A stretch of 64,000 bases of DNA, from contig NZ_CP061035.1 of assembly GCF_016743815.1 (NCBI RefSeq), positions 2,234,501 to 2,298,500 on the forward strand. The letters run 5' to 3'. Within the stretch, counting starts at the first letter, position 1. Each line of letters begins with the position of its first letter. The position numbers and the translations under genes are program-made. The DNA is from Sphingomonas aliaeris (GTDB lineage Bacteria > Pseudomonadota > Alphaproteobacteria > Sphingomonadales > Sphingomonadaceae). Below, in pieces: positions 1 to 64,000 of this stretch. The notes beneath the pieces were generated by a model that saw only the letters and a program-made list of their open reading frames with translations, searched no databases and was not told the DNA's origin.

Positions 1-677
1 TTGGCAATGTCGCCCTTGCTCCACGCGATCATCTGGTTCGACGTCCAGAGCGTCAGCTTGTCACCGTTCCACGCTGCCGTCGTTGCATGCGGCTCCATCA
101 TCGCATGACTGTGGTCAGGCGTGGTGTAGGTCTGGTCGATCTTGACCGCGGCCCCGGAAAAGCCGGATGCGAAATCGCCGTAAGCCGAGTCCGGTTCGCC
201 ACCAAATCCACCGCCCGTGGGCTTGGTCGCCTTGTCCTTCACCGCCGCCAGATCGTAACTGCCATCCGCGCGGACATAGTCCACGCGCACCAGCGCCGCC
301 GCCGCGCGTGCCTGTTCGAACGTCTCGGCCACCACGACCGCGATCGCCTGATGATAATGCTCGATCTCCGGCCCGCCGAGCAGCTTCGCCGTATTGAAAT
401 TGCCCTTCGTCAGTTTCCCGGCATTGGCCGCGGTGACGACGGCGATCACGCCCGGCGCAGCTTCCGCCTCGCGCGTATCCATCGCCTTGATACGCCCCTT
501 GGCGATTGCCGACCCGACGATCTGACCGTAAGCCGGGTTGGCCGCGACATCGTGCCGTTCATACGCATAGGGCGCGGTACCGGTTGTCTTGTACTTGCCG
601 TCGATGCGGTCGGTCGACTTGCCGATGACCTTCAGCTGGTCGATCGGGTTCTGGCCGGCGGGTTTATCGAACTTCAT
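1..677 (-). CDS. paoC: Periplasmic aldehyde oxidoreductase, molybdenum-binding subunit PaoC (3' end outside window)
   Basis: Large molybdenum-cofactor subunit of a xanthine-dehydrogenase-family enzyme that oxidises aldehydes to acids in the periplasm. Translating the minus strand from the ATG at 677 gives [19 protein letters not shown], followed by [15 protein letters not shown] and TLWTSNQM segments that I recognise as nearly collinear with E. coli PaoC. About 225 codons are present; the rest, with the main cofactor-binding domain, lies beyond base 1. The start overlaps the paoB stop by 4 bases, so the three subunits are translationally coupled in the order paoA-paoB-paoC, as in E. coli. Like E. 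coli PaoC it has no signal peptide of its own in the part seen and is presumably exported with the Tat-bearing PaoA subunit (inference). The family assignment is firm; the natural aldehyde substrate is unknown. Confidence 0.9.
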
Positions 678-1630
678 GCCTGTGCCCTCGCTTCGGCGAA
701 TACCGCGCTGATCGATCGTTCGACGAGCGGCAGCTTGAATGCATTTTGCGACGTCGTCTTCGCACCGGCCAGAACGGCTGCGGCCACGGGCTTCGCGCCA
801 CTGCCGATCTTCTGGTCGGCCGCATCGACTTGCCAAGGTTTGTGAGCAAGCCCGCCAAAGGCCAGGCGGCCCCGGCCGCCGGGTTGGATGACGGCGGCAA
901 CCGAGATCAACGCGAATGCGTAGGACGCGCGGTCGCGCACCTTGTGATAGATATGCGTCCCCCCGACCGGCGCCGGCAACGTCACCGCGGTGATCAACTC
1001 ACCCGGCGCCAGCACGGTCTCGATATGCGGAGTCTTGCCCGGCAGCGTATGGAAGTCGGCGATCGCGATCGCGCGCGTGCCGCCATCCGGACGGGCGGTT
1101 TCGACCGTGGCATCCAGTACGCGCATCGCCACCGCCATATCGCTGGGATGCGTCGCGATGCACGCGTCGCTGGTCCCCAGGATCGCGAGATTTCGGCTGA
1201 ACCCGCCGATCGCGGCACAACCGGACCCGGGCTTGCGCTTGTTGCACGCCTGATTGGTGTCGTAGAAATACGGGCAGCGCGTCCGTTGCAGCAGATTCCC
1301 CGCCGTGGTCGCCTTGTTGCGCAACTGGCCCGATGCGCCGGCAAGCAGTGCGCGGCTGAGCACGCCGTAATCCCGCCGGACCGTCTCGTCCGAGGCAAGC
1401 GCAGTGTTGCGAACGAGCGCACCGATGCGAAGACCGCCATCCTTCGTCTTCTCGATCCGGTCGAGTTTCAGGTCCTGCACGTCGATCAGGTGCGCAGGCG
1501 TCTCGATCTGCAATTTCATCAGGTCGAGCAGATTGGTCCCGCCGGCGATGAACTTCGCGCCTGGCGTGCGGGCGACTGCGGCAGCGGCTTCGGCCGGCGA
1601 CGTCGCACGGGTATAGGTGAATGGCTTCAT
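674..1630 (-). CDS. paoB: Periplasmic aldehyde oxidoreductase, FAD-binding subunit PaoB
   Basis: FAD subunit (318 aa) that passes electrons between the iron-sulfur and molybdenum subunits. The FAD-binding loop [14 protein letters not shown] lies near residues 27-40. The segment [20 protein letters not shown] with its cysteines matches the extra 4Fe-4S site typical of PaoB rather than ordinary xanthine dehydrogenase FAD subunits. It is followed by [15 protein letters not shown] chose the ATG at 1630 (MKPFTYTRA), which overlaps the paoA stop at 1627 in an ATGA arrangement; an in-frame extension upstream would read through the end of paoA and is unlikely. The gene sits between paoA and paoC with overlaps on both sides, so it belongs to one operon transcribed leftward. 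Confidence 0.92.
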
Positions 1631-2268
1631 GCGCGTGCCTCCGCGACTTCGTTCATCGCTTCGATGATGTTCGAATATGCCCCGCAACGGCAGATGTTGC
1701 CGCTCATCCGCTCCCGCATCTCGTCAGCTGTTATTGCCGGCTTGTCCGTCAGACTGGCGCTGACATGGCTGGGCGTGCCGGCCTTGATCTCGTCCAGAAC
1801 CGCGACCGCCGAACAGATCTGCCCGGGGGTGCAATACCCGCACTGATAACCGTCATGCTTGATAAAGGCGGCTTGCATCGGGTGGAGTTTGTCCGGGGTA
1901 CCGAGCCCTTCGATCGTTACGATTTTGTCGCCTTCGTGCATCACGGCGAGCGTCAGGCAGGAGTTAATCCGCTGTCCGTCGACCAGCACCGTGCAGGCGC
2001 CGCACTGGCCGTGGTCGCAGCCCTTCTTCGTTCCGGTCAGATGAAGATTCTCGCGCAGCGCGTCCAGCAATGTGGTGCGGGTATCGACTTGAAGGTCACG
2101 ACGCTTGCCATTTACCTGAAGCGACACCTTCATGAGTGAAGGCGCAGGTTGCGTTCCGGCCGCTTGCGTCGCCGCCTGAACGTCGGGAACCGCGCTCAAT
2201 GCGGCCACCGCAGCACCGCCGACGATGATGCCACGGCGCGAGATTTCGGCGTCGCCGGTTGTTTCCAT
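1627..2268 (-). CDS. paoA: Periplasmic aldehyde oxidoreductase, 2Fe-2S subunit PaoA (Tat-exported)
   Basis: Small iron-sulfur subunit (213 aa) and first gene of the paoABC operon. The N-terminus has a twin-arginine signal (SRRGIIVGG followed by a hydrophobic alanine-rich stretch), so the folded complex should be exported by Tat. The plant-type ferredoxin cluster is visible as [21 protein letters not shown]. The C-terminal [2Fe-2S]-binding domain has [11 protein letters not shown] and GNICRCGAY. The domain order and both cysteine sets are intact and the length fits the family. The 185 bases upstream (2269-2453), between the end of btuD and this start, must hold the promoter; I see no convincing terminator or operator there. 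Insertion of the molybdenum cofactor would need a PaoD/XdhC-type chaperone, which is not in this window. Confidence 0.92.
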
Positions 2269-2453
2269 GATAAGATGCCCCTTGGGAAACGCTCACGGTA
2301 GGACGACCGGTGTCGGCCCCGCGGCGCATTAGAATGATGGCTATTGGCGGTGTAACGCACGATCTCTCCGAAACGATGCGCCGTATCAATAACAATAATC
2401 AGCCGAAATTATCTCGTGCCGCGGGAAATGCAATCGCGGAGAGCAACGCGGCG

Positions 2454-3218
2454 TTACAGGAAGCGGATCGTATCACCGTCGTCGCTCCGCACCACGCGCG
2501 TATCCACGTCGTACAGCGCGCTGAGCGTGGTCTCGGTAAACATCTCCCCGGCCGGCCCGGCCCCCATCACACGACCGTCCTTCAGCGCGACCACGTCGTC
2601 CGCGATACCGAGAGCAAGATCCAGATCGTGGAGCGCGACAACGATCGTCTTCCCCTCGTCCGCCAATTGCCGGAGACGTCGTGCCGCATCCAGCGCGTGG
2701 CGCGGGTCGAGGCCGGTGGTCGGCTCGTCGGCGATCAGAATGTCCGGGCTGCCCACGGTGGCACGCGCCAACATCACGCGCGCCAGTTCGCCCCCCGACA
2801 ATCGCGTCGCCGGGCGATCGCGGAGCGCGATCAGGTCGTACCGCGCCAACGCTATCTCGATCTCCGATTGCCAAGACGACAGAAGCGCGCCGAATGCCGG
2901 CAGGTGCGCGGTCAGGCCCAGCGCGACGACCCGCTCGACACTGATCGCCCAGTCGATCTGCGGGCTTTGCGGCAGATACGCACGGCGTTTCGCCAGGTGC
3001 CTGCGGGAAAAGTCCGCCAAGGGAACGCCGCCGATCGTAACCCTCCCAGCGTTCGGCCGCCGTAACCCGGCAGCGACCTGCAACAGCGTGGATTTCCCGG
3101 CACCGTTCGGGCCGATCACCACGGTCAGCCGGCCCGGCGCGAACGTGACATCGACCGAATCCAGAACGGTTCGGCCGGACAATCCTACCGTGACATCAAT
3201 GAGCGACAGGGCGTTCAT
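2454..3218 (-). CDS. btuD: Vitamin B12 ABC transporter, ATP-binding protein BtuD-type
   Basis: ATPase (254 aa) of an inner-membrane importer of the BtuCD/FecCDE group. Walker A is GPNGAGKST (about residues 39-47), the signature is LSGGELARVMLARA, and Walker B is ILIADEPTTGLDP followed by the switch histidine in VVALHDLDLAL. The ATG at 3218 overlaps the end of btuC by 4 bases; a longer frame extends upstream but runs through btuC. Last gene of the btuB-btuF-btuC-btuD operon. Assignment to cobalamin rather than ferric siderophores rests on the cobalamin riboswitch in front of the operon, since sequence alone does not separate the two well. The class is certain and the substrate likely. Confidence 0.88.
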   Translation of the reverse strand: MNALSLIDVTVGLSGRTVLDSVDVTFAPGRLTVVIGPNGAGKSTLLQVAAGLRRPNAGRVTIGGVPLADFSRRHLAKRRAYLPQSPQIDWAISVERVVALGLTAHLPAFGALLSSWQSEIEIALARYDLIALRDRPATRLSGGELARVMLARATVGSPDILIADEPTTGLDPRHALDAARRLRQLADEGKTIVVALHDLDLALGIADDVVALKDGRVMGAGPAGEMFTETTLSALYDVDTRVVRSDDGDTIRFL

Positions 3219-4198
3219 GGGGCCGTTCGCCGGACATGCAAAACGAGCCAGAGGAAGAACGGCGCGCCAAGGATCGACACGAAGACACCGAGCCGGATCT
3301 CGGTCCCGAAGTTCAACATTCGCGTGGCGAGATCGGCGGCGAGGACGATCAGCGCGCCGACGAGGGCGGCGGGGATCAGCGTCGCGCCGGGGCGGTGCCC
3401 CACCAGGGGGCGGACGATGTGCGGCGCGATCAATCCGACGAAACCGATCGTACCGGTTACCGCCGTCGCCGCGCCCACGCCCAACGCGGTGCCGAGCAGC
3501 GCGAACAGACGCGCCCGTCCGACATCGATCCCGAGGCTTTCCGCCTGCGCCTCTCCCAGCGTGAGGGCGTCGATCGCGCGACCGGTCAGCAGCAACAGGG
3601 TCGCGCCGGCGACGATGAACGGCCCGGCCAACACCACATGGTCCCACGACCGATCGCTGAGCGACCCCATCAGCCATGTCATGATTTCGTACGCCGCAAA
3701 GGGGTTGGGCGCGAGATTGAGCGCAAGGCTGACCCCCGCCCCCGCAATGCTCGACATCGCCACGCCCGCCAGGATCAGCGACAATGTTCCACCCATTCGA
3801 GACAATGCGAACGCGACCCCTGCCGTGCCGAGCGCGCCCACCAGGGCGAACAGGGGCGTCGCCAATCCGAAACTCGCCGAGAAGCCATAATATATAGCGA
3901 TCACCGCCCCAAGCGATGCGCCGGACGAAACACCCAGCAATCCCGGCTCGGCCAGCGGATTGCGCAGCAATCCCTGCAACACCGCGCCGGACAGTCCTAG
4001 TATTCCGCCGACCAGCAGCGCCAGCACCATGCGCGGAAGACGAACCTCGACAAGGATCAGGTGATCGAGGGTCTCGTGCGACGCGGCCAGTGCCTGGATC
4101 GCCTGACCGGGGGACATCCACACCGATCCGGCAAGCACCGACGCGCCCGCCAGAACGAAGATCGCGATGATCAGCAGAAGCGTATTGCGCCTTGTCAC
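3215..4198 (-). CDS. btuC: Vitamin B12 ABC transporter, permease BtuC-type (FecCD family)
   Basis: Polytopic inner-membrane permease (327 aa) of the FecCD/BtuC family. Family landmarks are VRLPRMVLALLVGGILGLSG near residue 53, the GLLRNPLAEPGLLGVSSGA motif, and GFVGLIAPHIVRPLVGH, which forms the coupling loop to the ATPase. The start is the GTG at 4198 (VTRRNTLLLIIAIFVLAGA), which overlaps the btuF stop as GTGA and opens directly into the first membrane helix. Upstream in-frame codons belong to another frame of btuF. Together with BtuD it should form the channel receiving B12 from the periplasmic BtuF. Confidence 0.88.
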   Translation of the reverse strand: MTRRNTLLLIIAIFVLAGASVLAGSVWMSPGQAIQALAASHETLDHLILVEVRLPRMVLALLVGGILGLSGAVLQGLLRNPLAEPGLLGVSSGASLGAVIAIYYGFSASFGLATPLFALVGALGTAGVAFALSRMGGTLSLILAGVAMSSIAGAGVSLALNLAPNPFAAYEIMTWLMGSLSDRSWDHVVLAGPFIVAGATLLLLTGRAIDALTLGEAQAESLGIDVGRARLFALLGTALGVGAATAVTGTIGFVGLIAPHIVRPLVGHRPGATLIPAALVGALIVLAADLATRMLNFGTEIRLGVFVSILGAPFFLWLVLHVRRTAP

Positions 4199-5022
4199 GA
4201 CGCGAGTTTCGCATCGATCGATTGACGGAGCTTCACCGCGGCATCGCCGATCGCAGGCGTTCCGCAAATCGTCGCCGACTGCGCGATGACAAGCCTTTTG
4301 GTCGCCGGCCAAAGCCGCCGCACAAGTGGATGGCCCGACACGTTATCCCCAAGCGTTCCCTCGCGAGGGTCCGAGACGCCGCGGATGAGGTAATCGGGTT
4401 TTGTGCGCAGCAAAGCTTCGACCCCGCCCTGCTCCCCGACAAGCTTCAGGCCAGCCGCATCGACGATCGCGGTCAGCAGCGGACTTTCGCCCATGCCGTC
4501 GCGGCCCCACGATGCCACCGTCACTGGTCGGCGCAAGGGTTTGGGCACAAGCTGCCGGTCCATGCGCGCGATCAGCATGCGTCCGCGATTCTCTTCCCGC
4601 AGCGCATTCGCCAGCGCCGCCACATTCTGCCGGATCCCGGCGACGTTCCCGGAGTCCGCGAGTTCGATCACCGGATATCCCAGCCGCCGCAGCATCGCGC
4701 GTCCGGCGGGATTGGAAAACGTATCCGTCACGATCAGATCGGGCCGTGTCCGCGCGACCTCCTCGACGCTGCCGTGATTGACCGGCACGCGCCGCGCCGC
4801 CTCGACCTGCGCCGAATATCGCGGATCGCGCGACAGCCACGTCACCGACGCGATGCGATCCGGCGGCAACAGCGCCAGCAGAAGCTGGTCGGTACATTGG
4901 TTCAGGCTCATCACCCGCATCGGTCGATCGGGCATAGCCTGCGCGACCGGCATCTCCACGCCGCAACCGCCCTGAACCAACAGGAGCGACAGCGATGCGA
5001 GCAATGCCGGTCGTATCGTCAT
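4195..5022 (-). CDS. btuF: Cobalamin-binding periplasmic protein BtuF-type
   Basis: Solute-binding protein (275 aa) of the class III, helical-backbone type that delivers substrate to BtuCD. The N-terminus is a signal peptide (MTIRPALLASLSLLLVQGGCG). A cysteine follows the hydrophobic core but the QGGC context is a poor lipobox, so lipidation is uncertain. The mature part starts MRVMSLNQCTDQLLLALLPP, the motif typical of BtuF/HutB-like binding proteins in TonB-linked uptake systems, and continues with LIVTDTFSNPAGRAMLRRLGYPV. It lies 1 base after btuB and overlaps btuC, so expression should follow the upstream cobalamin riboswitch. Confidence 0.85.
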   Translation of the reverse strand: MTIRPALLASLSLLLVQGGCGVEMPVAQAMPDRPMRVMSLNQCTDQLLLALLPPDRIASVTWLSRDPRYSAQVEAARRVPVNHGSVEEVARTRPDLIVTDTFSNPAGRAMLRRLGYPVIELADSGNVAGIRQNVAALANALREENRGRMLIARMDRQLVPKPLRRPVTVASWGRDGMGESPLLTAIVDAAGLKLVGEQGGVEALLRTKPDYLIRGVSDPREGTLGDNVSGHPLVRRLWPATKRLVIAQSATICGTPAIGDAAVKLRQSIDAKLAS

Positions 5023-5023
5023 C

Positions 5024-6979
5024 TCAGAAGCGCGCCTTCACGCCGCCATAGGCACCGCGTCCCGGCGTCGCGAAGCTGAACACTTCCTCATAGCGTTCGT
5101 TGAACAGGTTCTCGACCCGACCGAAGACCGAGAAGCGATCGCTCAGCCTGTATTCGCCGTTGAGGTTCACCAGCACATATTCCTGCAACGACACGCGCAC
5201 CGGCACGAAGCTCGGGTCGATGAACGCGTTATCGTCCTGCCGGCCATTGTAGCGCACGCTGAGCGTCGAGGAGAAGCGCTTGTCCAGGCTGAACACGGTC
5301 GTGTTGAAGCTGCCGATATGCTTGGGCCGGCGCAGTTCGACCGTGCCGTTCTCGCGGGCGTTCAGATACGTATAGGCAAGATCGAAGCGCAATTGCTCGA
5401 CGGGACGGGCCGAGGCGAAAACCTCAACGCCGCGCTGCTGGGACCGCGTCGTCCGATTGGCCGGCGTCGCCACGAAGGTCGGCCCCGGGAACGTAGTGAA
5501 GATCTCGTCCTGCAGCTTGCTATCGAAATAGGTCGCGCCGATCGTCGCCTTGCCACCGGCGAATTCCTGATCCAGCCCGGCTTCCCAGCCCTTCGACTTC
5601 TCCGGCTTCAGGTTCGGATTGCCGATATAGCGACCGTCCGCAAAGGCGAAGAGTTCGAAATAGCCCGGGTTCTTCACGCCCGTGCCGTACGCACCCCGCG
5701 CCCGCAGGCCGAACGGCAGGCGGTACCCCGCCTGGACGCGGTACGTCGTGACATCGGCGAAGCGGTCGTTCTGGTCGTGACGGACCGAGCCCCCGATGAC
5801 GAGTGCGTCGGCGATCGTCCCTTCATATTGTCCCACGAAGCCCCAATTCTCGGTCGACTTCCGCCCGCTGAACGCGAATGGCGAGACAGCGGTGTTGCGG
5901 AACTGTTCGCGCTCGTAATCGACCGCACCCGTCAGCTTGCTGCGAAAGGCGTCAGTGCCGAACGCGAGGCTGGACTCGAACGACGCCTTGTAGCGTTGCC
6001 CCTTGTCGCCATAATCGATCCCGAAGGCGCTGTAGCCGGTACGCGTGGTATCGGCGACCTGCCCGGTCAGCGACGTGTTCCAACGTCCATCCGCCAGCGA
6101 CAGCGCGGCGCGGACCAAGCCGTAATAGGCCTTGTTCTTGAAATGCGTGCCCGGCGTATCGACGATGAACCCGAAGCGCGGGCCGGAGAATGCGGAATCG
6201 TTGCTGAGCGCATCGGTATAGCTGTAGCGGCCCACGCCTGTCAGCTTGAGCACGTCCGACGGTGTCCAGTTGACCTTCGCGCTGGCGCCGATGCCGGTGT
6301 AACCGATGTCGCGCGTCCCCTCCCGATCGGTCGGCGTGCCGTCCGTGCGATACAGCGTACCCGACAGCGCATAGTCGATATTACCGGACACCCCGCCAAA
6401 GCGTGCCGCGCCTGCCGCCGTCCGGAACGACCCGCCCTCGACCCGTGCGCTGAGCCCCTGGTTTTCCGCGCCGGTCGGCGTGATGTACTGGATGACGCCG
6501 CCGATCGCGTCGGAGCCGTAGAGCGAGGATTGCTGACCGCGCAGCACCTCGACGCGTGCGCCGTCATCGGCGATCAGCGTGCCGAAATCGTACTGGCCCT
6601 GATACGGGTCGGATGCCTCGATCCCGTCGATCAGGACGAGGACGTGGTTCGCCTCGCTACCGCGGATACGCACGTCGGTCAGCCCGCCGATCGAGCGGTT
6701 GACCGCGACGCCGGGCACGTCGCGCAGGATGTCGGACACCAGCCGCGTCTGGCGCTGTTCCATCTGTTCGGCGGACAGCACGGCGACGGAGGCGGGAAGA
6801 TCGCGAACTTCGGTGCCGCTGCCCGACCGCGACGCCGTGACGACGACGGCGTCGTCCGCGGCATCCGATCCCGACGCGTCGGTGGCAGATGTATCGAAAA
6901 CGGTCTTGTCCTGCGCGGTCTGGGCCAGCGCAGGCGTTGCAGCGACCAGCGCTACGATGGATACGGCAATCATTCTCAT
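5024..6979 (-). CDS. btuB: TonB-dependent outer-membrane receptor, BtuB-type (vitamin B12)
   Basis: Outer-membrane receptor (651 aa) and first gene of the B12 uptake operon. The start at 6979 (MRMIAVSIVALVAATPALAQ) gives a clean signal peptide; longer in-frame codons extend into the riboswitch leader and are not coding. The TonB box is DAVVVTASRSGSGTEVRDLP, the plug domain follows (VSDILRDVPGVAVNRSIGG, RGSEANHVLVLIDGIEASDP), and the barrel ends with FGRVENLFNERYEEVFSFATP and a C-terminal phenylalanine (VKARF), the usual outer-membrane assembly signal. About 200 bases of leader separate the start from the cobalamin riboswitch, which is the main reason for assigning B12 as ligand. Similar receptors also take up siderophores, so the ligand is inferred. 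Confidence 0.88.
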   Translation of the reverse strand: MRMIAVSIVALVAATPALAQTAQDKTVFDTSATDASGSDAADDAVVVTASRSGSGTEVRDLPASVAVLSAEQMEQRQTRLVSDILRDVPGVAVNRSIGGLTDVRIRGSEANHVLVLIDGIEASDPYQGQYDFGTLIADDGARVEVLRGQQSSLYGSDAIGGVIQYITPTGAENQGLSARVEGGSFRTAAGAARFGGVSGNIDYALSGTLYRTDGTPTDREGTRDIGYTGIGASAKVNWTPSDVLKLTGVGRYSYTDALSNDSAFSGPRFGFIVDTPGTHFKNKAYYGLVRAALSLADGRWNTSLTGQVADTTRTGYSAFGIDYGDKGQRYKASFESSLAFGTDAFRSKLTGAVDYEREQFRNTAVSPFAFSGRKSTENWGFVGQYEGTIADALVIGGSVRHDQNDRFADVTTYRVQAGYRLPFGLRARGAYGTGVKNPGYFELFAFADGRYIGNPNLKPEKSKGWEAGLDQEFAGGKATIGATYFDSKLQDEIFTTFPGPTFVATPANRTTRSQQRGVEVFASARPVEQLRFDLAYTYLNARENGTVELRRPKHIGSFNTTVFSLDKRFSSTLSVRYNGRQDDNAFIDPSFVPVRVSLQEYVLVNLNGEYRLSDRFSVFGRVENLFNERYEEVFSFATPGRGAYGGVKARF

Positions 6980-7182
6980 CAGGTCAGTCCCCCGCGCCGT
7001 CGTGGACGAAGCAACGGGGGCCGATCGACCGCGCGAACGCGACGACGGCGTCGGTTCAGCCGAACGGACGCGGAGCCCGGCTGCCTCGACACCGTGTGCG
7101 GCCCCAGCCGCACGGTTCGTCGCTCGAACGGACTCGTTCCGTGCCCCGGCCAACCCCTGGATCCGAGAGCATGAGCGACAGC

Positions 7183-7405
7183 GCCGGCAGGTCTCCTGGC
7201 TCACGGGTCAAGGCTCGATGCACGCCTTCCCAGATCCGTTTGGATCCAGTGGCCGCCCTGTCCGGACCCTTTCGGGCCGGCAGGACATGTGCATCGCGCT
7301 CTCCGCTTACAGTTGCAGGGACAGCCGCGGCTTTGGGAAGAAACCTTCCCGCACCGCATTCCACATTTGAGCCTCTTTCGAGGCACCGGCGCGATCATGC
7401 GAAAC
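7183..7405 (-). promoter_or_regulatory. Cobalamin (adenosylcobalamin) riboswitch
   Basis: On the minus strand the B12 box GCCAGGAGACCTGCC is exact at 7200-7186, near the 3' end of the element. Further upstream are the other conserved pieces: GGTGCC at 7387-7382 with the short TCGAAAGAGG hairpin, a GCGGGAAGG segment, and CTGCAACTGTAAGCGG, which corresponds to the conserved core before the peripheral arm. Order and spacing (about 200 nt) match the known cobalamin riboswitch class. It sits upstream of btuB and points the right way. The expression platform is not resolved: a GTGCGG/CCGCAC hairpin lies between the B12 box and btuB, but I see no clear uridine-tailed terminator, so translational control is possible. 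Binding B12 should switch the operon off. Confidence 0.93.
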
Positions 7406-7500
7406 CGGATGGGAACCACCCGGTCTCGATCGCGCCCATAGTGGAAATGCTGCGCTGCGCAAATGAAATTGCGTGCTGCCAGACGTCGGTGCCCGGCGCG

Positions 7501-7827
7501 TCAGCCGTGGCCCGGCCGCAGGTTGAGGATAACAACCCCCGCCACGATCAAGCCGATCGCGCCCAGCGCTACCGCATCCAGTTTCTGCCCATAAGCGATC
7601 CACGCCACGCCGGTGACCATCACAACTCCCGCGCCCGACCAGATCGCATAGGCCACGCCTACCGGGATCGATCGCAATGCGAACGACAGGAAATAGAAGG
7701 CGGCGGCGTATCCGATCGCGACGATGATCGACGGGACTGGCCGGGAGAAGCCTTCGGTCGCCTTCAGGAACGATGTCGCGACGACTTCCGATACGATTGC
7801 GATCGCCAGCCACGCCCAATTCGGCAT
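7501..7827 (-). CDS. Small multidrug resistance (SMR) family transporter
   Basis: Four-helix inner-membrane protein of 108 aa, the usual SMR length. The first helix carries the essential glutamate ([14 protein letters not shown]13-14), the proton and substrate site of EmrE-type exporters. The conserved [15 protein letters not shown] segment of helix 3 is present. SMR proteins work as antiparallel dimers exporting cationic compounds or guanidinium in exchange for protons; the subtype (Qac-like or Gdx-like) cannot be fixed by eye. It starts 3 bases after the stop of the upstream amidohydrolase gene, so the two are probably cotranscribed. Its stop lies just before the B12 riboswitch of the next operon. 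Confidence 0.9.
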
Positions 7828-7830
7828 GAC

Positions 7831-8607
7831 CTACCGTCTCGCAATGCTGGCTTCGGCCGCCCGCAAGGCGACCGCGAGACTCGCGGACCAGTCCGAACAG
7901 CCTTCCATCGTGCCGATCAAATCCTGCCGCACCTCGATCTCCGCATAGGGCCGGCGCGCCGGATAGGCGTGGAGCGGGATCGTATAGTCGATCGCATCCA
8001 TACTGTATGGTTCGTTGTCCCCGACCGTCAGTGCAGGATCCGCACGGAAGGCATGCAGCAGGGCATGCGCGAACGTCGTATCGCCGCCATCGTGAAGAAC
8101 CCCGACTTCCCACGGGCGTGGCACGCGCTGCATCGCCGGAGTGAAGCTGTGCAACGATACCAGGATCGTCCCCTGCCCCGCCGCGTCGCGCCGCGCGATC
8201 TCCGCGCCGATCGCGGTTTGATAGGGCGTCTGGATCGCCGCAACGCGGGCCACACGGTCGTCATCGGTCAGTCCACGATTCCCCGGAATCACGGTCAAGT
8301 CGCTGACCTCCGGCATGGCATCGGCGCGCGCCGGATCGCGGTTGCAGTCGATCACCAGTCGGGAATAGGTCTGGCGCACGAACACCGCATCCAGCGCCTC
8401 TGCCAGCATCGGCCCCAGGTCGCCGATACCGATATCCCAGCCGATGTGCCGCGCCAGTTCCTCCGGCGGCAAGCCAAGATCGCCCAGCGCCGCCGGTACC
8501 AGATTGCCCGCATGATCGCCGAGCAACAGGAATGGCGATGCGCCACCCGGATTGATGATCCGCACCGGGGCGGGGTCGCCCGCGCGCAGCAGTTCGTTCG
8601 ACGCCAT
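7831..8607 (-). CDS. N-formylglutamate amidohydrolase-like protein
   Basis: Protein of 258 aa in the N-formylglutamate amidohydrolase (FGase) family, zinc hydrolases removing formate from N-formylglutamate in some histidine-degradation routes. Landmarks are the N-terminal LLLGDHAGNLVPAAL segment (family SDHAGN-type metal site), RLVIDCNRDP, LVSLHSFTP and EIEVRQDLI. The start at 8607 (MASNELLRAG) has an AGGA-type ribosome site about 10 bases upstream; a longer frame would extend into the recJ start region. The gene is divergent from recJ and followed by the SMR gene. No histidine-utilisation genes are nearby, so the physiological substrate is open and the name is a family label. Confidence 0.82.
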   Translation of the reverse strand: MASNELLRAGDPAPVRIINPGGASPFLLLGDHAGNLVPAALGDLGLPPEELARHIGWDIGIGDLGPMLAEALDAVFVRQTYSRLVIDCNRDPARADAMPEVSDLTVIPGNRGLTDDDRVARVAAIQTPYQTAIGAEIARRDAAGQGTILVSLHSFTPAMQRVPRPWEVGVLHDGGDTTFAHALLHAFRADPALTVGDNEPYSMDAIDYTIPLHAYPARRPYAEIEVRQDLIGTMEGCSDWSASLAVALRAAEASIARR

Positions 8608-8658
8608 ATCCCGGTCCTTCCTAACCGCCCGCGCCTCGTCTAAGCCGTTGGACATCCC

Positions 8659-10422
8659 ATGAACACCGTCCTCAACATCACCCGGTCGATTCTCGGCCAG
8701 CCCTGGCGCTGGCGTGCGCTGGAAACAGATACGCGCGATCCCGGCTTCGCACCCGACGATCTGGTCACGCAATTATTGCTGTCGCGCGGCTGCCCCCGCG
8801 ACGATCTGGACGCGCACAAAACGCCCAGCATCCGCGGGTTCATGCCAGATCCGTCGATCTTCCGCGATATGGATCGGGCGGCGGAACGGCTTGCGGATGC
8901 GATCTCCAACCGCGAATCCGTCACGGTGTTCGGCGACTACGACGTCGATGGCGCGACCTCCGCCGCATTGATGATCCTGCTGCTCCGCGATCTTGGGCTG
9001 GAGGCGAAACCCTATATTCCCGATCGGCTGATGGAGGGATATGGCCCGTCCGGACCGGCACTCGTTCGCCTGAAGGACGAAGGCGCGGATCTGATCGTCA
9101 CCGTCGATTGCGGCGCGCAGGCGTTTGACGCGCTGGAACAGGCCCGGATCGCCGGGGTCGATGTGATCGTGGTCGATCACCACAAATGCGCACTCACCCT
9201 GCCGCACGCGCACGCCGTGGTGAATCCGAACCGGTTGGACGAGACGGACGGGGCGGCGCACGGCCACCTCGCGGCGGTCGGCGTCGCGTTCCTGCTGGGC
9301 GCGGCCTTGATCCGCGTCCTGCGCGCGCGGGGTGCGTTTCGCGACAAACCGGAGCCGCGCCTGCTCGACCTGCTGGACATCGTCGCCCTGGGCACGGTGG
9401 CCGACGTGGCGCAGTTGCGCGGCCTCAACCGCGCATTCGTCGCACAAGGGCTGAAGGTGATGGCGCAGCGCCGCAACATCGGGCTGAACGCGCTGATCTC
9501 CGCCAGCCGGCTGACGCGCCCGCCGACCGCGACCGATCTCGGCTTCGCACTCGGCCCGCGCATCAATGCGGGCGGGCGCGTGGGCAAGTCGGATCTGGGC
9601 GTCCGCCTGCTCACCACGCGCGATCCGCAGGAAGCAGCGGCGATCGCGGCGGAGCTGGACGGCCTGAACGAGGAACGCCGCGCGATCGAGGCGATCGTGC
9701 AGGAGGCGGCGGAAGCGCTCGCCGCAGTGGCAAGCGACCGCAAAGTGCTGGTCGTCGCGGGGCATGGCTGGCATCCGGGCGTGATCGGCATCGTCGCCGG
9801 GCGGCTGAAGGAGAAATACGGCCGCCCCGCAATCGTCATCGCGCTGGACGACAACGGCATCGGAAAGGGATCGGGCCGGTCGATCTCCGGCGTCGATCTG
9901 GGGGCCGCAGTGCTGTCGGCGAAGGACAGTGATATCCTCGTCGCGGGCGGCGGGCATGCGATGGCAGCCGGCCTGACGATCGCGGCGGACCGGATCGGCA
10001 ATTTTGCCGATTTCCTGGAGGAACGCCTGTCCGAGTCGGTCACGCGATCGATCGGCGACCGCGCCTTGCTGCTGGACGCCTTGCTCGCCCCCGGCGGGAT
10101 CACGCCGTCGCTAGTCGAAGCGATGGATCAGGGCGGGCCGTACGGCATGGGCTGGCCGCAACCGCGCATCGTCGCCGGGCCGGTCAGGATCATCAAGGCG
10201 GACATCGTCGGGAACGGCCATGTCCGCGTCATCATCGCGGGCGACGACGGGCGATCGCTGAAGGCGGTGGCGTTCCGCCAGTCCGAAACCGCGCTGGGCG
10301 CTGCACTGCTCGGCGCCCCGCCCCATCGCCGCCTGTGGCTCGCCGGACGCGTCAAGATCGACGATTGGGGCGCGAAGCCCGCCGCCGAATTGCACCTCGA
10401 CGACGCCGCCTGGATCGATTGA
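8659..10422 (+). CDS. recJ: Single-stranded-DNA-specific exonuclease RecJ
   Basis: 5'-3' exonuclease (587 aa) acting on single-stranded DNA in recombination and mismatch repair. The DHH phosphoesterase motifs are intact: FGDYDVDGATSAALM (about residues 92-106), VTVDCGAQAFD, VVDHHKC, and the DHHA1 motif GGGHAMAAGLTI. The C-terminal OB-fold-like region reads KADIVGNGHVRVIIAGDDG. Length and motif order are normal. The ATG at 8659 gives MNTVLNITRSILGQPWRWR, the expected N-terminus. It is divergent from the amidohydrolase gene with about 50 bases between the two starts. About 100 bases after its stop comes tRNA-Glu. Confidence 0.96.
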   Translation: MNTVLNITRSILGQPWRWRALETDTRDPGFAPDDLVTQLLLSRGCPRDDLDAHKTPSIRGFMPDPSIFRDMDRAAERLADAISNRESVTVFGDYDVDGATSAALMILLLRDLGLEAKPYIPDRLMEGYGPSGPALVRLKDEGADLIVTVDCGAQAFDALEQARIAGVDVIVVDHHKCALTLPHAHAVVNPNRLDETDGAAHGHLAAVGVAFLLGAALIRVLRARGAFRDKPEPRLLDLLDIVALGTVADVAQLRGLNRAFVAQGLKVMAQRRNIGLNALISASRLTRPPTATDLGFALGPRINAGGRVGKSDLGVRLLTTRDPQEAAAIAAELDGLNEERRAIEAIVQEAAEALAAVASDRKVLVVAGHGWHPGVIGIVAGRLKEKYGRPAIVIALDDNGIGKGSGRSISGVDLGAAVLSAKDSDILVAGGGHAMAAGLTIAADRIGNFADFLEERLSESVTRSIGDRALLLDALLAPGGITPSLVEAMDQGGPYGMGWPQPRIVAGPVRIIKADIVGNGHVRVIIAGDDGRSLKAVAFRQSETALGAALLGAPPHRRLWLAGRVKIDDWGAKPAAELHLDDAAWID

Positions 10423-10465
10423 GCGGATTTCCGGCGGACAAATGCAAGTTTAGGCACACAGGCGC

Positions 10466-10494
10466 TTGACCGCCCCGACGCATTTCCCTAACCG
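10466..10494 (+). promoter_or_regulatory. Candidate sigma-70 promoter for tRNA-Glu
   Basis: A TTGACC hexamer at 10466-10471 is followed, after a 17-base spacer, by TAACCG at 10489-10494. The tRNA gene begins about 28 bases later. The -35 box is near consensus and the spacing ideal; the -10 box is weak, as is common in GC-rich alphaproteobacteria. Confidence 0.45.
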
Positions 10495-10521
10495 CCTCCA
10501 ACCAACCGGCCACGCCGGCAT

Positions 10522-10597
10522 GGCCCCCTTCGTCTAGCGGTTAGGACGCGGCCCTTTCACGGCTGAAGCACGGGTTCGATTCCCGTAGGGGTCACCA
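10522..10597 (+). tRNA. tRNA-Glu (anticodon TTC), CCA encoded
   Basis: Cloverleaf readable by eye: D-arm GTCTAGCGGTTAGGAC, anticodon arm with loop CTTTCAC (anticodon TTC), T-arm ACGGGTTCGATTCCCGT, acceptor 3' strand AGGGGTC followed by discriminator A and a genomic CCA ending at 10597. The 5' acceptor strand reads GGCCCCCT, one base too many. With four Cs instead of five it would be GGCCCCT and pair fully with AGGGGTC (one G-U pair). I suspect a one-base insertion in the C run, matching other C/G-run indels in this window. Taken literally, the gene starts at 10523 with a C-U mismatch at pair 2-71. Confidence 0.93.
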
Positions 10598-10887
10598 CCT
10601 AAAAAGTCCTCACTTTTCCGACGCTGCGTTTGAGCGTGCATGGTCGGTAATATCGGTCATGCAAGGTCCACTAGCTGGCCTGCCGCACGCCGCCGATTGC
10701 TTCGATGAAGCAAAGGCTTTAGCGCTGGCCCCGGAAGCCGCGCGGCGGGAGCGCGTCAGGGGTATCGGAACCAGTTCAGCAGCGCCGGCCAACCCAATGT
10801 CGATACCGTCGGTCACCGAAGCTCCAATCCCTTCATCCCGTAAGATCAGTCGATGTCGAAAGGTCTAGCGTGGGTTGCAAAATCACA

Positions 10888-12402
10888 ATGAAATCGGATT
10901 CCGGAATGGCGGCTGCAGGATCTTTGACACTCAGCCGGGCAGGTGCGGCCATCGCGGCGGTCATGCTTGCGTCGTGTGGGCAACCGACGGCGGGTGCTGC
11001 GGCCGCCACACTGGACTCGAAAATCGGCGTCAGCGCGGTGCCGGCCAGCTATTACGGCACTGAGCGGATCTGGGCGAACCTCGCCTACCGGGCCAGCGAA
11101 TGGATGACCATCGTCGGCGGCCTCAATCAGTATGGCAACCCGAACACCGCCGGGCGTATCTTCCTCCAGGCACCGAACGACGTGCTTCTCGGCAAGGCGA
11201 CGAGGATCACCTGTACGTGGCAAGGCAATGGTGCGGCCTTCGTCAACGGAAGCGTTCCCAACTGGGTCAAGAGCGACACGCGCACGATCAGCTTCGTCTG
11301 GCAACCTGCGGGACCCCCGGGCAAGCATGGCGGCGTTTGGTTCGATCTGTCGGGAAGTGACGGCACGTTCCGCGATCTCGACTGTCGCGAACCCGGCGTC
11401 GTCGCGAACGGCCGGCTCGACCAGCGCTATGTCGACGACATGAAGCTCTACAGCGTCGTCCGCTTCCTCGACTGGTCGACCGCGAACAGCAACGCGCCGA
11501 TTACGTGGGCCACGCGCGCGCTTCCCAATCAGCAAAGGTCAGGCACCTTTACCGGCGATCAGCCGCTGGAGGACCAGATCGAGATCGCCAATGCGATCGG
11601 CGGCGATGCGTGGTTCACGATTCCCTGGAACGCCGATGACGATTATATCCGGCGCATGGCGACGCTCATCCGCGATACGCTGAAGGGCAAAGCCTATTTC
11701 GAGACCGGAAACGAGGTCTGGAACTGGATGTTCAAGGTTACGGGGCAGGCTCAGGCCGAGGGAGAAGCTGCCAACCTCGCCGGTAGCGGCAACAAGTGGG
11801 ACAACATGTTCCTGCGCTATGCCCAGAAGACGATCGAGCAGAACAAGATCGTCACCGACGTGTTCAAGGCGCAGCCGAACCGCCTTGTCCGTGTGGCATC
11901 GTTCCAGAGCGGCAACACCGTGGCGATGAACATCTTTTTGCGGTACCCGGACACAATCAACTGGGTCGATGCTTTCGCCGACGCGCCATACTTCGGCGTC
12001 AACGACCTGAACACGACCACGCGCTATACCGGCACGCAGGCGGATCTGTTCGCCAAGGTCGAGGTCGAGCGCAAGAAGTCCATCTCCCTGACGAGCAACA
12101 TCGCCGCGGCCGCGAAGAAACTCGGCAAGCTGTCGATGATCTACGAGGGCGGCAATGGCACGATCTCGTCGGAGATCAATGCCGATATCAACGAGGAGAT
12201 GCAGCGCAGCCCGCTGATGGAGGCGGCATACGACCGCTATCTGGCCGACCTCCGCGCCGTCCATACCGGTCCGATCATGCTGTACAACTCGACCGGGCCG
12301 ACCAGCCGCTTCGGAAGCTGGGGGCAGCATGAGTTCACCGGTCAGCCGGAAGCGGTGGCGCCGAAGCGTCGGGCCATCGCAAAGGCAGTGGCCCGACGAT
12401 AG
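10888..12402 (+). CDS. Secreted lipoprotein resembling clan GH-A glycoside hydrolases
   Basis: Protein of about 504 aa. The N-terminus is a lipoprotein signal ending in the lipobox LASC, so it is probably anchored in the periplasm or outer membrane. Two segments suggest a (beta/alpha)8 glycosidase fold: FETGNEVWNWMF, where the Asn-Glu pair resembles the acid/base site of clan GH-A, and SMIYEGGNG, a plausible nucleophile glutamate. DAWFTIPWNADDDYIRRMA and VRVASFQSGN fit barrel strands. I recall similar NEVWN proteins annotated as cellulose-binding or hypothetical secreted proteins, without proven activity. The ATG at 10888 is preferred over a GTG at 10870 because it gives the better signal peptide. 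It stands alone, between tRNA-Glu and a decayed tRNA-Glu copy. Function unproven. Confidence 0.7.
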   Translation: MKSDSGMAAAGSLTLSRAGAAIAAVMLASCGQPTAGAAAATLDSKIGVSAVPASYYGTERIWANLAYRASEWMTIVGGLNQYGNPNTAGRIFLQAPNDVLLGKATRITCTWQGNGAAFVNGSVPNWVKSDTRTISFVWQPAGPPGKHGGVWFDLSGSDGTFRDLDCREPGVVANGRLDQRYVDDMKLYSVVRFLDWSTANSNAPITWATRALPNQQRSGTFTGDQPLEDQIEIANAIGGDAWFTIPWNADDDYIRRMATLIRDTLKGKAYFETGNEVWNWMFKVTGQAQAEGEAANLAGSGNKWDNMFLRYAQKTIEQNKIVTDVFKAQPNRLVRVASFQSGNTVAMNIFLRYPDTINWVDAFADAPYFGVNDLNTTTRYTGTQADLFAKVEVERKKSISLTSNIAAAAKKLGKLSMIYEGGNGTISSEINADINEEMQRSPLMEAAYDRYLADLRAVHTGPIMLYNSTGPTSRFGSWGQHEFTGQPEAVAPKRRAIAKAVARR

Positions 12403-12869
12403 AGATCGAGACGGCGCCCCAACTCGGTAGCCTCCCGCGCCGTCCGGAGCACCGCGACCCAGCTTACTAATGAGGCGCGAACAGCAAGACGACCCCTATG
12501 CGGTCCGCAGGGTCGACCGCGGCAACTGAGGATTTCGTTCGGCAAACGAACCAACGGCCGCGCGGAAGACGGCATCCAGGCGTATGCGGGGGTCGCGGGG
12601 GCGACGTTCTGAAAACAGAGGGATGCTTAGCCAGTCCCTCGCGAGCGTCGCGCGGAACCATCGATCGCGATCCGAGATCAATGAACGACAGGAGATAGCC
12701 GGTACGTCATGTCCTTTCACGGCAAAGCCATTGGCTCAATACCCGCAGGGTCACGATGTTTCGCCGGGATAGCGCGTCTTCGAACACCGCTTGATCGCTT
12801 CCTGATACGACATGATGTAGATTGAGTTCGACGACCGGACGTGTCGTCTTTCTCCACCCATCGACCGCA
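12403..12869. other. 467-base gap without a recognisable gene
   Basis: Between the lipoprotein gene and the TetR gene, which converge here. Short open frames exist on both strands but none has coding character or a ribosome site I trust. The only structure I can support is the tRNA-Glu-like stretch at 12690-12757, listed separately. Confidence 0.6.
12690..12757 (+). pseudogene. Decayed tRNA-Glu copy (possible attachment-site remnant)
   Basis: The stretch 12711-12750 aligns without gaps to 10551-10590 of the intact tRNA-Glu, with 29 of 40 bases identical by my count. The best part is the anticodon arm (CCTTTCACGGC identical) and the T-arm end (CCCG.AGGG, then TCAC after a one-base gap). The D-arm shows weaker similarity (TAGCCGGTAC against TAGCGGTTAGGAC). 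The cloverleaf no longer folds, so it is not functional. It is in the same orientation as tRNA-Glu, 2.1 kb away, with the glycosidase-like lipoprotein gene between them. This could be an old tandem tRNA copy or a decayed right-hand attachment site of a lost or shrunken island. Confidence 0.55.
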
Positions 12870-14033
12870 CTACCGTTTCGACAGGCGCGCCAGCATCGCC
12901 TCGACACCCTGATCGATTCCGGGTAAGTCCACCCCCGCTAGACGTATCCGGTTTTGCGAGGAAAAAAGCGTGGACAGCAGCGCGCCGTCGGCGACGGACG
13001 GTTCGCGATCCGCCGGCGATATGGCGCGCAAATGCCGGATCGACGTCCGTCCGCGCAGATAGCGAAGCTGCGCGGCGAATGGCTGGAGTGCGGGTTCACG
13101 CGAGGCGGCAAGAGTCAGTTCGAAGAAGGCACGCAAGGCAAGGTCGTCCCCGCCCCGATCCTGTGCGCCAGCGATCAGATCGATCGGCGTATCGCTTTCA
13201 CCGAACGGGCGGACGATCTGCCGATATAGTGCGTAGCACGCCGCGCGCAGCAGGTCGGCACTGCTGCGGAACCGGTTCGATACGATGCCCAAAGTTTGGC
13301 CGGCTTCTTCGGCGACCGCACGATGCGTCAGCCCGGAAACGCCGCGTTGCGCGACCGTACGCGCGGCGGCATCTGCAATATCCTCCGTGACTGCATCCTG
13401 ACCGGGCGCGACCGGCTGCCCCGCCAGCGCCTCGCGCATCGCCAGCGTCCGCCAGGGGGCGTCGATGCCGGTGCGGCCCCCGGCCCATCCTGCCCATGTG
13501 CCGCACAGTTCCGATAAGGCCGCGCGGTCGATCAGGCGCCGCCATCGTATCAGGTGAAGAGAGCTTTCCTCATCGAACGTCAGCACGACCGATCCGGTCA
13601 GGTCCCCAATCCCGAAACGATCGCAGACCGGGCGCCAAAATTCGAAAGCCATCGTCCACCACGCTCCCGCCGCGCCACCGTGGCGCGGGTCACGCATCGC
13701 CAGCGACTGAATTTCACGCCAGGCATAAGCCAGCGGGCGCTGACGTTCGCACCAGTCGTCTATGACAGCGGAGAGCAGGTGGGCGAACGCCGTTGGATCG
13801 CCAAACATTCCCGCCAGTTCGTGCGATTGCGCGTCGAACCACCGGGTCGCGCGGCCCAGTGCGACCTCGCCAGCACGCAGCAACAATCCATCCATGTCGC
13901 CGAAGTGATGGTAGATCGACGACACGGGAATAGCAGCATCCCGCGCGATCGCGCGTGCCGAGACACCGGCGGCTCCGTCCCGCTCCCAGGCGTGGATCAC
14001 GGCGTCGATCAGGCGATCGTGCGAAGAGTTCAT
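12870..14033 (-). CDS. Transcriptional regulator with two TetR DNA-binding domains
   Basis: A 387-aa protein, about twice the usual TetR length. It contains two TetR N-terminal helix-turn-helix regions: VSARAIARDAAIPVSSIYHHFGDMDGLL near residues 24-51, and GLTHRAVAEEAGQTLGIVSNRF near residue 235. Each is followed by a helical ligand-domain-like segment, so the protein looks like a tandem fusion of two TetR units and could act as a pseudo-dimer. The ATG at 14033 is preferred to the GTG at 14039. It is divergent from the TonB-dependent receptor gene, with a 213-base region holding a perfect palindrome (14156-14179), so it is the likely local regulator of the receptor and phosphatase genes. The ligand is unknown. 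Confidence 0.85.
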   Translation of the reverse strand: MNSSHDRLIDAVIHAWERDGAAGVSARAIARDAAIPVSSIYHHFGDMDGLLLRAGEVALGRATRWFDAQSHELAGMFGDPTAFAHLLSAVIDDWCERQRPLAYAWREIQSLAMRDPRHGGAAGAWWTMAFEFWRPVCDRFGIGDLTGSVVLTFDEESSLHLIRWRRLIDRAALSELCGTWAGWAGGRTGIDAPWRTLAMREALAGQPVAPGQDAVTEDIADAAARTVAQRGVSGLTHRAVAEEAGQTLGIVSNRFRSSADLLRAACYALYRQIVRPFGESDTPIDLIAGAQDRGGDDLALRAFFELTLAASREPALQPFAAQLRYLRGRTSIRHLRAISPADREPSVADGALLSTLFSSQNRIRLAGVDLPGIDQGVEAMLARLSKR

Positions 14034-14155
14034 CGCCACCCGATACCAAAGGAAGCGGATAATGTCGCTACAATACAGACGTTACCCGATGGAATCAGAT
14101 CGTTAAGGTACGGATCACCCTTCCATACCAGCGCAGAATACCGGGTAAGCAAATG

Positions 14156-14179
14156 TCCGCGTCATTGAAGTGACGCGGA
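14156..14179. promoter_or_regulatory. Perfect 9+9 palindrome, candidate TetR operator
   Basis: TCCGCGTCA (14156-14164) and TGACGCGGA (14171-14179) are exact inverted repeats with a 6-base spacer. The palindrome lies between the divergent TetR gene and the receptor gene. A TTGACG hexamer, a possible -35 box for the receptor, begins 2 bases after it (14181-14186). TTACCCG near 14090 and CGGGTAA near 14142 form a second, widely spaced pair. Position and symmetry fit an operator; binding is inferred. Confidence 0.5.
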
Positions 14180-14246
14180 ATTGACGGTAAAGCGCAATAC
14201 AAGCGTTCTAGGCGGCCCCGACAACGACATCCAAGGGGGCTTCCAC

Positions 14247-16916
14247 ATGATAATCTTCAACACCACGATCGCGTCCCGTATCGCCATCGCCGCCGCGATC
14301 GCCGCCAGCATGGCGATGCCCGCTCGCGCGCAGCAATCGACCGCAGGCGACGCAGCCGTCGCCGCCCCCGCATCCGATCCGGTGGATCCGCCCGGTGGCG
14401 ACGAGATCGTCGTTACGGGATCGATCGTCGAGGCACAGCGCTCGTCGATCATGCAGAAGCGGATGGCGGACAATCTGGTAGATATCGCCGCTGCCGATGC
14501 CGTCGGACGCTTTCCCGACCAGAACAGTGCGGCGGCGCTCGCCCGCCTGCCCGCAGTCGCGGTACAGCGCGATCAGGGGCAGGAACGCTATATCCAGGTT
14601 CGCGGCGCACCCAACCGCTGGACCTCGGTCAGCATCGACAACGTGCCGGTCATCGGCGTTGACGAAGGGGGCACCACCCGCGCGTATCGCTTCGATGCGA
14701 TCCCGGCCGTTCTGCTCAGCAGCCTCGCCATCAACAAGTCGCTGACGTCAGACCTTCAGGCGGAGGCGATCGTCGCCAATATCGATCTGCGCACCTATTC
14801 GCCGATGAGCGAGAAGGGGCTGAATGTTCAGGGGGACCTCGGCTATGGTATCATGGCACTTGGCGGTGGTGAGCAGCGCCAGGGATCGCTGCGGGCAAGC
14901 TGGTCCAACGACGTGTTCGGCGTCGTGGTCGGTGGCTCGCACTATCGCCGCCATCAGGTGACCGACAATCGCGAGGTCGGATTGTACGACGAACCGACCA
15001 ATGCCGCCGACACGCAGTTTGGTCCGACCGAACTCGATATCCGCAGCTATCGACTGGTGCGCGAGAATAACGGCTTGTTCGCCGGGCTGGAGTTCGAGCC
15101 GATCGACGGCCAGCGCATGTGGGCGAAGGCGATCTACACCGATTTCAACGACGACGAGCAACGCAACCAGTACGAACTGCGCCTCGACCGGGCGTCGTCG
15201 GGCACGCGCAACCTGACGGGCGGCGCTCTCGTACGGGTTCCGGTGCGGGGCACGTTCAACGACGGCCAGTATCGCACCCGGAACTATATCAACACGATCG
15301 GTGGCGAACTGGATGACAAGAACGGCTTTAAGGTCGCGGTCGCGATGAACTATACCCGCACCGAGAATACGACCCATCTGCCGCTCATCCAGGCAAGCAC
15401 GCCGACAGCGGCATCGCCGTCGCTCACCTACGACTTCAGCGACCCGCGTTTGCCCGTCGTACAGCTGTTCGGGACAGTCGCCGGCACGGTGCCTTCGCGG
15501 GGCAGCGCCTTGTCCGGGTTCGACCAGCGGACGCTCGCCGCGCCCATCGCGATCATCGGTCGGCAGGACAGCTTCACCGACAGCTATACGATGAAGCTCG
15601 ATATGTCGCAGGAGCTCGGCGCGGTCACGCTGTCGGCGGGCGGCCTGTATAGCGACCGGACGATCACCGGCTTCACCTTCGCCACCGCCAATGTCGTCAA
15701 TCTCGCCAGCTTCCCCGCGGGTTCGGGGCTAAGCTTCGACATCAACCGTTATGTCACCGACCAGAACTGGGACACCGGCTTCCCGCTCGGCTTCACCCTC
15801 AAGAACATCGACAATAAAAGCATGCGTCGCGACGTCGATACGATCCTCGCGCGCTTGCAGACGCTCGGAATCTACGACACCGCGCGCGACGTGCCCGCCA
15901 GCAACCGGTATGCGTTGGGTGAGCGGCTGCTCGCAGGCTATGGCATGGCAAAGCTGAAGTTCGACGGAGGACAGGTCGTAGCGGGCTTGCGCGTCGAACG
16001 GTTCGACCTCGACAATCGCGGCACCGCGACATTGGCCGGCGGCGCGCTGGCGCCTCTGTCGGTCGGGCAGACCTATACCGATCTGTTTCCCAGCGTGAAC
16101 AGCCGGTTCGACCTTACCGATCGCCTCGTTTTCCGTATCGCGGGACAGCGCGGGATCGCGCGCCCATCGTTCGGCGAGGTGCGCGTCGGATCGTCGATCG
16201 ACGACACGGCCTCGCCGGGGCAGATCGGTGGCGGCAACCCGACGTTGCGCCCGGAATATACCTGGGGGATCGACGGCAGCCTGGAATATTACCTGCCGGG
16301 CAGCGGCATTCTCTCGATCGCCGGGTTTCACCGCTGGGTCGACAATGTCCTGTATGCCAGCACCCAACGCGTCGGCAGCAATGCCTTCGATTCCAGCGGC
16401 GTCGACCGTTCGGGCTATCTCCTGTCCTCGACCTTCAACGGCCGAAGCGGTCGCCTCTACGGCGTCGAATTCAACTATCAGCAGCGCTTCACTTTCCTGC
16501 CGGGACTGCTCGATGGTTTCGGCTTCCAGGGGAATCTGACGTTGATCGGCGGCAGCTTCGACACCGTCGAACGCAAGGACATCCGCTTTCCGGGTACGTC
16601 GAACCGCATCGCCAACGCCTCGCTGTATTACGAGAAGTTCGGCCTGTCCGCGCGGGTCAGCTACCAGCACCGTACCCGCTGGCTCGATACACTGGGTGGC
16701 CTCGGACTTGGCGGTAGCAGCGACGAATATCGCGCCGGATACGACAATGTCGACGTGGCGATCCGCTATGCCGTGACGCCGAACGTCTCGCTTTATGCCG
16801 ACCTGAGCAACCTCACGAACGCGGTCTACTCGGCCTATCAGGGCAACGAAGGTCGCCCGACCGAGGTCGAGCAGATCGGTCGCCGATATATGGGCGGCAT
16901 CCGCTTCAACTTCTGA
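14247..16916 (+). CDS. TonB-dependent outer-membrane receptor (ligand unknown)
   Basis: Receptor of 889 aa. The ATG at 14247 follows an AAGGGGG ribosome site and opens a signal peptide (MIIFNTTIASRIAIAAAIAA... ending ARAQ). The TonB box is DEIVVTGSIVEAQRSS, then a plug domain (FPDQNSAAALARLPAVAVQR, YIQVRGAPNRWTSVSIDNVP) and a long barrel ending IGRRYMGGIRFNF with terminal phenylalanine. The FPDQNSAAALARLPGV-type plug start marks the large TonB receptors with a TIGR01782-like pattern often tied to carbohydrate or plant-derived compounds. It is divergent from the double TetR gene and followed after 26 bases by a secreted tyrosine phosphatase gene, so transport and dephosphorylation may be linked. 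The ligand cannot be read from sequence. Confidence 0.92.
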   Translation: MIIFNTTIASRIAIAAAIAASMAMPARAQQSTAGDAAVAAPASDPVDPPGGDEIVVTGSIVEAQRSSIMQKRMADNLVDIAAADAVGRFPDQNSAAALARLPAVAVQRDQGQERYIQVRGAPNRWTSVSIDNVPVIGVDEGGTTRAYRFDAIPAVLLSSLAINKSLTSDLQAEAIVANIDLRTYSPMSEKGLNVQGDLGYGIMALGGGEQRQGSLRASWSNDVFGVVVGGSHYRRHQVTDNREVGLYDEPTNAADTQFGPTELDIRSYRLVRENNGLFAGLEFEPIDGQRMWAKAIYTDFNDDEQRNQYELRLDRASSGTRNLTGGALVRVPVRGTFNDGQYRTRNYINTIGGELDDKNGFKVAVAMNYTRTENTTHLPLIQASTPTAASPSLTYDFSDPRLPVVQLFGTVAGTVPSRGSALSGFDQRTLAAPIAIIGRQDSFTDSYTMKLDMSQELGAVTLSAGGLYSDRTITGFTFATANVVNLASFPAGSGLSFDINRYVTDQNWDTGFPLGFTLKNIDNKSMRRDVDTILARLQTLGIYDTARDVPASNRYALGERLLAGYGMAKLKFDGGQVVAGLRVERFDLDNRGTATLAGGALAPLSVGQTYTDLFPSVNSRFDLTDRLVFRIAGQRGIARPSFGEVRVGSSIDDTASPGQIGGGNPTLRPEYTWGIDGSLEYYLPGSGILSIAGFHRWVDNVLYASTQRVGSNAFDSSGVDRSGYLLSSTFNGRSGRLYGVEFNYQQRFTFLPGLLDGFGFQGNLTLIGGSFDTVERKDIRFPGTSNRIANASLYYEKFGLSARVSYQHRTRWLDTLGGLGLGGSSDEYRAGYDNVDVAIRYAVTPNVSLYADLSNLTNAVYSAYQGNEGRPTEVEQIGRRYMGGIRFNF

Positions 16917-16942
16917 TCTAAATTCGACCGAAGGATAGAGAT

Positions 16943-17809
16943 ATGCATCATCATTTTCGACTGGCGGCGGCCCTGCTCGTCATGTCCACGCCATTTGCGA
17001 CCGTCGCCATTGCCAAGCAAGGCCCGGCCGCCACCCAGCATCAGCGCGTCCTGACGCTGGAGGGCGGTCAGAATTTCCGGGATCTTGGCGGTTATCGCAC
17101 GACCGACGGCCGGCAAGTGAAATGGCGCGTACTGTACCGTTCCGGCGCAATGAACGGCTTGACCGATGCCGATTTCGCGCAGTTGGAAGCGCGCGGCATC
17201 CGCACCGTCTGCGACTTCCGTTCCACGAGCGAGCGCGACGCGGCACCGGTCCGCTGGCCCGACAAGAACAAACCGGCGGTCTTCGCCGACGATTATAGCA
17301 TGGACCGGGATTTCGCGGGATTGATGCGCCCGAACCTCACCGGCGCACAGGCGGCCGATGTGATGACCGAGGCCTATTCGAAGATGCCGATACGCTTCGC
17401 CAGCCAGTATCGCCGGATGTTCGCCGAACTCGTCGCCGGCCGCGTTCCGCTCGCCTTCAACTGTTCGGCGGGGAAGGATCGCACGGGCATCGCCGCTGCG
17501 CTGGTGCTGACGGTGCTCGGCGTGCCCCGCGCGACGGTGATGGAAGATTATCTTTTATCCAACCGCTATTACGACCCGCGCAAGGGCGCGAGCGGTACCG
17601 CCGCCGACGACAAGACCAGCGCCTTCATGAAAAACCTCCCGGCCGACGCGTTGAAAAAGCTGATTGGTGTCGATCGCCGATACCTCGATGCGGCCTTCGC
17701 GACGATGCGAGCTCAGCCCGGCGGTTTCGACGGATATCTGCGCGACCAATTGCACCTCGATGCCGCCGCGATCCGGACTTTGCGCGCGCGATATCTAACC
17801 CGGGACTGA
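16943..17809 (+). CDS. Secreted tyrosine-protein phosphatase-like enzyme (Y_phosphatase3 type)
   Basis: Protein of 288 aa with an N-terminal signal peptide (MHHHFRLAAALLVMSTPFATVAIA), so it acts in the periplasm or outside. The cysteine-phosphatase P-loop is NCSAGKDRTG with catalytic C174 and R180; the usual histidine before the cysteine is an asparagine. GGQNFRDLGGYRTTDGRQV and VLYRSGAMNGLTDAD are typical of the family that includes Mycobacterium PtpB and other secreted phosphatases acting on phosphotyrosine, phosphoinositides or other phosphate esters. It probably shares the mRNA of the upstream receptor. No protein substrate is evident, and a nutritional role (releasing phosphate or an organic moiety for the receptor) is a reasonable inference. 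Confidence 0.85.
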   Translation: MHHHFRLAAALLVMSTPFATVAIAKQGPAATQHQRVLTLEGGQNFRDLGGYRTTDGRQVKWRVLYRSGAMNGLTDADFAQLEARGIRTVCDFRSTSERDAAPVRWPDKNKPAVFADDYSMDRDFAGLMRPNLTGAQAADVMTEAYSKMPIRFASQYRRMFAELVAGRVPLAFNCSAGKDRTGIAAALVLTVLGVPRATVMEDYLLSNRYYDPRKGASGTAADDKTSAFMKNLPADALKKLIGVDRRYLDAAFATMRAQPGGFDGYLRDQLHLDAAAIRTLRARYLTRD

Positions 17810-17889
17810 TGCAGCGCCACGCCGCCGACCGCCCGGTCGGCGGCGTTCCTGCTGGTCGCTCCTTCACCATGGAACGCCCCACGGCACGC

Positions 17890-18317
17890 TCAATCGTGCG
17901 TTCGTGGCGACGCCTTGTTCTCGGCCATCCAGCGCGCCTCGTCCGCGCTACCCTGGGTCGGCGGGAAATGCCCCTGGATCGACCACAATTCGAACGGCGT
18001 ATCGTCGATATGGAATTCCCAATCATAGCCCTGCGCCGTGACGAACGGGGCAAGCGTGTCGTTCACCACATCGACGAAGCGGCGCGCATATTTGTCGTTG
18101 GGGAATTCGCGCGCGATGTGATCGATCCAGATCCGGACGAAGCGGTCATGCGATTTCCGCCGATATAGAAGGAGGCCGCGGCCACCTCCTCGAAGATCAC
18201 GCCGACATAGAAAGCGGGCATGTGTTTGGAATAGAGCGCCATGATCCGTTCCGCGAGCGCCCGCTTGTCATCGGCCGCGAACGCGCCGACCGGATGATAG
18301 ACTTTCCACAGCGGCAT
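17890..18317 (-). pseudogene. Tautomerase_3-type protein, broken by a one-base deletion
   Basis: The first frame from ATG at 18317 reads MPLWKVYHPVGAFAADDKRA and on to ASFYIGG near 18160, with the N-terminal proline that is the catalytic base of tautomerase-superfamily enzymes. The frame then goes wrong. Shifting by one base at about 18153-18158 restores a conserved continuation: SHDRFVRIWIDHIAREFPND, then WEFHIDDTPFELWSIQGHFP, ending NKASPRTHD and a stop at 17890. Restored length is about 142 aa, normal for the small cis-3-chloroacrylate-dehalogenase-like family of putative oxalocrotonate tautomerases. The intact downstream half argues for a sequencing indel or a very recent mutation. Its 3' end faces the phosphatase gene. 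Confidence 0.8.
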
Positions 18318-18416
18318 CGTCCAATCCCCATCCCCATATCGCGAACTTGCCGTTGCAAGTCCGTCCGGCAGGGATGTTAAATGATGGTCGTAATGTAATC
18401 AAGCGGGGCTGTGCCG

Positions 18417-20039
18417 TCAGGCGTAGGTTGCATCCCACAAGTCCTGCCGCACCAGATCGGGGATCGGCTCGGTCGGCAGTTCCGGAACCACACCGTCCGC
18501 GATCGCCTCCCGCGCCACTACCTCGGCGATGCGGATCGCGACCGGACGCAGATCGTCGATTGGCGGCAAGAGCGGCCCGGCACCGGACTCGTCCAGCGTG
18601 CCCAGTTCGCGCGCGGCGGCCATGAACATGCCGTCGGTGATCCTCGTTGCGCCCACGGCCAGCGCCCCCAGCCCGATGCCGGGGAAGACATAGACGTTGT
18701 TGACCTGCGTCACGCCGGCGACGCCGAACGGGCTGCCCGTTCCGATCAGGGCACGCCCTTCGGTCCAGGCGATCAGATCGGCGGGCGATGCCTCCGCCCG
18801 CGAGACGGGGTTGGACAGCGGGAAGATGATCGGCTGCGGCGTGGCGGCAGCCATGCTGCGGATCACCTGCTCGTCGAACGCATCATGCTGCCCCGATGCC
18901 CCGATCAGAACGGTCGGGCGAACGCTGGCGACAGTCGTCGCGAGCGAAATGTGCGGTCCGGCATTCCCCCAGCTCGCGACGTCGCCGGCATCCCGGGCGA
19001 ATGCGGCCTGCTGCGTCGTCAGCGCGTTCATGCCCTGCACGATCAGGCCGTCGCGATCGACGGCCCAGATGCGTCCGCGCGCAGCCGCCTCATCCTGTCC
19101 GTCGGCGATCATCACGCGAACAAGCAAGTCAGCAATCCCCGTCCCCGCCGCGCCTGCCCCGAACAGCACGATGCGTTGGTCCGCAAGCGTCTCGCCGGTC
19201 CGCCGGATCGCCGCCAGCAGCGTGCCGACCGCCGTCGTCGCCGTGCCCTGGATATCGTCGTTGAAGCTCAGCAACCGGTCGCGATACCGGTCTAGTAGCC
19301 GATACGCATTGTGTCCGGCGAAATCCTCCCACTGCAACAGCGCCTTGGGAAACCGTTCCGCGACCGCCGTTACGAAAGCTTCGACGAAAGCATCGTAATC
19401 GTCGCCGCGGATGCGCGGGTTGCGCCATCCGACGTAAAGCGGATCGTCGCGCCGCGCCGCATTATCGGTGCCGACATCCAGCAGGATCGGCAGCACTTCG
19501 GCCGGGTGGAAGCCCGCACAGGCCGTATACAGCGCCAGCTTCCCTATCGGGATTCCCATCCCGCCGGCACCCTGATCGCCCAGCCCCAGGATCCGTTCGC
19601 CGTCGCTCACCACAATCACCTTCACCCGGTCGAGCGCCGGATCGGCGAGGATGTCGGCGATGCGATTGCGATTGGGCCAGCTGAGGAACAGGCCGCGCGG
19701 GCGCCGCCAGATCTCGCTGAACCGCTCGCATCCCTCTCCGACCGTCGGCGTGTACACCAGGGGCAACATCCGTGGCAGGTCGCTCTGCACCAACGCGTGG
19801 AACAGCACCTCGTTCGAATCCTGCAATTCCCGCAGGAAGGCGTACCGGTGGAAATCGTCAGGCTGCCGTTCCAGCGCACGCCGCCGCCGCGCGATCTGGC
19901 TGTCCAGCGTCCCGACATGCGGTGGCAACAGCCCGTGCAGCCCCAGGCGGTCGCGCTCGGCCTCGGTAAAGGCCGTTCCCTTGTTGGTCAGCGGATCGGC
20001 AAGCAGCGCGCGCGCGGCGGCGTGGAGAGCGGGGGAAAT
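18417..20039 (-). CDS. maeA: NAD-dependent malic enzyme (oxaloacetate-decarboxylating)
   Basis: Converts malate to pyruvate and CO2 with NAD. The protein (about 540 aa) is collinear with E. coli SfcA/MaeA: PLTNKGTAFTEAERDRLGLHGLLPP at the N-terminus, PLVYTPTVGEGCERFSEI (malic-enzyme signature), VIVVSDGERILGLGDQGAGGMGIPIGK, LQWEDFAGHNA, FNDDIQGT and the NAD site VLFGAGAAGTGIAD. No ATG, GTG or TTG lies at the right place. The best start is an ATT at 20039, 8 bases after GAAGGA and 17 bases after the porin stop, giving ISPALHAAARALL. Last gene of dctA-porin-maeA, it would feed imported C4 acids to pyruvate. Confidence 0.87.
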   Translation of the reverse strand: MSPALHAAARALLADPLTNKGTAFTEAERDRLGLHGLLPPHVGTLDSQIARRRRALERQPDDFHRYAFLRELQDSNEVLFHALVQSDLPRMLPLVYTPTVGEGCERFSEIWRRPRGLFLSWPNRNRIADILADPALDRVKVIVVSDGERILGLGDQGAGGMGIPIGKLALYTACAGFHPAEVLPILLDVGTDNAARRDDPLYVGWRNPRIRGDDYDAFVEAFVTAVAERFPKALLQWEDFAGHNAYRLLDRYRDRLLSFNDDIQGTATTAVGTLLAAIRRTGETLADQRIVLFGAGAAGTGIADLLVRVMIADGQDEAAARGRIWAVDRDGLIVQGMNALTTQQAAFARDAGDVASWGNAGPHISLATTVASVRPTVLIGASGQHDAFDEQVIRSMAAATPQPIIFPLSNPVSRAEASPADLIAWTEGRALIGTGSPFGVAGVTQVNNVYVFPGIGLGALAVGATRITDGMFMAAARELGTLDESGAGPLLPPIDDLRPVAIRIAEVVAREAIADGVVPELPTEPIPDLVRQDLWDATYA

Positions 20040-20056
20040 GCTGGATATCCTTCGTA

Positions 20057-21553
20057 TCAGAAGCGCAGGCTGACCCAGCCCGCGAGGAAGTCGGAGCTTT
20101 TGTAACCCGCATTGGTCAGCGCCGGCCCGGCCATCAGATGCTCGTAGCGACCGGTGACGCTGATCCGCGGCGAGATCGACCAGACTGCCTGTAATCGTGC
20201 GGTATCCGCGATCTTGCGGCCGGCGACGTTCTGTGTCCGAGCGAATGCGGTGCCGTTGGCGCGGTACACTGCGTCGCTGGTCGTATCGCGCCAAGACAAC
20301 TGGTATTCCGCGCTGACCCGCACGGCCTTCAGCGGCGAGAACGTCACGTTGGGCGCGAATGCGATCAGGTTGGTCGGCGTGGCGAACAATTGATAGCTGT
20401 AATAGATGTTGTTGCCGAAGGGCGCGAGCGCGTTGCGCAAAGTACCCGTCCCGTACGCTCCGCCGCCGCTGGCATAATCGGCGTGGAAGCCAACGCGTGG
20501 CGCGGTCTTCGACTTGCCGAGCTTGTAATTCTGCGCGAGCAGGATCAGCCAGGCGTCGATCTTGCGGCCGTCATAGCTGCCGCCCTGATGGTTGATCGTC
20601 CAGTCGAGATTGACCGGCCCGGCATCGCCCCAGACGTGCAGGCCGTAGAAATCACGCACTTCGCGGCCGGTGCGGGGGCCCCAGACGGCCGCGGTATTGC
20701 GCAACCGCCACAGGAACGGATCGACAAACAGTTTCGACCCGCCAAGGAAGCTTTTCGGCAGGACAACGCCCGCCGAGATGCCGGAAAACCGGCGGGCCTG
20801 GTCGGTGACATCGTCTCCTGTGCCGCCGAAGCCGAGACGGGTCGTGCGGAAATCGAACACATCCGCGCGCAACGTCTTGCCCCGTGCCCATGCGCGCGTG
20901 CCGTTATAGACGAAGAAGATCGTGTTGTTGTCGCGCGGTACCACCATCAGATTGGGGCCGTCCGCGAAAGTCTGGCGGCCATAGCGCACGCCGAGATCGA
21001 CGCCAGATACGGTTCCGGTGACGTCGACGAACGATTGCTGCACGACCAGATCGTTACGCAGCGTCGCCGCCGGCGTGCCCAGGTTGCGCCCGGCAAGGCC
21101 GCCATGCGCCAGTTCGCCGAACACGCGGATGTGCTTGCCGAGATGCAGGTCGGCGCCGCCGACGATGCGGTTGATGTCCTGCCGCTGCGCCTCGCTGTTG
21201 AGCAGGTTCGGGTTGGTCGTCTGGTTGACGCGCAAACGCAGTTCGCCGGACAGCGTCAGATAGACATCGCCATCGGCAGCTATCGGGATGAACTTCAGCC
21301 TGTCGATCGGGTCGTCGCGCTTGGCCGGGTTGCGATAGCGGGTCCAGTCCTCCGCCCAACGCGACTGGTTATAGCCGCCGGAGGTAACACCGTCGCCGAT
21401 CGCCTCCACCGGATAGGCTTCCGAGACCGGTGCCGCCTGGCTGGGATTGGCGGCTTCCTTTGGGCCGGTATTCTGGGCGAATGCGCCTGTCGCGGGGACG
21501 AGCGCAAGGGCGGCGGCGCACGCGGTGCGCCACGAGCAAGTCAACATAGACAT
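20057..21553 (-). CDS. Outer-membrane porin of the alginate-export (AlgE-like) family
   Basis: Beta-barrel protein of 498 aa with a signal peptide (MSMLTCSWRTACAAALALVPATGAFAQ). The body alternates as expected for a barrel (VYLTLSGELRLRVNQTTN, GVDLGVRYGRQTF) and ends AGWVSLRF with terminal phenylalanine. RWAEDWTRYRNPAKRDDPIDRLKFIPI near residue 65 is characteristic of the Alginate_exp domain. In sphingomonads such porins are often paired with inner-membrane carriers for small organic acids, and here the gene lies between dctA and the malic enzyme gene. A role in passage of C4-dicarboxylates across the outer membrane is therefore likely (inference); alginate secretion genes are absent. Confidence 0.82.
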   Translation of the reverse strand: MSMLTCSWRTACAAALALVPATGAFAQNTGPKEAANPSQAAPVSEAYPVEAIGDGVTSGGYNQSRWAEDWTRYRNPAKRDDPIDRLKFIPIAADGDVYLTLSGELRLRVNQTTNPNLLNSEAQRQDINRIVGGADLHLGKHIRVFGELAHGGLAGRNLGTPAATLRNDLVVQQSFVDVTGTVSGVDLGVRYGRQTFADGPNLMVVPRDNNTIFFVYNGTRAWARGKTLRADVFDFRTTRLGFGGTGDDVTDQARRFSGISAGVVLPKSFLGGSKLFVDPFLWRLRNTAAVWGPRTGREVRDFYGLHVWGDAGPVNLDWTINHQGGSYDGRKIDAWLILLAQNYKLGKSKTAPRVGFHADYASGGGAYGTGTLRNALAPFGNNIYYSYQLFATPTNLIAFAPNVTFSPLKAVRVSAEYQLSWRDTTSDAVYRANGTAFARTQNVAGRKIADTARLQAVWSISPRISVTGRYEHLMAGPALTNAGYKSSDFLAGWVSLRF

Positions 21554-21571
21554 ACTTTCGTGTTTGAGGTT

Positions 21572-21601
21572 GCCGGCCGCAGCGTCAGCACGCCGGCCGG
21601 C
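21572..21601 (-). other. Intergenic hairpin between dctA and porin genes
   Basis: GCCGGCC (21572-21578) and GGCCGGC (21595-21601) can pair as a 7-bp stem with a 16-base loop in the dctA-porin mRNA. No run of uridines follows, so it is not a standard terminator. It may limit readthrough or mark an RNA processing site. Confidence 0.4.
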
Positions 21602-21618
21602 GACGGGTCATGCAGGGA

Positions 21619-22959
21619 TCAGGCGGCGACGACACCCTCGGGCAATTCTTCGGCCGGGGGCAGCTTGCCAGCCAGCGCCGCATCGAACTGTTCCTTGTCC
21701 AGCGCACCTTCCCAGCGGGAGACGACCACGGTCGCGACCGCGTTGCCGATGAAGTTGGTCAGGCTGCGGCATTCGCTCATGAAGCGGTCGACGCCCAGGA
21801 TCAACGCCATGCCTGCGACCGGGACGGACGGCACGATCGACAGCGTCGCCGCGAGCGTGATGAACCCCGCCCCCGTGACGCCCGCTGCGCCCTTGGACGA
21901 CAGCATCGCGACGCCCAGCAGCAGCAATTGCTGGCCAAGCGTGAGGTCGACATTGCATGCCTGCGCGATGAACAATGCGGCCAGCGTCATATAGATGTTG
22001 GTGCCGTCCAAATTGAACGAATACCCGGTCGGCACGACCAGACCGACGATCGACTTCGGGCAGCCGGCGCGTTCCATCTTTTCGATCAGGCTGGGCAGCG
22101 CGCTTTCCGACGACGACGTGCCTAGGACGAGCAGCAATTCGGCCTTCAGATAGGCGATGAGGCGGAAGATCGAGAAGCCGGCCAGTTTCGCGACCACGCC
22201 CAGGATGACCACGACGAAGAGCAAAGACGTGAGGTAGAACGTCCCGACCAGCATCGCGAGGTTCGCGAGCGTGCCGACACCGTATTTGCCGATGGTGAAC
22301 GCCATCGCCCCGAATGCACCGATGGGCGCCGCCTTCATGACGATGCCGACCAGCTTGAAAAAGGCGATCGAAATATCGTTCAGGACGTTGAGGACCTTCG
22401 TCCCGCGATCGCCGATCATCGCCAGGCTGACGCCGAACAGGATCGCGACGAACAGCACCTGCAGGATGTTGCCCTGCGTCAGCGCGGACAGGAACGTGTC
22501 CGGTATGATCCCGGTCAGGAACCCCGTGAGCGTCGTCTCATGCGCCTTTTCGGCATATTCCGTGATCTTGCTGGTATCCAGCGTCGCGGGATCGATGTTC
22601 AGTCCCGCGCCCGGCTGCACGACGTTGGCGACGACGAGCCCGACGATCAGGGCCAGCGTCGAGAAGAACAGGAAATAGGCGAAAGCCTTGCCGGCCACGC
22701 GACCGACCGACGCGAGATCCCGCATGCCTGCGATCCCGGTGACGATGGTCAGGAAGATCACCGGCGCGATGATCATCTTCACCAGCTTGATGAAGGCATC
22801 GCCGATCGGCTTCATCGACTCGCCGATGGACGGATAGAAGTGCCCGAGCAGGACGCCGGCGGTGATCGCGACGAGCACTTGCAGGTACAATTGCCTGTAC
22901 CACGGCTTGTCGGCGGGAGCCTTGATCTGGTCGCTGGAGTGGGTGGTTATCGTCATCAT
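21619..22959 (-). CDS. dctA: C4-dicarboxylate:cation symporter DctA
   Basis: Inner-membrane carrier (446 aa) taking up succinate, fumarate and malate, DAACS family. The start at 22959 (MMTITTHSS) has a GAAAGG ribosome site; longer in-frame codons run into the promoter region. Landmarks are [65 protein letters not shown] (substrate-binding serine-rich loop), [26 protein letters not shown] and [28 protein letters not shown]. All are standard for DctA. It heads an operon with the porin and malic enzyme genes and is divergent from the dctBD sensor-regulator pair, the classical arrangement. Expression is probably induced by external C4-dicarboxylates through DctB/DctD. Confidence 0.95.
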
Positions 22960-23028
22960 GGGCCTTTCATCCTCTCGGACGCCTGCTTCGTTCTCACGAC
23001 GGTCAGGCAATGATCGATCATCGCCGCA

Positions 23029-23082
23029 GGATATCCGCGGACAATCCAGAAAAACGAATTCCTGGATTATTGTAGGATATCC
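23029..23082. promoter_or_regulatory. Long imperfect inverted repeat in the dctA-dctBD intergenic region
   Basis: Left arm 23029-23049 (GGATATCC...AATCCAG) and right arm 23062-23082 (CTGGATT...GGATATCC) match as inverted repeats at about 16 of 21 positions, around a 12-base centre. Each arm carries an exact GGATATCC (itself palindromic) at the outside and AATCCAG at the inside. The symmetry suggests a binding array for a dimeric or tetrameric regulator, most simply DctD. It lies 70-123 bases upstream of dctA. Confidence 0.5.
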
Positions 23083-23107
23083 GTCGCATCCCCGGTCGCG
23101 AGCCCAA

Positions 23108-23133
23108 TCTCGTGTCCTGACTTCGACACGAGA
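23108..23133. promoter_or_regulatory. Perfect 9-bp inverted repeat near the dctB side
   Basis: TCTCGTGTC (23108-23116) and GACACGAGA (23125-23133) are exact inverted repeats with an 8-base spacer, 58 bases before the dctB start. It may be an operator for dctBD or part of the shared control region. A GG-N10-GC element on the minus strand at 23161-23148 resembles a sigma-54 promoter pointing to dctA, but see the comment on DctD. Confidence 0.4.
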
Positions 23134-23190
23134 CGAATCGGATCTGGGCAGAAACTTGCCCACTTGGTTCAAGCCCGGTATCGCTGCTGG

Positions 23191-24909
23191 ATGATACCAA
23201 CGTCCGGCTGGCGACGAATCGCACCCGTGCTGGCGACGACGCTCTTCTGCGTGATCGCGGCCTGGGGCGCGGGGTGGGCAGTCGAACGACGCACCCGCAC
23301 CGATCTCGCCGCATCGATCGCCGCCGACGCACGGCTGCGCCAGGGCCTGCTCGCCAGCGAGATCGCCCGTTTCCGACTGCTCCCGCTCGCTTTGTCCGGC
23401 GACAGCGATCTGGCCGCCGCGCTGCGTAAGGCACCCGGCGCCACGCACGCGCTCGACCTGAAGCTGGAGCGGCTCGCGCGCGATATCGGCGCCGCCGCCA
23501 TCTATGCGATCGGGCCGGACGGGCGTGCCATCGCAGCAAACAACTGGCACACACCGCGCAGCTTCGTCGGCCGGGATTATCGCTTCCGGCCTTATTACAA
23601 CGATGCCGTCCGCACCGGCTCCGGTCAGCAATTCGCGCTCGGGACGGTCAGCGGCCGGCCCGGTCTGTACCTAAGCCGCCGCAGCCCGAACGGCGGGGTG
23701 ATCGTCGTGAAGCTGGAGTTCGACCGCCTCGAGCGACAATGGGCGGCGGCGGGCGGCCTGACCTGGGCGAGCAACGGCGACGGCGTCGTGCTGATCGCCA
23801 GCCGCCCGGCATGGCGTTTCGCCGCGACCGCCCCGATCCCCGCCCAACGCGCGGCCGCCTTGCGATCGGAAGTCGGGATCGCCGCCTTCGGCCCCTCTCC
23901 CATCGACAGGATCGCGCCGGCCCGGGCGCGCACGACGGGCAGCCGCGACACGCTGACGCTCGGCTCAACCGCGCCGGACACCCTCGGCTGGACGGTGACC
24001 GTCGCGCAGCCCGATGGCCCCGCGATCGACACCGCGATCCGAACGGCACAGATCGCCGCCGGCCTTGGTGCTGCAGTGCTGTGCGGTCTCGTCTGGCTCG
24101 CCCGGACGCAGGCGCGCAGACGCCGCGAACGTACCAGCGCGCTGGAGGCGGCGGTCGTGGAACGCACCGCCGACCTGCGCCGCGAGATGAACGAACGCGC
24201 CGCACTGGAGGCGCGTGCCGCCGATCTGCGCGAGGGGTTGCGTCAGGCCAACCGGCTCGCCGCGCTGGGGCAGATCACCGCCAGCGTCGCGCACGAAACC
24301 GCACAACCCGTCGCGGCGATCCGCACCTATGCCGCGACCAGCGAACAGCTGCTCGATCGCGGCGCACTGGACGACGTTCGCGAAAACCTGCGCGCTATCG
24401 CCCGTCTGACCGCGCGGATCGGCACGGTCACCGCCGAACTGCGCGGCTTCGCGCGAAAAGGCACCGGCGCGATCCAGCCCGTGCCGTTGTGCGAAGTGAT
24501 CGAAGGCGCGAGACTGATCCTGAAGGAGCGCCTGTCCCGCGTCGCGATGACGATGCCGGTCATTCCGCCCGACCTGAACGTCATGGCCGGACGCGTGCGG
24601 CTGGAACAGGTTCTGGTCAACGTGCTGCAGAACGCCACCGAAGCGATAGAGGGGCAGTCCGAACAGACGATACGGATAGCCTTGACCGTCGGGGACGAGA
24701 CGGTGACGTTGCACATCACCGATAACGGCCCGGGCATCGCACCCGATGTCGCCGCGCGCCTCTTCACACCGTTCGTGACGAGCCGCGCCACCGGTCTCGG
24801 CCTCGGTCTCGTCATCGCACAGGACATCATGGTCGATCTCGGCGGAGCGCTGCGGCTCGCGCCCGGCCAAACCGGCGCAACATTCGAAATCGAGATGAAA
24901 CGCGCATGA
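23191..24909 (+). CDS. dctB: C4-dicarboxylate sensor histidine kinase DctB-type
   Basis: Membrane sensor kinase (572 aa). A membrane helix at about residues 10-32 is followed by a periplasmic PAS-like sensor region ([31 protein letters not shown], as in DctB). A second helix (about 283-302) leads to a coiled-coil linker. The kinase core has the H-box [18 protein letters not shown] with the phospho-accepting histidine, N-box [15 protein letters not shown], and G-boxes [15 protein letters not shown] and [13 protein letters not shown]. The ATG at 23191 is preferred over a TTG at 23164. It overlaps dctD by 4 bases and is divergent from dctA. It should sense external C4-dicarboxylates and phosphorylate the partner regulator. 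Confidence 0.9.
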
Positions 24910-26225
24910 CTGGTGGCGAAACCCTGCGCGTGGCGCTGGTGGAGGATGACGACGATCTCCGCGCATCCACGGCGCAACTGCTGTCGCTTGCGGGCTATAC
25001 CGTCGATGCGTTCCCCGCGGCCGCGCCCGCGCTCGCCGCGTTGAACGACGCCTATGAAGGCGTCGTCGTCACGGACGTGCGGATGCCCGGACTGTCGGGA
25101 ATCGACCTGTTCAACGCCCTGCGCGATGCCGATGCGACGCTGCCCGTCATCCTCGTCACCGGGCATGGCGACGTCCAGATGGCGGTCGATGCGCTGCGCA
25201 ACGGCGCGTGGGATTTCCTGTCCAAACCCTTCGACCCGGAGGCACTGGTCGCCGCCGTCGCCCGCGCCGCCACCGCGCGCGGACTGACGCTCGAAAACCG
25301 GCGACTGCGATCGCTTGCCGCATTGGACGAGACCGCGGCGTTGATCGGCGCATCGCCGGCGATCCGCCGCCTGCGCGAAATGGTCCCGGTTCTGGCGGAT
25401 GCGGATATCGACCTGTTCATCGAAGGCGAAACGGGCACCGGCAAGGAATTGCTCGCCCGCGAAATCCACCGCGCGGGCAAGCGCGGCCGCCATCGTTTCC
25501 TGTCCGTCGCCTGCGCCGCCTTGCCCGATGCGTTAATCGATACCGAACTCTTCTCTAACAGCGCGTCGAACGGCATCGCCGCCGCCAATCGCGGCACGGT
25601 GTTCCTCGACGATATCGACCGCGCCTCGCATCCGCTTCAGGCGCGACTCAGCACGGTGATCGAGGATCGCGCGCTGCGCGTGCCGCAGTCGCGCGACGCC
25701 ATCCCGCTCGACCTGCGCATCATCGCCACGGGTCAGGAGGAGGCGCAGCGTAGCGCCGACGCGATCGTGCCCGCCTTGTTCTACCGTCTCGCCGCGGTCC
25801 GCCTGCGCATGCCGCCTTTGCGCGAACGGCGGGAGGACGTGCCCATGCTGTTCGCACATCTGATCGATCTTGCCGCAGGTCGCCGTCGCCGCCCTATCCC
25901 CGCGCTGACCGCATCGACCCACCGGCACCTGACGCAGCACGACTGGCCCGGCAACGTCCGCGAACTGGCGCATTTCGCGGACCGCCTCGTCCTGGGCCTG
26001 GATGCCGATACGGTCGATGCCGGATCGCAAACCGGTCAAACACCACTACCCGATCAGGTGATGTCATTCGAACGCCAGATCATCGTCGAAACGCTGGAAA
26101 GGCTGTCCGGCGATGCCGCGCAGGCGATCGCCGCGCTCGGCATTCCGCGCAAGACCTTCTACTACAAGATCAAGCGGCACGGGATCGACCTCGACGCCAT
26201 TCGCCGTCGCACCGCCAGGGGTTGA
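24906..26225 (+). CDS. dctD: Response regulator of the DctD/NtrC type, lacking the GAFTGA loop
   Basis: Three-domain regulator (439 aa). The receiver domain has the phospho-acceptor D57 (VVVTDVRMPGLSG) and KPFDPEAL. The AAA+ domain has Walker A GETGTGKELLAREIH and Walker B GTVFLDDID. A Fis-type helix-turn-helix closes the protein (AAQAIAALGIPRKTFYYKIKRHGI). Between ELF and GTVFLDD, where sigma-54 activators carry the GAFTGA loop, only SNSASNGIAAANR is present, about 10 residues shorter. The sigma-54-contacting motif is therefore missing although the ATPase motifs survive. Rhodobacter capsulatus NtrC also lacks GAFTGA and works with sigma-70, so this protein may regulate dctA independently of sigma-54. 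It is translationally coupled to dctB. Confidence 0.88.
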   Translation: MTGGETLRVALVEDDDDLRASTAQLLSLAGYTVDAFPAAAPALAALNDAYEGVVVTDVRMPGLSGIDLFNALRDADATLPVILVTGHGDVQMAVDALRNGAWDFLSKPFDPEALVAAVARAATARGLTLENRRLRSLAALDETAALIGASPAIRRLREMVPVLADADIDLFIEGETGTGKELLAREIHRAGKRGRHRFLSVACAALPDALIDTELFSNSASNGIAAANRGTVFLDDIDRASHPLQARLSTVIEDRALRVPQSRDAIPLDLRIIATGQEEAQRSADAIVPALFYRLAAVRLRMPPLRERREDVPMLFAHLIDLAAGRRRRPIPALTASTHRHLTQHDWPGNVRELAHFADRLVLGLDADTVDAGSQTGQTPLPDQVMSFERQIIVETLERLSGDAAQAIAALGIPRKTFYYKIKRHGIDLDAIRRRTARG

Positions 26226-26324
26226 ACCCATGACCGTGAAAGCAGCGCGTTCCCCCGCCGAAGAATGCCTTGATTGCCCGGCATGCGCGTTCGGGGCAGT
26301 CAGCGCGCCGGAGACACCGGAATC

Positions 26325-27230
26325 ATGACGCGAACATTGACTCATCTCGAACGGCTGGAGGCCGAAGCGATCCACATCATGCGTGAGGTGGTCGCGGAGG
26401 CAGAAAAGCCTGTGATGCTGTATTCGGTCGGCAAGGATTCCGCCGTCATGCTGCATCTCGCGCGCAAGGCCTTCTACCCGTCTCCCCCGCCCTTCCCGCT
26501 GCTGCATGTCGATACCACCTGGAAGTTTCGCGCCATGTACGATCTGCGCGAGCGCGCGGCGCGCGATGCCGGGATGGAGTTGCTCGTCTATCAGAACCCG
26601 GAAGCGATCGAACGCGGCATCAATCCGTTCGACCACGGCGCGCTGCACACCGATATGTGGAAGACGGAAGGCCTGAAGCAGGCGCTCGACAAATACGGTT
26701 TCGACGCTGCGTTCGGCGGCGCGCGCCGCGACGAGGAGAAGAGCCGCGCGAAGGAGCGCATCTTCTCGTTCCGCACTGCAAACCACGGCTGGGATCCGAA
26801 GAAGCAGCGCCCGGAACTCTGGAACCTCTACAATGCCCGCAAGTCGAAGGGCGAGAGCATCCGCGTCTTCCCGATCAGCAACTGGACCGAACTCGACGTC
26901 TGGCAATATATCCAGTTGAACGACGTGCCGATCGTGCCGCTTTATTTCGCCGGCAAGCGCCCGACGGTGGAGCGCGACGGCATGCTGCTGATGGTCGACG
27001 ACGACCGCTTCCCGCTGGCACCGGGCGAAGTACCGGTCGAACGCTCGATCCGCTTCCGCACGCTCGGTTGCTATCCGCTCACCGGCGCGGTCGAAAGCAC
27101 CGCCGCCACCCTGTCCGAGATCATCCAGGAAACGCTGCTGACGACGACCAGCGAACGACAGGGTCGCGCGATCGACAAGGATGCAGGCGGCGCCGGAATG
27201 GAGAAGAAAAAGCAGGAGGGCTATTTCTGA
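26325..27230 (+). CDS. cysD: Sulfate adenylyltransferase small subunit CysD
   Basis: Forms adenylylsulfate (APS) from sulfate and ATP together with the GTPase CysN. The protein (301 aa) has the PP-loop [62 protein letters not shown] and the C-terminal [11 protein letters not shown]. Length and motifs are normal. The ATG at 26325 ([18 protein letters not shown]) matches known CysD N-termini; an upstream in-frame start at 26274 adds an unconserved stretch. It is followed by a hairpin-forming repeat pair and then cysNC, so the two subunits are cotranscribed but not closely coupled. Confidence 0.96.
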
Positions 27231-27267
27231 TGTTCGCACCTCCTACGGTCATCCTCCCACCCTCCCC

Positions 27268-27355
27268 CGTAATCCCCGCGAAGGCGGGGATCCATAGTCC
27301 CTGCGCCCGCGATGACAGGTCACGCTTATGGATTCCCGCCTTCGCGGGAATGACG
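27268..27355. repeat. Inverted pair of palindromic dispersed repeats between cysD and cysNC
   Basis: Two related GC-rich units face each other: CCCCGCGAAGGCGGGG (27274-27289) followed by ATCCAT, and ATGGATTCCCGCCTTCGCGGGAATGAC (27328-27354). Each is a hairpin by itself, and the two can also pair with one another. The form TCCCGCCTTCGCGGGAATGAC is a dispersed intergenic repeat I recall from several proteobacterial genomes. The second unit happens to be open in frame with cysN, which creates a false N-terminal extension ([10 protein letters not shown]). Confidence 0.8.
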
Positions 27356-27363
27356 AGGTCAGT

Positions 27364-29286
27364 ATGATGGTCGCCGAGATTCAAACTTCCGCCTACCAGA
27401 CAGAAGCGCTCATCGCGGAGGACATCGACACCTACCTCGCAAAGCATCAGCACAAGACGATGCTGCGCTTCATCACCTGCGGCTCGGTCGATGACGGCAA
27501 GTCCACGCTGATCGGCCGGCTCCTGTACGATTCCAAGATGATCTTCGAGGATCAGCTTGCAGCGCTGGAGGCGGATAGCAAGCGCGTCGGCACGCAGGGC
27601 GGCGAGATCGACTTCGCCCTGCTGGTCGACGGCCTTGCGGCGGAGCGCGAACAGGGCATCACGATCGACGTCGCCTATCGCTTCTTCTCGACCGAAAAGC
27701 GCAAGTTCATCGTCGCCGACACGCCCGGCCACGAACAATATACCCGCAACATGATCACCGGCGCATCAACCGCCGATCTTGCGGTGATCCTGATCGACGC
27801 GCGCAAGGGCGTACTGACCCAGACGCGCCGCCACTCCTATCTGGCGCATCTGATCGGCATCCGGAACATCGTGCTCGCGATCAACAAGATGGATTTGGTC
27901 AGCTACGATCAGGCGACCTACGACGCGATCCTCGCCGATTATACCGGTTTCGCTCGCAGCATCGGGATTACCGACTTCACCGCCTTGCCGATCTCCGGCT
28001 TCCGGGGCGACAACATCTCGCTCAAATCCGATGCGATGCCGTGGTATTCCGGCCCGACGCTGATGGAGCATCTCGAAACCGTCGAGATCGGCGTAGACGA
28101 GGATCAGGCGAAGCCGTTCCGCATGGGCGTGCAATGGGTGAACCGGCCCAACCTGGATTTCCGCGGTTTCTCCGGTCAGATCGCGAGCGGGTCGGTGAAA
28201 CCGGGCGACGCGATCCGCGTGCTGCCCGGCGGCAAGACCAGCACGATCAGCCGCATCACGACGCTCGGCGGCGACCTGAAGGAAGCGGTCGCGGGGCAGT
28301 CCGTCACGCTATCTTTCGAAGACGAGATCGATTGTTCGCGTGGGTCGGTCATCGGCGCCGCGGACGCCCCGCCGGAAACCGCGGACCAGTTCGAAACGAC
28401 GATCGTCTGGATGGACGACGATCCGCTCGTCGTCGGCCGCGCCTATTGGCTGAAGCTCGGCACCCAGACCGTATCAGCGACGGTGCAGGAGCCGAAATAC
28501 CAGATCAACGTCAACACGATGGAACATCTGGCGGCCAAGACGCTGGACCTGAACGCGATTGGCGTCGCGGAGATCACCACCGACCGCCCGATCGTATTCG
28601 AACCCTATGCCGACAACCGCACGCTCGGCGGGTTCATCCTGATCGACAAGATCACCAACGCGACAGTCGCCGCCGGCATGCTGCACTTCAGCTTGCGGCG
28701 GGCGCAGAACGTGCACTGGCAGGCGACCGATATCGGACGCGAGGCGCATGCCAGCCTCAAGAACCAGAAACCGCGCGTCCTGTGGTTCACCGGCCTGTCC
28801 GGATCGGGCAAATCGACCATCGCGAACGAGGTGGAGAAGACGCTGAACCTGATGAACCGCCACACCTTCCTGCTCGACGGCGACAATGTCCGTCACGGGC
28901 TGAACAAGGATCTCGGCTTTACCGAGGCGGACCGGATCGAGAATATCCGCCGCGTCGGGGAGGTGGCGAAGCTGATGGCCGATGCCGGACTGATCGTGCT
29001 GACCGCCTTCATCTCGCCCTTCCGCGCCGAACGTGACATGATCCGCGCGATGCTGCCACAGGGGGAATTCATCGAGATCTTTGTCGATACGCCGCTGCAC
29101 GTCGCCGAAGCACGCGACGTGAAAGGCTTGTATAAAAAGGCGCGCGCCGGCGACCTGAAGAACTTCACCGGCATCGACAGCCCGTACGAGCCGCCGGAGC
29201 ATCCTGAAATCCGCGTCAACACCGTCGCGATGACGCCGGCCGAAGCCGCTGAATTCATCGTCCGTCAAATTATGCCGCTGAAATGA
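27364..29286 (+). CDS. cysNC: Bifunctional sulfate adenylyltransferase large subunit / APS kinase CysNC
   Basis: Fusion protein (640 aa) for two steps of sulfate activation: the GTPase subunit of ATP sulfurylase, then phosphorylation of APS to PAPS. The CysN part has [31 protein letters not shown] and NKMDLV within the first 200 residues. The CysC part (from about residue 465) has [33 protein letters not shown] and [19 protein letters not shown] chose the ATG at 27364 ([12 protein letters not shown]) with GAGG upstream, because codons further upstream derive from the repeat. The cysNC fusion is common in alphaproteobacteria. It overlaps cysQ by 4 bases. Confidence 0.96.
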
Positions 29287-30023
29287 GCGAATGCGACGAC
29301 ACGCTCGCAGCGCGCCTCGCGACGGAAGCGGGCGCGATCCTGCTGCAGCTTCAGACGGCCGGCAACCTGTCCGGCAAGGAGCTGGGGAAGGCCGGCGACC
29401 ATAAGGCGAACGCCTTCCTGATGCAGGCGTTGCGCGCGGCCCGCCCTGCCGACGCGATCCTGTCCGAAGAGGAAAAGGACGATCCGCGCCGCTGCTCGGT
29501 CAGCCGCGCCTGGATCGTCGACCCGCTGGATGGCACGCGCGAATATGGCGAGGGGCGCGCCGACTGGGCGGTGCACGTCGCGCTGGCGATAGACGGCTTC
29601 GCGACGGTCGGCGCGGTCGCGCTGCCCGCGCTCGGCCTGACGCTGACGTCCGGCACGCCGACGCCGTTGTCGCCCGCGGGCGATCCGCTCCGCATGCTCG
29701 TCAGCCGCACGCGGCCGGCCCGCGAGGCCCTGTACGTCGCCGAAGCGCTCGCCGCGACTTTGGTCCCGATGGGCTCGGCCGGCGCGAAGGCGATGGCGGT
29801 CGTTCGCGGCGAAGCGGACATCTATCTCCACACCGGCGGCCAATACGAATGGGACAATTGCGCCCCGATCGCCGTCGCCCAGGCCGCCGGGCTGCACGTC
29901 AGCCGCGTCGATGGCGCGCCCTTGGTCTACAATTGCGCCGATCCGTACCTGCCCGATCTGCTGATCTGCCGACCCGAACTCGCCGACGCGGTCCTTCGGC
30001 TGGTGCGTGAGATGCCCGCCTGA
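29283..30023 (+). CDS. cysQ: 3'(2'),5'-bisphosphate nucleotidase CysQ
   Basis: Removes the 3' phosphate from PAP, the by-product of sulfate reduction and sulfotransfer. The protein (246 aa) belongs to the inositol monophosphatase-like family: SEEEKDDP supplies metal-binding acids, [15 protein letters not shown] is the family signature (DPLDGT), and [21 protein letters not shown] is the second motif. It overlaps cysNC at ATGA and completes a cysD-cysNC-cysQ operon. Family membership is clear; PAP as substrate is inferred from the operon. A 148-base gap to the next gene holds no feature I can support. Confidence 0.93.
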
Positions 30024-30171
30024 ATCCTCGTCCATCGGCACGACGATGGCATCCCGGCCGCCGATGATGCACAAAGCGCCGGTGGCGGGCGCGGCGACTT
30101 CAACAACCGGATTCGGCCGCGGCCGCTGTGGCCAGCGGCGGCCCGCGTCACGTCGGCACATCGCCTGAACG

Positions 30172-30702
30172 ATGGACGACCCCGCCGCCCGGACCGACGC
30201 GCAATTGGTCGCCGCCGCCACAGACGGTGATCGCGCCGCATTCGGAACCCTTCTCGCCCGCCACTACGACCGCATCCACGGGCTCGCCTGGCAACTGACC
30301 GGATCGCGATCCGATGCCGACGATATCGCGCAGGATGTCTGTTGCACGCTGGTGGAAAAGATCCACGGCTTCCGCGGCGAAGCGAAGTTCACGACGTGGA
30401 TGTGCAGCATCGTCTTCAACGCGACCCGCGATCATCGCCGCCGCCGCCGCGCATTCGCCGGCTTTACCGATCGCCTCGCGGTCCTGGTCGGCCTGGCGCC
30501 AGTGCCCGATGGCCGCGACGCCTATGACGCCGCATGGCTGAACGGCGCGATCGCCCGGCTGAAACCGGCGTATCGCGACGCCGCGATCCTCGTCGCGGGC
30601 CAGCAACTGACGCATGCCGAGGCGGGCGAGATACTGGGCGTGGCGGAGGCGACGATTTCCTGGCGCATGCACGAGGTCCGACGAATGATCGGCGGCCTCT
30701 GA
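30172..30702 (+). CDS. ECF-type RNA polymerase sigma factor
   Basis: Sigma factor of 176 aa with regions 2 and 4 only. Region 2 reads [41 protein letters not shown] with [18 protein letters not shown] after it. Region 4 reads [45 protein letters not shown], where the usual recognition-helix pattern is GVxxxTVxxRLxRAR. It starts a three-gene set with a vWA lipoprotein (103 bases downstream) and a transmembrane proline-rich TPR protein. No zinc-finger (zf-HC2) anti-sigma gene is present; the transmembrane protein, with a cytoplasmic N-terminal segment, is the obvious candidate for that role. Confidence 0.9.
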
Positions 30703-30804
30703 CCTCCCCCAAAAAAGTTCGAAAGAATCTTCCAAGGATATCCCGGCCCGGCGCGTCCCAGTGAATATGCGGACGATCTCGCGCCGCTGTTCCGGGAGAA
30801 AACC

Positions 30805-32556
30805 ATGTCCTGCCTTCGCACTACGGCCACCATCGGCATCGCCGCCCTGCTCGTCGCGTCCTGCGGCAAGCCCCCGATCGACATAGCCCCGAACGCAACC
30901 CCGGCCGCCGCCGAGAGCAACGATATCATCGTGACAGGCGCCAGAAACGCTTCGCCGGCCATCGCGGTGCGAAGCCGGCTGGAGCAAGCCTATCCCGGTG
31001 CCCCACCCCCGCCGCCGCCACCCCCGCCGCCTCCGCCGCCCGCCCCCGGAATGATGTTCGCTCCTCCCCCGATCATGGCCTCCCCGCAGGTCGATCCCCG
31101 AACCCGACAGCAATACAAGGACGTCGGCCGCGACAAGTTCACCGCCGTCGCGCAAAATCCGTTCAAGGTCGTGCGCGAGGAACCCGTCTCGACCTTCTCG
31201 ATAGACGTCGACACCGCATCCTACGCCTTCACGCGGGCGTCGCTGAACCGCAACGTCCTGCCGCAACCCGCCGCGGTGCGCACCGAGGAAATGATCAACT
31301 ATTTCCCCTACGATTATGCCGCCCCCGCCACGATCGGCCAGCCCTTCGCCAGCAACGTTGCGGTCATGCCGAGCCCGTGGACGGCGGGGCGCAAGCTCGT
31401 TCGCATCGGCATCAAGGGTTATGAGATCAAGCGCGCCACCCGCCCCCGCGCCAATCTCGTCTTCCTGATCGACACGTCGGGATCGATGAATGCCGACGAC
31501 AAACTGCCTCTGGTCAAACGATCGCTGACGATGCTGCTTGATCAGTTGAGCGCTGACGACAGCGTCGCGATCGTCACCTATGCGGGCTATGCCGGCACCG
31601 CGCTCGCCCCCACCCGCGCCAGCGACAAGGCGCGCATTCGGGCGGTGATCGACGGTCTCGGCGCAGGCGGCGGAACCGCCGGCGCAGAGGGTATCCGGCA
31701 AGCCTATGCGCTGGCGGAGGCGAACTTCGACCCCGAAGGCGTCAATCGCGTGATCCTGGCAACGGATGGCGATTTCAACATCGGGATCAGCAATCAGGAC
31801 GAGTTGAAAGGCTATGTCGAGCGCCAGCGCGGCAAGGGCGTGTTCCTGTCGGTACTCGGCTTCGGCATGGGCAATTACAACGATGCGCTGATGCAGGCGC
31901 TGGCACAGAACGGCAACGGCGCCGCCGCCTATATCGATACGATCGGAGAGGCGCGGAAGGCTTTGGTCGAGGAAGCAAGCTCGACGCTCTTCCCGATCGC
32001 GAAGGACGTGAAGATCCAGGTCGAATTCAATCCCGCGACGGTCGCCGAATATCGCCTGATCGGGTACGAAACCCGCCTGCTGAACCGCGACGATTTCGAC
32101 AATGACAAGGTCGATGCCGGCGATGTCGGATCGGGTCAGACCGTCACGGCGCTGTACGAGATCGTCCCCGTCGGCGGGCCGCGTGCGGTCGGCGATCTGC
32201 GCTACGCCAAACCCGCCGCCCCGGTACAGTCCAGCGCGACCGAGTACGGCTTCGTGAAGATCCGCTACAAACTGCCGAAATCCGATACCAGCCGACTGAT
32301 TTCCACGCCGATCGATCGTCGGGCGGAGGCGGCGCGCTTCGAGGATGCGCCGCAGGATGCACGCTTCGCGGCCAGCGTCGCGGCCTTCGCCGAACTCCTG
32401 CGTGGCGGCCGCTACAACGGCGCGATGACCTATGACGACGTGCTGAAGATCGCACTCGCCGCACGTGGCGACGACCCGTTCGGCTACCGGTCTGAATTCA
32501 TCCAGCTCGTCCGTGCGGCGAAATCCGCCCGTTCGATGTCACCGACCGGCGAATGA
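30805..32556 (+). CDS. von Willebrand factor A domain lipoprotein (YfbK-like) with a TonB-box-like motif
   Basis: Protein of 583 aa. The signal peptide ends in the lipobox VASC (C20). Residues 39-47 read NDIIVTGAR, the pattern of the TonB box in sphingomonad receptors, although this is not a receptor. A 13-proline run follows (about residues 67-79). Next come the YfbK-type N-terminal domain (VSTFSIDVDTASYAFTRASLN, VRTEEMINYFPYDY), a vWA domain with intact metal site (FLIDTSGSMNADD, ILATDGDFNIG) and a C-terminal DUF3520-like region (YEIVPVG, AFAELLRGGRYNG). YfbK-like proteins are often encoded next to ECF sigma factors. A periplasmic binding or sensory role is likely; the exact job is unknown. 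Confidence 0.88.
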   Translation: MSCLRTTATIGIAALLVASCGKPPIDIAPNATPAAAESNDIIVTGARNASPAIAVRSRLEQAYPGAPPPPPPPPPPPPPAPGMMFAPPPIMASPQVDPRTRQQYKDVGRDKFTAVAQNPFKVVREEPVSTFSIDVDTASYAFTRASLNRNVLPQPAAVRTEEMINYFPYDYAAPATIGQPFASNVAVMPSPWTAGRKLVRIGIKGYEIKRATRPRANLVFLIDTSGSMNADDKLPLVKRSLTMLLDQLSADDSVAIVTYAGYAGTALAPTRASDKARIRAVIDGLGAGGGTAGAEGIRQAYALAEANFDPEGVNRVILATDGDFNIGISNQDELKGYVERQRGKGVFLSVLGFGMGNYNDALMQALAQNGNGAAAYIDTIGEARKALVEEASSTLFPIAKDVKIQVEFNPATVAEYRLIGYETRLLNRDDFDNDKVDAGDVGSGQTVTALYEIVPVGGPRAVGDLRYAKPAAPVQSSATEYGFVKIRYKLPKSDTSRLISTPIDRRAEAARFEDAPQDARFAASVAAFAELLRGGRYNGAMTYDDVLKIALAARGDDPFGYRSEFIQLVRAAKSARSMSPTGE

Positions 32557-32697
32557 CCGTGCCACGGGGCGGTGCGGTTCTGCCGCCCGCCCCGTCATCG
32601 GGCAATCGACCCGATCGGAATTAGAGCTATAAGGTCGGTCCATGCCGCTTCGTCTCCCCTCGTGCGCAACGCCGTTCCGGATCGCGGGGAAGCGCTG

Positions 32698-33801
32698 ATG
32701 GCGCATGACGACGACATCGCCGCGGCCCTGCCACCCCCGCCCCCGCCCCGCCCCGCCGCGCGGGATGCCGCGATCCAGGCGGCCATGCGGCGGTTCGAAG
32801 GGTTGCCCGATCGCCCGACTGCCGAAGCACCGCGACCGTCCCGGGGCCGTATCGGTCGCCCGCAAATCGCCGCGCTGGCCGGTATAGCATTGGTCGTCAC
32901 GTTGGGCGTGCCGGTCTTCATGTCGCGCGATCTGGGTCTCGCGCCGACGGAGGACGTCCGGCCTGCAGCGGACACGACGCGGACGACATCTCCGGTCGAA
33001 GCGGCCGGGCAGCGGGTGGGCGACAGGTTCGGCGTAACGCCGCCTTCCGCTCCTGACGCCGACACTGTTCCAAAGCGCGCGGAACCTGCCGCGCCCACGG
33101 GTGAGCCGGCGAACGAGCCCGTCCTCGATCGGCCTGACACCCCTTCCAGATCGGCCGCGCTCGAACAAGGCAGGCCCGCCCCCGCCTTTGCGCCGCCGCC
33201 GCCTCCACCACCTCCTCCTCCACCGCCACCTCCGCCACCCCCGCCACCACCTCCTCCGCCGCCGCACGTCGCTGAAGCGCCCGCCCCGATGGCAATGTCG
33301 CGATCCGATGCTAAGCGGGTATCGCAGGCGGACGATAACGACATCGTCGTCACCGGTTCACGCGTCCGGTCGTCCCCGGCCAGCCGGCGCGGTGACTGGA
33401 ATGCGTGCACGGTGGACGATCCCGCCCAAGACGCGGCGCGGTGCCGCAAGCGCGTGGCCCGCGATGCCCGCGCGGCACCCGTCCTGACGGAGGGCCTTTC
33501 GTTGGCATGGGATGGCGAGACCGACGACGCGATCGCCGCCTTCGGGCGCGCCATCGCGATCGCCCCTCGCGACCCCGCCGCCTATCTCAACCGCGCGCTC
33601 GCGTATCGCCGCAAGGGCGAACCGGCGCGCGCGCTGGACGACCTGGACCAGGCGGTGCGTCTGGCCCCAAACGTCGCGCGCTACCGTTATCATCGCGCCG
33701 TCGTCGCCAGTGAAACGGGCGATCGGCGGCTTGCCGAACGGGACGGGGAACGTGCGGTCGAACTCGACTCGCAATATGATGCGATCGTGGATCGGGATTG
33801 A
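32698..33801 (+). CDS. Single-pass membrane protein with 24-proline run, TonB-box-like motif and TPRs; putative anti-sigma factor
   Basis: Protein of 367 aa, start at the ATG 32698 behind GGGGAAG. Order of parts: cytoplasmic N-terminus with DDDIAAALPPPPPPRPAA and AIQAAMRRFEG; one membrane helix at about 55-75 (IAALAGIALVVTLGVPVF); a proline/alanine-rich periplasmic stalk with an unbroken run of 24 prolines (about 166-189) encoded by mixed codons; NDIVVTGSR at about 214-222, the same motif as in the upstream lipoprotein; and a C-terminal TPR region (AIAAFGRAIAIAPRDPAAYLNRALAYRRKGE). Topology recalls anti-sigma factors and, more distantly, TonB. The gene follows the ECF sigma and vWA genes on the same strand, so an anti-sigma role is a fair inference only. 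Confidence 0.75.
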   Translation: MAHDDDIAAALPPPPPPRPAARDAAIQAAMRRFEGLPDRPTAEAPRPSRGRIGRPQIAALAGIALVVTLGVPVFMSRDLGLAPTEDVRPAADTTRTTSPVEAAGQRVGDRFGVTPPSAPDADTVPKRAEPAAPTGEPANEPVLDRPDTPSRSAALEQGRPAPAFAPPPPPPPPPPPPPPPPPPPPPPPPHVAEAPAPMAMSRSDAKRVSQADDNDIVVTGSRVRSSPASRRGDWNACTVDDPAQDAARCRKRVARDARAAPVLTEGLSLAWDGETDDAIAAFGRAIAIAPRDPAAYLNRALAYRRKGEPARALDDLDQAVRLAPNVARYRYHRAVVASETGDRRLAERDGERAVELDSQYDAIVDRD

Positions 33802-33913
33802 AAACGGCCTGCAATAATGGCGTCATCGGCCGGATAACGGGGCTGTAATCGGCAAATAATCTTGCCTGACGACCGGTTTGGGCTAGGCTCCTGCCCAAGG
33901 AGTCCAGACCTTG

Positions 33914-35836
33914 ATGAATGCCGATTTCGATACGCCGTTGCTAGATACAGTTTCCGACCCCGCCGATTTGCGGCGTCTCGCGCCTGCGCAATTGCGTCAG
34001 TTGGCGGACGAGCTTCGATCGGAAACGATTTCAGCGGTCGGCGTGACGGGGGGTCATCTGGGCTCGGGTCTGGGCGTGGTCGAACTGACGGTGGCGATCC
34101 ACTACGTCTTCGATACGCCGCGCGACAAACTGGTGTGGGACGTCGGGCACCAATGCTATCCGCACAAGATCCTGACCGGCCGGCGCGACCGGATCCGTAC
34201 GTTGCGCACCGGCGGGGGCCTGTCCGGCTTCACCAAGCGCAGCGAGAGCGAGTATGATCCGTTCGGCGCGGCGCATTCCTCGACCTCGATCTCGGCGGCG
34301 CTGGGTTTTGCCGTCGCCAATAAATTGAGCGACCGGCCCGGCAAGGGGATCGCGGTGATCGGCGACGGCGCGATGTCGGCGGGCATGGCCTATGAGGCGA
34401 TGAACAATGCGCGCGCGGCGGGCAACCGGCTGGTCGTGATCCTGAACGACAACGACATGTCGATCGCGCCGCCGGTCGGCGGGCTGTCGGCCTATCTCGC
34501 GCGGATGGTGTCCTCCAGCGAGTATCTGGGCCTGCGCAACTTCGCCAAGAAGGTCACGCGCAAGCTGCCCAGGCTGGTCCACAATGCCGCTGAAAAGGCG
34601 GAGGAATATGCCCGCGGCATGGCAACCGGCGGCACCTTGTTCGAGGAACTGGGCTTCTATTATGTCGGCCCGATCGACGGCCACAATCTCGATCATCTGA
34701 TCCCGGTGCTGGAGAATGTTCGCGATGCAGCGGACGGCCCGATCCTGGTCCATGTCGTGACCAAGAAGGGCAAGGGCTACGGCCCGGCGGAAGCCGCGGC
34801 GGACAAGTATCACGGCGTGCAGAAGTTCGACGTGATCACGGGGGCACAGGCGAAAGCACCGCCCGGACCGCCGCAATATCAGAACGTGTTCGGCGCAGCG
34901 CTCACCAGCGAGGCCGCGAGCGACGATCGCATCGTCGCGATCACCGCCGCCATGCCCTCGGGCACAGGGCTGGATGCGTTTGCTAAGGCCTATCCCGATC
35001 GCTTCTTCGATGTCGGCATCGCCGAACAGCATGCGGTGACGTTCGCGGCGGGCCTTGCGGCGCAGGGCATGCGGCCGTTCTGCGCGATCTACTCGACCTT
35101 CCTGCAACGTGCTTACGATCAGGTCGTCCACGACGTCGCGATCCAGAACCTGCCCGTGCGCTTCGCGATCGACCGCGCAGGGCTCGTCGGCGCGGACGGC
35201 GCGACGCATGCCGGGTCGTTCGACGTGACCTATCTTGCCACGCTCCCGAACTTCGTCGTCATGGCGGCGGCGGACGAGGCGGAACTGGTGCACATGACGC
35301 ACACCTGCGTGCAGCATGACAGCGGGCCGATCGCGGTGCGCTATCCGCGCGGCAACGGTACGGGCGTCGCGCTGCCCGAGACGCCCGAACTGCTCGAGAT
35401 CGGCAAGGGCCGAATCGTGCGCGAGGGCAAGAAGGTCGCGATCCTGTCGCTCGGCACGCGCCTCGCCGAGGCGCTGAAGGCCGCCGATGCGCTGGATGCC
35501 AAGGGGCTCAGCACGACGGTCGCCGACCTGCGCTTCGCGAAACCGCTGGACGAAGCGATGATCCGCCGCCTGCTGACGACCCACGAGGTCGCCGTGACGA
35601 TCGAGGAAGGCTCGGTCGGCGGCCTTGGCGCGCACGTGTTGACGCTGGCCTCGGACGAGGGGCTGATCGATGGCGGGCTGAAGCTGCGCACGATGCGCCT
35701 GCCCGACCTGTTCCAGGATCAGGACAAGCCCGAGCTGCAATATGCCGCCGCCCGGCTCGATGCCGATGCCATCGTCGATACCGTCCTCACCGCGCTCCGC
35801 CATAACGCCACCGGCGTCGTGGAGGCGTCTGCATGA
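33914..35836 (+). CDS. dxs: 1-deoxy-D-xylulose-5-phosphate synthase
   Basis: First enzyme of the MEP pathway, joining pyruvate and glyceraldehyde 3-phosphate with thiamine diphosphate. The 640-aa protein has [37 protein letters not shown], the ThDP motif [17 protein letters not shown] with [25 protein letters not shown] and [15 protein letters not shown]. All are normal. I use the ATG at 33914 ([11 protein letters not shown]) rather than the TTG before it. It opens the rightward set dxs-DUF2141-hpnN at the edge of the hopanoid region; hopanoids draw heavily on isoprenoid precursors, and ispH lies in the same region. Confidence 0.96.
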
Positions 35837-36285
35837 AGCGCGCGACGGTGGCCGGTGCGCTCGCGTCGATCCTGATCGGCGCTGCGCCCCTCCCCGTCGC
35901 GACATTGGCCGTCCAGATCGGGAACGTCCGCGACGATCGCGGCGTCCTGCGCATCGACGTCTGCCCGCAGGGAGATTTCCTGAAGGACACGTGCCCCTAC
36001 ACCGCCCCCGCGCCCGCGCGCGCCGGAACGACCGTGGTCGTCGCGCAGAACGTGCCTGCCGGCCGCTACGCCGTGCAGGCCTTCCATGACGAGAATCGCA
36101 ACGGCAAGGTCGACCGCGCCTTGTTCGGCGTGCCGAAGGAAGGCGTAGGCTTCTCCAACGACGCGCCGATCAGGCTCGGCCCACCGAAATGGGCGGCGGC
36201 GAACTTCGTATATTCGGGCGGGGAACAGGCGATCGCGCTGCAAATGCGCTATTTCCTCGGGGCGTCGGGTCCGTCGAACACGTGA
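35833..36285 (+). CDS. DUF2141 domain secreted protein
   Basis: Small exported protein (150 aa) with a signal peptide ([26 protein letters not shown]). The body has the DUF2141 pattern: [56 protein letters not shown]. The DENRNGKVD segment looks like a calcium-loop-type acidic turn. It overlaps dxs (ATGA) and hpnN (TGATG), so it is translated with both. DUF2141 proteins have no settled function; the context suggests a link to hopanoid or envelope lipid handling. Confidence 0.85.
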
Positions 36286-38894
36286 TGCCGTCGCTCGGGT
36301 CGATCGTGACGCGCGCCACGGCGGCCAGCATTGCGCGCCCGTTCGTCACGTTGATCCTCGCGCTGGCCATCGCCCTGCTCTCCCTGCTGTTCATCGCGTC
36401 GCATTTCGAGATGACGACCGACACCGCCGAACTGATCTCCCCCGACGTCGACTGGCGGCGCCACGAACGCGCGATGGACGACGCCTTCCCGCAGTTACGC
36501 GACGCAATGGTCGTCGTCGTGGATGGCCGCACGCCCGAACTGGCGGAGGACGGCGCGGCACGCCTGGCCGCGACCTTCGCCGCCGACCGCAGGCATTTCC
36601 GCGCGGTGCGCCGGCCCGATGGCGGCGACTTCCTCGCCCGCCAAGGCTTGCTGTTCGGGTCCGAGGCGGACGTGCGCGAGGCGCTGGACGCGCTGGTGAA
36701 AGCGCAGCCCCTGCTCGGCCCACTTGCCGCAGATCCCTCGCTCGTCGGCGTCACGCAGGCGATCTCCACGATGATCGACGGAGTCGATGCGGGTCAGGCA
36801 AGCCTAGCCGATCTCCAGGCCCCGATGCGCGCGCTCGCCGATGCGACGGACGGATCGCTTTCCGGCAAGCCCACTTTCTTTTCGTGGCAAAAGCTCCTCT
36901 CGGGAAATGGATCCACCCTCGCCCCGCCGACCCGCCGCTTGATCCTCATCCGGCCGGTGCTCGATTATGGATCGCTGATGCCCGGCGAGACGGCACGCGC
37001 CGCCATCCACGCCGCCGCCCGCACGCTGCAACTGGACGCGGCGCACGGCGTGCGCGTTCGCCTGACCGGCGACGTCCCGCTGTCCGACGAGGAATTTGCG
37101 ACGTTGCAGGACAATATCGGACTCGTCGCCGGCGTCATGCTGGCCGCGATGCTGCTGACCCTGTGGTTCGCCACGCGATCGGCAAAGCTCGTCCTCGCGA
37201 TCATCCTGACGATCGCGATAGGGCTGATCGTAACGCTGGCGGCGGGGCTGCTCGCGGTCGGGCGCCTTAACCTCATATCGATCACGTTTATCCCGCTGTT
37301 CGTCGGATTGGGCGTCGATTTCGGCGTGCAGATCTGCGTGCGGTTCAACGCCGAGCGCGTCGGCGGCGCATCGCTCGCGCAGGGGCTGGACCGCAGCGCG
37401 GTCGCGCTTGGCCTGCCCCTCCTGCTTGCGGCAGGTGCAGTCTTTCTCGGCTTCGGCGCGTTCCTGCCGACCGCCTATATCGGCATCGCTGAACTCGGCG
37501 TCATCGCCGGGATCGGCATGGTCATCGCGCTCGGCCTCAGCGTCACTTTGCTCCCCGCCCTGCTGATGATCCTCCGTCCCGCAGCGCCGCGCCGCGAGGT
37601 CGGGTTCGCCGCGATGGCACCGTTCGACCGCTGGCTGGAGCGCCGCCGCCGCGCGATCCTGTGGGCGTTCGCAGGATCGATGGCGCTCAGCATCGCGCTG
37701 CTGCCCTGGGTCTCGTTCGACTTCAACCCGCTCGACCTGCGCGATCCGGAAAGCCCGGCGATGCGTACGCTGACGGACCTGACCCGCGATCCGGATCGCA
37801 CGCCTAACACGATCGCGGTGCTCGCCCCGAACCATACGGAGGCAGTTACGCTCGCCCGCCGCCTGTCGGCGCTGCCCGAGGTAAAGCAGGTCGTCTCCCT
37901 CGACAGCTTCGTGCCGCAGGACCAGTCACCCAAGCTGGAAGCGATCGGCGATGCCGCGCTCCTGCTCGACGTCGCGATAAACCCCTTCGATCTCGCGCCA
38001 GCGCCCGACGATCCCGCGCGCATCGCCGCCCTGGGCACCACTGCGGCAAAGCTGGCGAGCGCCGCCACAGCCCACCCCGGGCCGGGATCGCTCGAAGCCC
38101 GCGCCCTGTCGCGCGCATTCGACCGCCTCGCGACCGGTAGGCCGGCGCAAAGGCTGGCGGTCGAGACGATGCTGGCCCGCCCCCTCGATATCATGCTCGG
38201 CCAGATCCGTCTGATGCTGCAGGCCGCGCCCGTCACACGCGACACGATCCCCGCCGACCTTGCCCGCGACTGGCGCACGCCCGACGGCCGCTACCGGCTG
38301 GAGGTCTTCCCCGCCGGCAATGCCAACGACAACAAGGTAATGGCACGCTTCCGCGCGGCAGTCGCGACCGTCACCCCGAACGTCTCCGGCCTGCCCGTCG
38401 CCACACAAGCGGCGGCGGCGACGATCGCAGGCGCGTTCGTGCAGGCGGGGATCATCGCCTTCGCGCTCGTCAGCCTCCTGTTGCTCGCCGTACTGCGCAA
38501 CATCAGGGAGGTCGCCTTCACGCTCGCCCCCGTCATCCTCTCGATCTTCCTGACGCTCGGCACCTGCGTCGTCATCGGTCAGCCGATCAACTTCGCCAAC
38601 ATCATCGCGCTGCCCTTGCTGTTCGGCGTCGGCGTCGCGTTCCACATCTATTTCGTCATGGCGTGGCGCGACGGCGCGACCGACCTGTTGCAATCAAGCC
38701 TCGCGCGGGCCGTCCTGTTCAGCGCGCTCGCCACCGGAACGGCGTTCGGCAGCCTATGGCTGTCGCATCACCCCGGCACCGCGAGCATGGGCAAGATCCT
38801 GATGATCTCGCTGGCCTGGACCCTGGTCTGCGCGTTGATCTTCGAACCTGCCCTGCTCGGCCCGCCGCAACGCAGCCGCCGCGACAAACCCTGA
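36285..38894 (+). CDS. hpnN: Hopanoid transporter HpnN (RND/MMPL family)
   Basis: Large inner-membrane transporter (869 aa) that, from work in Rhodopseudomonas, moves hopanoids toward the outer membrane. The start at 36285 ([19 protein letters not shown]) overlaps the preceding stop. There is one helix at the N-terminus (FVTLILALAIALLSLLFIA), a large periplasmic loop, five helices (NIGLVAGVMLAAMLLTLWF, LGVDFGVQICVRFNAERVGG), a second loop, and a final helix group (FANIIALPLLFGVGVAFHIYFVMAW). The duplicated sterol-sensing/MMPL layout and the GVGVxFHIYFV motif fit HpnN. It ends just before the convergent mlaA gene, another envelope lipid-trafficking protein. Confidence 0.93.
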   Translation: MPSLGSIVTRATAASIARPFVTLILALAIALLSLLFIASHFEMTTDTAELISPDVDWRRHERAMDDAFPQLRDAMVVVVDGRTPELAEDGAARLAATFAADRRHFRAVRRPDGGDFLARQGLLFGSEADVREALDALVKAQPLLGPLAADPSLVGVTQAISTMIDGVDAGQASLADLQAPMRALADATDGSLSGKPTFFSWQKLLSGNGSTLAPPTRRLILIRPVLDYGSLMPGETARAAIHAAARTLQLDAAHGVRVRLTGDVPLSDEEFATLQDNIGLVAGVMLAAMLLTLWFATRSAKLVLAIILTIAIGLIVTLAAGLLAVGRLNLISITFIPLFVGLGVDFGVQICVRFNAERVGGASLAQGLDRSAVALGLPLLLAAGAVFLGFGAFLPTAYIGIAELGVIAGIGMVIALGLSVTLLPALLMILRPAAPRREVGFAAMAPFDRWLERRRRAILWAFAGSMALSIALLPWVSFDFNPLDLRDPESPAMRTLTDLTRDPDRTPNTIAVLAPNHTEAVTLARRLSALPEVKQVVSLDSFVPQDQSPKLEAIGDAALLLDVAINPFDLAPAPDDPARIAALGTTAAKLASAATAHPGPGSLEARALSRAFDRLATGRPAQRLAVETMLARPLDIMLGQIRLMLQAAPVTRDTIPADLARDWRTPDGRYRLEVFPAGNANDNKVMARFRAAVATVTPNVSGLPVATQAAAATIAGAFVQAGIIAFALVSLLLLAVLRNIREVAFTLAPVILSIFLTLGTCVVIGQPINFANIIALPLLFGVGVAFHIYFVMAWRDGATDLLQSSLARAVLFSALATGTAFGSLWLSHHPGTASMGKILMISLAWTLVCALIFEPALLGPPQRSRRDKP

Positions 38895-38905
38895 CCGGCC
38901 CCGGA

Positions 38906-39812
38906 TCAGGGCTTGGGAACAGTCGCCGGATCGACAAGCGGATCGGCAAGCTCCGTGGAAGCCGGCTCCCCGGCCGCGGCATCGGCCCCCGCCGGATCGG
39001 CCAGATCGTCCTCCAACTCCCGCGGCGCCGAGTTCCGCGCCCCGCCGTGCAGCGCATCGATCTCGCCCTGCCGGCTCTGCTGATAGGCGGACCGCAACGT
39101 CGCATAGGGATCGACCGCGCCATCGAACAGCGCGCGCAACTCCGCGTCCGATTCCGCCCGCAGGTCGAGCCCGGTCACGACGCCCCGCGGGATCTGATAT
39201 TCCAGCCGGTCGAATGGCTTGCCCACGGCCAGCGGCAGGACCAGTCCGTCCCCCCTGCCCGCCGATCAGGTCGCGCACGCTGGTCGGCCCGACGAAGGGC
39301 AGGAACAGATACGGCCCCGGCCCGACACCGTAGAAACCGAGCGTATTGCCGAACCCATTGTCCCGCCGCGGCAACCCGATGCCAGGCAGCCTCGCGATAT
39401 CCACCAGCCCGCCGAACCCCAGCGTCGAGTTGACGGAAAACCGCACCAGCGTCTCGACCGCCTTGCCCGGTTTCAACTGCAGCATATAGTTCAGGAAGAC
39501 GATCGGTTCGCTCAAATTGCTGAAGAACCGCCGCAGCCCGCTGCGCACCGGCTTGGGCATGACCTGCTTGTACCCCATTGCGGCGGGGCGGAACAACGCC
39601 TTGTCGAAACTCTGCTGGCGCGCGAACATCCGCCGGTTGAACGCCTCCAGCGGGTCGCCTTTAGGACGTTCCGGTTCCACGGTCACGACCGGCGCGACAT
39701 CGGATTCCGCCGCGACCGGCGCCGTCGCGACCGCCTGTCCGGGCGGCATGGCGGGCGCGGCGGGTGGCGCCACCGCCAGGACCAGCGCCGGGATCAGCGC
39801 GGAAAGCGTCAC
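38906..39812 (-). pseudogene. mlaA: MlaA (VacJ) family phospholipid-trafficking protein, frameshifted in a C/G run
   Basis: The first frame from GTG 39812 (GTGA overlap with hpnM) runs MTLSALIPALVLAVAPPAAP, DPLEAFNRRMFARQQSFDKA, FRPAAMGYKQVMPKPVRSGLRRFFSNLSEP and PFVGPTSVRDLIGG, all typical of MlaA. At 39250-39255 a run of six Cs (six Gs in the mRNA) breaks the frame. Removing one base continues as GDGLVLPLAVGKPFDRLEY, VDPYATLRSAYQQSRQGEID and a C-terminal tail ending VPKP at 38906. The whole would be about 301 aa. No lipobox cysteine is visible in the signal region, unlike E. coli MlaA. The intact second half suggests a sequencing indel. Confidence 0.85.
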
Positions 39813-40426
39813 CCGCCGCTCTTCACCGATAATGCATTCAGATGGTCGACCAATGCCCTGGCCCCTTTATTCTGCACGATCCGCGCGAAATCCGCCCTGC
39901 GGATCGCAAGCTGGCTGATCGAATTGCGATAGAAGACATCGATGATCTTCCAGGTGCCCCCGGAATTCCGCAGGCGGTACGCGATCGCCACCGTCTCGCC
40001 CTTCGGATCGTTCAGCGTCGTCCGCACAAGCCGATCGCCGCCGCGCGCCTCCACCTTGGGATCCAGGGTAAACGTCTGCCCGGAAAAATCGTCGAAGTTG
40101 GCGGCATATTGGCTGACCGTCATCCGCCGGAATGCCGCGGTCAGGGCGGCCTGGTCGGCCGGCTTGATCGTCGTCCATCCCGATCCGATCGACAGCCGCG
40201 TCATCAGCGGCAGGTCGTACGCGCGATCGATCACCGGCCCGATCGTCGCGGCCCGGCCCTTCGGCCCCGCGGCCTTGCCCGCGCGCATGATCGAAAGCAG
40301 CCCGTCGTTCAGCGCACGGACGGTGCTTATTGCGGGATCGGCCGCCTGCGCCATCGCCTGACCGGGCGAGATCGTCGCGCCTGCGGCCATGACGATGCCC
40401 ATGCCGACGGTGATGAGATGGCGCAT
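39809..40426 (-). CDS. hpnM: Hopanoid-locus MlaC-type periplasmic lipid carrier (HpnM)
   Basis: Periplasmic protein (205 aa) of the Ttg2/MlaC family with a signal peptide (MRHLITVGMGIVMAAGATISPGQAMAQA). The body has MRAGKAAGPKGRAATIGPVIDRAYDLPLMTRLS, TAAFRRMTVSQYAANFDDFSG, IAYRLRNSGGTWKIIDVFYRNSISQLAIRRADFARI, the standard MlaC/HpnM pattern. The start at 40426 has AAGGAGCC upstream. In hopanoid clusters this gene is called hpnM and is thought to carry lipid between membranes with HpnN and MlaA. It is first of a leftward pair with mlaA and divergent from ispH. Confidence 0.9.
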   Translation of the reverse strand: MRHLITVGMGIVMAAGATISPGQAMAQAADPAISTVRALNDGLLSIMRAGKAAGPKGRAATIGPVIDRAYDLPLMTRLSIGSGWTTIKPADQAALTAAFRRMTVSQYAANFDDFSGQTFTLDPKVEARGGDRLVRTTLNDPKGETVAIAYRLRNSGGTWKIIDVFYRNSISQLAIRRADFARIVQNKGARALVDHLNALSVKSGG

Positions 40427-40619
40427 TCGACGGCTCCTTGCATATCCCGGATCATAGGATCCGCATCATCACCGGTCCAGATGATTGCCGGCTTAACGCA
40501 GGTTCTTCGCAGTGCAAAAAGATGCTTCCAGCCGTTTGCGTTTTCCCCTCTCTCAGTGATAATCCTCTTGCAGGTCGCGAAACGAATGGACTTTTTACAC
40601 CAGGAAAAGGGCGATCGAC
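40427..40619. promoter_or_regulatory. Divergent control region between hpnM and ispH
   Basis: 193 bases between two start codons facing away from each other, so it must hold promoters for both directions. It is somewhat less GC-rich than its surroundings (for example around 40545-40605). I cannot assign -35/-10 boxes with confidence and see no strong inverted repeat. Confidence 0.45.
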
Positions 40620-41618
40620 TTGGACGAACGAGCGACCAGCGAGACCAACCTGCCGTTGCAGATAGTTCTCGCCAATCCGCGCGGCTTTTGCGCCGGCGTG
40701 GTCCGCGCCATCGATATCGTCGAACGCGCGCTGGAACGGGAACAGGCCCCCGTCTACGTCCGGCATGAAATCGTCCACAACCGTCATGTCGTCGACGACC
40801 TTAGTCGCAAGGGCGCGGTGTTCGTCGAAGAACTTTCGGAGATTCCTGAGGGCGCGTTGACGATCTTCAGCGCGCACGGCGTTTCGAAAGCGGTCGAGAC
40901 CGAAGCCGCGGCGCGCAGCCTGCCGGTGATAGACGCTACCTGCCCGCTCGTCACCAAAGTCCATATCCAGGGCCGGCGTTACGCCCGGTCGAACCGGACA
41001 TTGGTGTTGATCGGACATGACGGTCATGCCGAGGTTGAAGGCACGATCGGTCAGGTGGATGCCCCCGTTCATCTCGTCTCCACCGCGGCCGACGTCGCCG
41101 CGCTGCCGATCCCGCGCGATACGCCGCTGGCCTATGTCACGCAGACGACGCTCAGCGTGGACGATACGCGGACCGTGATCGCGGCCTTGGGCGATCGGTT
41201 CAGCGACGTCATCGGTCCCGACGTCTCCGAAATCTGCTACGCCACGCAGAACCGCCAGACGGCGACGCGCGATCTCGCGCGCGTCAGCGACCTGCTGATC
41301 GTCGTCGGCGCCGCAAACAGTTCCAATTCGCGGCGTCTGCGGGAAATCGGCGTGGAGATGGGCCTGCCCAGCTATCTCGTGGACGATGGTGCCGGGGTCG
41401 ATCCGGCATGGCTCGACGGCGTTTCCACGGTCGGCGTCACCGCTGGCGCATCCGCACCCGATGCGTTGGTCGACAGCGTCATCGCCGCGCTGGGCGCGCT
41501 TCGCGACGTTCGCGTTTCCCAGCTCGATGGAATAGAGGAGACCGTGGAATTCAGCCTGCCGCCCGAACTGCGGCACCAAACGACGCGCATGACACGCTCC
41601 GCAGGACGAACCGTATGA
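40620..41618 (+). CDS. ispH: 4-hydroxy-3-methylbut-2-enyl diphosphate reductase IspH (LytB)
   Basis: Last enzyme of the MEP pathway, making IPP and DMAPP with a 4Fe-4S cluster. The 332-aa protein has the three cluster cysteines in [24 protein letters not shown] and [10 protein letters not shown], plus [16 protein letters not shown] and [11 protein letters not shown]. The start is a TTG at 40620 ([16 protein letters not shown]), with AGGAAAAGGG upstream; the nearby ATG at 40586 is out of frame. The gene overlaps hpnH at ATGA, tying isoprenoid supply to hopanoid side-chain synthesis in one transcript. Some hopanoid producers keep a second ispH elsewhere. Confidence 0.95.
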
Positions 41619-42760
41619 CCCTTCCTCTTTCCCCGTTGCTGCGGATCGGCGCCTACACGCTGAAGAACCACATCAAGGGCGGCAAATACCCGCTCGTTCT
41701 GATGCTGGAACCGCTGCTGCGCTGCAATCTGGCTTGCCCCGGCTGCGGCAAGATCGACTATCCCGACGCGATCCTGAACCAGCGGCTCAGCTATGAGGAA
41801 TGCATGGACGCGATCGAGGAATGCGGTGCGCCCGCCGTCTCCATCGCCGGTGGCGAACCCCTGCTCCACCGCGACATGCCCCGGATCGTGCAAGGATATA
41901 TCGCGCGGAAGAAATTCGTCATCCTGTGCACCAATGCGTTGCTGATGAAGAAGAAGATCGGCGACTATAAGCCGTCCCCTTTCTTCACCTGGTCGATCCA
42001 TCTGGATGGCGACAAGGGCATGCACGATCACGCGGTCGATCAGGACGGGACGTACGAAGTCGCGATCGATGCGATCCAAATGGCGAAGGACGCGGGCTTC
42101 CGCGTGCAGGTCAATTGCACCGTATTCGACGGCGCGAGTTCGGACCGGCTGGCGGCGTTCTTCGACACGATGGAGCAGATGGGCGTCGAGATCACGATCT
42201 CCCCCGGCTACGCCTATGAACGCGCGGCGGATCAGGAACATTTCCTAAACCGCACGCGGACCAAGCAATTCTTCCGCGACGTGTTTGCGAAAGGCGATGG
42301 CGGCAAGGCCTGGACCTTTACCAACTCACCATTGTTCCTCGACTTCCTCGCCGGCAACCAGACGTACGAATGCACGCCTTGGTCGATGCCGCTCAAGACC
42401 GTCTTCGGCTGGCAGAAGCCGTGTTACCTCGTCGGCGAAGGCTATGTTCAGTCGTTCGCCGAATTGATGCAGGGCACCGATTGGGACCAATACGGCGTCG
42501 GCAAGTACGAGAAATGCGCCGACTGCATGGTGCATTGCGGCTTCGAAGGCACCGCCGCGACCGATTCGATCCGCCACCCGCTCAAGATGTTCGGTATCGG
42601 CCGGAAGGGCGTCCGCACTGATGGCCCGATGGCGCCCGACATCGACATCTCGAACCAGCGCCGCGCGGAGGACGTCCACTCGACCCACGTCGAACGCGAA
42701 CTGGCCCGCATCAAGGAAACCGACCCGGAAGGCTTCAAGCGGGTCCAACGCGCCGCCTGA
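41615..42760 (+). CDS. hpnH: Adenosylhopane synthase HpnH (radical SAM)
   Basis: Radical S-adenosylmethionine enzyme (381 aa) that attaches adenosine to the hopene skeleton to give adenosylhopane, the first step of extended hopanoid synthesis. The cluster motif is CNLACPGCG with C37, C41 and C44; [14 protein letters not shown] and [20 protein letters not shown] follow, as in known HpnH. A C-terminal cysteine cluster ([14 protein letters not shown]) is present. The ATG at 41615 overlaps the ispH stop. After the gene comes a stretch of tandem repeats (42821-42943), then the convergent hpnG-ended operon. Confidence 0.96.
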
Positions 42761-42820
42761 CGACGCCCCCCGCCCAACGGCTCGGCCACTCGACGGCGCG
42801 TGACCCAGCACACGCCTCCC

Positions 42821-42943
42821 CGTTCGTTTCGAGCGAAGTCCAGAAACCGGCACACCCCCTCCGTTCGTTTCGAACGAAATCGAGAAACCGGCACACCCCC
42901 TCCGTTCGTTTCGAGCGAAGTCGAGAAACCGGCTCCCAAACAA
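42821..42943. repeat. Three tandem copies of a 41-base unit
   Basis: Units begin at 42821, 42862 and 42903 with CGTTCGTTTCGA followed by a GCGAAGTCGAGAAACCGGC-type sequence and a C-rich linker. Copies differ by a few bases (GAGCGAAGTCCAG, GAACGAAATCGAG, GAGCGAAGTCGAG). Each unit can form a TTCGTTTCGA...-type hairpin. It lies between the convergent hpnH and hpnG genes, where it may help end transcription. Confidence 0.85.
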
Positions 42944-42974
42944 AGCGGTTTACCTAGAGGAACCTCATTTCAGA

Positions 42975-43003
42975 CCGTTCGTGCTGAGCCCGTCGAAGCA
43001 CCT
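42975..43003. repeat. Single copy of a related dispersed repeat
   Basis: CGTTCGTGCTGAGCCCGTCGAAGCAC-type sequence, a form I recall as widespread in sphingomonad intergenic DNA. Distinct from but similar in layout to the 41-base units just before it; it sits directly at the 3' end of hpnG. Confidence 0.6.
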
Positions 43004-43020
43004 GTCCTGCCGCCCCGCCG

Positions 43021-43683
43021 TTACCCCGCCAGCGCCATACGCGGCCCGATCCGCACCGCGCCGCGCTTCAACTCGCGGATCGCCTTTCCGAACCCCGCCG
43101 TGGTGCGCGCGATATCCGCCGCCTGGCCCGGTCGCGCGGCGAGCGAGCGCAGCATCGCCTTGGCATCCACCCCGCCATCGGGCCGCATCGATACGGTGAT
43201 CGCATGCGGCAGCATGTGGCGCGCGCCATCCGAAATGCAGCGCACGATCGCGAAGGGCAGGTTGCGCTCGACCGCCACCGCCGCCGCGACATGGCTTTCC
43301 ATATCGACCGCAACCGCGTCGTGCCGGACGCCCAGCGCGAGTTTTTCCGCAACGCTGTCGATCATGCGCCCGTCGGCGAAAAAGCCGCCAAGCCGCGCAC
43401 CCGGCAGGCGATCGACGAGGCTCGCGGCCCAGTCCGGATCGCACTCGACCTCGATCGCGCCTGACAGCCTGTTGCCGACGATCCAGTCCCCGATGACCAG
43501 CCCGTCCACCAGCGCGCCCGTCATGCCGTAGCTCAGGATGCCCGCCGCACCGCTCGCCGCCGCCTCGATCTTCGCCCGCAGGCCGACCGGATCGCCTCCG
43601 CCCGCGACGACGACGATGCCCGCTTGGCGCAGCGTCGCGACTTCGCGGTTGAAACCCGTTGCTACGACGACATGTCCGCTCAT
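43021..43683 (-). CDS. hpnG: Adenosylhopane nucleosidase/phosphorylase HpnG
   Basis: Removes adenine from adenosylhopane, leading to ribosylhopane. The protein (220 aa) is a purine-phosphorylase-like enzyme: MSGHVVVATGFNREVATLR, AAGILSYGMTGAL, GDWIVGNRL, HDAVAVDMESHVAAAVAVERNLPFAIVRCISDGA. The DMES segment is the nucleoside-binding motif of the family. Last gene of the leftward operon hpnA-hpnB-hpnC-hpnD-hpnE-shc-hpnG, 43 bases after shc. Its partner enzyme HpnH is encoded convergently just across the repeat region. Confidence 0.93.
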   Translation of the reverse strand: MSGHVVVATGFNREVATLRQAGIVVVAGGGDPVGLRAKIEAAASGAAGILSYGMTGALVDGLVIGDWIVGNRLSGAIEVECDPDWAASLVDRLPGARLGGFFADGRMIDSVAEKLALGVRHDAVAVDMESHVAAAVAVERNLPFAIVRCISDGARHMLPHAITVSMRPDGGVDAKAMLRSLAARPGQAADIARTTAGFGKAIRELKRGAVRIGPRMALAG

Positions 43684-43726
43684 CAGATATCCGTAACCAG
43701 AGGAAGGCGTGGTGGACCGCCCGCGA

Positions 43727-45657
43727 TCACATGCCGTGCGCGATGCGATCCGAATTCGATTTCTTCAGGTTGCGATAGCGCGCCATCGCCCAAAGCGGGA
43801 AATATTTCGGATAGCCGTGATAGCGCAGGTAGAAGACGCGCGGAAATCCGCCGCCGGTAAACATCTCCTGTCCCCACAGCCCGTCGGGCTCCTGATGCTC
43901 GGCCAGCCACGCCACCCCGCGCGCCACCGCCTCGCTGTCGACCTCACCCGCGGCCATCAGCCCGAGCAGCGCCCAGCCGGTTTGCGAGGCCGTCGATGGC
44001 GCGGGCCGGTGGCCGGTGCGATCCAGCGCATAGCTGTCGCAATCCTCCCCCAGCCTCCATCTGGATTCTGCACCGCGCGCAGCCACGCCACCGCTTTCGC
44101 GATCATCGGATGATCATGCGCCAACCCCGCCGCATTCAGCGCGCACAGCACCGACCATGTGCCATAGACATAGTTCACGCCCCATCGCCCGAACCAGCTT
44201 CCGTCCGGCTCCTGCTCCCGCTCCAGCCAGGCCAGTCCCGCACGTATCCGCGGGCTATCGCGCTCGCCCAGTTGCGCCAGCATCGACACGCACCGCGCGG
44301 TGACGTCGGCGGTCGGCGGGTCCAGCAACGCGCCGTGATCCGCGAAGGGCAGGTTGTTCAGGTACGTATAGGCATTGTCCGCATCGAACGCCCCCCATCC
44401 CCCATCGCGCGACTGCAGCCCGACGGTCCATTCCGCGCCCCGTTCGATCGCCTCGTCATAATCGCCACCCCGCCCCCGCGCGCGGTCCATCGCCATCACG
44501 ACGACCGCCGTATCGTCGAGATCGGGATAATGGTCGTTATTATACTGGAACGCCCATCCGCCCGGCCGGACCCCCGGACGTTCCTCCGCCCAGTCGCCCT
44601 CGACATCCAGCACCTGTCGCGGCTTCAGCCAGTGCAGCGCGCGGTCCGCCGCCGCCTCGTGCTCGCCCCCCGCCTCCAGCATCGCATGCGCCGCGAGCGC
44701 GGTATCCCACACCGGCGAGACGCAGGGCTGGCAATAGGCCTCGTCCTCCCCCACCACCAGCAACCGCTCGATCGATTCGCGCGCAACCGCCCGGCGCGGA
44801 TCGTCGGCTCCGATGCCGAGGCAATCGAACATCATCACGCTGTTCGCCATCGCCGGATAGATCGCGCCCAGCCCGTCCACGCCGTTCAGCCGCTCCGCCA
44901 CCCAACCCGCGCACCGCTCCAGCGCACTCCGGCGCAGCCGCTTCGGCCACAGCCCGTCCCCCGCCTTCAGCACGCGGTCGAGCAGCCCGAACCCCTTCGT
45001 CCAGACCCATTTCGGATCCGCCGCCTTCGACCCCAGCCGCACCGCCTTCCCGGTATACAGCTCGTCGACCAGCACATTCCGGGGGTTCCGCGCCAGCGGC
45101 CGCATCGCCCCCAGCACCAGCAGCGGCACCACCACGGTCCGCGCCCAATAGGACATCTTGGACAGGTGGATCGGGAACCAGCGCGGCAGCAGGATCAGTT
45201 CCGGCGGCATCGTCGGCACGCTCGACCACGGCCCGGCGCCGAACAAGGCCAGCTGGATGCGGGTGAAGACGTTGCTCGCCGCCGCCCCGCCCTCCGCCAG
45301 GATCGCCACCCGCGCCGCCGCCATGTGCGGCGCATCGACGGCATCCCCGATCATCTTCAGCGCGTAATAGGCTTTCACGCTCGCGCTCACGTCGAACCCG
45401 CCGCCGTGGAACAGGCCCCATCCGCGATGATCCGCCGACTGGATCCGGCGCAGATACCGCCCGATCTTGCCCTCCAGCGCCGCATCCACCGGCTCGCCCA
45501 GATAATGGCGCAGCAGGACATATTCCGCCGGGATCGTCGCATCCGCCTCCAGCTCGAACACCCAATGCCCGTCCGCCCGCTGCGCCGCCGCCAGCGCCGC
45601 ACTCGCCCGGTCGATCGCGCCTTCGATCGTCGTCATCGTATCGGGAAACGCGTGCAT
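43727..45657 (-). pseudogene. shc: Squalene-hopene cyclase, frameshifted near the 3' end in a C/G run
   Basis: Cyclises squalene to hopene, the core step of hopanoid synthesis. From ATG 45657 (MHAFPDTMTTIEGAI) the frame shows the catalytic DLDDTAVV acid motif, FQYNNDHYPDLDDTA, SRDGGWGAFDADN and WFGRWGVNYVYGTWSVL, and reaches QNPDGGWG at about 44055. There a run of five Cs (44047-44051) should probably be six: adding one base gives EDCDSYALDRTGHRPAPSTA, then TGWALLGLMAAGEV and FYLRYHGYPKYFPLWAMARY, ending at 43727. The restored protein is about 643 aa, normal for SHC. As written it would lose the last 110 residues, including conserved active-site loops. A sequencing indel is the simplest explanation. 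Confidence 0.9.
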
Positions 45658-45666
45658 CACCACCGA

Positions 45667-46911
45667 TTACCCCGCCTGCGCGCCAGTCGCCAGCGCGGCA
45701 GCAGTCTCACCAGAGCGCAGCGCCCCCTCGATCGTCGCCGGCAGCCCCGTCTGCGTCCAGTCCCCCGCCAGAAACAGGTTCCGCCAGCGCGTCGCGGCGG
45801 GCGGACGCAGCGCGTCCTGCTCCGGCGTCGCGGCGAAGGTGGCGCGCTTCTCCTTCACGATCTGCCACGCAGGCATCGGCGCATCGATATGAAGCGCGGC
45901 GCAGATGTCCTCCCAAAAGATACCGGCCAACTCGCCACGATCCATGTCGACCAGCCGATCCGCCCCGCTGACGGTCACGGACAAGCGCTCGGGAAACGCG
46001 AAAATCCACTCTGCCGTCCCCCCGATCACGCCCAGCATCCGCGGCGCTGCGTCAGGCGCGGCGAACGCGAAATGCCCGTTCACGATCGCGCGATGATCCT
46101 CCGGCACCCGCAGACCGGGAACGAGTCCTGCGGCGATCCAGGACGGCACGGCAAGGATCACCGCCTCATCCTCCGCGACCTCCTCCAAACCAGCCCCCCA
46201 GTCCAGCCCCGCCACCCGGTCACCGGCAAAACCGATCGACCGCAAACGCCGGCCCGTCCCGACCGCGACGCCCTGCGCCGCCAGCCAGTCGATCGCCGGA
46301 TCCACGAACGCCGCCGACAGCGTCGGCTCCGCGATCAACGGACGCATGGCCAGTCCGCCCTTCGCCACCGTCTCGCGCAGCACGTTACGCGTCAGCACGG
46401 CCGAACCTTCACCCGCCGGCATGTTCAACACCGCCAGCAACACGGGCTCCAGGAATCGGTCCCACACTGGCCCGATCGTCGTGAAATGATCGTCGACCCG
46501 GCCTTTTCGCGCCATCAGCAAGCGACCGATCGGCAGATAGTCGACCACCGAACTGCCGGGGACGCGACGGGCGGACGATGCGATCCACCACGGCACACGC
46601 CCATCGTTGATCCGCACCGTCCAATGCTTGCCGCTGCCAAGATCGCAGAAATCGAAGTCCGAATGCTCCGGCCCCGTCAGGGTCGCACCCGCCCCGATCG
46701 TATCGCGAAACCGCCCGACCGCGTCATTGCCAGACAGGACGATGTGATTGCCGTTGTCGATCGTCTGCCCGATCGCCGGGTCGAAATAGGACCGGCATCG
46801 CCCGCCCGCATGCGCCGCCGCATCGTCGATGCGAACCGCGACTCCGGCCCGCCGCAACGCGACCGCCGCGGACAAACCTGCCAGTCCGGCACCGGCGATC
46901 GTCGCCCGCAC
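45667..46911 (-). CDS. hpnE: Hydroxysqualene dehydroxylase HpnE
   Basis: FAD-dependent enzyme (about 414 aa) that reduces hydroxysqualene to squalene, completing the HpnC/D/E route. The dinucleotide-binding motif is ATIAGAGLAGLSAAVALRRAG at the N-terminus. IDNGNHIVLSGNDAV, NVLRETVAKGGLAMRPL and the C-terminal LFLAGDWTQTGLPATIEGALRSGE are typical of the amine-oxidase-like HpnE family. The start is uncertain: a GTG at 46911 gives the shortest sensible protein, while a TTG at 46920 overlaps the hpnD stop as TTGA. It is followed 10 bases later by shc. Confidence 0.93.
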   Translation of the reverse strand: MRATIAGAGLAGLSAAVALRRAGVAVRIDDAAAHAGGRCRSYFDPAIGQTIDNGNHIVLSGNDAVGRFRDTIGAGATLTGPEHSDFDFCDLGSGKHWTVRINDGRVPWWIASSARRVPGSSVVDYLPIGRLLMARKGRVDDHFTTIGPVWDRFLEPVLLAVLNMPAGEGSAVLTRNVLRETVAKGGLAMRPLIAEPTLSAAFVDPAIDWLAAQGVAVGTGRRLRSIGFAGDRVAGLDWGAGLEEVAEDEAVILAVPSWIAAGLVPGLRVPEDHRAIVNGHFAFAAPDAAPRMLGVIGGTAEWIFAFPERLSVTVSGADRLVDMDRGELAGIFWEDICAALHIDAPMPAWQIVKEKRATFAATPEQDALRPPAATRWRNLFLAGDWTQTGLPATIEGALRSGETAAALATGAQAG

Positions 46912-46916
46912 GAAGC

Positions 46917-47789
46917 TCAACGGCGCACGCTCAGCCGCACGACGGTCCACAGCAGTTCCGGTTTAGACATCTTCACGCGGGTACGCGGCGGCTGCCATCC
47001 GATCGCCTCGGTCCGCGCCAATACCCTCGCATAGACCGCTTCCATCAGGCGCGGCGCCAACAGGTGACCAGCGGGCCGCCCGGCAAGGATCGCGCGGGCT
47101 TCGTCATAATGCCGGTGCGCGATCTCCGCGACCTGCCGGCAGACACCGTCGATCCGCGAATCCCCCACCACCTCGATTGGGGTCGTGAATTCTATCCCCG
47201 CCGCGGTGATCGCCTCGCCGGGCAGGTATACGCGACCGATCGCCGCATCCTCGTCCAGATCGCGCAGGATGTTGGTATATTGCAACGCCCGGCCCAGATG
47301 GAATGCCAGCGCAATGCCCGGTTCCTCGTCCATCCCGAATACGCGCACCGACAATCGCCCGACGGCCGACGCGACCCGGTCGCAATACAGGTCCAGAACA
47401 GCAGACGGGGGCCACCGCAGATCGCGATCGACGTCCATCGCCATCCCGTCGATCACCGCCTGAAAATCTTCCTGACGCAGGTCGAACCGGCGCACCGCCT
47501 GCGCGACCAATGCGGCCTGTCCCGGATCCTGTCCGGCATACAGCGCGGCGATGTCCCGTCGCCATACGTCCAGCGCCGCCGCACGCTCCGCCCGATCACG
47601 CCGATCGTCATCGGCGATGTCGTCCACCAGCCGGCAAAAGCCATAGATCGCGTACATCGCCTCGCGCTCCGCCTTCGGCAGCACGCGCATCCCGGCATAG
47701 AAGGAGCTTCCGGACACCTGCTTGTGCAGCGCCCCGGGGTCGAATCCGGGTTCATGCCGTGCGTCGCAAAAGCATCGGCAAGGCCGCAC
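46917..47789 (-). CDS. hpnD: Presqualene diphosphate synthase HpnD
   Basis: Condenses two farnesyl diphosphates to presqualene diphosphate. The trans-prenyltransferase motifs are present: FCRLVDDIADD, MAMDVDRDLRW, YCDRVASAVGRLSVRVFG and RALQYTNILRDLDEDA. The open frame reaches back to a GTG at 47789, overlapping hpnC by 38 bases with an unlikely N-terminus. An ATG at 47755 would overlap the hpnC stop as ATGA, as other junctions here do, but is out of frame. Adding one base to the C/G run at 47732-47739 joins it as MNPDSTPGALHKQVSGSSFYAGM, a natural HpnD start. I therefore suspect a one-base deletion near 47735. A GTG at 47717 is another in-frame option. Confidence 0.9.
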   Translation of the reverse strand: MRPCRCFCDARHEPGFDPGALHKQVSGSSFYAGMRVLPKAEREAMYAIYGFCRLVDDIADDDRRDRAERAAALDVWRRDIAALYAGQDPGQAALVAQAVRRFDLRQEDFQAVIDGMAMDVDRDLRWPPSAVLDLYCDRVASAVGRLSVRVFGMDEEPGIALAFHLGRALQYTNILRDLDEDAAIGRVYLPGEAITAAGIEFTTPIEVVGDSRIDGVCRQVAEIAHRHYDEARAILAGRPAGHLLAPRLMEAVYARVLARTEAIGWQPPRTRVKMSKPELLWTVVRLSVRR

Positions 47790-48597
47790 GCGCCGCCAGC
47801 AACGCCGCCTCCGCCTTGCGGTGATGAACGCGTTCGCTCAGCGGATCGAACCGTTCGAGCCGATCGACAAGGCTTTCCGCCAGCCGCTGGATCACGGCGA
47901 CTTCCGCTGCCAGCTTCCGGTCGCGGATCGACGCGGCGAACGGCGCCGACACCGCAAGCAAACTGCGTGTGCGCCCGGCTAGTGCGACGATCGTATCGCG
48001 CAACCCCGGCGATGCATGATCCCTCGCCAGATCGGCCTCGGTCGCTCTGTGTTCGGCAAGTATGTCCAGCGGCAGGTAGATGCGCCGGATCGTCCGGTAA
48101 TCCTTCCCGCAATCCTGCAAGTGATTGATCACCTGCAACGCCGCACACAGGGCATCGTTCGCCGGCCAGATCGCGCGATCCTCACCGTGAACGTCCAGCA
48201 CGAACCGCCCGACCGGCATCGCCGAATACCGGCAATAGTCCATCAGGGCGGCCCAATCGGCACAACGATCCACCGTCACGTCGCGCTCGAACGCGGTCAA
48301 CAGGTCGCCCGCATGCACCGGGTCCAGCCCGCGTTCGGCCATCACCGCCCGCAGGTCCAATGCCTCAGCCGCGCCGGCCGCGTCGCCCTCAAGTCCCGCA
48401 CGCATCCGCGCCAATCGATCCAGCTTGTCGGTCGCGCTCGCCTGTTCGTGATCCGCAATGTCGTCGGCGGCGCGGGCGAAGCGATAGAATGCCATCACCG
48501 GCGCACGGTGCTTCGCGCTCAACAGGAAACTGGCGACGGGGAAGTTCTCGTCGCGATGCCCCTTGCCCGACGCGAGATTGGCGACTTGCCCGCTCAT
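47752..48597 (-). CDS. hpnC: Hydroxysqualene synthase HpnC
   Basis: Converts presqualene diphosphate to hydroxysqualene. The protein (281 aa) is a squalene-synthase-family enzyme: SGKGHRDENFPVASFLLSAKHRAPVMAFYRFARAADDIADHE, YCRYSAMPVGRFVLDVHGE, ALCAALQVINHLQDCGKDYRTIRRIYLPLDIL. The GHRDENFPVAS opening is characteristic of HpnC. The start at 48597 overlaps the hpnB stop at ATGA; longer in-frame codons belong to another frame of hpnB. It is third in the hpnA-to-hpnG operon. Confidence 0.95.
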   Translation of the reverse strand: MSGQVANLASGKGHRDENFPVASFLLSAKHRAPVMAFYRFARAADDIADHEQASATDKLDRLARMRAGLEGDAAGAAEALDLRAVMAERGLDPVHAGDLLTAFERDVTVDRCADWAALMDYCRYSAMPVGRFVLDVHGEDRAIWPANDALCAALQVINHLQDCGKDYRTIRRIYLPLDILAEHRATEADLARDHASPGLRDTIVALAGRTRSLLAVSAPFAASIRDRKLAAEVAVIQRLAESLVDRLERFDPLSERVHHRKAEAALLAARAALPMLLRRTA

Positions 48598-49718
48598 GTG
48601 GCTTTCGCCTGAGATCTGCCTTTCCACATCCCGCCGCGCCCCCGATGATATTGCCACGCGGATAGCAAGGTGCACCCGGCGTAAAAAGCTGCGATTGCCG
48701 GCAGGGCCAGCCCCCATAATGGCGAACGTCCATAGAAGCGCAGCATCGGCTGAAAGGCCAGCGCCATCAGTGCGTAGGCGGCCAATCCGAAAATTCGGGT
48801 CCAACCCGCCCCGGATATCGCAAGCACCGGGGGAACGCCGTAGACGAGCCCAAGGCCCAGCAGCGTGCCGAACAACAGGATCGGCGAATAGCCCAGTTGC
48901 GCATAGGCCGATCGCGATATCATCGCCGCGATCGTATCGACCGTATCATACGGCCGGATGCTGCGTGCCCGGTCCGTCAGCCCCAGCCAGATCGGCCCCT
49001 GCTTCTTCAACGCTGCACCCAACGCGCAATCGTCGATCAGCGCGGCCCGGATTGCCGCGATCCCGCCCGCCGCCGCCAACGCGTCTCGCCGGACGAGCAT
49101 GCAGCCGCCCGCCGCAGCGCCGATACCGCCGCGCCGGTTCACCCGGCCGAACGGGTAGAGCATCTGGAAAAAGAATACGAAGGCGGGGATCAGCGCGCGT
49201 TCCGCCAGACTGACGCAGCGGAGTTTCGCCATCAGCGATACGAGGACCAGACCATCGCCTTCGGCACGCCGGACGAGGCTGGAAAGCGTGTCGGGCGCAT
49301 GCGCGATGTCGGCGTCGGTCAACCACAGATAGGTGGGTTCCGCCCCGGCGCGCTCCACTCCTTGCGCCACCGCCCACAATTTGCCCGTCCAGCCGCGCTT
49401 TAGCGGGCGACCTGTCACCACCTCCAGCCGATCGGCGCGATCGAGCGACCGTGCGATCGACACTGTTCCATCGCTGCTGCCATCATCGATCAGGATCACC
49501 CGCAACGCGCCGGGATACTCCTGGCCCAGCACGCTGCCGATCGATGCGGCGATCACCGCCGCCTCGTCACGCGCCGGGACGATCGCCGTGACCGCCGGCC
49601 AGCGGGGCGGGGGTGGCGGAAGCCCTTGCGTGTCGCGCTCCCGCGTCAACCAGAAGCCATGCCGGGCAAAGACCAGCACCAGCCAGATGCATAGGCTCAG
49701 CACCGCGACCGCGATCAT
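48594..49718 (-). CDS. hpnB: Hopanoid-associated glycosyltransferase HpnB
   Basis: Membrane-bound family 2 glycosyltransferase-like protein (374 aa). An N-terminal helix (MIAVAVLSLCIWLVLVFA) precedes the GT-A domain: VTAIVPARDEAAVIAASIGSVLGQEYP, VILIDDGSSDGT, GWTGKLWAVAQG and LWLTDADIAHAPDTL (DxD-type metal site). Helices at the C-terminus anchor it (YSPILLFGTLLGLGLVYG). HpnB is named from conserved hopanoid clusters; the sugar or group it transfers is not firmly established. It overlaps both neighbours by 4 bases. Confidence 0.93.
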   Translation of the reverse strand: MIAVAVLSLCIWLVLVFARHGFWLTRERDTQGLPPPPPRWPAVTAIVPARDEAAVIAASIGSVLGQEYPGALRVILIDDGSSDGTVSIARSLDRADRLEVVTGRPLKRGWTGKLWAVAQGVERAGAEPTYLWLTDADIAHAPDTLSSLVRRAEGDGLVLVSLMAKLRCVSLAERALIPAFVFFFQMLYPFGRVNRRGGIGAAAGGCMLVRRDALAAAGGIAAIRAALIDDCALGAALKKQGPIWLGLTDRARSIRPYDTVDTIAAMISRSAYAQLGYSPILLFGTLLGLGLVYGVPPVLAISGAGWTRIFGLAAYALMALAFQPMLRFYGRSPLWGLALPAIAAFYAGCTLLSAWQYHRGRGGMWKGRSQAKAT

Positions 49719-50713
49719 CGGATCGCCCCGCTGGCACGGAACCAGTCGATCGCGTCCTGCACCGCCCCGGGCCACGGCCGCGCAGTATAGCCCAGCTCCG
49801 TCTGCGCCTTCGCCGAACTGAAGAACATATGGTGTGCGGCCATCCGCAGCGAATCGACCGTCAGGAACGGATCCCTGCCGGTCATTCGCGCGATCGCTTC
49901 GTTTGCGGCGGCAAACGGAAACAGTGGCCCACGGGGAAGGCGGATCGTCGGCGGCTTGCGTCCGACGCGGTTCGCGATCTCGGCCAGCATCGTGCCCAGC
50001 GCGACGTCCTGACCACCCAGGATGTAGCGCTCCCCGATCCGCCCCCGCTCCAGCGCCGCGACATGCCCCGCCGCGACATCGTCGACATGGACGAGGTTCA
50101 GGCCGCTATCGATAAAGGCCGGCATCCGGCCGTTCGCGGCCTCGACGATGATCCGCCCGGTCGGCGTCGGGCGAACGTCGCGCGGGCCGATCGGGGTGGA
50201 TGGGTTGACGATCACGGCGGGCAAGCCCTCCGCCACCATCGCCTCCACCAGCCGTTCAGCCACCACCTTGCTGCGTTTGTATGCGCCGACCGCCTGTTCG
50301 GGTGTCGCGGGACGGGTCTCGTCGGCGGGGCCGTCCGGGTCGGGGCGCAGCGTGGCGACGCTGCTGGTATAGACGATCCGCTCGACCCCGGCATCGCGCG
50401 CGGCGTCCATCACGATGCGCGTGCTGGACAGGTTGTTCCGCACGATGTCTTCGGGATCGGGCGCCCAGATGCGATAGTCGGCGGCGACGTGGAAGAGGTA
50501 TCGCACGCCTTGCATGGCTCGTGTCACGGCCGCGAAATCGCGCGCATCCCCTTCGACCAGCGTGCCGGGAAAGCCGGCCAGATTATCGCGGGTGGACGTC
50601 GCGCGGACCATCCCGCGCACGTTATGGCCGCGGGCGGACAGGATGCGGGCGACGGCCGACCCCACGAACCCGGAAACGCCGGTGACCAGGGTGATGTCGG
50701 GGCGTCTGTCCAC
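49715..50713 (-). CDS. hpnA: Hopanoid-associated sugar epimerase/reductase HpnA
   Basis: Extended short-chain dehydrogenase (332 aa) and first gene of the leftward hopanoid operon. The NAD(P) site is TLVTGVSGFVGSAVARIL, the catalytic pair is in VGAYKRSKVVAERL (YxxxK), and VNPSTPIGPRDVRPTPTGR is a typical substrate-loop motif. The start is GTG at 50713 (MDRRPDITLVTG). Only 45 bases separate it from the divergent hpnI start, so both promoters must overlap. HpnA is conserved with HpnB but its substrate is not firmly known. Confidence 0.93.
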   Translation of the reverse strand: MDRRPDITLVTGVSGFVGSAVARILSARGHNVRGMVRATSTRDNLAGFPGTLVEGDARDFAAVTRAMQGVRYLFHVAADYRIWAPDPEDIVRNNLSSTRIVMDAARDAGVERIVYTSSVATLRPDPDGPADETRPATPEQAVGAYKRSKVVAERLVEAMVAEGLPAVIVNPSTPIGPRDVRPTPTGRIIVEAANGRMPAFIDSGLNLVHVDDVAAGHVAALERGRIGERYILGGQDVALGTMLAEIANRVGRKPPTIRLPRGPLFPFAAANEAIARMTGRDPFLTVDSLRMAAHHMFFSSAKAQTELGYTARPWPGAVQDAIDWFRASGAIR

Positions 50714-50758
50714 GCGTTCGATCTAGCTTGCCGGTCCGCGCAAGGCTATCGCAAGAAT

Positions 50759-51931
50759 GTGGGGCAGACAGTTCAGATCGCGGGCGCGACTTTCGGTTGG
50801 CTGGGCATCGCCGCCGCCGCGATCGGCATCGTCTATCAGCTCATCGGTGCACATGCCCTGCTCCGCTTTTTCTCTGCCCCGTCGCCCGCCCCCCAGCCCG
50901 ATCGGGGGCGCGACGATGCGGTCACATTGCTGAAACCGCTCTATGGCCCCGAACCAAGACTGCGCGAAAACCTCGCTACATTCCTGAACCTGGATCATGC
51001 CGGGCCGGTGCAGATGGTGTGCGGGGTGCAGCGCGCCGACGATCCGGCGATAGCCGTCGTCCACCAATTGCAAGCCGCCTATCCCGACGCCGATATCGCG
51101 CTTGTCGTCGATCCCGCCTGTCACGGTGCCAGCGGCAAGGTCTCTAACCTGATCAACATGATGGCAGCGGCGAAGCACGACGTGCTGGTGATGAGCGACA
51201 GCGACATCGCGGTCCGCCCCGATTATCTCGCACGGATCCTGACTGCGTTGGACCAGCCGGGCGTCGGCGCGGTCTCCTGTCTGTATCGCGGACGCGGCGA
51301 TGCCGGTTTCTGGTCGCGGTTCGGTGCCGCCGGCGTAACCTATCAGTTCATCATCGCCGTCGTCATCGCGGTCACGTATCGGCTCGCCCAGCCGTGCATG
51401 GGCTCGACCATCGCCTTGCGCCGAGAAATGCTGACGGCGATCGGCGGGTTCGAGCGTTTCGCCGACACGCTCGCGGACGATCACGCCATCGGGCAGGCCG
51501 TGAACGCGACCGGCGCATCGGTCGTCATCCCCCCGATGATTATTACGCACGCCTATGACGAAACATCGCTCCTTGCGTTGTGGGGGCACGAACTCCGCTG
51601 GAGCGCGACGGTGCGCGACATCGCCTTCTGGCCCTATGCCGGCGCGATCGTCTGCAACCCCCTCCCCCTCGCGGTGCTGGCCTGCCTGTACTGGCCCGTC
51701 GCCGGTTTTTGTCTGGTAATCGCAACACTTTGCGCAAGATGGCTGGTCGTCCGCGCCGTCGACTCCACCACCGGCGGCCCCGTCGGCCCGTTATGGATGG
51801 CATGGCTCCACGACCACTTCGCCTTCCCTATCTTCTTCGCCACTTTCTTCACCCGCACAGTTGATTGGCGCGGCCGCACGCTTAAAATGACAGGGAATGG
51901 CCAGGTTTCGGGCCGGGAGAAATCCGCATGA
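50759..51931 (+). CDS. hpnI: Hopanoid glycosyltransferase HpnI (ceramide glucosyltransferase-like)
   Basis: Membrane-bound GT2 enzyme (390 aa) that, in known systems, adds a GlcNAc-type sugar to bacteriohopanetetrol before deacetylation by HpnK. Landmarks are VTLLKPLYGPEPRLRENLATFLNLDH, VLVMSDSDIAVRPDYL (DxD), FADTLADDHAIGQAV and LWGHELRWSATVRDI (the QxxRW-like end motif). The start is a GTG at 50759, since the nearby ATG at 50757 is out of frame. The long open frame continuing upstream to 49613 runs antisense through hpnA and is an artefact. It overlaps hpnJ by 4 bases. Confidence 0.92.
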   Translation: MGQTVQIAGATFGWLGIAAAAIGIVYQLIGAHALLRFFSAPSPAPQPDRGRDDAVTLLKPLYGPEPRLRENLATFLNLDHAGPVQMVCGVQRADDPAIAVVHQLQAAYPDADIALVVDPACHGASGKVSNLINMMAAAKHDVLVMSDSDIAVRPDYLARILTALDQPGVGAVSCLYRGRGDAGFWSRFGAAGVTYQFIIAVVIAVTYRLAQPCMGSTIALRREMLTAIGGFERFADTLADDHAIGQAVNATGASVVIPPMIITHAYDETSLLALWGHELRWSATVRDIAFWPYAGAIVCNPLPLAVLACLYWPVAGFCLVIATLCARWLVVRAVDSTTGGPVGPLWMAWLHDHFAFPIFFATFFTRTVDWRGRTLKMTGNGQVSGREKSA

Positions 51932-53358
51932 CGCTCCGCACCTTGTTCCTGCAAGCTCCCTCCTTCGACGGGTATGACGGGGGTGCGGGCGCCCGGTATC
52001 AGATGAAGCGCGAGGTGAAGTCTTTCTGGTATCCGACCTGGCTCGCGCAGCCCGCCGCACTGGTGGAAGGATCGAAGCTGATCGACGCACCCGCGCACGA
52101 CCAGAGCTGGGACGATATCAAGCATGAGGTCGACGACCGCGATCTCGTCGTCCTGCACACGTCCACGCCCAGCTTCCGTCAGGACATCCATACCGCGGAA
52201 CTGATCAAGGCGCGCAACCCCAACATCATGATCGGCCTGATGGGCGCGAAGGTCGCGGTTGAAACGCAGGCGTCGATGGAGGCCTCTCCCGCGATCGACT
52301 TCGTCGCGCGCAACGAATTCGACTTCACCATATTGGACGTCGCCAACGGTATGCCGTTGCGCGAAGTGGATGGCATATCGTGGCGCGACGACGACGGCAC
52401 GATCATCCACAACCGCGATCGCAAGGTCGTCGAGGATATGGACAGCCTGCCGTTCGTGTCACCGGTCTACAAACGCGATCTGGTGATGGAGAAGTATTTC
52501 GGCGGTTATCTGCTCCACCCTTATGTCAGCTTCTACACCGGGCGCGGGTGCAAGAGCCGCTGCACGTTCTGCCTGTGGCCGCAAACGGTCGGCGGGCATA
52601 ATTACCGCACACGGTCGATCCCCCACGTGATCGAGGAGGTGAAATACGTCATGCGGGAAATGCCGCAGACGAAGGAAATCTTCTTCGACGACGATACGCT
52701 GACGGACAATCTGCCGCGCGTGGAAGCATTGGCACTCGAACTCGGAAAACTCGGGGTCACCTGGTCCTGCAACGCCAAGGCAAACGTCCCGTACAAGACG
52801 CTCAAAATCCTGAAGGACAACGGCCTCCGACTGCTTCTCGTCGGTTACGAAAGTGGCAATCAGCAGATCCTGCACAATATCAAGAAGGGCCTGCGCACCG
52901 ACGTCGCGCGGCAATTTACCAAGGACTGCCACGCTCTCGGCATCGTCATCCACGGCACCTTCATTCTCGGCTTGCCCGGCGAGACGGAGGAAACGATCGA
53001 AGAGACGATCAACTATGCCAAGGAGATCGATCCGCACACGATCCAGGTGTCGCTGGCTGCGCCCTATCCCGGCACGTTCCTGTTCAAACAGGCGACCGAA
53101 AACGGCTGGTTCGACGGCACCGATCATCTGCTGACGGATGACGGAAACCAGATTGCCCAACTCAGCTATCCGCATCTTCCGGCGGCGTTGATCTTCGACA
53201 AGGTCGAGGAATTCTACAAACGCTTCTATTTCCGACCGTCGAAGATCTGGTCGATCGTCAGCGAGATGCTGCGAGACTGGAATATGATGAAGCGCCGCTT
53301 GCGGGAAGGCGTCGAGTTCTTCGACTTCTTGCGTCGCCGGAAAGAGGCGAAGGCTTGA
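51928..53358 (+). CDS. hpnJ: HpnJ, radical SAM protein with B12-binding-like domain (BHT cyclitol ether formation)
   Basis: Enzyme (476 aa) that converts the amino-sugar hopanoid to the cyclitol ether in known pathways. The first 150 or so residues form a B12-binding-like Rossmann region (MTLRTLFLQAPSFDGYDGG, DLVVLHTSTPSF, IMIGLMGAKVAVE). The radical SAM core has C208, C212 and C215 in GRGCKSRCTFCLWPQ. LLVGYESGNQQIL and GTFILGLPGETEETI are standard for the class. It overlaps hpnI at ATGA. A B12 requirement would link it to the riboswitch-controlled B12 uptake operon at the left of the window, though this is inferred from the domain only. Confidence 0.92.
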   Translation: MTLRTLFLQAPSFDGYDGGAGARYQMKREVKSFWYPTWLAQPAALVEGSKLIDAPAHDQSWDDIKHEVDDRDLVVLHTSTPSFRQDIHTAELIKARNPNIMIGLMGAKVAVETQASMEASPAIDFVARNEFDFTILDVANGMPLREVDGISWRDDDGTIIHNRDRKVVEDMDSLPFVSPVYKRDLVMEKYFGGYLLHPYVSFYTGRGCKSRCTFCLWPQTVGGHNYRTRSIPHVIEEVKYVMREMPQTKEIFFDDDTLTDNLPRVEALALELGKLGVTWSCNAKANVPYKTLKILKDNGLRLLLVGYESGNQQILHNIKKGLRTDVARQFTKDCHALGIVIHGTFILGLPGETEETIEETINYAKEIDPHTIQVSLAAPYPGTFLFKQATENGWFDGTDHLLTDDGNQIAQLSYPHLPAALIFDKVEEFYKRFYFRPSKIWSIVSEMLRDWNMMKRRLREGVEFFDFLRRRKEAKA

Positions 53359-53597
53359 ACGAGGACTTTAATTCCCGTTCCGATCGCTTCAACGGGCCAC
53401 GCCCCGGTTCGGAACGAAAAACCCGAGACCGAACTTAAACCCACGTTCCCAACGTACGTCCTGCGAAAGCGCAGAAGGGGCAATCGGTAAGGTGGATCCA
53501 GTCCGATCCCGTGCTTTCTCCCCGGAACTCGTCCGGGGAATCGAATGCTTGGGCAGAACCGACGGGCATCACCGCCGTTCCTGCCCCAGCCGGCCGA

Positions 53598-53918
53598 TCA
53601 GCAGCCGTTACGACGGTTCTGAGCAGCGTCGTTCTTCTTGTCGAGATGGCGTCCGAGCAGACCGCCGCCGACCGCGCCCGCGATCGTCCCAACGGTACCA
53701 CCGCCAAGGACGTTACCCACGACGCCACCGCCCACTGCACCGGCAACGGCACCCGTCGTGCCGCTGCTCTTCTTGCAACGATAGTAACGGCGATGATAAC
53801 GGCCATCCTTGCCCTTGTAAGTGCGGTACTCGCGCGACTGGGCGGAGGCGGTGGGCGCTACGACCATCGCGGGGGTTGCGACTGCGACCATCATGGCTGC
53901 GGCGATAAGCTTCTTCAT
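53598..53918 (-). CDS. Small secreted glycine-zipper protein
   Basis: Protein of 106 aa. The start at 53918 (MKKLIAAAMMVAVATPAMVVAPTASAQ) has a strong AGGAGAACCCC ribosome site and gives a clear signal peptide. The middle is basic and tyrosine-rich (YKGKDGRYHRRYYRCKKS), followed by a glycine-zipper region (GAVAGAVGGGVVGNVLGGGTVGT...) as in the 2TM glycine-zipper family of outer-membrane or periplasmic proteins. It sits alone, against the direction of hpnJ and hpnK. Probably an envelope-associated protein; a direct role in hopanoid metabolism is not indicated. Confidence 0.83.
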   Translation of the reverse strand: MKKLIAAAMMVAVATPAMVVAPTASAQSREYRTYKGKDGRYHRRYYRCKKSSGTTGAVAGAVGGGVVGNVLGGGTVGTIAGAVGGGLLGRHLDKKNDAAQNRRNGC

Positions 53919-54039
53919 TGGGGTTCTCCTGGGTAATCTCCCCCGTATAAAGCCCATCGCCGATGTTTGTTTCATGAACGGATCGTTTTGGCTGTGGCAA
54001 GGTTGTGCCGCACCGGGAATGTCCTGCTAGGAGGGTCCG

Positions 54040-54870
54040 GTGGAACATGCCGCCCCCTTACCCCGACGGTTGATCGTGACAGCCGACGATTTCGGCGCCT
54101 CGGTGTCGGTCAACGAAGCGGTCGAGATCGCACATCGCGACGGCATCTTGACGGCGGCAAGCCTGATGGTCGCGGGGGATGCAGTCGATGACGCCGTTTC
54201 TCGTGCCAAGGCGATGCCTGCTTTGGGGGTCGGCCTGCATCTCGTTTTGGTCGAGGGCCGCCCCGTCCTGCCGCCGGAAAAGATTTCGGATCTGGTCGAC
54301 GCGAGCGGGCGATTCGGTACCAACATGGTACGAACCGCACTTGCGATCGCGCTGAAGCCCGCCGCCCGACGCCAACTCCGCGCCGAGATCACCGCACAAT
54401 TCGATGCCTTCGCCGCGACCGGCCTTCCACTCGATCACGTCAACGCGCACAAACACTTCCACTTGCACCCAATGATCGCCAACGCGGTCATCGAGATTGG
54501 GCGCAACTACGGAATGAAGGCGGTCCGCGCGCCATTGGAGGCGGGCGCGCCGGGGATCGAACGTTGGTGGGCGGCGCGGCTGCAACGGCGCCTGCGAAAA
54601 GAGGATATGCTCGTACCCGACCGGGTGATCGGGCTGGCCTGGACCGGCGCCTTCGATACGCCACGGATGCGCGAAGCGCTCGACACGCTCCCGCCCGGAC
54701 TCACGGAAATCTACACGCATCCCGCCACGACGGACGACTGGAACGGTGCCGCCCCCGGCTATCGCTACCGTGACGAACTCGCCGCCTTGACGGACGTTCT
54801 TGCGAAGGCCTCGATTCAGCGCGATGGAGTGATGCATGGCAACTTCTCTCGCTTCACGGACGCATCCTGA
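54040..54870 (+). CDS. hpnK: Hopanoid deacetylase HpnK (YdjC/ChbG family)
   Basis: Carbohydrate deacetylase-like protein (276 aa), thought to deacetylate the GlcNAc-bearing hopanoid made by HpnI. Metal-site motifs are RLIVTADDFGASVSVNEAV (DD), LGVGLHLVLVEGRPVLPP and VNAHKHFHLHPMI; a late motif is TEIYTHPAT. The start is a GTG at 54040 directly after an excellent AGGAGG. The gene overlaps the downstream ferritin-like gene by 35 bases, showing tight linkage. It heads the rightward set hpnK-ferritin-like-hpnL. Confidence 0.93.
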   Translation: MEHAAPLPRRLIVTADDFGASVSVNEAVEIAHRDGILTAASLMVAGDAVDDAVSRAKAMPALGVGLHLVLVEGRPVLPPEKISDLVDASGRFGTNMVRTALAIALKPAARRQLRAEITAQFDAFAATGLPLDHVNAHKHFHLHPMIANAVIEIGRNYGMKAVRAPLEAGAPGIERWWAARLQRRLRKEDMLVPDRVIGLAWTGAFDTPRMREALDTLPPGLTEIYTHPATTDDWNGAAPGYRYRDELAALTDVLAKASIQRDGVMHGNFSRFTDAS

Positions 54871-55789
54871 TCTCGAACCGCTGACGATCTCCCCCGCCAG
54901 TTTCGAGGCACCACCCCCGCCCGGCCAACGTATCCGGCTGGGGTCGCCGGAACATCGCAGCCTTTTGTCGCGCATGATGCTCGACTCGCACGATGCCTAT
55001 CGCCCCGCTCTGATCCACTGGCCCGAACTGGATGACGAGACGCGCAATCGTATCGTCAGCCTGCCGATCTGGGACATTGCGGTCCAGACCGAGGGTCGCG
55101 CGTCGATGAACGTGAAAACATTCAACGAACGCATACAGGACCCGCTGCTGCACGAGGCGATCGGGATGAACGCCTATGAGGAACGCAGGCACAAGATCGT
55201 GCTGGCCGACATGGTCCAGGCCTACGGCATAGAACTGGCACCGGAACCTGATTATGTCCGGCCGCGCGACCCGGAATTCGCCTTCATGCGCACCGGCTAT
55301 TCGGAATGTATCGACAGTTTCTTCGGGTTCGGCTTGTTCAAGCTGGCCAAGGACACCGGGTTCTTTCCCGACGAACTGATCGATACGTTCGAACCGGTGA
55401 TGCGCGAGGAAGGGCGTCATATCCTGTTCTTCGTCAATTGGGTGGCGTGGTGGCGTCGAACCATGCCGTGGTGGCGACGCCCCCTGTTCGAAGCCAAGGT
55501 GCTGCTTGTCTGGTTGTTCCTGATCGGTGAGCGGATCAGCATGGCGAAGGGGATGGGCGCCGACAATACGAAGGCGCAGGAGAATAACTTCACGCTGAAC
55601 GGGTCGAAGGAACTTGGCGTCGAGGTCACCTTCCCCGAACTCGCCCGCATCTGTTTGGCGGAGAACGATCGTCGTTTGGGCGTGTACGATCCAAGGCTGA
55701 TCCGGCCGAAATTCGTGCCCGCGATGATGCGACTGGCGTTGAAGTTCGCAGGCAAGCCCAAACCGGCACCACAGGGAGCCGCAGCCTGA
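54836..55789 (+). CDS. Ferritin-like diiron protein in the hopanoid locus, function unknown
   Basis: Protein of 317 aa without a signal peptide. It carries a full carboxylate-bridged diiron ligand pattern: E86 (VQTEGRAS), E116 with H119 (YEERRHK), E157 (YSECIDSF) and E192 with H195 (REEGRHILFF), spaced as in four-helix ferritin-like oxygenases. A tryptophan/aromatic-rich stretch (WVAWWRRTMPWWRRPL, about 202-217) and LLVWLFLI suggest membrane contact. It overlaps hpnK by 35 bases and precedes hpnL by 23 bases, so it is embedded in the hopanoid set. I do not recognise a named function. An oxygen-dependent modification of a hopanoid (hydroxylation or desaturation) is a plausible but untested idea; a plain structural ferritin is less likely given the context. 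Confidence 0.85.
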   Translation: MATSLASRTHPDLEPLTISPASFEAPPPPGQRIRLGSPEHRSLLSRMMLDSHDAYRPALIHWPELDDETRNRIVSLPIWDIAVQTEGRASMNVKTFNERIQDPLLHEAIGMNAYEERRHKIVLADMVQAYGIELAPEPDYVRPRDPEFAFMRTGYSECIDSFFGFGLFKLAKDTGFFPDELIDTFEPVMREEGRHILFFVNWVAWWRRTMPWWRRPLFEAKVLLVWLFLIGERISMAKGMGADNTKAQENNFTLNGSKELGVEVTFPELARICLAENDRRLGVYDPRLIRPKFVPAMMRLALKFAGKPKPAPQGAAA

Positions 55790-55812
55790 GCGGATATGCC
55801 CGCGTCGGCATA

Positions 55813-56769
55813 TTGCTGGCGACGCTGGTCGGGCTGGCGGCGGCGGTCTGGGCGTTCGGATCGACGGGCTTCGCAAACGTCCTTGAAGCGACTGCACGGA
55901 TCGGATCCGGCGGGTTCGTCCTGTTCTGTCTCTATTCGCTGGCCAGCTTCGTGCCGCTCGGCGCGGCGTGGCTTGCCGCGGCACCGGGCGAACCGGGGTC
56001 GCGCCTGTGTCTCTTCACCTGGGCACGCGTGTTGCGCGAGGCGGTAGCGGACCTGTTGCCATTCTCGCAGATCGGCGGGATCGTGGTCGGCACCCGGTCG
56101 CTGATGCAAAAGGGGATCGCGCCCACGCGCATCTATGCCTCGCTGGTGGTCGATATGACGACCGAAATGGCGGCGCAATTGGTGTTCACTCTGTTCGGAC
56201 TCGCCTTGATGGCGTCTATCCTGATGGGCCACGACGCGGCGGCGTTACGTCCACTCATTCTCGGCGGAACGGGCATAATGATCGCGGTAATGGCATCCTT
56301 CTTCATCGCACAGCGTCCGGCGCTGGCCCTCGCGGAACGCATTGCGGGGCATTTCCTGCCCGGCGCGGCGGGAACGATGGCCGGGCTGCTCGAAACGTTG
56401 CGAGCGACCTACGCGGATCGCAGCCGGGTGATCGCGGCGTTCGGCTTCAACCTGCTCGGCTGGATCGCCAGCGCATTCGGCGCATGGCTTGCCCTTCACA
56501 TGATGGACGTCCGCATTTCAGTGTGGTCCGTGCTGTCGCTCGAAAGCCTGATTTTCACATTGCGCAGCGTCGCTTTCGCGATCCCTGCCGCGATCGGCGT
56601 TCAGGAGGCCGCCTATGCGCTCGCCGCACCCTTGTTCGGCCTGCCAGCGGAAACGGCGCTCGCACTGTCGCTCGTGAAGCGTGCGCGCGAACTGATCATC
56701 GGCCTTCCGACTCTCCTCCTGTGGCAGGCGCAGGAAGCGAAGGCGGTCGTGGCGGCGCGGTTGCGGTAG
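55813..56769 (+). CDS. hpnL: Hopanoid-associated membrane protein HpnL
   Basis: Integral membrane protein (about 318 aa) of the lysylphosphatidylglycerol synthase/UPF0104-like family named HpnL in hopanoid clusters. Typical segments are SFVPLGAAWLAAAP, EAVADLLPFSQIGGIVVGTRSLMQKGI, DMTTEMAAQLVFTLFGLALM and AAIGVQEAAYALAAPLFGLP. The start is weak: a TTG at 55813 is the best in-frame option, since the ATG at 55796 is out of frame. In-frame codons upstream back to 55786 (LSGYARVGI...) look coding too, so the true start may lie there at a CTG or be hidden by an indel. It ends the hpnK operon; a flippase or transport role is inferred. Confidence 0.88.
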   Translation: MLATLVGLAAAVWAFGSTGFANVLEATARIGSGGFVLFCLYSLASFVPLGAAWLAAAPGEPGSRLCLFTWARVLREAVADLLPFSQIGGIVVGTRSLMQKGIAPTRIYASLVVDMTTEMAAQLVFTLFGLALMASILMGHDAAALRPLILGGTGIMIAVMASFFIAQRPALALAERIAGHFLPGAAGTMAGLLETLRATYADRSRVIAAFGFNLLGWIASAFGAWLALHMMDVRISVWSVLSLESLIFTLRSVAFAIPAAIGVQEAAYALAAPLFGLPAETALALSLVKRARELIIGLPTLLLWQAQEAKAVVAARLR

Positions 56770-56820
56770 GGCGCCGCTGGTCCGCTCGTACGTAAAGTTC
56801 GATAGCGGAATAACCTGCTG

Positions 56821-56885
56821 CGGCCCACCACCCGTTCGCCGCGAGCTTGTCGAAGGGCGTGTATCAGGCACAGGCGCTTCGACAG
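56821..56885. repeat. Inverted repeat with sphingomonad-type TTGTCGAAG core
   Basis: CGCGAGCTTGTCGAAGGGCG and, about 30 bases later, CGCTTCGACAGG in the opposite sense. They can pair through CTTGTCGAAG-like/CTTCGACA cores. The element lies between the convergent hpnL and ABC-F genes and probably serves as a two-way terminator or is a dispersed repeat of the same family as at 42975. Confidence 0.5.
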
Positions 56886-56910
56886 GTCCCGCACGCACGG
56901 CAGGCCGATG

Positions 56911-58773
56911 TTACCCTGCCTGCTCGACTGCTTCGCTTGCCTCCAACCACGCGGCCTCCGCTGCTTCCAGCTTCGCCGCCACGTCGGCGCGGCGTTTGGA
57001 AAGGTCCCCCATCGACAGCTTCTTCAGATAGCTTTCCGCCTTGGACGGATCGAACATCGCCTGATCGAGCGTGCGCAGTTCCGCGGTCAGCTTGACGGTC
57101 TTCGCCTCGGCTTCCTGCGCGGACTTCTTCAGGTCCGCGCTCTTCTCGCGCGCGGCGGCCGCAGCCTTCTTGTCTTTCTTGCCGAACTTCTGGCCATCCG
57201 ACTTGGGCTGGTTCTTGCCCAGGATCAGGTCGGTATAATCTTCCAGACTGCCGCCATACTCGTTCGCCTGCCCGCCATCCACCAGCACTAGCCGGTCGGC
57301 GGTCAGCTCGATCATATGGCGATCATGGCTGACGATGACGACCGCGCCATTATAGGCGTTCAGCGCCTGCACCAGCGCCTCGCGCGCATCGACGTCCAAA
57401 TGGTTCGTCGGCTCATCGAGAATAAGCATGTGCGGCGCATCCCGCGTGATCAGTGCCAGCGCGAGCCGCGCGCGCTCGCCACCGGACAGCTTTCCAACTT
57501 TGGTCGTCGCCTTTTCACCCGAGAAGCCGAAACGCCCAAGCTGTCCGCGCACCGCGGCGGGCGTCTTGCCCTTCATCAAATGGGTCATGTGCTCGACCGG
57601 CGTGTCCTCGGTATCGAGTTCCTCGACCTGATACTGCGTAAAGTATCCGACGCGCATCTTGCCCGACACCGCGATGCTGCCGTCCATCGGGGTTAGCTGT
57701 GCCGCAAGCAGGCGCGCCAGCGTCGTTTTGCCGTTGCCGTTCCGCCCAAGCAAGGCGATCCGGTCGTCGGGATCGAGCCGCAAATTCAGTCGCTGCAGGA
57801 TCGGCTTGTTCTCGGTATAGCCGACGCTTGCCATGTCGAGCGTGACGAGTGGCGGGCGCAATTCCTCGGGGCTGGGGAAATCGAACGACAGCGTCGGATC
57901 CTCGGCCATGGATGCGATCGGCTGCATCTTCGCCAGCATCTTCTGGCGCGACTGCGCCTGCTTGGCAGTCGATGCGCGTGCGGAATTCTTGGCGATATAT
58001 TCCTGCAGCTTGGCACGCTGGGCGTCCTGCGACGCCTTCGCCGCCGCCAGCTGCGCGGCGCGTTCGGCGCGCTGGCGCTCGAAAGAATCGTAGCCGCCCG
58101 AATACAGAAACACCTTCCCGCCCTCGAGGTGCAGGATGTTGTCGACGACGTTGTTCAGCAGATCGCGTTCGTGACTGATGATCACGATCATGTTCGGATA
58201 GGCTTTGAGAAAGTTCTCCAGCCACAACGTCGCTTCTAGATCGAGATGGTTCGACGGCTCGTCGAGAAGAAGCAGATCGGGTTCGGAGAACAACAACGCC
58301 GCAAGCGCGACGCGCATCTTCCAGCCGCCAGAATAGCTGTCGAGCGGCCGGTTCTGCATCTCCTCGTCGAAACCCAGGCCGACCAGGATGCTCGCCGCGC
58401 GCGCTGGCGCGGTATAGGCGTCGATCGCCATAAGCCGTTCGTAAACCTCGCCAAGGCGGTCCGGGTCTTCGCACGTCTCGCTTTCGATCAGCAACGCCGC
58501 GCGTTCCTTGTCGGCCTCCAGCACGGTATCGATCGGCGTGGTCTGGCCGTGCGGCGCTTCCTGCTGGAGGTACCCGATACGCGTCTTTTTCGGCATCTCG
58601 ATCTCGCCGTCGTCCGGCTCCAGCTGACCGATCATCACCTTCATCAACGTCGATTTGCCGGCGCCATTGCGCCTGATCAGCCCGACGCGGCTCTTGGGCG
58701 GCAACGAAGCACTCGCGCGGTCGAGGATCATGCGGCCGCCAAGCCGCACCGTGATACCATTGATATTCAGCAT
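56911..58773 (-). CDS. ABC-F family ATPase (ribosome-associated)
   Basis: Soluble twin-ATPase protein (620 aa) without membrane domains. First domain: Walker A RNGAGKSTLMKVM, SGGWKMRVALA signature, LLLDEPSNHLDLEATLWLENFL. Second domain: GRNGNGKTTLARL, LSGGERARLALA, LILDEPTNHLDVDARE. The linker between them is long and charged, and a lysine/alanine-rich coiled-coil tail closes the protein (KKDKKAAAAAREKSADLKK). ABC-F proteins act on ribosomes in translation control. The layout resembles YheS/Uup more than EttA. The ATG at 58773 (MLNINGITVRLGGRMILDRA) is the natural start; a longer frame extends antisense into the GreA/GreB-type gene. Confidence 0.93.
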   Translation of the reverse strand: MLNINGITVRLGGRMILDRASASLPPKSRVGLIRRNGAGKSTLMKVMIGQLEPDDGEIEMPKKTRIGYLQQEAPHGQTTPIDTVLEADKERAALLIESETCEDPDRLGEVYERLMAIDAYTAPARAASILVGLGFDEEMQNRPLDSYSGGWKMRVALAALLFSEPDLLLLDEPSNHLDLEATLWLENFLKAYPNMIVIISHERDLLNNVVDNILHLEGGKVFLYSGGYDSFERQRAERAAQLAAAKASQDAQRAKLQEYIAKNSARASTAKQAQSRQKMLAKMQPIASMAEDPTLSFDFPSPEELRPPLVTLDMASVGYTENKPILQRLNLRLDPDDRIALLGRNGNGKTTLARLLAAQLTPMDGSIAVSGKMRVGYFTQYQVEELDTEDTPVEHMTHLMKGKTPAAVRGQLGRFGFSGEKATTKVGKLSGGERARLALALITRDAPHMLILDEPTNHLDVDAREALVQALNAYNGAVVIVSHDRHMIELTADRLVLVDGGQANEYGGSLEDYTDLILGKNQPKSDGQKFGKKDKKAAAAAREKSADLKKSAQEAEAKTVKLTAELRTLDQAMFDPSKAESYLKKLSMGDLSKRRADVAAKLEAAEAAWLEASEAVEQAG

Positions 58774-58849
58774 GGGCGCGCCCCTAGCACAGCGTGTCGC
58801 TTGCCCCAAGAGGCGTAGATGTGCGTTAGGGACGCATGAGGAATCGAGT

Positions 58850-59317
58850 ATGAGCGTAGCGTTTCGCCGGGAGAGCGACGAAGAGCATCTGGAGCCGAAA
58901 TTCGAGCGCCCGATCGCGCCCGGCCCAAATCTGGTCACTGCGCGGGGGCTGAAGATGCTGGCGCAGAAAGTGTGCGAAGTCGAAGCTGCGGTGGATGCGG
59001 CGACCGCGGACGCGGAGCGGGACGCGCTCAAGCGGGAACTGCGCTACTGGCATACACGCCAGACGACGGCCGAACTCGCGCCCGTCCCGCAGGACGGAAC
59101 GGTCGGTATCGGATTGCGCGTGACGATTCGGATGAACAAGGCCGACCGCACGATCGAGATCGTCGGCGGTGACGAGGCCGATCCCGTCGCGGGACGGATC
59201 GGCTTTCAGGCGCCGCTGGCACAGGCACTGATCGGCGGCGAAGTCGGCGAACGGGCAGAATTCAACGGCATGGAGGATGCGATCGAAATCCTCGCCATCG
59301 AGACGATAGGAGACTGA
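58850..59317 (+). CDS. GreA/GreB-family transcription elongation factor-like protein
   Basis: Protein of 155 aa. After an N-terminal segment (MSVAFRRESDEEHLEPKFERPIAPGPNLVTARG) comes a short helical part (VCEVEAAVDAATADAERDALKRELRYWHTR) that corresponds to the Gre coiled coil, then the C-terminal Gre domain (VGIGLRVTIRMNKADRTIEIVGGDEADPVAGRIGFQAPLAQALIGGEVGE). Gre factors bind RNA polymerase and rescue stalled complexes. The coiled coil seems shorter than in GreA, so it may be a specialised relative. The gene overlaps nothing; a small gene begins 2 bases after its stop and is probably cotranscribed. Confidence 0.85.
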   Translation: MSVAFRRESDEEHLEPKFERPIAPGPNLVTARGLKMLAQKVCEVEAAVDAATADAERDALKRELRYWHTRQTTAELAPVPQDGTVGIGLRVTIRMNKADRTIEIVGGDEADPVAGRIGFQAPLAQALIGGEVGERAEFNGMEDAIEILAIETIGD

Positions 59318-59318
59318 T

Positions 59319-59498
59319 ATGGCAGAGACGTTCGCTCGCCACCGCCAGCCGTGGAAACAGGATGAGGTGCAAAAACTGCATACGCTGGCCAAGAAGGGCA
59401 TGGGGCTGAAGGCCATTGCCAAGGCGCTGACCCGTACCGAGGAATCGGTAAAGGACAAGGCCAAGGAAGACGGACTTAACATCGCGAAACTGCGGTAG
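59319..59498 (+). CDS. Small basic helix-turn-helix-like protein (59 aa)
   Basis: Short gene directly after the Gre-type gene. Its ATG at 59319 follows AGGAGACTGAT, a good ribosome site placed at the end of the upstream gene. The product reads MAETFARHRQPWKQDEVQKL, then a segment HTLAKKGMGLKAIAKALTRT and ESVKDKAKEDGLNI, ending at TAG 59498. The pattern W..DEV.KL..LA.KG....IA.AL.RTEESVK resembles a Myb/SANT-type three-helix DNA-binding fold. Codon use fits its neighbours. I recall similar small proteins in alphaproteobacteria annotated as hypothetical. Function unknown. Confidence 0.78.
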   Translation: MAETFARHRQPWKQDEVQKLHTLAKKGMGLKAIAKALTRTEESVKDKAKEDGLNIAKLR

Positions 59499-59505
59499 CG
59501 TTCTC

Positions 59506-60687
59506 TTGCCACCTTCTACGCCCTATGACGCGATAATCCTCGGCGCCGGTGCCGCCGGACTGATGTGCGCAGCCGCAGCCGGACAGCGCGGCAAGCGTGT
59601 GATGCTGGTCGATCATGCGGACCAACCGGGAAAGAAGATCCTGATTTCCGGTGGCGGACGTTGCAACTTCACCAACATCCACACCACGCCCGACCGCTAC
59701 ATTTCCGCCAATCCGCATTTCGCCAAGTCGGCGCTCGGACGATATACCGCACACGATTTCATCGATCTGGTCGATCGTCATCGCATCGCCTGGCATGAAA
59801 AGACGCTGGGCCAGCTGTTCTGCGACGGATCCGCCAAGCAGATCGTCGCGATGCTCATCGACGAATGCGATCGCGGGGCGGTGGAATACGCACTCGGCAA
59901 GCCGGTAACGGCCATCGATCATGCCGACACTCTGTTCCGGGTCAGGGTCGGCGATCGCGAGGTATCGGGAACCGCGCTCGTGCTGGCGACCGGCGGCCCC
60001 TCGATCCCCAAGATGGGCGCGACCGGATTCGCCTATGACGTCGCGCGACGGTTCGGGCTGAAGATCGTCGAACCCCGCCCCGCTCTCGTCCCGCTGACGC
60101 TCGGCGGAGACGAGACCCTGTTCCGCTCCCTCTCTGGCGTCGCGACCGATGTGGTTGCGAAATGCGGCAAGACCGCGTTCCGGGAAGCGGCGCTGTTCAC
60201 GCATCGCGGCCTGTCCGGACCCGCCATCCTGCAGATTTCGAGCTATTGGCGATCGGGCCAGCCGGTAGGTATCGACTTTGCTCCGGATCAGCCCGGCGGC
60301 TGGCTTGCGGCTGCGAAACGGGCAAAACCACGCGGACAGTTCGGCGCGGCGCTGGCCTCCGCCCTGCCCTCCAGACTCGCCGAGACTTTAGCCGAACGCC
60401 TTGCAATCTCGGGCGAACTGCACAACATCAAGGATGCCATCCTGACCGAAGCGGAACGCCGCCTGTCGGACTGGCGCTTCACCCCCAACGGCACCGAAGG
60501 CTATGCCAAGGCCGAGGTCACGGCGGGTGGAATCAGCACGGCAGACCTGTCATCGCAAACAATGCAAGCCAAACGCGTACAAAACCTGTATGCGGTCGGC
60601 GAAGCGGTCGATGTCACAGGGTGGCTGGGCGGCTACAACTTTCAATGGGCATGGGCGAGCGGATGGGCCGCGGGCCAGTCCATTTGA
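59506..60687 (+). CDS. HI0933-like (YhiN-type) FAD-dependent oxidoreductase
   Basis: Flavoprotein of 393 aa. The FAD-binding motif is YDAIILGAGAAGLMCAAAAGQRGKRVMLVDHAD near the N-terminus; GKKILISGGGRCNFTNI is the hallmark of the HI0933/YhiN family. LVLATGGPSIPKMGATGFAYDVARRFG and the C-terminal NLYAVGEAVDVTGWLGGYNFQWAWASGWAAG complete the pattern. The start is a TTG at 59506 (MPPSTPYDAI), since no in-frame ATG or GTG fits. It begins 8 bases after the small gene, so the three genes from 58850 may be one transcript. The biochemical role of this family is still poorly defined. Confidence 0.9.
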   Translation: MPPSTPYDAIILGAGAAGLMCAAAAGQRGKRVMLVDHADQPGKKILISGGGRCNFTNIHTTPDRYISANPHFAKSALGRYTAHDFIDLVDRHRIAWHEKTLGQLFCDGSAKQIVAMLIDECDRGAVEYALGKPVTAIDHADTLFRVRVGDREVSGTALVLATGGPSIPKMGATGFAYDVARRFGLKIVEPRPALVPLTLGGDETLFRSLSGVATDVVAKCGKTAFREAALFTHRGLSGPAILQISSYWRSGQPVGIDFAPDQPGGWLAAAKRAKPRGQFGAALASALPSRLAETLAERLAISGELHNIKDAILTEAERRLSDWRFTPNGTEGYAKAEVTAGGISTADLSSQTMQAKRVQNLYAVGEAVDVTGWLGGYNFQWAWASGWAAGQSI

Positions 60688-60752
60688 CTGCCTGACAACC
60701 CCGATGCGCGATCGCCGTGGTGGCGCCGCATCCCATTTGATTTGAGAGATCC

Positions 60753-62474
60753 ATGCCTTTTTCAGCACTACCCCCGCTTCTTACCGAAGCGCTCACCGAA
60801 CGCGGCTATGCCGCCCCCACCCCGGTTCAGGCGGGCGTATTGGAACCCGAAGCGATCGGCCGCGACCTGCTCGTGTCTGCGCAGACCGGCTCCGGCAAGA
60901 CGGTCGCCTTCGGTCTCGCAATGGCCGCGGAACTGCTGGGTGAGGACGGCAAGCTGCCCCAGAAGGGGCCGCTGGCGCTCGTGATCGCACCGACGCGCGA
61001 ACTGGCATTGCAGGTGAGCCGCGAACTGATGTGGCTGTATGCGAAGGCCGGTGCGCGCATCGTCACCTGCGTCGGCGGCATGGACGCGTCGAAGGAACGC
61101 CGCGCGCTGAACCACGGCGCGCATATCGTCGTCGGAACACCGGGCCGTCTGCGCGATCACCTGGAGCGCGGCGCGCTAGACCTGTCGAACCTGCTCGTCG
61201 CCGTTCTGGATGAGGCCGACGAAATGCTCGACATGGGCTTCCGTGAGGATCTCGAACAGATTCTCGACGGCACGCCGAACGAGCGCCGGACGCTGATGTT
61301 CTCCGCAACGATCCCGAAGACGATCGCGGCGCTCGCCAAGCGGTACCAACGCGATGCCCTGCGCATTTCGACCGTCGGCGAGGATCGCGGGCACGGGGAT
61401 ATCCAGTATCAGGCCGTGACCTGTGCACCCGCCGATATCGAGAATGTCGTCGTCAACCTGCTGCGCTTCCACGAGGCGGAAACAGCGATGCTGTTCTGCG
61501 CCACGCGCGACAATGTCCGCCATCTGCATGCCGGGCTGACGGAACGCGGGTTCAGCGCCGTCGCGCTGTCGGGCGAGCATAGCCAGAACGAGCGCAACGC
61601 TGCGCTTCAGGCACTACGAGACCAGCGTGCGCGCATCTGCGTCGCGACCGACGTCGCCGCACGCGGCATCGATCTTCCGACGCTTAGCCTCGTCGTCCAT
61701 GTCGAACTTCCCCGTGACGCCGAGACGTTGCAGCATCGCTCGGGCCGCACTGGTCGCGCCGGCAAGAAGGGCACCGCGATCCTGATCGTTCCCTATCCGC
61801 GTCGCCGCCGCGTCGAGGCCATGCTGAAGGGCGCGCGGATCAACGCCGACTGGATCAATCCGCCGACGCTGGAGGATATCCGCGAGAAGGATCGCGAGCG
61901 CTTGCTGTCTACCCTGATGGAAGAGGTCGAGATCGACGACGACGATCGCGCACTCGGCGCCAAGCTGCTGGAGACGAAGAGCGCCGAGGATATCGCCGCC
62001 TTGCTCGTCCGGTCGCATCGCGCACGTATGCCGGTCGCGGAGGAGCTGATCTCGTCCGCGAAGGAAACCGGCGGAGCGCCGCGCAACGACGGGCACCGCG
62101 AAGGCTTCGAGGATATCGTCTGGTTCCGCATGGATATTGGGCGTCGCCAGAATGCCGATCCGCGTTGGCTGCTCCCACTGATCTGCCGCCGTGGACACAT
62201 TACCAAGAACGAGATCGGCGCGATTCGCATCGCAGCGACCGAAACGATGTTCCAGATACCGCGCGCACTCGCCGGCAAGTTCGCGGCTTCGGTCGCGCGC
62301 ACTGCGAACTTCGACGGACAGGACGAAAATGCGGTCCGCATTGAGTCAGTCGATGGCGAGCCCCGCACGGCGGAACACAGGCCGCGCTTGACCCCGAGCG
62401 CACGCCCGAGCGGCCCGGCCCCAACGCGTCACAAGCCCAAGACGTTTCGCCGGACGAATGACCGGGCACGGTAA
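60753..62474 (+). CDS. DEAD-box RNA helicase with DbpA-type RNA-binding domain
   Basis: ATP-dependent RNA helicase of 573 aa. Motifs in order: FSALPPLLTEALTERGYAAPTPVQ (Q motif), AQTGSGKT, PTRELALQVSR, GTPGRLRDHL, DEADEMLDMGF, FSATIP, and HRSGRTGRAGKKG. After the helicase core, residues around 450-525 form a DbpA-like RNA-recognition domain (FEDIVWFRMDIGRRQNADPRWLLPLICRRGHITKNEIG). The tail is basic and proline-rich (SARPSGPAPTRHKPK). Such enzymes help ribosome assembly or RNA decay, often important in the cold. Free-standing gene; the 65 bases upstream are AT-richer and may hold the promoter. Confidence 0.94.
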   Translation: MPFSALPPLLTEALTERGYAAPTPVQAGVLEPEAIGRDLLVSAQTGSGKTVAFGLAMAAELLGEDGKLPQKGPLALVIAPTRELALQVSRELMWLYAKAGARIVTCVGGMDASKERRALNHGAHIVVGTPGRLRDHLERGALDLSNLLVAVLDEADEMLDMGFREDLEQILDGTPNERRTLMFSATIPKTIAALAKRYQRDALRISTVGEDRGHGDIQYQAVTCAPADIENVVVNLLRFHEAETAMLFCATRDNVRHLHAGLTERGFSAVALSGEHSQNERNAALQALRDQRARICVATDVAARGIDLPTLSLVVHVELPRDAETLQHRSGRTGRAGKKGTAILIVPYPRRRRVEAMLKGARINADWINPPTLEDIREKDRERLLSTLMEEVEIDDDDRALGAKLLETKSAEDIAALLVRSHRARMPVAEELISSAKETGGAPRNDGHREGFEDIVWFRMDIGRRQNADPRWLLPLICRRGHITKNEIGAIRIAATETMFQIPRALAGKFAASVARTANFDGQDENAVRIESVDGEPRTAEHRPRLTPSARPSGPAPTRHKPKTFRRTNDRAR

Positions 62475-62528
62475 CAACTGGATGCGGACGGTCAGGCTCG
62501 GATCCGGCTCCTCGGTAGCCGGTACGGC

Positions 62529-62981
62529 ATGACCGTCCGTATCCTCGTCGATGGCGACGCGTGTCCGGTAAAGGACGAGATCTACCGCGTCGCCTATCGC
62601 ACCGAAGTCCCGGTCACGATCGTTGCAAACAGCCATTTTCGGATACCGGCTCACCCGCTGATCGACCGGATCGTCGTGAGCGACGGTTTCGACGCGGCCG
62701 ACGACTGGATCGCGGAGCATTCCGACGCCGCATCGATCGTCGTGACCGCCGACATATTACTTGCGGATCGCTGCCTGAAGGCGGGAGCGACCGTATTGTC
62801 CCCGACCGGCAAGCCGTTCACCAACGCATCGATCGGCGGCGCAATCGCAACGCGGGCGATAATGGCCGATCTGCGTGCGGGGGGCGACGCGATTGGCGGG
62901 CCGGCACCGTTCTCGAAGACCGATCGGTCGCGCTTTCTGTCCGCACTCGATCAAGCTATCGTCCGCTCGAAGCGTCGCTAA
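62529..62981 (+). CDS. YaiI/YqxD family protein (UPF0178, DUF188)
   Basis: Protein of 150 aa. The family opening ILVDGDACPVKDEIYRVAYR is present, followed by ANSHFRIPAHPLIDRIVVSDGFDAADDWIAEH, VVTADILLADRCLKAGATVLSPTGKPFTNASIGGAIATR and FSKTDRSRFLSALDQAI. The conserved acidic residues suggest a PIN-like nuclease fold, but no activity is established. It lies between the helicase gene and the efflux adaptor gene, on the same strand, with about 55 and 130 bases on each side. Confidence 0.9.
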   Translation: MTVRILVDGDACPVKDEIYRVAYRTEVPVTIVANSHFRIPAHPLIDRIVVSDGFDAADDWIAEHSDAASIVVTADILLADRCLKAGATVLSPTGKPFTNASIGGAIATRAIMADLRAGGDAIGGPAPFSKTDRSRFLSALDQAIVRSKRR

Positions 62982-63111
62982 AGAATCGGGCCTTGCATCG
63001 GCGCGGTCATTAGGCTCGTTCAGGAACATTACAGACTCGTTGGTGTTTTGTGGGCTTGCGCGCGCAAGTTTTCGACCCTGCCGACGCAATCTCGGACCGG
63101 TGGGATATCGA

Positions 63112-64000
63112 ATGCTGTTGAGTGAGCAGATGCCTTTAGGAGCGCGTCGGACCGGCGCGATCACCTCGATCTCTATCGGTCTTGCTTTGTCCCTCGCGGT
63201 ATCCGCGTGCGGTGGGAAAACGGAAAAAAACACCGGACGCGAAAAGGGTACCCCGGAAGTCGGCTATGTCGTCGTACAGCCGACCAGCGTTCCGATCACG
63301 ATCGAACTCGGCGGCCGCACCACGGCCTATCAAAGTTCGGAAGTACGGCCTCAGGTCTCCGGTATAATCCGCCGCCGGCTGTTCACGGAGGGGTCTATCG
63401 TTCGAAAGGGCCAGACCCTGTATGAGATCGATCCCCGCCTTTATGTCGCCGCGACCAATGAGGCGAGCGCAAATCTGGCCAGCGCGCAGGCGAATGCCGA
63501 AGCCACACGGGTAAAGGCGGATCGATACAAGCCGCTCGCCGATATCCAGGCCGTTGCGAAACAGGACTATACTGACGCCGCCGCACAGGCTCGGCAGGCG
63601 GCCGCGGCGGTCGGGCAAACGCGGGCGGCGCTGGAAACGGCGAGGATCAACCTGCGCTTCACGAGCGTGCCCGCGCCGATTACGGGCCGGATCGGTCGGT
63701 CGCTATTCACGGAGGGCGCGCTGGTTACCGCCAGCCAGACGGATCCGCTGACGACGATCCAGCGTCTCGACCCGATGTTCGTGGATATCCAGCAATCCTC
63801 CGCCGATCTGCTCGCGTTGCGGCGCTCGCTCGCGTCCGGCGGCGCCGCTCCCGCAAGCGCCGTCGTGCGACTGCAGTTGGAAGACGGCAGCGATTACGGC
63901 CAGACCGGTACGGTCCAGTTCTCCGAGGTCATGGTCAACCAGGAGACGGGGACCGTCACGTTACGCGCCAGCTTTCCCAACCCACAGGGTTTGCTGCTCC
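63112..64000 (+). CDS. RND efflux periplasmic adaptor lipoprotein (AcrA/MexA family; 3' end outside window)
   Basis: Membrane-fusion protein of a tripartite efflux pump; about 296 codons are present. From the ATG at 63112 it reads MLLSEQMPLGARRTGAIT, then a signal with lipobox AVSAC, so it is an inner-membrane-anchored periplasmic lipoprotein. The lipoyl-domain opening YVVVQPTSVPITIELGGRT and EVRPQVSGIIRRRLFTEGS, the hairpin region (NEASANLASAQANAEATRVK), and NLRFTSVPAPITGRIGRS follow, as in AcrA. MFVDIQQSSADLLALRRSL marks the start of the barrel domain. The RND pump and outer-membrane factor should follow downstream. No regulator gene is visible in the window. Confidence 0.92.
   Translation, partial: MLLSEQMPLGARRTGAITSISIGLALSLAVSACGGKTEKNTGREKGTPEVGYVVVQPTSVPITIELGGRTTAYQSSEVRPQVSGIIRRRLFTEGSIVRKGQTLYEIDPRLYVAATNEASANLASAQANAEATRVKADRYKPLADIQAVAKQDYTDAAAQARQAAAAVGQTRAALETARINLRFTSVPAPITGRIGRSLFTEGALVTASQTDPLTTIQRLDPMFVDIQQSSADLLALRRSLASGGAAPASAVVRLQLEDGSDYGQTGTVQFSEVMVNQETGTVTLRASFPNPQGLLL

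Follow-up and report, generated by a model that had tools for sequence, protein, structure and literature searches.

The DNA analysed here (the window) is a stretch of 64,000 nucleotides from Sphingomonas aliaeris, and it holds hopanoid genes on both strands. The radical SAM protein HpnH, which acts at the adenosylhopane step, was located by an HpnH search at 41615..42565 on the + strand, and Shc, HpnE, HpnD, HpnC, HpnB, and HpnA follow on the − strand (43957..50713, NCBIfam). The + strand then carries a glycosyltransferase (50759..51931, start approximate) that is assigned as HpnI by position and Pfam family rather than by an HpnI-specific model, the B12-binding radical SAM protein HpnJ (51928..53358, profile matches), HpnK (54040..54870; 344 bits where the TIGR03473 cut-off is 233), and the putative membrane protein HpnL (55813..56769, TIGR03476). 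In the window, Shc and each of HpnA, B, C, D, E, J, K, and L score above the respective NCBIfam cut-off. HpnK is described as a deacetylase in the cyclitol-ether branch (PMC12583986). The Shc gene itself (window 43730-45663, −) is split, with one frame to ~44026 and the other from ~44050; its final 107 residues, in the other frame, are 68% identical to a relative, and the split stems either from a frameshift mutation or from misassembly of the S. aliaeris genome.

Between hpnK and hpnL lies a gene for a protein of 317 aa (54836..55789, + strand), which its open reading frame, metal ligands, predicted structure, and alignments mark as a ferritin-like diiron protein of subfamily A and a candidate bacteriohopanepolyol side-chain hydroxylase. 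The frame starts with ATG, runs for 317 codons with no internal stop, and overlaps hpnK by 35 bases, and the HpnL frame starts at 55813 (TTG), 24 bases past its last base; the first-pass annotation had placed the protein at the same coordinates with the same overlap. Its GC3 is 0.75, equal to that of HpnK. Since the 681 bases that separate hpnJ from hpnK hold a gene on the − strand for a glycine-zipper protein (Rick_17kDa_Anti, PF05433; 53598-53975), the group hpnK, diiron gene, and hpnL may have its own promoter.

The first-pass annotation had also read a full set of diiron ligands in this protein, and all are present where it placed them: E86 (codon 55091..55093), E116-x-x-H119 (55181..55192), E157 (55304..55306), and E192-x-x-H195 (55409..55420), all on the + strand, with the two ExxH motifs being the only ones in the protein. 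The AlphaFold model (pLDDT 86), which answers the suggested search for a four-helix diiron site, is a ferritin-like bundle in which helices 79-97, 103-129, 146-174, and 179-209 bear E86, E116/H119, E157, and E192/H195, respectively, so that the predicted structure has the four-helix bundle with E, ExxH, E, and ExxH, one set per helix, of ferritin-like proteins. No variation at the six ligands is seen in 21 sequences (down to ~34% identity) or in a further set of 87 that were aligned, both counts with the query, and the ligands are kept in 307 of 308 database homologues, the sole exception being P0080 (285 aa), with R at position 157; the ligand conservation on which the earlier reading depended is thus borne out. 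C158, which adjoins E157, is likewise invariant in the aligned sequences. Judged from these sequences, the six-ligand pattern is beyond chance. The proposed aromatic segments are recognisable as well: the stretch W205-W226 is present, and all 48 sequences of alignment A2 keep W202, W205, W213, and W226. From that alignment and the AlphaFold model, residues 205-238 (55448..55549, +), an aromatic and basic stretch with a long helix (212-238), are a possible lipid or membrane contact.

The protein falls outside the known families that we searched. It matched no Pfam family at E 1 or E 10, no NCBIfam family at E 1, and, as P0001, no chain among the PDB sequences at E 5; the profile of A2 found two unrelated PDB chains only (E 0.33 and 0.55), and Foldseek with the predicted structure gave no match reaching E 0.001. 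Among the folds compared, the predicted structure comes nearest to R2-like ligand-binding oxidases (R2lox) and ribonucleotide reductase R2 subunits, yet both stayed short of this Foldseek threshold and neither has recognisable sequence similarity to our protein among PDB chains. In contrast to R2lox, the diiron family is confined, as sampled, to hopanoid genomes, and in contrast to the R2 subunits its distribution follows hopanoid genes. The p-aminobenzoate N-oxygenase AurF (PF11583) gave weak profile matches in 20 of the 48 aligned relatives (best E 7e-4); the diiron protein itself has no Pfam match at the E values above and so stays short of the curated cut-off. Other weak Pfam matches among the 48 members were to Rubrerythrin (10) and Ferritin_2 (7). 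One homologue, P0262, bears PF11583 and another, P0209, is named AurF in UniRef, while other database names include “ferritin-like domain-containing protein” and “aminomethyltransferase”, the latter (on P0070 and P0081) looking like a propagated label error. As optional late steps that are patchy among hopanoid makers, the radical SAM enzyme HpnP and also HpnR, HpnO, and HpnJ behave like the diiron gene, but they are radical SAM enzymes or an aminotransferase, and none is a diiron protein. The enzyme type of HpnR is taken from its NCBIfam name and those of HpnJ and HpnO from PMC12583986, which also reports HpnP, HpnR, and HpnO as patchy. The accessible portions of the literature searched (mostly non-subscription, including PMC12583986, PMC8560942, PMC6460317, PMC3910546, PMC3712917, and PMC3495753) name neither this gene nor a diiron hopanoid hydroxylase; Zymomonas ZMO0975 is named as a neighbour of the hopanoid operon without a description.

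Across genomes, the diiron gene occurs where hopanoid genes occur, with the provision that the carriers share lineages, so that the co-occurrence counts are not independent, and that relatedness is uncorrected throughout these counts and tests. In the class sample of 289 genomes, 20 matched the diiron query at E 0.001, and 18 carriers remained after G042 and G169 were dropped as weak matches of ~36 residues. Shc was found in 75 of the 289 genomes at E 1e-100 (74 over the cut-off), and in 17/18 carriers vs 58/271 non-carriers (Fisher 4e-10, uncorrected for relatedness); the sole carrier without it, G127, is 74% complete. A search for HpnH, limited to G127 and the 75 genomes with Shc, was positive in all 76, including 18/18 carriers. 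The diiron gene is therefore present in 18 of 76 HpnH genomes of this sample, and is optional among hopanoid genomes. HpnJ was found in 24 of the 289 genomes, nine of them among the 18 carriers.

Similar patterns come from narrower samples. Among 151 genomes of the genus, 15 have the diiron gene, 21 have HpnH, and 13 have both, and the two carriers without HpnH (G547 and G675) are 84% and 88% complete. When the genus set is restricted to 136 near-complete genomes (at least 90% complete, at most 5% contaminated), HpnH is found in 17 and in 13/13 carriers, and 13 of the 17 HpnH genomes carry the gene. Of the 121 genomes that represent the order of G448, seven carry the family, all with HpnH, which is uninformative because HpnH is in 99 of the 121 overall; 92 of these 99 HpnH genomes are without the family. 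In the class of G303, three of 229 genomes carry the family, the centre genome G303 included. Among 31 hpnH-bearing plasmid or chromid records, from a collection that leaves main chromosomes outside, the diiron gene is on the same record in Cupriavidus (4/4), Burkholderia (4/4), and Caballeronia (3/3), and is absent from the records of Mycetohabitans (9), Azospirillum (7), Streptomyces (2), Methylobacterium (1), and Roseomonas (1). Records of Caballeronia zhejiangensis and Paraburkholderia phymatum have the diiron gene and no hpnH. Overall, hopanoid genes are found in the carriers and the diiron gene is often among them, and in the class, genus, and named-locus samples the homologues are not widespread outside hopanoid genomes; a wide spread there would have counted against the first-pass reading.

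The neighbourhood survey that had been suggested agrees with this picture. It covers the 80 titled loci, which are the best 80 of 434 relatives and not a random sample. Other hpn genes lie in the fetched DNA at 64 of these best 80, in several orders; within 3 kb of the diiron gene, an HpnL-like match is found at 57, HpnK at 53, and HpnJ at 50 of the 80, and an HpnI-like match is present at 50 of the 80 loci. HpnL is the sole hpn match at 8 of these best 80 loci, some on short contigs, and in two cases (L085, L087) subfamily A stands alone beside hpnL with no further hpn match in the fetched DNA. Gene order varies: most sphingomonads have J-K-diiron-L, other alphaproteobacterial records have J-K-diiron-(paralogue B)-L-HpnA-HpnB-HpnC-HpnD-HpnE-Shc, Dyella and Azomonas have J-K-L-diiron with HpnA opposed, and Cupriavidus (L079) has diiron-HpnB-HpnA-HpnH-J-K-L. 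At the 16 of the best 80 loci with no neighbouring hpn gene (Paraburkholderia, Burkholderia, Rhodoblastus, Lichenicoccus, and others), HpnH is present elsewhere in the genome in all 16. HpnH was found in 23 of 24 carrier genomes tested, the exception being the genome of L049, in which an HpnL match lies beside the diiron gene. Hpn genes surround the diiron gene in G066 and G468; G037, G076, G115, and G448 (the last as locus L115) have no hpn match in ~20 kb around it, with HpnH present in the genome. The link of the diiron family to the hopanoid pathway is strong, and we are highly confident that this is a real protein family without a prior name, closely tied to hopanoid synthesis.

The taxa that have the gene coincide in part with those from which bacteriohopanepentol is reported, with two exact strains matched. 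The diiron gene is found in Acetobacter species, in Azomonas, which is kin of Azotobacter, and on a replicon of Burkholderia cenocepacia (a strain other than K56-2). According to PMC8560942, full characterisation of pentol derivatives is limited to Acetobacter, Azotobacter vinelandii, and Nostoc; the paper also gives a putative annotation of a pentol cyclitol ether in B. cenocepacia K56-2. A 2025 survey of 54 strains states that the genes for bacteriohopanepentol and -hexol are unknown, with no candidate near hpn clusters (PMC12583986). Only two strains could be matched exactly from gene to the phenotypes in Table 3 of this survey, and both are carriers and both pentol/hexol-positive, while no named strain came out as a genome-wide non-carrier. 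In Sphingomonas formosensis CC-Nfb-2 (L037), pentol plus hexol stand at 23% and unsaturated BHPs at 1%; in Gluconacetobacter diazotrophicus PA1 5 (P0242), listed there as PA 5, the values are 6% and 49%. Of the eight BHP-making Sphingomonadales in the same table, six make pentols, and the seven other than S. formosensis have 0% unsaturated BHPs. Other taxa fit less closely. Rhodoblastus sp. 17X3 (L086) carries the gene, and carbamoyl BHPs of a Rhodoblastus species are reported only as tetrol derivatives in the 2025 survey; likewise, the gene is present at L050 and L054, whose records bear the labels Rhizobiales or Hyphomicrobiales, and pentol plus hexol is 0% in 18 of the 19 BHP-making Hyphomicrobiales of Table 3 and 1% in one. 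Azospirillum has 0% pentol in Table 3, and since A. brasilense made only adenosylhopane, this value is uninformative on the hydroxylation step (PMC12583986).

The fold class, the ligand set, and the tie to hopanoid genomes and gene clusters are supported by computation. The first-pass annotation had proposed a hopanoid-modifying enzyme, either hydroxylating or desaturating, or an O2-dependent partner of HpnJ, K, or L. Because homologues are not widespread outside hopanoid genomes and the ligands are conserved, the hypothesis of a diiron enzyme that modifies hopanoids has good support, and between the two chemistries hydroxylation is favoured over desaturation by the S. formosensis profile together with the lack of unsaturation in the seven other Sphingomonadales. 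An obligate partnership with HpnJ, on the other hand, is unlikely, given that only half of the class-sample carriers have HpnJ. We consider it somewhat probable that the protein is a monooxygenase that hydroxylates C-31 of the bacteriohopanepolyol side chain, and our confidence in the exact reaction is moderate. It would serve the extended (C35) hopanoid pathway as an optional, dedicated tailoring enzyme. Two carboxylate- and histidine-bound metals, presumably Fe/Fe or possibly Mn/Fe, would be held in its four-helix bundle and activate O2, while the long apolar helix may reach the membrane-bound substrate. The methylene beside the tetrol of a bacteriohopanetetrol-type side chain (C-31) would be hydroxylated, which would yield bacteriohopanepentol along with its cyclitol ether. 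Hopanoids of the pentol and hexol type are widespread, and the diiron family, often inside hpn clusters, is a candidate for making them; if the proposal is true, diiron oxygenases that act on membrane triterpenoids would gain a new family, and these biomarkers would be tied to oxygen.

Desaturases do occur among ferritin-like diiron proteins, and the enzyme might therefore introduce the 6- or 11-double bond of unsaturated hopanoids as a ring desaturase. Unsaturated BHPs are reported in acetic acid bacteria and Burkholderia, both of which include carriers (PMC12583986 and PMC8560942), and the G. diazotrophicus profile, taken alone, fits desaturation better than hydroxylation. However, we regard this as improbable in view of S. 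formosensis, a carrier with almost no unsaturated BHPs, and of the other Sphingomonadales at 0%, even though most near-complete HpnH genomes of the genus carry the gene. The enzyme might also carry out a different oxidation, for example to a 32-oxo compound whose hydration gives the pentol, or might work with HpnI, J, and K on the headgroup, be it the cyclitol or the amino sugar. This would account for the proximity of HpnK and HpnJ at many of the 80 loci (the best of 434 relatives), and an oxidation-hydration route has been proposed in the 2025 survey (PMC12583986); nine of the 18 class-sample carriers are nevertheless without HpnJ, and we think this reading unlikely, if less so than desaturation.

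It could also be that the protein is no tailoring oxygenase and rather works with HpnL in hopanoid transport or remodelling, or guards the radical SAM enzymes through redox or iron chemistry. Among the 80 loci (the best of 434 relatives), HpnL is the most frequent neighbour and at some of them the only hpn match, which speaks for a partnership; an optional catalyst is the better fit to the patchy presence among hopanoid genomes and to six ligands conserved this strictly, and we hold such a role to be quite unlikely.

The family has two branches. A second copy, in tandem or fused, is present at 17 of the 80 loci (the best of 434 relatives), and in a FastTree tree rooted at the midpoint and read by topology alone these second copies group as a separate branch, B; at L048, L049, L051, L052, L062, and L082, A and B share a single open frame next to hpnL. 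The copy of G468 is on the B side of the tree, as are the single copies of the seven carriers in the order of G448 (L108-L114). G448 has two PF02461 (pmoA/amoA-type) genes and is therefore probably a methanotroph; PF02461 also covers ammonia oxidisers. The genus g39 of the class sample (G037, G165, G263) was considered as pmoA methanotrophs and set aside, with no PF02461 match (26 genomes searched, one match, G448), and a general role in methanotroph aminopentol synthesis was likewise rejected, with the family in so few genomes of that order. Several methanotroph genera of the Gammaproteobacteria, which probably belong to this order, are reported to contain aminotetrol and aminopentol (PMC6460317). 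With most of its HpnH genomes lacking the family, a second route to the extra hydroxyls probably exists, and the diiron family would not be the sole route to pentols.

The next hydroxyl (C-30, giving the hexol) may be the work of subfamily B, which often stands in tandem with A or is fused to its end. We tentatively suggest, as a possibility rather than an expectation, that a two-enzyme diiron system sets the number of side-chain hydroxyls, with A leading to pentols, B to hexols, and B acting alone in a few pmoA-type-bearing gammaproteobacteria. If true, the A/B system would be the enzymes behind the pentol/hexol geochemical biomarker series, and these biomarkers would mark O2-dependent chemistry in these lineages. 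In the tree, the copy of Rhodoblastus sp. 17X3 (L086) falls, together with L105, among gammaproteobacterial and burkholderial copies, a position that suggests gene transfer.
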